In this document: positions 1-17,420 of the stretch, in pieces | How positions within the stretch are numbered: the stretch's first letter is position 1 | Layout of the letters: each line of letters opens with the position of its first letter | Position numbers and translations under genes: made by a program | Notes under the pieces: model-generated | The model's database searches: none | What the model saw: the letters and a program-made list of their open reading frames with translations, nothing else | Told to the model about the DNA's origin: nothing | Assembly (NCBI GenBank): GCA_949957035.1 | Contig: CATLIP010000011.1 | Location: 1-17,420, forward strand | Direction: 5' to 3' | Source of the DNA: an uncultured Lachnospiraceae bacterium | GTDB taxonomy: Bacteria; Bacillota_A; Clostridia; Lachnospirales; Lachnospiraceae | DNA length: 17,420 nt

Positions 1-325
1 GTAGGTCCCCGATATCGTAGGGCTTCACTAGATAATCGTCCGCCCCGTTGTCAAGTCCCGCAATCCGTTCTTCCACAGAATCGACAGCCGTTGCAAGGAT
101 AATCGGGGTATGGACATTATTTTCACGTATGATTTTAAGCAAGGCAATCCCGTCCATGCCAGGGAGCATCCGGTCTAAAATGATTAAGTCGTAGACCGAC
201 TGGCAGACGTAATAGAGTGCGTCAATCCCGCTGTGGACACAGTCGGATTCGATTCCATGGTGTTCAAACTGCAATTTCAATGTCTCACAAAGCTGTTCGT
301 CGTCTTCAATAATTAAAATACGCAT
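1..325 (-). CDS. Response regulator, OmpR/PhoB-like receiver domain (partial, C-terminus outside window)
   Basis: The minus-strand frame begins at ATG 325-323 with an AAGGGG ribosome binding site just upstream, and runs off the left edge after 108 residues. What is visible is a full receiver domain: acidic pocket E7-D8-D9, phospho-acceptor D51 in ILDRMLPGMDG, the conserved T79 and K101 in the LVKP motif. The LDNGADDYLVKPY context is typical of OmpR/VanR-type regulators that carry a winged-helix DNA-binding domain; that domain is not visible here. Its sensor kinase may be the next gene to the left. It is transcribed divergently from the solute-binding-protein operon, and the shared gap holds mirrored promoters with repeated boxes, so I infer that it regulates itself and that operon. 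The receiver call is firm; the output-domain class is inferred. Confidence 0.9.
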   Translation of the reverse strand, partial: MRILIIEDDEQLCETLKLQFEHHGIESDCVHSGIDALYYVCQSVYDLIILDRMLPGMDGIALLKIIRENNVHTPIILATAVDSVEERIAGLDNGADDYLVKPYDIGDL

Positions 326-357
326 GCTAAAAACCCCTTATATTAATAGATCCTTAG

Positions 358-443
358 GCATTATACCATAGAAATCTCAAAAAAATCTTTAAGATTTTTA
401 TAAGCCTCTCAAAGATTTTCCGAGATTTTATTGGTATCATAAT
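358..443. promoter_or_regulatory. Divergent mirrored promoters with candidate response-regulator boxes
   Basis: Rightward: AAAGATTTT (411-419), CC, GAGATTTT (422-429), AT, then extended -10 TGGTATCAT (432-440). Leftward, on the minus strand: AAAGATTTT (390-382), TTT, GAGATTTC (378-371), TA, then extended -10 TGGTATAAT (368-360). The two halves are almost the same sequence in opposite orientation. A further AAGATTTT lies at 391-398. Boxes within each half are 10-11 bp apart, and the upstream box sits at the -35 position, where no good TTGACA exists. That is the arrangement expected for activator-dependent promoters bound by an OmpR-type dimer. Box positions are seen; binding by the adjacent regulator is inferred. 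Confidence 0.7.
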
Positions 444-528
444 CCCAGGAGCTGTTAAAAAGCCGAAAGGGCAGCATTGCCGAGGGCATTTTACAGTGAA
501 AGAAAAACCAGAGTAAGGAGCAGCGCAT

Positions 529-2739
529 ATGAAAATGAAGAAAATATTCAGCCTTCTCATGGCGGCATCCCTCGCGGCAGGACTTGCTGCCGGCTGCGGG
601 AAGGACGGTACAGACGGCAAAAAAGACGGCGAAGTTTCCGCAAAGGGACGCTATGTAGAAGAAGAAATCCCCTTGCCGGAAGGGGCGGGGGAAGCCTTGG
701 GAATCCAGAATCAGGACGGCCACATAACCCTCTATGCCAGGAACGAAAACGACTACCACAGTTACATTTACGAAAACGAAGGGTGGACAGATTCCGGCAG
801 CCTTCCGTGGATGACGGACGCCCACGAAAGGCTTGGACTTCCGATTGACCACATTTATTACGGAAAAGACGGCGGTATATATGGAATGGCAATCCCCGCA
901 TCAGACGACGTGCCATACGGCCAGCATATCTTAAAAGACGCCGGAGACACAACCGCCCTGGACTGCACCCCCGCGCCATGCTTAGAAGTGAACGCAGAGG
1001 GGTGGACGGATTTACTTGTAGATATGGCAGTGCTAAAAAACGGCACCATGGTTCTTGTGAACATGGACGGCATGGTGAAATTCTATCAGAATGACAAGAA
1101 GATTTCAGAGATAACCGAAATCCTCCCTATCGTGTCCGACCACCAGCCTGTCATGGGAGTATCTGACGGGAGCATTGCCATATTCGGAAAAGACCGGCAG
1201 AGCGTTGATTTCTACGACCCGGAGAATTTTGAAAAAACAGAGAGCGTGGAAGTAAAGCAGGAACTTGAGGAATCCATGATTGTACCGGGAGAATCCGGTG
1301 TCTGGTATCTGGTGAACCGGAAAGGAATCCAGAGGCTTACCGAGCAGGGCAGTATCGTGGAAACGGTCATGGACGGAACCGGCGTGCTGCTGAGCATGGA
1401 TTCGGCGTATCTGACCAATTTCCTCTGGGGAAATAGCGGGGAATTCTACGGACTGTACCACATTGCCGAAGGCGGAGAAAGGCTTATGCGCTACCGTTAT
1501 GACGAGGACGTCAAAGCCGTCCGGGACAAGAGCCTAAGCATCTACGGGCTGAACGAAAACCAGACGGTCTCTCAGGCAATCTACACCTTCCAGAACCAGC
1601 ACCCCGAGGTCAAGGTAGATTACCACACAGCAGCAGGAAATGAGGATACGCCTGTCTCAGAGACAATCCGGACCCTGAACGCGGAGCTTTTGAACGGCGG
1701 CGGCGCAGACATCCTGATTCTGGACGGACTTCCGGCGGCGTCCTACATGGAAAAAGGGGTTCTGGCAGATTTATCGGATCTGGCAGGACGGCTCTCCCAG
1801 AAAGGTGTATTGATGAACTTGGTGGAAAATGCGGCAAGCCTTGACGGAAAGACCTACGCAGTCCCGGCAAGAGTCAGCCTGCCTGTGGTTTTCGGGGAGG
1901 ATGCGAAGGTAAATGCATGCCAGAATCCGGATGCGTTCCATACTTATCTGGAACAGAACCCGGGAGAGCGGCTGTTCGGGACTACCACCCATGAACTTGC
2001 GGGAATGACCTTATTCCATACATTTTACGAAGATTTGACGGAGGATGGGGGCGGTCTTAATGAGGAGAAGCTTGCGCAGTTTTTGAATGACTGGATGAAG
2101 CTGTGCGAGGTGCAGAACACAAGGGGAATCGAAGAAGAATATGGGGCAAATATCTGGAGTCAGATGCATACCCGGTTTAGCTCCGGCATGGGGCTAAAGA
2201 ACGACCCGGTGATGATTGAGGAAATAGGCGGCCTGATTTCATCCATGGTTCCCTATGCCCTGGCAAGGGAGGACGAAAAAACTCCGGGAAGCCTGAAGCA
2301 ATACTATATCCCTCAGGTAATCGCAGGGATCAACGCATCCTCCGGGCAGCAAGAGCTTGCGGCAGAATTTATTGAGTGCCTGTTCGACGAATCCGTCCAG
2401 AATGGCGACAATTCCGACGGTTTCCCGGTACTAAGGAGCGCCCTTTCCTATCAGGCGGACTATGTGGAGACTCCGGATGCGTTGAAACTGTGCGGCAGTT
2501 CGAGCGCAACCAATCCGGAAACAGGAGAAGAGGTAAGGGTCGAGGCGACATATCCCACAAAAGACGAGGTGAATCAGCTGATACAGATCATAGAAGGGCT
2601 GAATGTCCCGTTTATGGTGGACGGCATGGTTTCGGACACGGTTCTTATGGAGATGGAAAACTGTTACAGCGGCAAGCAGACCCCAGAAGAAACAGCAAAA
2701 GCAATCTGCCAAAAGATAGACACTTATCTTGCAGAATAG
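529..2739 (+). CDS. Extracellular solute-binding lipoprotein with N-terminal propeller-like domain
   Basis: This 736-residue secreted lipoprotein is about 300 residues longer than an ordinary CUT1 binding protein. Residues 1-23 are a lipoprotein signal peptide (KMKK, hydrophobic core, LAAGC) with C23 as the lipidated cysteine. Residues about 55-325 contain repeated beta-strand pairs ending in aromatic stretches (HIYYGKDGGIYGM, MVLVNMDGMVKFY, GSIAIFGKDRQSVDFYD, GVWYLVNRKG, GEFYGLYHI), which looks like a beta-propeller. Residues about 335-736 match a family 1-type solute-binding domain: SIYGLNENQTVSQAIYTFQNQHP, then ADILILDG, then LADLSDL. ATG 529 has TAAGGAG eight bases upstream. It is the first gene of the operon, followed after 10 bases by a permease. 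The ligand is unknown; the propeller may present or sense a polymer. Confidence 0.88.
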   Translation: MKMKKIFSLLMAASLAAGLAAGCGKDGTDGKKDGEVSAKGRYVEEEIPLPEGAGEALGIQNQDGHITLYARNENDYHSYIYENEGWTDSGSLPWMTDAHERLGLPIDHIYYGKDGGIYGMAIPASDDVPYGQHILKDAGDTTALDCTPAPCLEVNAEGWTDLLVDMAVLKNGTMVLVNMDGMVKFYQNDKKISEITEILPIVSDHQPVMGVSDGSIAIFGKDRQSVDFYDPENFEKTESVEVKQELEESMIVPGESGVWYLVNRKGIQRLTEQGSIVETVMDGTGVLLSMDSAYLTNFLWGNSGEFYGLYHIAEGGERLMRYRYDEDVKAVRDKSLSIYGLNENQTVSQAIYTFQNQHPEVKVDYHTAAGNEDTPVSETIRTLNAELLNGGGADILILDGLPAASYMEKGVLADLSDLAGRLSQKGVLMNLVENAASLDGKTYAVPARVSLPVVFGEDAKVNACQNPDAFHTYLEQNPGERLFGTTTHELAGMTLFHTFYEDLTEDGGGLNEEKLAQFLNDWMKLCEVQNTRGIEEEYGANIWSQMHTRFSSGMGLKNDPVMIEEIGGLISSMVPYALAREDEKTPGSLKQYYIPQVIAGINASSGQQELAAEFIECLFDESVQNGDNSDGFPVLRSALSYQADYVETPDALKLCGSSSATNPETGEEVRVEATYPTKDEVNQLIQIIEGLNVPFMVDGMVSDTVLMEMENCYSGKQTPEETAKAICQKIDTYLAE

Positions 2740-2749
2740 GTACAATCTT

Positions 2750-3595
2750 ATGAAGAAACAGGAACAGAAAACAGCATATCTGTTTTTGCTTCCAAGCCTT
2801 ACGGGAGCGGCGGTGTTCGTGCTGATACCGTTTGCAGACGTCATACGCCGTTCCTTCCTAAAGGCGGTGGGCAATACCTTCGTGGGAATTTCCAATTATC
2901 AGGAAGTGCTGGGAAACACCGCGTTCCAACAGGCGGCGACCCACACCTTACGGTTCTTGTGCATCTGCCTGCCGCTGCTTCTGGTACTCTCCTTTTGCGC
3001 TGCATGGATGCTCTACCGTCTTCCGGCGGCAAAGGCAGTGTTCCAGACCGTGTTCCTGCTTCCCATGGCTGTCCCGGTGGCATCCTTGGTGGTGTCCTGG
3101 AAAGTCATTTTCCATGGGAACGGACTCCTGAATGAGATGTTGGCGCTGTTTGGGAGAGAGGGCCAGGACTGGATGAATACGGATACGGCGTTCTGGGTAC
3201 TGGTATTTTCCTACCTGTGGAAAAACTTAGGGTACGATGTGGTGCTGTGGATTGCGGCGCTCTCAGAAGTGGGCGAAGAACAGTATGAGGCGGCAAGGGT
3301 AAGCGGGGCAGGGGCTTGGGCGTGTTTCTTTTATATCACACTGCCTCAGTTGAAACCGGGAATCGTCATGATTTTTGTGTTGTCCTTCGTCAATGCCTTC
3401 CGGGTGTTTCGGGAGGCATACCTGATTGCAGGAGATTACCCTCACGAAAGTATTTACATGTTACAGCATCTCTTCAATAACTGGTTCACGAAGCTGGATA
3501 TTCAGAAAATGAGCGCGGCGGCAGTGATGATGGCGGCAGCGGTCAGTATCCTTCTCTTCCTGTTGGAGCGGTGGAATGAAAGGCAGGAAACATAG
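2750..3595 (+). CDS. ABC sugar transporter permease, MalF/UgpA-like (CUT1)
   Basis: Integral membrane subunit of a CUT1-type importer, 282 residues with about six hydrophobic helices, starting with LFLLPSLTGAAVFVLIPFAD. The cytoplasmic EAA loop that docks the ATPase is at about 180-203 (YEAARVSGAGAW then FFYITLPQLKP). The usual Asp of the EAAxxDGA motif is Ser here. I start at ATG 2750, ten bases after the stop of the binding-protein gene; a TTG at 2729 in the same frame has no ribosome binding site. It pairs with the permease that follows directly, and the two should form the channel for the upstream lipoprotein. No ATP-binding gene lies in the operon, so a shared MsmK/MalK-type ATPase is the likely energy source. 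The substrate cannot be read from sequence. Confidence 0.93.
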   Translation: MKKQEQKTAYLFLLPSLTGAAVFVLIPFADVIRRSFLKAVGNTFVGISNYQEVLGNTAFQQAATHTLRFLCICLPLLLVLSFCAAWMLYRLPAAKAVFQTVFLLPMAVPVASLVVSWKVIFHGNGLLNEMLALFGREGQDWMNTDTAFWVLVFSYLWKNLGYDVVLWIAALSEVGEEQYEAARVSGAGAWACFFYITLPQLKPGIVMIFVLSFVNAFRVFREAYLIAGDYPHESIYMLQHLFNNWFTKLDIQKMSAAAVMMAAAVSILLFLLERWNERQET

Positions 3596-4441
3596 ATGCA
3601 CAAAAAATTTATACCAGTGTACGTAATACTAAGTATCGCAGGCCTGATTATGATTCTGCCCGTTCTCATGATGCTGAGTAATTCCATCATGGGCGGACAG
3701 GAATTAAAAGAGGCATACGGCGCCGTATTAGGCGGGGATACCGGGAAACTGTCGGCAAGGCTCCTTCCCGTCTATCCCACGCTTGCGCCCTATGTGGAGC
3801 TGCTTTTGGATTCCCCGGATTTCTTCGTGATGTTCTGGAACTCTGTAAAACAGGTCTTTTCCGTGATGTTGGGCCAGACGTTCGTTGGGACGATGGCGGC
3901 ATGGGCGTTCGCCAGATACGAATTTCGGGGCAGGAGACCACTGTTCCTCCTGTACATGATACTGATGGTTATGCCCTTTCAGGTGACGATGGTCTCAAGC
4001 TATTTGGTATTGTCCAAACTCTCCCTTTTGGATACCCATCTGGCAGTCATCCTTCCGGGAATCTTCTCTACATTTCCTGTATTCATCATGGAAAAATTTT
4101 TCCGTGCCATCCCCAAGGAAGTGTTCGAGGCGGCGAAAGTGGACGGCGCAGGAGAGTTTACCACCTTCCTGCGAATCGGGATACCCCTTGGAAGCCCGGG
4201 AATCATCTCCGCGCTGATTTTAAATTTTCTCGAATACTGGAACGCAGTGGAAGCGCCTATGACATTTTTAAAAACAAAATCCAAACTGCCCCTCTCCCTG
4301 TACCTGCCGGAAATCACCACAGACCAGATGGGCGTATCTTTCGTGGCGTCGGTGGTGATGATGCTTCCGGCGGTGCTGGGGTTCCTATGGGGAAGAGACT
4401 ACCTGCAAAAAGGGATTGAGGCGTCGGGGCTAAAGGAGTGA
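3596..4441 (+). CDS. Carbohydrate ABC transporter permease, MalG-like (CUT1)
   Basis: Second membrane subunit of the importer, 281 residues. The ATG follows the TAG stop of the previous gene directly (TAGATG), with AGGAAA upstream, so the two are translationally coupled. The N-terminal helix (about 8-28) is followed by an extracytoplasmic segment to about residue 75 and then five more hydrophobic helices. The EAA loop at 178-201 is canonical (FEAAKVDGAGEF then IGIPLGSP). The helix ending LLYMILMVMPFQVTMVSSYLVL is typical of MalG-type proteins. The final codons contain the ribosome binding site of the next gene. Family assignment is firm, substrate unknown. Confidence 0.94.
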   Translation: MHKKFIPVYVILSIAGLIMILPVLMMLSNSIMGGQELKEAYGAVLGGDTGKLSARLLPVYPTLAPYVELLLDSPDFFVMFWNSVKQVFSVMLGQTFVGTMAAWAFARYEFRGRRPLFLLYMILMVMPFQVTMVSSYLVLSKLSLLDTHLAVILPGIFSTFPVFIMEKFFRAIPKEVFEAAKVDGAGEFTTFLRIGIPLGSPGIISALILNFLEYWNAVEAPMTFLKTKSKLPLSLYLPEITTDQMGVSFVASVVMMLPAVLGFLWGRDYLQKGIEASGLKE

Positions 4442-4443
4442 CT

Positions 4444-5781
4444 ATGAAAAGAAAAATTTTGAACATCATCCTGTCATTTTTTATGGTGATGCTGTGCTGC
4501 ACACTGATTGCCCGGGGCGCGGCGTCCCTGACCGTGGCCAAGGTCAAGACGGAAGGGTTAAACCGCGGAAGTCTTGTAGAGGAATTTGATGGCGAGGGAA
4601 GCATAAAGGCAAAGGATAAGATATACCAGTCTCTTCCAGAAGGGCAGAAATTAGTGGATATTCTGGCTGAACCGGGGAGCGCGGTGCATGCAGGAGAAGG
4701 GCTTCTCCAGTTTGACTTAGGGTATTTGGAGGAAAAGCTTAACGCACAGGCACAGGAAATCGAGAAACTGAGATACCGCATGGAACAGCAAAGGCTTTCG
4801 GGTATCCCACAGGCGAGGACTCCGGCGACCGCACAGGCGGCCCTCTCGGTTGACGAGGCGGCAAAAGCTTTGGATGAAGCCCAGTACAATTATCAAATGG
4901 CACAGAATCAGTACGACGAGACGGCAGCCAGAATCCCTTCCGGTTCTGAGGAGGAAGATGTGGCGCTGAATGAAGAATTGCAGCGTCTTGAGGCAGAGAT
5001 AGACAATGCATACGCATCCTTTACGGCGGCACAGCGGGCGTATCAAACGGCAGAAGGGACGTACCAGATCGCCCAGCAGGACGAGGCAAACACTCAGGCA
5101 AATGAAGCCGCGGCTGGGGAGATTTCCCAGATGGCGCAAAATGAGATGCAGGTAGAGCTCACCGCATTGCAGAATGAAATGGATAAGACCGTAAGGCTCA
5201 AAGAAGCAAATGGGGTAGTAACTGCGCAGGCGGACGGCTTGTTTGAATCTGCCGGGGCGGCAGAGGGCAGCATCACCGCAGGGACAGAACAGATTACGCT
5301 GGTAGTGGGAAATGTAGAAGCCTGCGGCTTCATTCCGGACAATAAGATCGGGACGGTGGCGGCAGGAGACGAAATCCAGGTTACGGTTCAAGGAGAGACT
5401 AAGGCACAGACCCTTGAGATTGAACGAATCGGGCAGGACGAAGAAGGAAGATACGTCTGGTATGCGCCGCTTGCGGGAAACGCCTATCGTGTGGGAACAG
5501 GCGTGGCTTACCGGTATAGCAGGAAGTCAGAGAACAGCTACGAAACGCTGCTCCCTTTGACAGCTTTAAGGGAATCGGGAGGAAGCAGCTATATCCTGAC
5601 GGCAGAGATGAAACCGGGCATTTTAGGCGAGTCCTATACGGCAGTGAAGGTCAATGTCACCGTCCTTGAAAAGGACGACTACTCGGTGGCCGTGGAAACG
5701 AATCTGCCCAAGGATGCAAAAATCATCACAGAATCCAGTAAATATGTGAAAGAGGGTGACAGGGTACGTTTAAGCGAATAA
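4444..5781 (+). CDS. HlyD/MacA-like membrane-fusion (adaptor) protein
   Basis: A 445-residue protein with one N-terminal membrane helix (about 5-25) and the rest outside the membrane. Domain order fits efflux adaptors. A first half lipoyl-like motif lies at about 50-95 (GEGSIKAKDKI, ILAEPGSAVHAGEGLLQF). A long charged alpha-helical coiled-coil hairpin rich in Ala, Gln and Glu spans about 95-250. The second lipoyl half follows (VTAQADGLFESAG), then beta-barrel strands (ACGFIPDNKIG, GDEIQVTVQG), and a C-terminal membrane-proximal region ends KYVKEGDRVRL. Start: ATG 4444 has AAAGGAG at 4432-4438; an in-frame GTG at 4438 overlaps that site and is less likely. Such adaptors normally partner MacB-type exporters, and the next gene is MacB-like. 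Its presence behind two CUT1 permeases is unusual. Confidence 0.82.
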   Translation: MKRKILNIILSFFMVMLCCTLIARGAASLTVAKVKTEGLNRGSLVEEFDGEGSIKAKDKIYQSLPEGQKLVDILAEPGSAVHAGEGLLQFDLGYLEEKLNAQAQEIEKLRYRMEQQRLSGIPQARTPATAQAALSVDEAAKALDEAQYNYQMAQNQYDETAARIPSGSEEEDVALNEELQRLEAEIDNAYASFTAAQRAYQTAEGTYQIAQQDEANTQANEAAAGEISQMAQNEMQVELTALQNEMDKTVRLKEANGVVTAQADGLFESAGAAEGSITAGTEQITLVVGNVEACGFIPDNKIGTVAAGDEIQVTVQGETKAQTLEIERIGQDEEGRYVWYAPLAGNAYRVGTGVAYRYSRKSENSYETLLPLTALRESGGSSYILTAEMKPGILGESYTAVKVNVTVLEKDDYSVAVETNLPKDAKIITESSKYVKEGDRVRLSE

Positions 5782-5798
5782 AACCATATCTGGCATAT

Positions 5799-6812
5799 AT
5801 GTTCCGGTTGGCCTTCTTAGGCATCGGAATCGGGGCGGCGCTTGGATTTTATGCTAGGCTTGCCGGGATAGAGGGACAAATCGGCTTTTACTATTCAGAA
5901 AAGCTGCTGGCCAGAGAGCAGATTGACGGGTTCTGGGAACAGGCTTCCGATGACGCAAAACGAGAGATAAGGGACCTGGCACTGTTTCAGGAATCCAAGG
6001 GAAAGGTCTTAAAAAACGAAGATCTGAACCGGGAAACCAAGGTAAAACTGGTGGAGACGGCAGGCAGCATGAATCTGGTGATGCCGGGCAGACTGTGTGC
6101 AGGAACCTTTGTGACGGACAGTGATTCTAAAGGCTGTGTCGTAAGCAAAAAAACGGCAGATACCTTGTTCGGCTCTGTTGAGGCGCTCGGTGAGCAGCTT
6201 ACCCTTGGGAAGGACACCTATATTGTCCGGGGGATTGTGGAGACGGAGGGGCAGCTCTGTATGATTCAGGGAGAAAAGGGACGGGCATACTCCTGTATCC
6301 GAATCGAGGCTCCGGGCATCCCCCTGTCCGTGGTGCGTCAAAGGCTTACAGGGATTCTTCAGGAAGGAAAAGGATGGGTTTCAGAATGTGACCTGTATCT
6401 GGGGATTGGCAGGATCTTTCTGTATCTGCCTCTGTGGGTCATGCTGTTTTTGGCATTGGGCCGTATGGGGAAGCTGCTGCCGGAAATGTTTCGATTCGTG
6501 ACACCGATCGTGGGTTTTGGGGGCGTATGCGCCCTGCTGCTTTTGAGCCTGCATTTTTCCGACGATTATGTGCCGTCTGCATGGTCAGATTTTTCGTTCT
6601 GGACAGCGCTTATTGATGAGAAGAAGCAGGCGTTTTTCTCCCTTCTGAACCATCCTCTTTATGATGCAGATTCCCGGATGCTGGGAAGCCTGGCGGGAAT
6701 CTTGGCGGCGGCTGTTCTCCTATGCCTGATTGTCCTGAAATCCGGACCGTTGGTCGTTTTTAAGAAGTCCGGTTGCGAAATCGAGAAAAATTTACAAACA
6801 AGAACTCCATAG
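5799..6812 (+). CDS. MacB-like permease (periplasmic core domain with four membrane helices), no ATPase
   Basis: A 337-residue membrane protein. One helix (3-22) is followed by an outside domain (about 25-200) and three helices (about 205-222, 233-252, 295-314), the MacB/FtsX order TM1-domain-TM2-TM3-TM4. Residues 98-148 carry the typical core-domain pattern: RLCAGTFVTD, then CVVSKKTADTLFG, ALGEQLTLGKDTYIVRGIVE. The loop between TM2 and TM3 is only about ten residues (GRMGKLLPEM), shorter than expected for coupling to an ATPase. The start is doubtful: ATG 5799 has no ribosome binding site. The frame is open back to 5760 and encodes FKRIKPYLAY just before the first helix, while GAGGG lies at 5753-5757. 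A non-ATG start or coupling to the upstream stop at 5781 is possible. It probably works with the adjacent adaptor. Confidence 0.66.
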   Translation: MFRLAFLGIGIGAALGFYARLAGIEGQIGFYYSEKLLAREQIDGFWEQASDDAKREIRDLALFQESKGKVLKNEDLNRETKVKLVETAGSMNLVMPGRLCAGTFVTDSDSKGCVVSKKTADTLFGSVEALGEQLTLGKDTYIVRGIVETEGQLCMIQGEKGRAYSCIRIEAPGIPLSVVRQRLTGILQEGKGWVSECDLYLGIGRIFLYLPLWVMLFLALGRMGKLLPEMFRFVTPIVGFGGVCALLLLSLHFSDDYVPSAWSDFSFWTALIDEKKQAFFSLLNHPLYDADSRMLGSLAGILAAAVLLCLIVLKSGPLVVFKKSGCEIEKNLQTRTP

Positions 6813-6817
6813 ACCCA

Positions 6818-6868
6818 TGTTAAAATAGAATATGTGGCTGGCATCAGATAACATAAGACGGGAAGAGG
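6818..6868 (+). promoter_or_regulatory. Probable extended -10 promoter and ribosome binding site for murT
   Basis: TGTTAAAAT at 6818-6826 reads as an extended -10, about 50 bases before the murT start. No clear -35 lies 17 bases upstream, as is common for extended -10 promoters. GAAGAGG at 6862-6868 is the nearest ribosome-binding-like run, rather far from ATG 6882. This could uncouple murT-gatD from the upstream operon; read-through cannot be excluded because no terminator is visible in the 69-base gap. Confidence 0.4.
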
Positions 6869-6881
6869 AAACGCAACGAGT

Positions 6882-8228
6882 ATGAAACTACGCAGTATGG
6901 CTGCCGTCTGGGCGGCGAAAATAACAGAAAAGGTCTGTGTCCGTATCTTTCACAGGCAGGGCGTCACATGGGCGGGAAAGATTGCCCTCCTCATCAGCCC
7001 CACGATCCTTTCGGAACTTGCAGGACAGGTGAGGCAGGGGATTTTTGCCGTATGCGGGACCAACGGTAAGACGACCGTGAACAACCTGCTTAGCGGCGCG
7101 CTAAAGGCAGAGGGGTACGGCGTAATCTGCAACCAGACAGGCTCTAATATGTTAAATGGCGTTGCGGCTGCGTTCGTCCTTGGGGCGTCGGCAGACGGAA
7201 GCCTTCACGCAGATTATGCCTGTATCGAGATCGACGAAGCGTCAGCACGGGAAGTATTCACACATTTCAAACCAAGCCATATGGTACTCACCAATCTGTT
7301 CCGGGATCAGTTGGACCGGTATGGGGAAATCGACACCACCATGGATATCCTGAACAAAGCGATACAATCTGCTCCACAGATGAAGCTCATCGTAAACGGG
7401 GACGATCCTCTGTCTGTGTCCCTTGCATTGGACAGCGGCAGGGATTACGTGACATATGGAATCAGCGAGTGCGTACATACAGGCAGACAGATACAGGAGA
7501 TCCGGGAAGGAAGATTCTGCCGATACTGTGGGGCTAGGCTTACCTACCGTTTCTACCATTACGGGCAACTTGGGGACTACCGCTGTCCGGGCTGCGGATT
7601 TGAAAGGCCCAAACCAGACTTTGCCGGAAGGAATGTAGAGATGGAAGGCGGACTTTCCTTTACGGTGGGCGGGAAATGGTTTCATTCATCCCAGCGCGGC
7701 TTCTATAACGTATATAATATCCTTGCTGCATATGCCGCAATCCGTGCGTCAGGGCTAAAGGCAGGGAATTTCCGGAAAGCCCTCTCTGATTTCTGCCCGG
7801 AAAACGGGCGGATGGAGGAATTTTGGGCGGGCGATATCAGAATTGTATTGAATCTAGCAAAGAATCCCACAGGATTCAACCAGAACATTGACGTGATGAT
7901 GCAGGACGAGCGGCACAAAGACCTGGTGGTGGCGGTCAACGATAACGAGCAGGACGGCACGGACATTTCCTGGCTTTGGGACGTAGATTTTGAGCGGATT
8001 GCGGGGATGGAAGGTACTTTTGTCACGGTCAGCGGAATCCGCTGCCAGGATTTGATGCTTAGGCTTAAATACGCAGGGATACAGGCGGAACTTGAACCGG
8101 ATGTGGAGAAAGCCGTGTACAGGCACATAGCGCAGGGGAGCAAGAACCTGTATGTTCTTGTGAATTACACAGCTCTTTATGATACCCGAAATCTTTTGAA
8201 GCGTATATGCGGGGAGGGACACAGATGA
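6882..8228 (+). CDS. murT: Lipid II isoglutaminyl synthase (glutamine-hydrolysing), Mur-ligase-like subunit MurT
   Basis: MurT forms a complex with GatD that amidates the alpha-carboxyl of D-glutamate in lipid II stem peptides, using ATP and ammonia from GatD. In the 448-residue protein the ATP-binding P-loop GTNGKTT is at 59-65. The central Mur ligase domain contains IEIDEASAREVF and LTNLFRDQLDRYGE. A Cys4 zinc ribbon, the family hallmark, is inserted at 213-238 (CRYC and CPGC). The C-terminal MurT domain carries LNLAKNPTGFNQN (about 323-335) and the acidic DGTDISWLWDVDFE stretch (358-371). Length and domain order match characterised Gram-positive MurT. The stop overlaps the gatD start at ATGA, as in most genomes with this pair. 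Confidence 0.96.
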   Translation: MKLRSMAAVWAAKITEKVCVRIFHRQGVTWAGKIALLISPTILSELAGQVRQGIFAVCGTNGKTTVNNLLSGALKAEGYGVICNQTGSNMLNGVAAAFVLGASADGSLHADYACIEIDEASAREVFTHFKPSHMVLTNLFRDQLDRYGEIDTTMDILNKAIQSAPQMKLIVNGDDPLSVSLALDSGRDYVTYGISECVHTGRQIQEIREGRFCRYCGARLTYRFYHYGQLGDYRCPGCGFERPKPDFAGRNVEMEGGLSFTVGGKWFHSSQRGFYNVYNILAAYAAIRASGLKAGNFRKALSDFCPENGRMEEFWAGDIRIVLNLAKNPTGFNQNIDVMMQDERHKDLVVAVNDNEQDGTDISWLWDVDFERIAGMEGTFVTVSGIRCQDLMLRLKYAGIQAELEPDVEKAVYRHIAQGSKNLYVLVNYTALYDTRNLLKRICGEGHR

Positions 8229-8995
8229 GGACGGCATCAGATATGAAGATTACCATTGGGCATCTCTACCCGGATTTGCTGAACCTGTACGGAGACCGGG
8301 GAAATGTGGCGTGTATGATGAAACGGTGTCTCTGGCGGGGAATCCAGGCGGAGACCATCGAGTTCAATACCGGAGATTCGATAGATTTCGGGAAACTTGA
8401 CATCGTACTCTTAGGAGGAGGTTCTGACAGGGAGCAGATGATTGTCTGCCAGAATTTAAAGAGGATACGTGAGGCGTTCCGGGACTATGTAGAAAATAAC
8501 GGCGTCGTGATTGCAGTCTGCGGCGGTTATCAGCTTCTCGGGAAATATTATCAGACAGACGCCGGAAGAATAGAAGGACTTTCCCTGCTTGATATCTACA
8601 CAGAGCAGGGGGAGGGGCGGATGATTGGGAATATTATCCTTAGGAGCGAGCTGTCCGATATCCCGGTAGTGGGATTCGAGAACCATGGGGGACGAACCTA
8701 TATTAACGGCTGCCGTCCTTTCGGGAGAGTCTTGTACGGCGGGGGCAACGACGGAAAAAGCGGTTTCGAGGGGGTTGTCTATAAAAATGTAATCGGAACC
8801 TACCTCCACGGGCCCCTTCTTCCGAAAAATTCCCGGATATGCGACTGGCTGATTGAAAAGGCGCTCAGGAGAAAATATGGCCCGGTCAGGCTTACGGAAT
8901 TGGATGACAGGCTGGAGAGGCTGGCGAACGCTTATATCTGCCGGAGATTCCTAAAAAAGAAACTGGCTAGGGCGAACATAATGACCGAAAATTAA
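8225..8995 (+). CDS. gatD: Lipid II isoglutaminyl synthase, glutamine amidotransferase subunit GatD
   Basis: GatD hydrolyses glutamine and channels ammonia to MurT for amidation of lipid II at D-Glu. The protein is a class I (triad-type) glutaminase fold of 256 residues. The nucleophile C99 lies in VVIAVCGGYQLLG and the catalytic histidine H195 in IGTYLHGPLLPKN. The N-terminus ITIGHLYPDLLNLYGDRGN is the typical GatD/CobQ-like opening. I start at ATG 8225 because GGGGAGGG at 8211-8218 sits at the right distance and the ATG overlaps the murT stop; an in-frame ATG at 8207 lies before that site. Downstream, the stop is followed after four bases by the 3' end of a tRNA gene on the other strand. 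Confidence 0.96.
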   Translation: MRTASDMKITIGHLYPDLLNLYGDRGNVACMMKRCLWRGIQAETIEFNTGDSIDFGKLDIVLLGGGSDREQMIVCQNLKRIREAFRDYVENNGVVIAVCGGYQLLGKYYQTDAGRIEGLSLLDIYTEQGEGRMIGNIILRSELSDIPVVGFENHGGRTYINGCRPFGRVLYGGGNDGKSGFEGVVYKNVIGTYLHGPLLPKNSRICDWLIEKALRRKYGPVRLTELDDRLERLANAYICRRFLKKKLARANIMTEN

Positions 8996-8999
8996 AAAA

Positions 9000-9085
9000 C
9001 GCAGCGGGAGGGATTTGAACCCCCGGAGCCTTGCGGCTCTTCTGCTTTCGAGGCAGATGCCATCAGCCAACTCGACCACCGCTGC
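9000..9085 (-). tRNA. tRNA-Ser (anticodon CGA)
   Basis: The minus-strand sequence folds as a class II tRNA. The seven-base acceptor stem is GCAGCGG with CCGCTGC, and the discriminator is G at 9000, as expected for serine. The anticodon stem TCTGC/GCAGA closes loop CTCGAAA, giving anticodon CGA for codon UCG. The long variable arm is GAGCC-GCAA-GGCTC, and the T arm reads GGGGGTTCAAATCCCTC. CCA is not encoded; the discriminator is followed by six T, which may serve as the transcript end. It lies head-on to gatD, whose stop is four bases away. Confidence 0.97.
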
Positions 9086-9094
9086 ATATCTGAC

Positions 9095-9100
9095 ATTATA
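9095..9100 (-). promoter_or_regulatory. -10 box of the tRNA-Ser gene
   Basis: A perfect TATAAT on the minus strand lies ten bases before the tRNA 5' end, so transcription would start about three bases ahead of the mature end. No good TTGACA is found 17 bases upstream; the stretch there reads TTCCCTC. Confidence 0.6.
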
Positions 9101-9181
9101 ACACAACTACCTACTGTGAGGGAATACCCAAATTAAAATTTTTTACAGAACGAACATCTGATAGTTTGGAAGCAAGAAAGG

Positions 9182-9208
9182 AGACCTGTGCGTATGCACA
9201 GGTCTTTT
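9182..9208 (+). terminator. Stem-loop terminator, probably of the murT-gatD transcript
   Basis: AGACCTGTGC (9182-9191) pairs perfectly with GCACAGGTCT (9196-9205) around a GTAT loop and runs into TTTT. It is the first terminator-like structure after gatD on the plus strand, so the gatD transcript would have to read across the tRNA in antisense to reach it. The T-tract is short. It could instead end a small RNA starting after 9100. Confidence 0.55.
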
Positions 9209-9465
9209 GGAGGGGGATGAAAAAATCTATCTAAATTTTAACTTATTGTTAGTCGAAGCCCGGTAATCATACCTTACTCGAATATGTAATGTGAAGTACG
9301 ACTACCGTCTTCTTTTATGTGATGAATTTATTATATAAAACAATTGTGACACAAGTATGTCAAAAACTGGAAATGTTTATAAAATTTCTTAAGAAAAACA
9401 TAAGACGACCTAAAAATTTCAGGTTTTACCGGTTAATGTATAGTTAATGTATAGACGAAAACAGG

Positions 9466-9494
9466 TTGACGGGGGACAAATAGATTGGTAAAGT
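9466..9494 (+). promoter_or_regulatory. Promoter of the AraC-family regulator gene
   Basis: TTGACG (9466-9471) and TAAAGT (9489-9494) are separated by 17 bases, giving a start near 9501 and a leader of about 70 bases. The tandem repeat TTAATGTATAG x2 ends 11 bases before the -35, a suitable place for an activator or autoregulator. The AAAAGG ribosome binding site is at 9555-9560. Confidence 0.6.
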
Positions 9495-9570
9495 AAATAT
9501 AGAGTTTGAAATTAAGGTAAGTGAAAATCTGCTGTATAAATTTTTGAGATACTAAAAAGGATAACATGCT

Positions 9571-10509
9571 ATGTCTAAGAAGAGAAAACCAAAGATAGAC
9601 TTTCGGTATTACAAGATGCCGGAGGGCAGTCCAATCCTTGCGCTTCTGGGACAAAAATGGGTACAGTCCTACGGGCGGGACGTTGATTATCTGCATTTTC
9701 ATAACTATTTGGAGATTGGGTATTGCTACGAGGGAGAAGGGACACTTACGCTGGGAGAGAGGGACTACCGATATAACGGAGGAGAGGTGTCGATTATTCC
9801 CAAAAATTACCCACATACAACGAACAGTGACCCGGGGACGATTAGTAAATGGGAGTATCTGTTTGTAGATGTGGAGGGACTTCTCGAAGAGCTGTACCAA
9901 AAAGGCGGCAACATAAAACGTATGAAGTATCTGCTTCACAGAATCAACTCGCAGGCAATCTTTCGGGCAATCGAAGAGGCCCCGGGGATTGCGAAGATGA
10001 TTCGGGGAATCCTTGATATTATGCGGGATACGAAGGAGTTTTACATAGAGGAAGCAAAAGGTCTCATGGTGTCGCTTTTGGTGTGCATTGCCCGGGAGAA
10101 TCCGGATGAGAATGGACCGGTGGAGATAAGCGGAAAGATTACAATTCCCGTCTCACGGGCGCTGGACTATATTACACTCCACTATATGGAACCTTTGAAA
10201 GTAGAGGATTTGGCCAGATGGTGCCACATCAGCGAAACCCATTTCAGGAGGGTATTCTCTACATATATGCATATGGGACCACTGGAATACATCAATTTGG
10301 TACGGGTACAGACAGCATGTAATTATTTGAAGAATACAGATGAATCTATGGCAGACATTGCGGGGAAATGCGGTTTTACAACGCTGTCAACCTTTAACAG
10401 GAATTTTAAACAGGTTACGGGCGTATCGCCAAGCGAATGGCGGAAACGGCCGGAAAATTATGAACAGCAATTGCTGAAATACTGGATTCATTCGGAGGAA
10501 GGGTGGTAG
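9571..10509 (+). CDS. AraC-family transcriptional regulator with N-terminal cupin sensor domain
   Basis: A 312-residue one-component regulator. Residues about 36-85 form a cupin-like effector domain (YLHFHNYLEIGYCYEGEGTL, then GGEVSIIPKNYPHTT) of the kind that binds sugars. The C-terminal AraC DNA-binding domain carries two helix-turn-helix motifs, at about 211-231 (VEDLARWCHISETHFRRVFS) and 259-282 (SMADIAGKCGFTTLSTFNRNFK), followed by TGVSPSEWRKR. No signal peptide, so cytoplasmic. It lies tail-to-tail with the second sugar operon and is the closest complete regulator, so control of that operon is plausible but not shown. Its own promoter and terminator make it a single-gene unit. Start ATG 9571 has AAAAGG at 9555-9560. 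Confidence 0.93.
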   Translation: MSKKRKPKIDFRYYKMPEGSPILALLGQKWVQSYGRDVDYLHFHNYLEIGYCYEGEGTLTLGERDYRYNGGEVSIIPKNYPHTTNSDPGTISKWEYLFVDVEGLLEELYQKGGNIKRMKYLLHRINSQAIFRAIEEAPGIAKMIRGILDIMRDTKEFYIEEAKGLMVSLLVCIARENPDENGPVEISGKITIPVSRALDYITLHYMEPLKVEDLARWCHISETHFRRVFSTYMHMGPLEYINLVRVQTACNYLKNTDESMADIAGKCGFTTLSTFNRNFKQVTGVSPSEWRKRPENYEQQLLKYWIHSEEGW

Positions 10510-10556
10510 CAGGTCAGGCGCACCTTTTAGAGGGCGGGAAGATGATTTAGACACAG

Positions 10557-10608
10557 AATCCTCAGTGTGAGGGGGAAAACCACATTCCCTCTCACACTGA
10601 GGATTTTT
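10557..10608 (+). terminator. Strong stem-loop terminator of the AraC gene, possibly bidirectional
   Basis: A 21-bp stem (10557-10577 with 10585-10605, one G-T wobble) closes a seven-base loop AACCACA; bases 10604-10608 form a T5 tract overlapping the stem end. On the minus strand the same stem lies just after the acetyltransferase stop at 10618, but is followed by only a weak T-tract, so it serves the AraC transcript best and may also end the operon coming from the right. Confidence 0.86.
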
Positions 10609-10617
10609 CTAACCGCA

Positions 10618-11121
10618 CTATCGAATTTCAAGAGTCAGTATATAATCATCCATTACAAACCCGTTCCCAATATCTGCTGTCTGCTCGTCTGTAATTACGA
10701 ATCCCAGATGGTCATACACAGCCAGCGTATTTTCATTGTGCTTGTTGCAGGTCAGCCAAATTTTCTTAAGTCCCCGCTCCTTACACAACTCAATCAGAAA
10801 ATTAAGAGCTTGTGTTGCAAGATGCTGTCCGCGGCAGTCTTTCTTTATGTACAGCTTGCTTAAAAACAGAGAATCCGTCTCCGGATGAATACCCATATAA
10901 CCGGCTAAGGTGTGTGAGCTGAATAACTGGTAGTATTCGTAACCCTCCCGCTCGATTTGTTCCCGGAGGGCAGGATAAGACTGAAACTTGTCTACCATGT
11001 AATTCACCTGCGCCTCTCCGATGATAGGAGTAAAGTGCTGGCTCCAGATTTCTTCCGCCAGATTGGCAATTTCGTGGATTTCAGAGTCGGATTTCGCCGG
11101 AATTATGTCTGCTGTATTCAT
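10618..11121 (-). CDS. GNAT-family N-acetyltransferase
   Basis: A 167-residue cytoplasmic acetyltransferase that would transfer acetyl from acetyl-CoA to an amine. The acetyl-CoA-binding motif is CRGQHLATQALNFL (about 96-109) after the strand LFLSKLYIKKD, and the second signature NTLAVYDHLGF is at 131-141. I place the start at ATG 11121 because AAAGGAGG lies eight bases upstream; a longer in-frame start at 11151 has no ribosome binding site. Only 42 bases separate it from the zinc-ribbon gene, with no terminator between, so it is probably the last gene of the sugar operon. The substrate is unknown: a protein N-terminus, an amino sugar or a small amine are all possible. If operon membership matters, an amino sugar fits best, but that is inference. 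Confidence 0.85.
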   Translation of the reverse strand: MNTADIIPAKSDSEIHEIANLAEEIWSQHFTPIIGEAQVNYMVDKFQSYPALREQIEREGYEYYQLFSSHTLAGYMGIHPETDSLFLSKLYIKKDCRGQHLATQALNFLIELCKERGLKKIWLTCNKHNENTLAVYDHLGFVITDEQTADIGNGFVMDDYILTLEIR

Positions 11122-11163
11122 GTTGGGCCTCCTTTTGTAATTGTTTAGCATCAGGCTTGTCTT

Positions 11164-11382
11164 TTAATCAAAATCAAACTTTGTATATCTGGTATTCATC
11201 GCCCCATACCGCGTCCTGACCATCTCATTCTTCGCCAGCACATCCTCTTCGGTTCCCGTATACTGGCATCTGATACAGTAATACTCTTTCTTATCCTTAT
11301 CATAAAACATATCAATATCCAGATCCCGCATAAAGCAGGAAGGACATCTATAATTTAATCTGCCTTTTCCAGATTGAGCCAT
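11164..11382 (-). CDS. Small zinc-ribbon protein of unknown function
   Basis: A 72-residue protein with one predicted zinc ribbon: CPSC at about residues 13-16 and CIRC at 37-40, separated by an acidic DIDMFYDKDKKEYY stretch. After it comes a charged tail ending in MNTRYTKFDFD. AAGGAG lies about 11 bases before ATG 11382. The first 28 bases overlap the end of the hydrolase-like gene in another frame, so the two are translationally coupled. No membrane segment or signal. The fold resembles zinc ribbons of transcription or RNA-binding proteins, but there is no other recognisable domain and I do not assign a function. A 72-residue frame with two Cys pairs and a proper ribosome binding site is unlikely to be chance. 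Confidence 0.75.
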   Translation of the reverse strand: MAQSGKGRLNYRCPSCFMRDLDIDMFYDKDKKEYYCIRCQYTGTEEDVLAKNEMVRTRYGAMNTRYTKFDFD

Positions 11383-13187
11383 GTCGCAAACATCTCCTTA
11401 TCCCTTATTTTTTTCTTATATCCGAATGTGAACATGGGAGAGAACGCATATCCTTCCCGGATATACCCTTCCGCCTCCGAAGAAGCCGTCATAGAAACCT
11501 TGGTCTCAATCGCCGGAACCACGGCAGAAACAGCCGACGCGCCTTTAAGACTCTCTTCACGGCAGCGATACTCATATACGATTTCCTTCGGCTCACTTCC
11601 TTCACAGGTAAGCGTAATCCCCGTCATATCCTCCGGATATTCCGTCGTCCCATAACAAGCCACCAGATACTCGTTCAGCTCGACTTCGGCAGACGGATCA
11701 CTCATCTCAAGGACAGAACGTTCAATTTTAATCGAACCGCTTCCCTCCTCAAAATATTCCTTCGTCTGCAGCGTCAGGGACAGCCCGGCAAATTCAATCG
11801 TCACAGGGTCAAGGGTTAGGATTCTGCTCGTCCCCTCCTGAGAAAAATGCGCCTTCGTACGGCACAGGCACAGATCCACTTCCTCACCCTGGTAACTGAG
11901 CTTCGCACTGCGGATCGTCCCTTCCCCCGCATAATGGGTAAAATATCCTGCCCGGTATTTCTCCTGAATCAAGAAGGGATAGGAGGCGTCCTGTACATGC
12001 TTCGTCCCAATGCCGACCTGCCACTTAAGTTTCGCTGCATAGGGGCGCAGATCAAAAATGGCGCCGCCCTGGTCCATGCTGACCCCGGCCCTCATATAGG
12101 GATCGGTATACCAGAACACCTGCTTGTCAGAACCATAGAGAATATCCCGCCACAGTGCGCATTCCGGCTCCTTGTAGGTCTTCTTCTGGCGGTAGTAGTC
12201 TGCAAATTCAGACATGGTCATATCGATGAGCTTTCCCTCTTTCTTCAAATCGCCGTAATATTTACATCCATCTGAATAGGATTTCAGCAGCAGCTCATAG
12301 GGAGCCTCCCAACGCCCCATCTTATTCATCCATCCGGGCCCGACGAACATCATCTTGTAAGCATATCCATTATTATATTTTTCCTGCGCACGGTACTGGT
12401 CGATAAGATTATAGAGGTAAGGAAATTCCCAAGTCTTGGTATCGTATATCATCCCCCTGAGCACATTCTGAGGATGAGTGCCGAAGTTAGAGCCATTCCC
12501 GTCGTAACATGCCAGCAGATCCCTTGACAGATGGGGGATAGCCACAATTCCGCTGTCCTCAGATTCATCCGCTGCCGGTGCATGGGTATTCTGCTTAGAG
12601 GGAATCCAAGGCGCCCACGGACCGCCGTCGAACAGCGTATACCATGAGTTGTTGCAGGTGTGGTAGGCTTTGGGGCCTTCCTCCCAACACGTAGCAATGG
12701 CACATTTTACGGAAGGATAAGTCTCCTTGATATAATTTGTCAGGTCCGCGTCCATATAGTAGGATCCGGTAGATTCCGGGTAAAATCCAAAAATATCGTG
12801 GAATTTGCCAAACACATCATCTACAATTCGTTTCTTGTCCTCCATGGAGAACATCCAGATGCAGAAATCCTTCGTCTTATATTTTTCTCGAAATTCCTCA
12901 CAGGGAAGTCCAAGAAGGGAGAGAGCGATTTCATCTCCGTATACTTCATGGTCGTTCTTCGCAATTGCCACTGCTTCTTCGTTAAACAGGGCGGCGTAGG
13001 TCATATGGATTGTGACCTTCAACCCATTCTCATGGGCAAGCCTCTGCTGGGTCTTGAAAATATCCAGAGATTCTGTCAGAAGTTTTTTGTCTCCGATATC
13101 CTCCTCTTTGCCGTGTCCCGTGACGGTCGCGGAATACTCCGGGACCATCTCGGGACGATGGATTACATTCAGAATAAATTCACTCAT
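11355..13187 (-). CDS. Glycoside hydrolase/deacetylase-like protein of the sugar operon
   Basis: A 610-residue protein without signal peptide, so it should act in the cytoplasm on imported substrate. The N-terminal half looks like a (beta/alpha) barrel of the glycoside hydrolase/deacetylase superfamily: GLKVTIHMTYAALFNEE (55-71), NDHEVYGDEIALSLLG (78-93), then FGKFHDIFGFYPESTGSYYMDADLTNYI and VKCAIATCWEEG (126-171). NDHEVYGDEIAL resembles the GHEIG region of deacetylase-like barrels. From about residue 400 the protein is mostly beta strand. From memory it resembles DUF3863/DUF3864 proteins known from Bacteroidetes structures; I could not test this. ATG 13187 has AGGAGA eight bases upstream. 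It follows the two permease genes and overlaps the zinc-ribbon gene. Processing of the transported oligosaccharide is the natural reading; the reaction is unknown. Confidence 0.7.
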   Translation of the reverse strand: MSEFILNVIHRPEMVPEYSATVTGHGKEEDIGDKKLLTESLDIFKTQQRLAHENGLKVTIHMTYAALFNEEAVAIAKNDHEVYGDEIALSLLGLPCEEFREKYKTKDFCIWMFSMEDKKRIVDDVFGKFHDIFGFYPESTGSYYMDADLTNYIKETYPSVKCAIATCWEEGPKAYHTCNNSWYTLFDGGPWAPWIPSKQNTHAPAADESEDSGIVAIPHLSRDLLACYDGNGSNFGTHPQNVLRGMIYDTKTWEFPYLYNLIDQYRAQEKYNNGYAYKMMFVGPGWMNKMGRWEAPYELLLKSYSDGCKYYGDLKKEGKLIDMTMSEFADYYRQKKTYKEPECALWRDILYGSDKQVFWYTDPYMRAGVSMDQGGAIFDLRPYAAKLKWQVGIGTKHVQDASYPFLIQEKYRAGYFTHYAGEGTIRSAKLSYQGEEVDLCLCRTKAHFSQEGTSRILTLDPVTIEFAGLSLTLQTKEYFEEGSGSIKIERSVLEMSDPSAEVELNEYLVACYGTTEYPEDMTGITLTCEGSEPKEIVYEYRCREESLKGASAVSAVVPAIETKVSMTASSEAEGYIREGYAFSPMFTFGYKKKIRDKEMFATWLNLEKAD

Positions 13188-13215
13188 TTTTCAATCTCCT
13201 ATTATATAATAATAT

Positions 13216-13256
13216 GTCCGGCATGTACACCGCTTTTATGGGAGAACATACCGGAC
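13216..13256 (-). repeat. Inverted repeat between malG-like and hydrolase genes
   Basis: GTCCGGCATGT (13216-13226) pairs with ACATACCGGAC (13246-13256): 11 bp with one G-U wobble, and a 19-base loop. It sits in the 127-base gap of the operon. On the minus strand it is followed by an AT-rich run and then the hydrolase ribosome binding site. It could be an RNA processing or stabilising hairpin, a partial terminator, or a DNA operator for an internal promoter. Confidence 0.55.
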
Positions 13257-13314
13257 CTTTATACCCTCATTCACAGACGCTATGCTATGGAGAGGAATTT
13301 TTGTTTTTGACAGC

Positions 13315-14145
13315 TTACTTGACTGCGCCGGTGATACCTTCTGCAAACTGTTTCTGCAATACAAAGAATACGACCATTGTAGGAATGGAACAGAAAAGTA
13401 CGCCGCACATTAACATACCATAATCGGTAACATAACCTGTGATCAGATTGGCAATCAGCATCGGCATAGTAATAGAATTATTGTCCGTCATGATTACCTT
13501 CGGCCACAGATAAGCGTTCCATGCATTCATGAATGTAATAACCGCCGCCGCCGCATAGGTAGATCTCATCGTCGGGAAGAACATGCGGAAGAAAATCTGC
13601 ACTTCGTTCAGTCCGTCAATACGTGCCGCTTCAATGATGTCAATAGGAAATGCTCTTGCATTCTGCCGGAACATCATGATCATGAATGGCGTTGAGATCA
13701 TGGGAAGGATAAATCCAAGAGTACAGTTCAGAAGCCTTGCTTTCGAGAACATCTGAAACAACGGAACCATTGTTGCTACCTGCGGAACCATCATGGCAAG
13801 AAGCAGTATGGAGAATAATTTATCTTTCCATTTATCATGGTAAATCTCAAAACCGTAACCTGCTATGGAGCAGATCAGCAGACACACAATCGTTGTGACA
13901 ATCGCATACAGGAAAGAATTACCCAGCGCGCGCCACAAAGGCTGCTGAGACAATAAGTTGTTAAAATTCTCCATGAAGTGTGAACCCGGGAGAATCCGCC
14001 CTCTGGATACCTCCGTAGAAGTATTGGTCGCCGCCGCTATCATCCAGTACAGCGGAAATACTGAAACGATGGATACAATTGTAAGGAAAATATATGTAGG
14101 AATCAGTCTGCGCTGAATCATACTTTTGTTCTTTTTCTCAGTCAC
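13315..14145 (-). CDS. Carbohydrate ABC transporter permease, MalG-like (CUT1)
   Basis: Second membrane subunit of the leftward importer, about 276 residues with six hydrophobic helices. The EAA loop at about 172-195 (IEAARIDGLNEVQ then FFPTMRS) and the helix ILLLAMMVPQVATMVPLF are typical of MalG-type permeases. The start is a GTG. I prefer GTG 14145, which has GAAAGTAGGTG upstream; the frame is open to a GTG at 14154 that overlaps the AGGTG site itself. With this start it overlaps the end of the malF-like gene by eight bases (GTGACTGA), so translation is coupled. The substrate is not deducible. Confidence 0.94.
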   Translation of the reverse strand: MTEKKNKSMIQRRLIPTYIFLTIVSIVSVFPLYWMIAAATNTSTEVSRGRILPGSHFMENFNNLLSQQPLWRALGNSFLYAIVTTIVCLLICSIAGYGFEIYHDKWKDKLFSILLLAMMVPQVATMVPLFQMFSKARLLNCTLGFILPMISTPFMIMMFRQNARAFPIDIIEAARIDGLNEVQIFFRMFFPTMRSTYAAAAVITFMNAWNAYLWPKVIMTDNNSITMPMLIANLITGYVTDYGMLMCGVLFCSIPTMVVFFVLQKQFAEGITGAVK

Positions 14146-15037
14146 GTGTATCACCTACTTTCAAATTAATGAATGCCAGTACGGCTACCATAATAAAGAT
14201 TAAGAATGCCATTGCGGAAGCATATCCGAAGTTCGGCACATTGACGAAACAGGTATTGTATACATAATGGGACATGGTAATGGTGCTGTTGGCCGGTCCG
14301 CCCTTCGTCAGATTGACAGACTCATCAAACAGCTGCAGGGTACCATTGATGGACATGATAAATGTCATGATAATGGTAGGTTTCAGAAGAGGAACCGTGA
14401 TTCCCCAGAAAGTCTTCCAGCCGTTTGCACCGTCAATCTTGGCTGCTTCGTATACGGAATACTCGATGTTCTGAAGGCCGGACAGATAGAATACCATATT
14501 GTATCCCGTCCACCGCCAGATCAGGGCAATGATAATTACGGCCTTTGCGCTTGCCGAATTCCCAAGGAAGTTATACCCTGATTCGAGAATATGAAGTTTT
14601 ACAAGGATGGTGTTAATTAATCCTTCCTGTGCAAACAGAGAACGGAAGATCAATGCATAAGAAACCAATGAGGTCGCACATGGAAGAAATACACAGGTTC
14701 TGAAAAATCCTTTTAATTTCAGATCTTTATTGTTCAGAAGCTGAGCCAGCAGGATTGCCAGGATAAGCATGATTGGTACCTGGATAATCAGATATAAGAA
14801 CGTGTTGCCGATGGATTTGATGAATACCTTATCTGCAAGCATTCTCTTATAATTGCTGAAAATTGGGTCTGCAAACCGCATGTTTGCTCCGGTTCCGGTC
14901 TGCAGAGAGATAATAAATGCTCGGAACATTGGGTAAAAACTCATAACTGCAATCATGATTGTTGCAGGTGTGAGAAATGCCCAGCCCGCAGCTTTCTGCT
15001 TGGCAATTAATGTCATTCCTTTTTTCTTGGGTTCCAC
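14138..15037 (-). CDS. ABC sugar transporter permease, MalF/UgpA-like (CUT1)
   Basis: First membrane subunit of the leftward importer, 299 residues. It begins with a GTG codon supported by AAAGGGGG seven bases upstream. Helix 1 (about 18-45) is the usual AFLTPATIMIAVMSFYPMFRAF segment, five more helices follow, and the EAA loop at about 197-220 is canonical (YEAAKIDGANGW then ITVPLLKP). It is preceded by a stem-loop that separates it from the solute-binding-protein gene, and it overlaps the malG-like gene at its end. With the neighbouring lipoprotein and permease it makes a complete CUT1 importer except for the ATPase. Confidence 0.95.
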   Translation of the reverse strand: MEPKKKGMTLIAKQKAAGWAFLTPATIMIAVMSFYPMFRAFIISLQTGTGANMRFADPIFSNYKRMLADKVFIKSIGNTFLYLIIQVPIMLILAILLAQLLNNKDLKLKGFFRTCVFLPCATSLVSYALIFRSLFAQEGLINTILVKLHILESGYNFLGNSASAKAVIIIALIWRWTGYNMVFYLSGLQNIEYSVYEAAKIDGANGWKTFWGITVPLLKPTIIMTFIMSINGTLQLFDESVNLTKGGPANSTITMSHYVYNTCFVNVPNFGYASAMAFLIFIMVAVLAFINLKVGDTRD

Positions 15038-15097
15038 GAAGAAGCCCCCTTTCTGCTTGGTATCTATACCGCGGAAGGTATATTTTTAGAATATAAA

Positions 15098-15120
15098 GGG
15101 GAACTGTCAAGCAGTTCCCC
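15098..15120 (-). terminator. Intercistronic stem-loop (attenuator or processing site)
   Basis: GGGGAACTG (15098-15106) pairs perfectly with CAGTTCCCC (15112-15120) around TCAAG. On the minus strand it starts 15 bases after the binding-protein stop and is followed by TTTATATTCT, a weak T-tract. Stem-loops at this place in sugar-transport operons commonly stabilise the upstream transcript or end part of it, so that the binding protein is made in excess over the permeases. Confidence 0.75.
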
Positions 15121-15135
15121 GTATAACCGACGCTT

Positions 15136-16473
15136 CTACTCTGTCATCTTGAATTCAAGAGTTTCCTGAGCTTCTTTCAAAGCATCTTCTTTTGAAGTAC
15201 CGTTTGTAATATTGATAATTGCAGTATTGACAGCTTCTCTTGCCTCATAGTGATAAGGAGTCTTGGTGAACTCCGGAATATGTGAGGAGTACTCTACCAG
15301 TGTAGAATAGATTGGCTGTCCGCCGTAGAATTCTACAGGCTCGTTGTAAACTTCAGACTCTCCTGCAGGAAGGTAGCATGCAATACCTGAGGTAGCCGGA
15401 AGAATCGCATCATAGAAATCTGTGCTGGATCCGAATGTACTTACCAGGAAGTCTTTTGCAAGGTCAAGATTCTTGCAGTTAGAGGTAATGTACCAGGAAG
15501 ATCCTCCGTTGTTCGCATAGTTCGTAGCCGTATCAACACCGTCAACCTTAGGAAGCGTAGTAATCTGCCATAATCCGGCCTGATCCTCGATGCCTGTCAG
15601 TGTGGCATTCATCCAGTTACCGTTGATGATGCCGGCAGCCTCTCCGTCTGTAACGGTCTTGATATACTCGTCCCAGTTATTAACAAGCTTTACAACATCT
15701 TTTTCAATCATCTCTGTGTAAAGGTCGATACACTTCTCGGCAACGTCATTGCCTGTGATATATGCTTCTCCGTCTTCGTTCACGAAGTTAGCGCCGCAGG
15801 ACTGAATCATGAGCATGATTGTGTCGCCGCCTGTGGACTCGCTGGTAAGCAGATATTTACCGGTCTTCTCATGTACGTCCTGAGCGATTTTGGTAAACTC
15901 AGACCAAGTAATGTCTGTCAGGTCGTCGATGGTATAGCCTGCTTCATCCAAAATGTCAGTACGATAGAATGCCGCGCATACACCGTTGTCATAAGGAACA
16001 CCGTAGTGCTTGTCGTCAACCATGGAATAAGACTGCTTCAATGCTGCAAAGTCGTCCCACTCGATTCCGCAGTCGGTCAGATCTGTGAATGCGTCAGGAT
16101 AACTCTTTAAGAACTTCTGATAGCTGTTGTCCTGCATAAGTACGATATCAGGCATTGTGCTGTAGTCTCCTGCATTGGCACAGGTGGTAAGCTTGGTCTG
16201 GCAGTCGTCAGAGGAAGTCTCGATGACTTCAACCTCGAATCCTTCGTGATCCTTCGCATACTCTTCGCCAGCCATCTCCATTGCTTTGATGTTGAAGGTC
16301 TGGTCCCATGCCCATACGGTCAGCTTGTTGCTGTCTTCAGAAGAGCTGCCGGAAGAGGAACCGCTGTCACTGCCGCTGTCGCCGCCACTCTCGCCGCCGG
16401 CTCCGGTTCCACATGCCATGAGTGAAAATGCCATGGCTCCTACGAGCAGTACTGAAAGTAATCTTTTTTTCAT
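15136..16473 (-). CDS. Extracellular sugar-binding lipoprotein (family 1 solute-binding protein)
   Basis: A 445-residue binding protein of a CUT1 importer. The lipoprotein signal peptide MKKRLLSVLLVGAMAFSLMAC has its lipobox at LMAC and C21 lipidated. A Gly/Ser/Asp-rich linker (22-48) holds the domain away from the membrane. The mature domain starts NKLTVWAWDQTFNIKAMEMAGEEY, followed by MPDIVLMQDNSYQKFL, YGVPYDNGVCAAFYRTDILDEAGY and a GGSSWYITSNCKN stretch, all usual for carbohydrate-binding members. Ordinary length, unlike the 736-residue lipoprotein of the other operon. ATG 16473 has AAAGGAGGA eight bases upstream. It is the first gene of the leftward operon. Confidence 0.95.
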   Translation of the reverse strand: MKKRLLSVLLVGAMAFSLMACGTGAGGESGGDSGSDSGSSSGSSSEDSNKLTVWAWDQTFNIKAMEMAGEEYAKDHEGFEVEVIETSSDDCQTKLTTCANAGDYSTMPDIVLMQDNSYQKFLKSYPDAFTDLTDCGIEWDDFAALKQSYSMVDDKHYGVPYDNGVCAAFYRTDILDEAGYTIDDLTDITWSEFTKIAQDVHEKTGKYLLTSESTGGDTIMLMIQSCGANFVNEDGEAYITGNDVAEKCIDLYTEMIEKDVVKLVNNWDEYIKTVTDGEAAGIINGNWMNATLTGIEDQAGLWQITTLPKVDGVDTATNYANNGGSSWYITSNCKNLDLAKDFLVSTFGSSTDFYDAILPATSGIACYLPAGESEVYNEPVEFYGGQPIYSTLVEYSSHIPEFTKTPYHYEAREAVNTAIINITNGTSKEDALKEAQETLEFKMTE

Positions 16474-16512
16474 AATCTTTATCCTCCTTTTGATTAATTA
16501 CTTTATGCTCGT

Positions 16513-16518
16513 ATTATA
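16513..16518 (-). promoter_or_regulatory. Probable -10 box of the leftward sugar operon
   Basis: A perfect TATAAT on the minus strand lies about 40 bases before the binding-protein start, within TTGATATAATACG. The hexamer 17 bases upstream is AACTTT, a poor -35, which suggests dependence on an activator such as one of the AraC-type proteins nearby. No site I can name is seen in the remaining upstream sequence. Confidence 0.55.
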
Positions 16519-16660
16519 TCAATATAAATGGGTTGAAAGTTGGCATAATCAATCGTATAGTGAGCAAAAACAATCAAAGATAGTGCTATTGTATGAGATT
16601 TGACAAAATGTGACGAGTTTTTTGGTATATATTGTGGGATTCATATAATAGAAGAAAAGA

Positions 16661-16686
16661 GGATGCCGCAATATAATGGGACATCC
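16661..16686 (-). terminator. Weak stem-loop after the membrane-protein gene
   Basis: GGATGCC (16661-16667) pairs with GG-CATCC (ending 16686) with a small bulge. On the minus strand it is followed by TCTTTTCTTCT. It starts 13 bases after the stop of the small membrane protein and is a plausible but weak terminator. Confidence 0.4.
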
Positions 16687-16698
16687 CCTTATTTTGGA

Positions 16699-17211
16699 TT
16701 ATGAGAGAAATACCCGGTCAGGATATCTGCGCTTTATCGTCTGAAGCATATCATCGTTTAAGTCGAGAAGAAGCTTGATTTTCTCCCGGTTCTCCATGAT
16801 AATCATGGTGTAGTAAGGAGTGTCTTCCTCGTAGGAAGTATAGTCATGCTTGGCAAGCCTGATGCTCCCGCCGTCTTTGCGGTAACTGGCCACGGCGTTG
16901 TGCCAGTTGGGGGCAAGGACCTCTAAGGACTCCATGTCCAGGTCATGGGCGGCTCTGCGGTAGCGTTTTCCGAAAATGACGTCAATGGTCAGATGGTTAT
17001 CTTCCAGGGTATATTCGTAATCCTTCTGGCTGAAGAAGCTGTAAAAATAATAGAGGACAACCAGAAGAAATCCCGGCAGCATAAAGCCTTGTGAGAGCGT
17101 AATGCCCATTAGCAGAAGGATGACTGCAAAGACTATCATTATCGTACGAAGAAAACCTGTCATAGGTTTTGGTTTCCTTGTTACCTGTGTTACAATCCTG
17201 TAATTGTACAT
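16699..17211 (-). CDS. Two-helix membrane protein of unknown function
   Basis: A 170-residue protein. A short basic N-terminus (MYNYRIVTQVTRKPKPM) is followed by two adjacent membrane helices (about 20-38 and 43-60) and a cytoplasm-facing, mainly beta-strand domain (65-170). That domain contains YTLEDNHLTIDVIFGKRYRR, LEVLAPNWHNAVASYRKDG, YYTMIIMENREKIKLLLDL and MLQTIKRRYPDRVFLS. The layout, helix hairpin plus a PH-like beta domain, is shared by several Firmicutes families of unknown function; from memory it may be DUF6106, which I could not verify. ATG 17211 has AGGAGG about eight bases upstream. It lies 42 bases after the AraC-type gene on the same strand and may be cotranscribed with it. 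No function is proposed. Confidence 0.75.
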   Translation of the reverse strand: MYNYRIVTQVTRKPKPMTGFLRTIMIVFAVILLLMGITLSQGFMLPGFLLVVLYYFYSFFSQKDYEYTLEDNHLTIDVIFGKRYRRAAHDLDMESLEVLAPNWHNAVASYRKDGGSIRLAKHDYTSYEEDTPYYTMIIMENREKIKLLLDLNDDMLQTIKRRYPDRVFLS

Positions 17212-17253
17212 ATGTGTTTCCTCCTGTAGTAAAAAAACGTTTGTTTTATTTTA

Positions 17254-17420
17254 TTAATTCAGCCTGCGAAATTCAAGGGGCGTGACGCCTGTTGTCTTCT
17301 TAAACATGGCGATAAAGTGGCTGGTGTCGGAAAACCCGGTCTTGCCCGCAATCTGTTGGACCTCCATATCCGGCCTTGAAACCAGGAATTCCCGCGCCTT
17401 GTTGATACGGAAGATAGTGA
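17254..17420 (-). CDS. AraC-family transcriptional regulator (partial, C-terminal DNA-binding end)
   Basis: The last 54 residues of a regulator enter from the right edge and end at TAA 17256-17254. The sequence TIFRINKAREFLV is followed by the second helix-turn-helix (EVQQIAGKTGFSDTSHFIAMFKK) and TGVTPLEFRRLN, the standard C-terminus of AraC/XylS proteins. The sensor domain lies outside the window. It reads in the same direction as the leftward sugar operon and is 0.8 kb upstream of that operon's first gene, so it is a second candidate regulator of the operon. Confidence 0.9.
   Translation of the reverse strand, partial: TIFRINKAREFLVSRPDMEVQQIAGKTGFSDTSHFIAMFKKTTGVTPLEFRRLN

Follow-up and report, generated by a model that had tools for sequence, protein, structure and literature searches.

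Why would the genes of a sugar importer form a single operon with an adaptor and a membrane protein of the kind found in exporters, and with no ATPase gene? The question is raised by a unit in a 17,420-nucleotide stretch of DNA from an uncultured Lachnospiraceae bacterium, referred to here as the window. An earlier note, made from the letters alone, had described five tightly packed open reading frames at 529–6812 on the + strand. All are present, with starts at 529, 2750, 3596, 4444 and 5799 and gaps of 10, 0, 2 and 17 bases, and Pfam and profile searches bear out the identities proposed for them: a binding lipoprotein, two CUT1 permeases, a MacA/HlyD-like adaptor and a MacB-core protein. The unit also lacks an ATPase, as the note had stated: the Pfam scan of 13 window proteins contained no ABC ATPase. 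The features are as follows.

2..325, − strand: OmpR-family response regulator, first 108 residues (the gene runs off the window); Response_reg, 92.4 bits
374..388, + strand: exact match to ATCTCAAAAAAATCT, an operator-like repeat with two ATCT half-sites 11 bases apart, in the divergent intergenic region between the regulator and the binding protein
529..2739, + strand: two-domain lipoprotein solute-binding protein; SBP_bac_8 (Pfam), secondary structure and structure model
2750..3595, + strand: CUT1 permease A, UgpA-like, with EAA loop; BPD_transp_1, about 60.1–60.2 bits; UgpA model, 87.2 bits (below cut-off)
3596..4441, + strand: CUT1 permease B, GlcU/UgpE/MalG-like, with EAA loop; BPD_transp_1, 55.5 bits
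4444..5781, + strand: MacA/HlyD-like adaptor; RND_mfp below cut-off, profile matches to MacA structures, hairpin length; AAAGGAG precedes the ATG at 4444
5799..6812, + strand: MacB-core protein without an ATPase domain; MacB_PCD, 30.8 bits (Pfam cut-off 27)

Two features add to the earlier description: the divergent response regulator (2–325) and, at the N terminus of the binding protein, an all-beta, propeller-like domain.

Importer and export-type proteins in the window

The importer genes have the hallmarks of the CUT1 class. Both permeases carry a BPD_transp_1 domain and an EAA loop, and the binding protein, which matches SBP_bac_8 at 27.2 bits (Pfam cut-off 27), has a MalE-like fold. The C-terminal part of this protein (residues ~333–736) has the CUT1-type oligosaccharide-binding fold. 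The propeller-like domain spans residues ~39–329 and was assigned from secondary structure and WD40 sequence matches, because the structure search with the model of the binding protein was dominated by the C-terminal domain. A stretch around LDGLPxxSYxEKG is very strongly conserved; by analogy with maltose-binding protein, we take it to lie on the side of the ligand cleft. Permease B scores below cut-off with the GlcU (80.4 bits), UgpE (70.3 bits) and MalG (65.3 bits) models. The D, G and P of its EAA loop are retained in 85, 86 and 87, respectively, of the 87 importer-linked units described below. The EAA loop of permease A is degenerate in many relatives, with the G kept in 65/87 and the final P in 57/87 units. 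At locus L142 this loop is degenerate despite the presence of an ATPase.

The adaptor consists of an N-terminal TM helix, a lipoyl-like part split by a helical hairpin, and a C-terminal part with the end EGDRVRLSE. Its hairpin is 168 residues long; across the adaptors, hairpin length ranges from about 94 to 493 residues. Curated models match the window adaptor weakly (HlyD_2, 12.4 bits, cut-off 25.1; RND_mfp, 30.2 bits, cut-off 94.9), and a profile of the adaptor family matched structures of MacA and other membrane-fusion proteins (4dk0, E=1.3e-13). The MacB-core protein has one TM helix, a MacB periplasmic core and then three more TM helices; its last external loop carries a conserved stretch of the IPxxWSDFxFW type. 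Its structure model shows a MacB-like topology. The pairing of a MacA-like adaptor with a MacB periplasmic core, characteristic of MacAB/YknXYZ systems, is thus present.

The gene set recurs with importers

Adaptor matches with E≤1e-20 were found in 112 of 299 genomes; the profile searches scored ~5–7 first-look candidates per genome. We fetched 98 loci and, using longest-frame calls as open reading frames, obtained 99 runs containing an adaptor or MacB-like gene. Both CUT1 permeases are included in 87 of them, a proportion that is not an unbiased rate, since loci were fetched mainly for stronger adaptor matches and weaker ones are likelier to be true MacAB. The remaining runs comprise 5 with a MacB-type ATPase and 7 partial ones. 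The 87 linked runs come from 75 genomes and 71 genera (counted from a typed list), mostly Lachnospiraceae; 79 include the binding protein and 78 the MacB-like gene. On this count we rejected chance adjacency. The earlier expectation that adaptor and MacB-like gene travel with a CUT1 importer, and without a MacB ATPase, therefore holds. The opposite outcome, in which most homologues would sit beside a MacB ATPase and away from CUT1 genes, was not observed: a MacB-type ATPase accompanies the adaptor or MacB gene in 5 of 99 runs, all five lacking CUT1 permeases, and in the 87 linked loci the stretch up to 2.4 kb from the adaptor contains none.

The set is constant and its order varies. Besides SBP-A-B-adaptor-MacB, we found SBP-lipoprotein-adaptor-MacB-A-B-ATPase (L047, L051) and SBP-SBP-adaptor-MacB-A-B (L089, L096). 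Spacing is tight, with adaptor and MacB at most 50 bases apart in 78 of 84 cases and permease B and adaptor in 73 of 84. Pairwise divergence of the adaptor and MacB-like protein follows that of the permeases (r 0.82–0.85, 77 loci) and less closely that of the two-component pair (r 0.38–0.60, 42–47 loci); shared history inflates these mirror-tree values, from which L144, a near copy of L113, was omitted. In a quick tree without bootstrap, built without the 7 partial runs and a single adaptor shorter than 300 residues, the split between 86 CUT1-linked and 5 MacAB adaptors has an SH-aLRT value of 100%. Nine units have an adaptor and no MacB-like gene, one of them (L130) stopping at a contig end. 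Eight of the nine form one nested group in this tree, indicating that the adaptor can persist after loss of MacB.

An importer-type ATPase

In 4 of 87 loci an ABC ATPase gene directly adjoins the unit. All four are of the UgpC/MsmX type, with UgpC scores of 432.3, 447.5, 504.1 and 467.7 against a cut-off of 432. A UgpC/MsmX-like ATPase is encoded outside the unit in all 18 relatives' genomes tested, including the nearest genome, G001 (best E≤3e-98). Some ABC ATPase, identified from a motif or from its similarity to either of two queries, lies within the fetched stretch in 28 of 87 loci, and in six of these it is of the LolD/MacB type, 2.4–9.1 kb from the adaptor. In these six loci such a nearby MacB-type ATPase could in principle act on the unit. 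At L125, the LolD/MacB-type ATPase is part of another unit, a true MacAB.

Proposed mechanism

We propose, with a probability of roughly 0.6, that the unit is a CUT1 oligosaccharide importer that uses a shared MsmX-like ATPase and in which a MacA-like adaptor and a MacB core without an ATPase have been enlisted as extracytoplasmic subunits. The five genes would specify one machine, a type I ABC importer with an adopted export-type adaptor and, in most lineages seen, an adopted MacB core minus its ATPase. The propeller-bearing lipoprotein would capture an oligosaccharide and pass it to the two permeases. Uptake would be powered by a UgpC/MsmX-type ATPase docking at the permease EAA loops; its gene would lie outside the operon or, in some lineages, within it. 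The MacB-like protein may serve as a non-pumping, membrane-anchored dock for the adaptor, whose hairpin would extend into the thick wall and guide or present the glycan, or hold the binding protein, at the importer. The propeller and hairpin could also act in binding or sensing rather than guiding. The earlier note's suggestion that the last two proteins hand a polymer or glycopeptide to the importer, or sense it, is likewise hypothetical. In window-type loci the unit is probably under the control of the divergent two-component system, acting through the repeat in the common intergenic region. The gene set suggests that an export scaffold has been reused for import across the cell wall.

A more active version of this machine, which we consider rather unlikely, would import through an export-type conduit. 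ATP use by MsmX at the CUT1 permeases would move the adaptor assembly via the ATPase-less MacB core, and a wall-spanning MacA-like tube or coiled-coil arm, built on hairpins of tuned length (~94 to 493 residues), would pull a polymer across the Gram-positive wall and on to the permease.

Regulation and genomic neighbourhood

A contig scan with the window adaptor as query gave a single match, the near-identical locus L031, where the response regulator (Response_reg and Trans_reg_C) is followed by a 449-residue histidine kinase (HisKA and HATPase_c). We asked whether the unit might primarily be a sensor, an envelope complex of importer, adaptor and MacB-like protein that passes a cell-wall or glycan signal to the divergent kinase, with transport secondary. 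The model is BceAB, which reports to BceS. As in a Bce module, an OmpR-type two-component system adjoins the unit: the regulator lies in the window, and kinase and regulator are the commonest neighbours in loci of the window type (each in 38 of 48; some of the type labels were taken from a list of loci). The repeat in the common intergenic region also fits. Its pattern, drawn by eye and partly from the same sequences, occurs with at most two mismatches in 18 of 30 regulator/binding-protein intergenic regions versus 11 of 527 others. The strongly conserved LDGLPxxSYxEKG stretch and the lack of a recurrent catabolic gene cluster (none in more than 6 of 87 loci) point the same way. The other features of a Bce module, a BceB-type permease and its own ATPase, were not found in the window, where the proteins scanned include no ABC ATPase and the MacB-like protein is modelled with MacB-like topology. 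Furthermore, in loci of the second type kinase and regulator are seldom present (3 of 30), indicating that the complex functions without an adjoining kinase there, and the permeases keep EAA loops, with some units carrying their own UgpC ATPase. We therefore judge a primarily sensory role unlikely.

The surroundings give no support for a polysaccharide-utilisation locus. When neighbours were compared as clusters, none beyond the kinase, the regulator and mixed ABC ATPases (24 loci) occurred in more than 6 of 87 loci, and no family of glycan-degrading enzymes recurs among them. The assignment of a sugar as substrate thus rests on the fold of the binding protein. One GH9 cellulase is encoded near L137. 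A functional link to the downstream MurT/GatD genes was considered and rejected, as only L031 among the 98 loci has them and the terminator and promoter scans were at chance level.

The MacB-like protein lacks ATPase-pairing motifs

If the operon merely co-regulated two machines, the adaptor and MacB-like protein would form an independent YknXZ-type detoxification complex served by a MacB-type ATPase in trans. Fold and pairing are indeed those of MacA and MacB/YknZ, and LolD-type ATPases do occur in the vicinity, in the six loci mentioned above and, not adjoining the adaptor, within six genes of the unit in L114 and L126. However, the MacB-like proteins have lost the motifs of their ATPase-paired counterparts: GGxGxMN, ERTxEIG or RxALGA, in the TM2–TM3 region, is found in 5/5 ATPase-paired MacB proteins and 0/80 CUT1-linked ones. 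Among members with a YPYWE motif, 24 of 25 have just two predicted TM helices, and this branch lacks the TM2–TM3 loop, the seat of the coupling helix. Lachnotalea glycerini, which can be cultured, is among the species named in the matches to the two-helix MacB-like proteins. The adaptor also occurs without a MacB-like gene in nine units. An independent efflux complex is accordingly improbable. Both family motifs are missing from 21 of 86 MacB-like proteins, 3 of these being ATPase-paired MacB. The earlier note had offered, as an alternative, a two-part envelope response driven by shared ATPases. Its shared ATPase agrees with what we found (18/18 genomes; UgpC type in the 4/87 contiguous cases), whereas a separate response is disfavoured by the missing pairing motifs.

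A reversal of the CUT1 permeases, with an envelope glycan leaving through the adaptor, would account for an export-type part in the operon, but we consider it very improbable: a binding protein is part of 79 of 87 units and has an importer fold in the window, and the ATPase, where present, is of the UgpC type. We know of no CUT1 exporter. A fortuitous or decaying cluster without joint function is scarcely credible, as the broken-looking copies (the adaptor is split in L061, the binding protein in L034, possibly through assembly errors) stand against 87 of 99 runs, 71 genera and three gene orders.

Comparison with known systems

The earlier note knew of no described system with this gene set. 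Our literature search agrees: its queries, several of them narrow and mostly at abstract level, gave no description of CUT1 permeases combined with a MacA/MacB pair. Here, adaptors are linked to sugar importers in dozens of genera, mostly Lachnospiraceae, alongside a motor-less MacB core. If the proposed importer is correct, parts of tripartite exporters can turn into accessory importer subunits, the passage of glycans across a thick wall gains a concrete hypothesis, and the annotation ‘ABC transporter permease’ on these genes is misleading.

The unit shares with BceAB-BceRS a permease of the MacB superfamily beside an OmpR-type two-component system. BceAB is an ABC permease with its own ATPase, whereas the ABC core of the present unit is a sugar importer. 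With MacAB and YknWXYZ efflux systems, as outlined in one account (PMC5985334), it shares a MacA-like adaptor adjoining a MacB periplasmic core, with the same folds. It differs from the systems outlined there in lacking an adjoining MacB-type ATPase and the pairing motifs, in having two TM helices in one branch, and in being joined to importer genes. According to a 2015 review, Gram-positive adaptors must do more than bridge to an outer-membrane channel, and their function is sometimes hard to establish (PMC4446572). The unit also resembles the CUT1 importers of B. subtilis that have no ATPase of their own and are energised by MsmX, as outlined in PMC7658222: the binding protein has a MalE/YesO fold, there are two BPD_transp_1 permeases with no ATPase gene adjoining them, and the genomes tested encode a similar ATPase elsewhere. 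To the importers as outlined there, the present unit adds the adaptor, the MacB-core subunit and the N-terminal propeller-like domain of the binding protein.

Occurrence of the importer unit

The first genes of the window form a tightly spaced run, in which the proteins were assigned with Pfam and curated models:

529-6812 (+): run of five genes, intergenic gaps of 10, 0, 2 and 17 bases
First gene of the run (+): binding protein, a lipoprotein of 736 aa
Within 529-6812 (+): two CUT1 permeases
Within 529-6812 (+): MacA/HlyD-like adaptor, then MacB-core (MacB-like) protein
Upstream of the run, divergent: OmpR-type response regulator, truncated at the window edge

A Pfam scan of 13 window proteins found no ABC ATPase. 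The genome nearest to the window is G001, and a near-identical locus, L031, comes from Lachnospiraceae bacterium isolate B50_50_CF_H.

As a single query, the MacB-like protein has matches in 50 of 299 Lachnospiraceae genomes, and in all 30 short loci excised around the strongest of these the adaptor adjoins the MacB-like gene. A profile of 36 members detects the protein in 39 of the 299 at E<=1e-20. Outside Lachnospiraceae, matches of at least 220 bits number three in a class sample of 391 genomes (G592, G460, G575) and none in a phylum sample of 299, where the many weaker matches cover chiefly the common MacB core. With the adaptor profile the distribution is wider: 112/299 Lachnospiraceae genomes at E<=1e-20 and, at E<=1e-35, 9/196 in the class sample (three Lachnospiraceae) and 4/199 in the phylum sample (two Lachnospiraceae).

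The 98 fetched loci yielded 99 runs containing an adaptor or MacB-like gene. The earlier note had named recurrence of all five genes across several genera without an ATPase as the supporting outcome. Adaptor and both CUT1 permeases occur together in 87 of the 99 runs, which is not a population rate because strong adaptor matches were favoured in sampling. Between them the 87 represent 75 genomes and 71 genera (65 Lachnospiraceae); 79 include a binding protein and 78 the MacB-like gene, which is absent from nine (one of these, L130, stops at a contig end). Five runs represent true MacAB units, in which the adaptor adjoins a LolD-type ATPase (L123, L125, L127, L128, L136), and seven are partial (L065, L066, L067, L098, L129, L139, L141).

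Pairwise divergences of the adaptor and MacB-like protein track those of the permeases (r 0.82-0.85, 77 complete loci) and of the binding protein (r 0.71-0.78, 70 loci), and more weakly those of the two-component pair (r 0.38-0.60, 42-47 loci), all values being inflated by common descent. That the adaptor and MacB-like protein belong to the CUT1 importer system is well supported.

Energy source

An ATPase gene is contiguous with the unit in four cases (L047, L051, L142, L143). All four products score above the UgpC model cut-off, L051 barely (432.3 vs 432). In 18 of 18 genomes tested, chosen among the carriers, an ATPase resembling the L051 one is encoded outside the unit (best such match E<=3e-98); it may be an orphan or belong to another importer. 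For B. subtilis, PMC7658222 describes at least seven importers without an ATPase gene, six of these energised by MsmX.

Some ABC ATPase ORF lies inside the fetched stretch in 28/87 CUT1-linked loci; six of the 87 have a LolD-type ATPase, separated from the adaptor by 2.4 to 9.1 kb. Nine runs (L050, L060, L070, L113, L114, L117, L124, L126, L144) have some other ABC ATPase encoded on the same strand, no more than six genes away; judged by position in the run, these were taken as separate systems. Immediately upstream of the unit in L143, which has its own UgpC ATPase, a D-Ala-D-Ala carboxypeptidase-like protein is encoded (L143:12415-13485; Peptidase_S11, 163 bits).

Gene order, regulation and neighbours

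Three layouts occur: that of the window; one with the MacB-like gene ahead of the permeases (L047, L051, L089, L096); and one that runs from permease A and then permease B through adaptor and MacB-like gene to a second binding protein, often amid housekeeping-like genes. In L047 and L051 an extra small ORF (171 and 211 aa) with a lipoprotein-like start lies between binding protein and adaptor; that of L051 has weak DUF5666/DUF6550 matches. Around second-type loci, in which a second binding protein follows a two-TM MacB-like protein (L104, L113, L116, L121, L122 and similar), the neighbours, named by eye from N-termini, include phosphotransacetylase/acetate kinase-like and polymerase-like ORFs. 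These surroundings suggest a core role for the second-type unit in Lachnospiraceae.

The commonest neighbours are a histidine kinase and a response regulator, each in 38/48 loci of the window's type and each near 3/30 second-type loci; among units without the MacB-like gene the regulator is near 6/9 and the kinase near 5/9. A mixed group of ABC ATPases follows (24 loci), and no other group exceeds 6/87 loci. The repeat ATCTCWAAAAAATCT, allowing up to two mismatches, occurs in 18/30 regulator/binding-protein intergenic regions vs 11/527 others and 0.27% of 1500 shuffled regions, the pattern having been derived from some of the same sequences. An exact copy lies at 374-388 of the window. We infer that the OmpR-type regulator binds these 11-base-spaced repeats.

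The remainder of the window contains:

6882-8995 (+): MurT and GatD, lipid II amidation pair, starting 69 bases past the MacB-like gene
8999-9086 (-): tRNA-Ser(cga), immediately past GatD
11355-13187 (-): 610-aa protein, past the second permease set
13315-16473 (-): second, ordinary CUT1 locus, a binding protein (Pfam) and two permease-like ORFs

MurT/GatD, clear by Pfam and under the NCBIfam equivalog cut-offs, occur only in L031 among the 98 loci. One permease-like ORF at 13315-16473 resembles permease A, and no ATPase gene was seen adjoining that locus. The 610-aa protein, which lacks Pfam matches at E<=0.01, is possibly an undescribed glycan enzyme.

Ligand and adaptor

Judged from folds, the importer likely takes up a glycan. 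A 33-row alignment of binding proteins contains a very conserved stretch, LDGLPxxSYxEKGxLxDLSD, in which D394 and L412 are invariant and D399, Y406, G410 and D414 at least 90% conserved; the C-terminal glutamate is also invariant. The conserved stretch and glutamate hint either at one ligand shared by these proteins or at a fixed surface for docking.

Our literature search found no description of such a system. In an adaptor tree (91 sequences, quick method), the five MacAB adaptors split from the 86 CUT1-linked ones with 100% SH-aLRT, and eight of the nine units without a MacB-like gene nest as one group. The adaptor's helical hairpin is low in Pro + Gly (median 3.7% vs 10.1%), and in 35/91 adaptors no more than 5 of 200 shuffles reach its heptad periodicity. 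An arm of ~240 residues would measure ~36 nm as an ideal helix (0.15 nm per residue); the Gram-positive wall has a thickness of this order. Our hypothesis is a wall-spanning adaptor that guides the glycan. In CUT1 units the C-terminal part stays constant at 185-214 residues while the hairpin varies in length, with 153-278 residues in units without the MacB-like gene and 94 to 493 (median 248) in those with it. In contrast, the hairpins of the five MacAB adaptors are confined to 183-213 residues.
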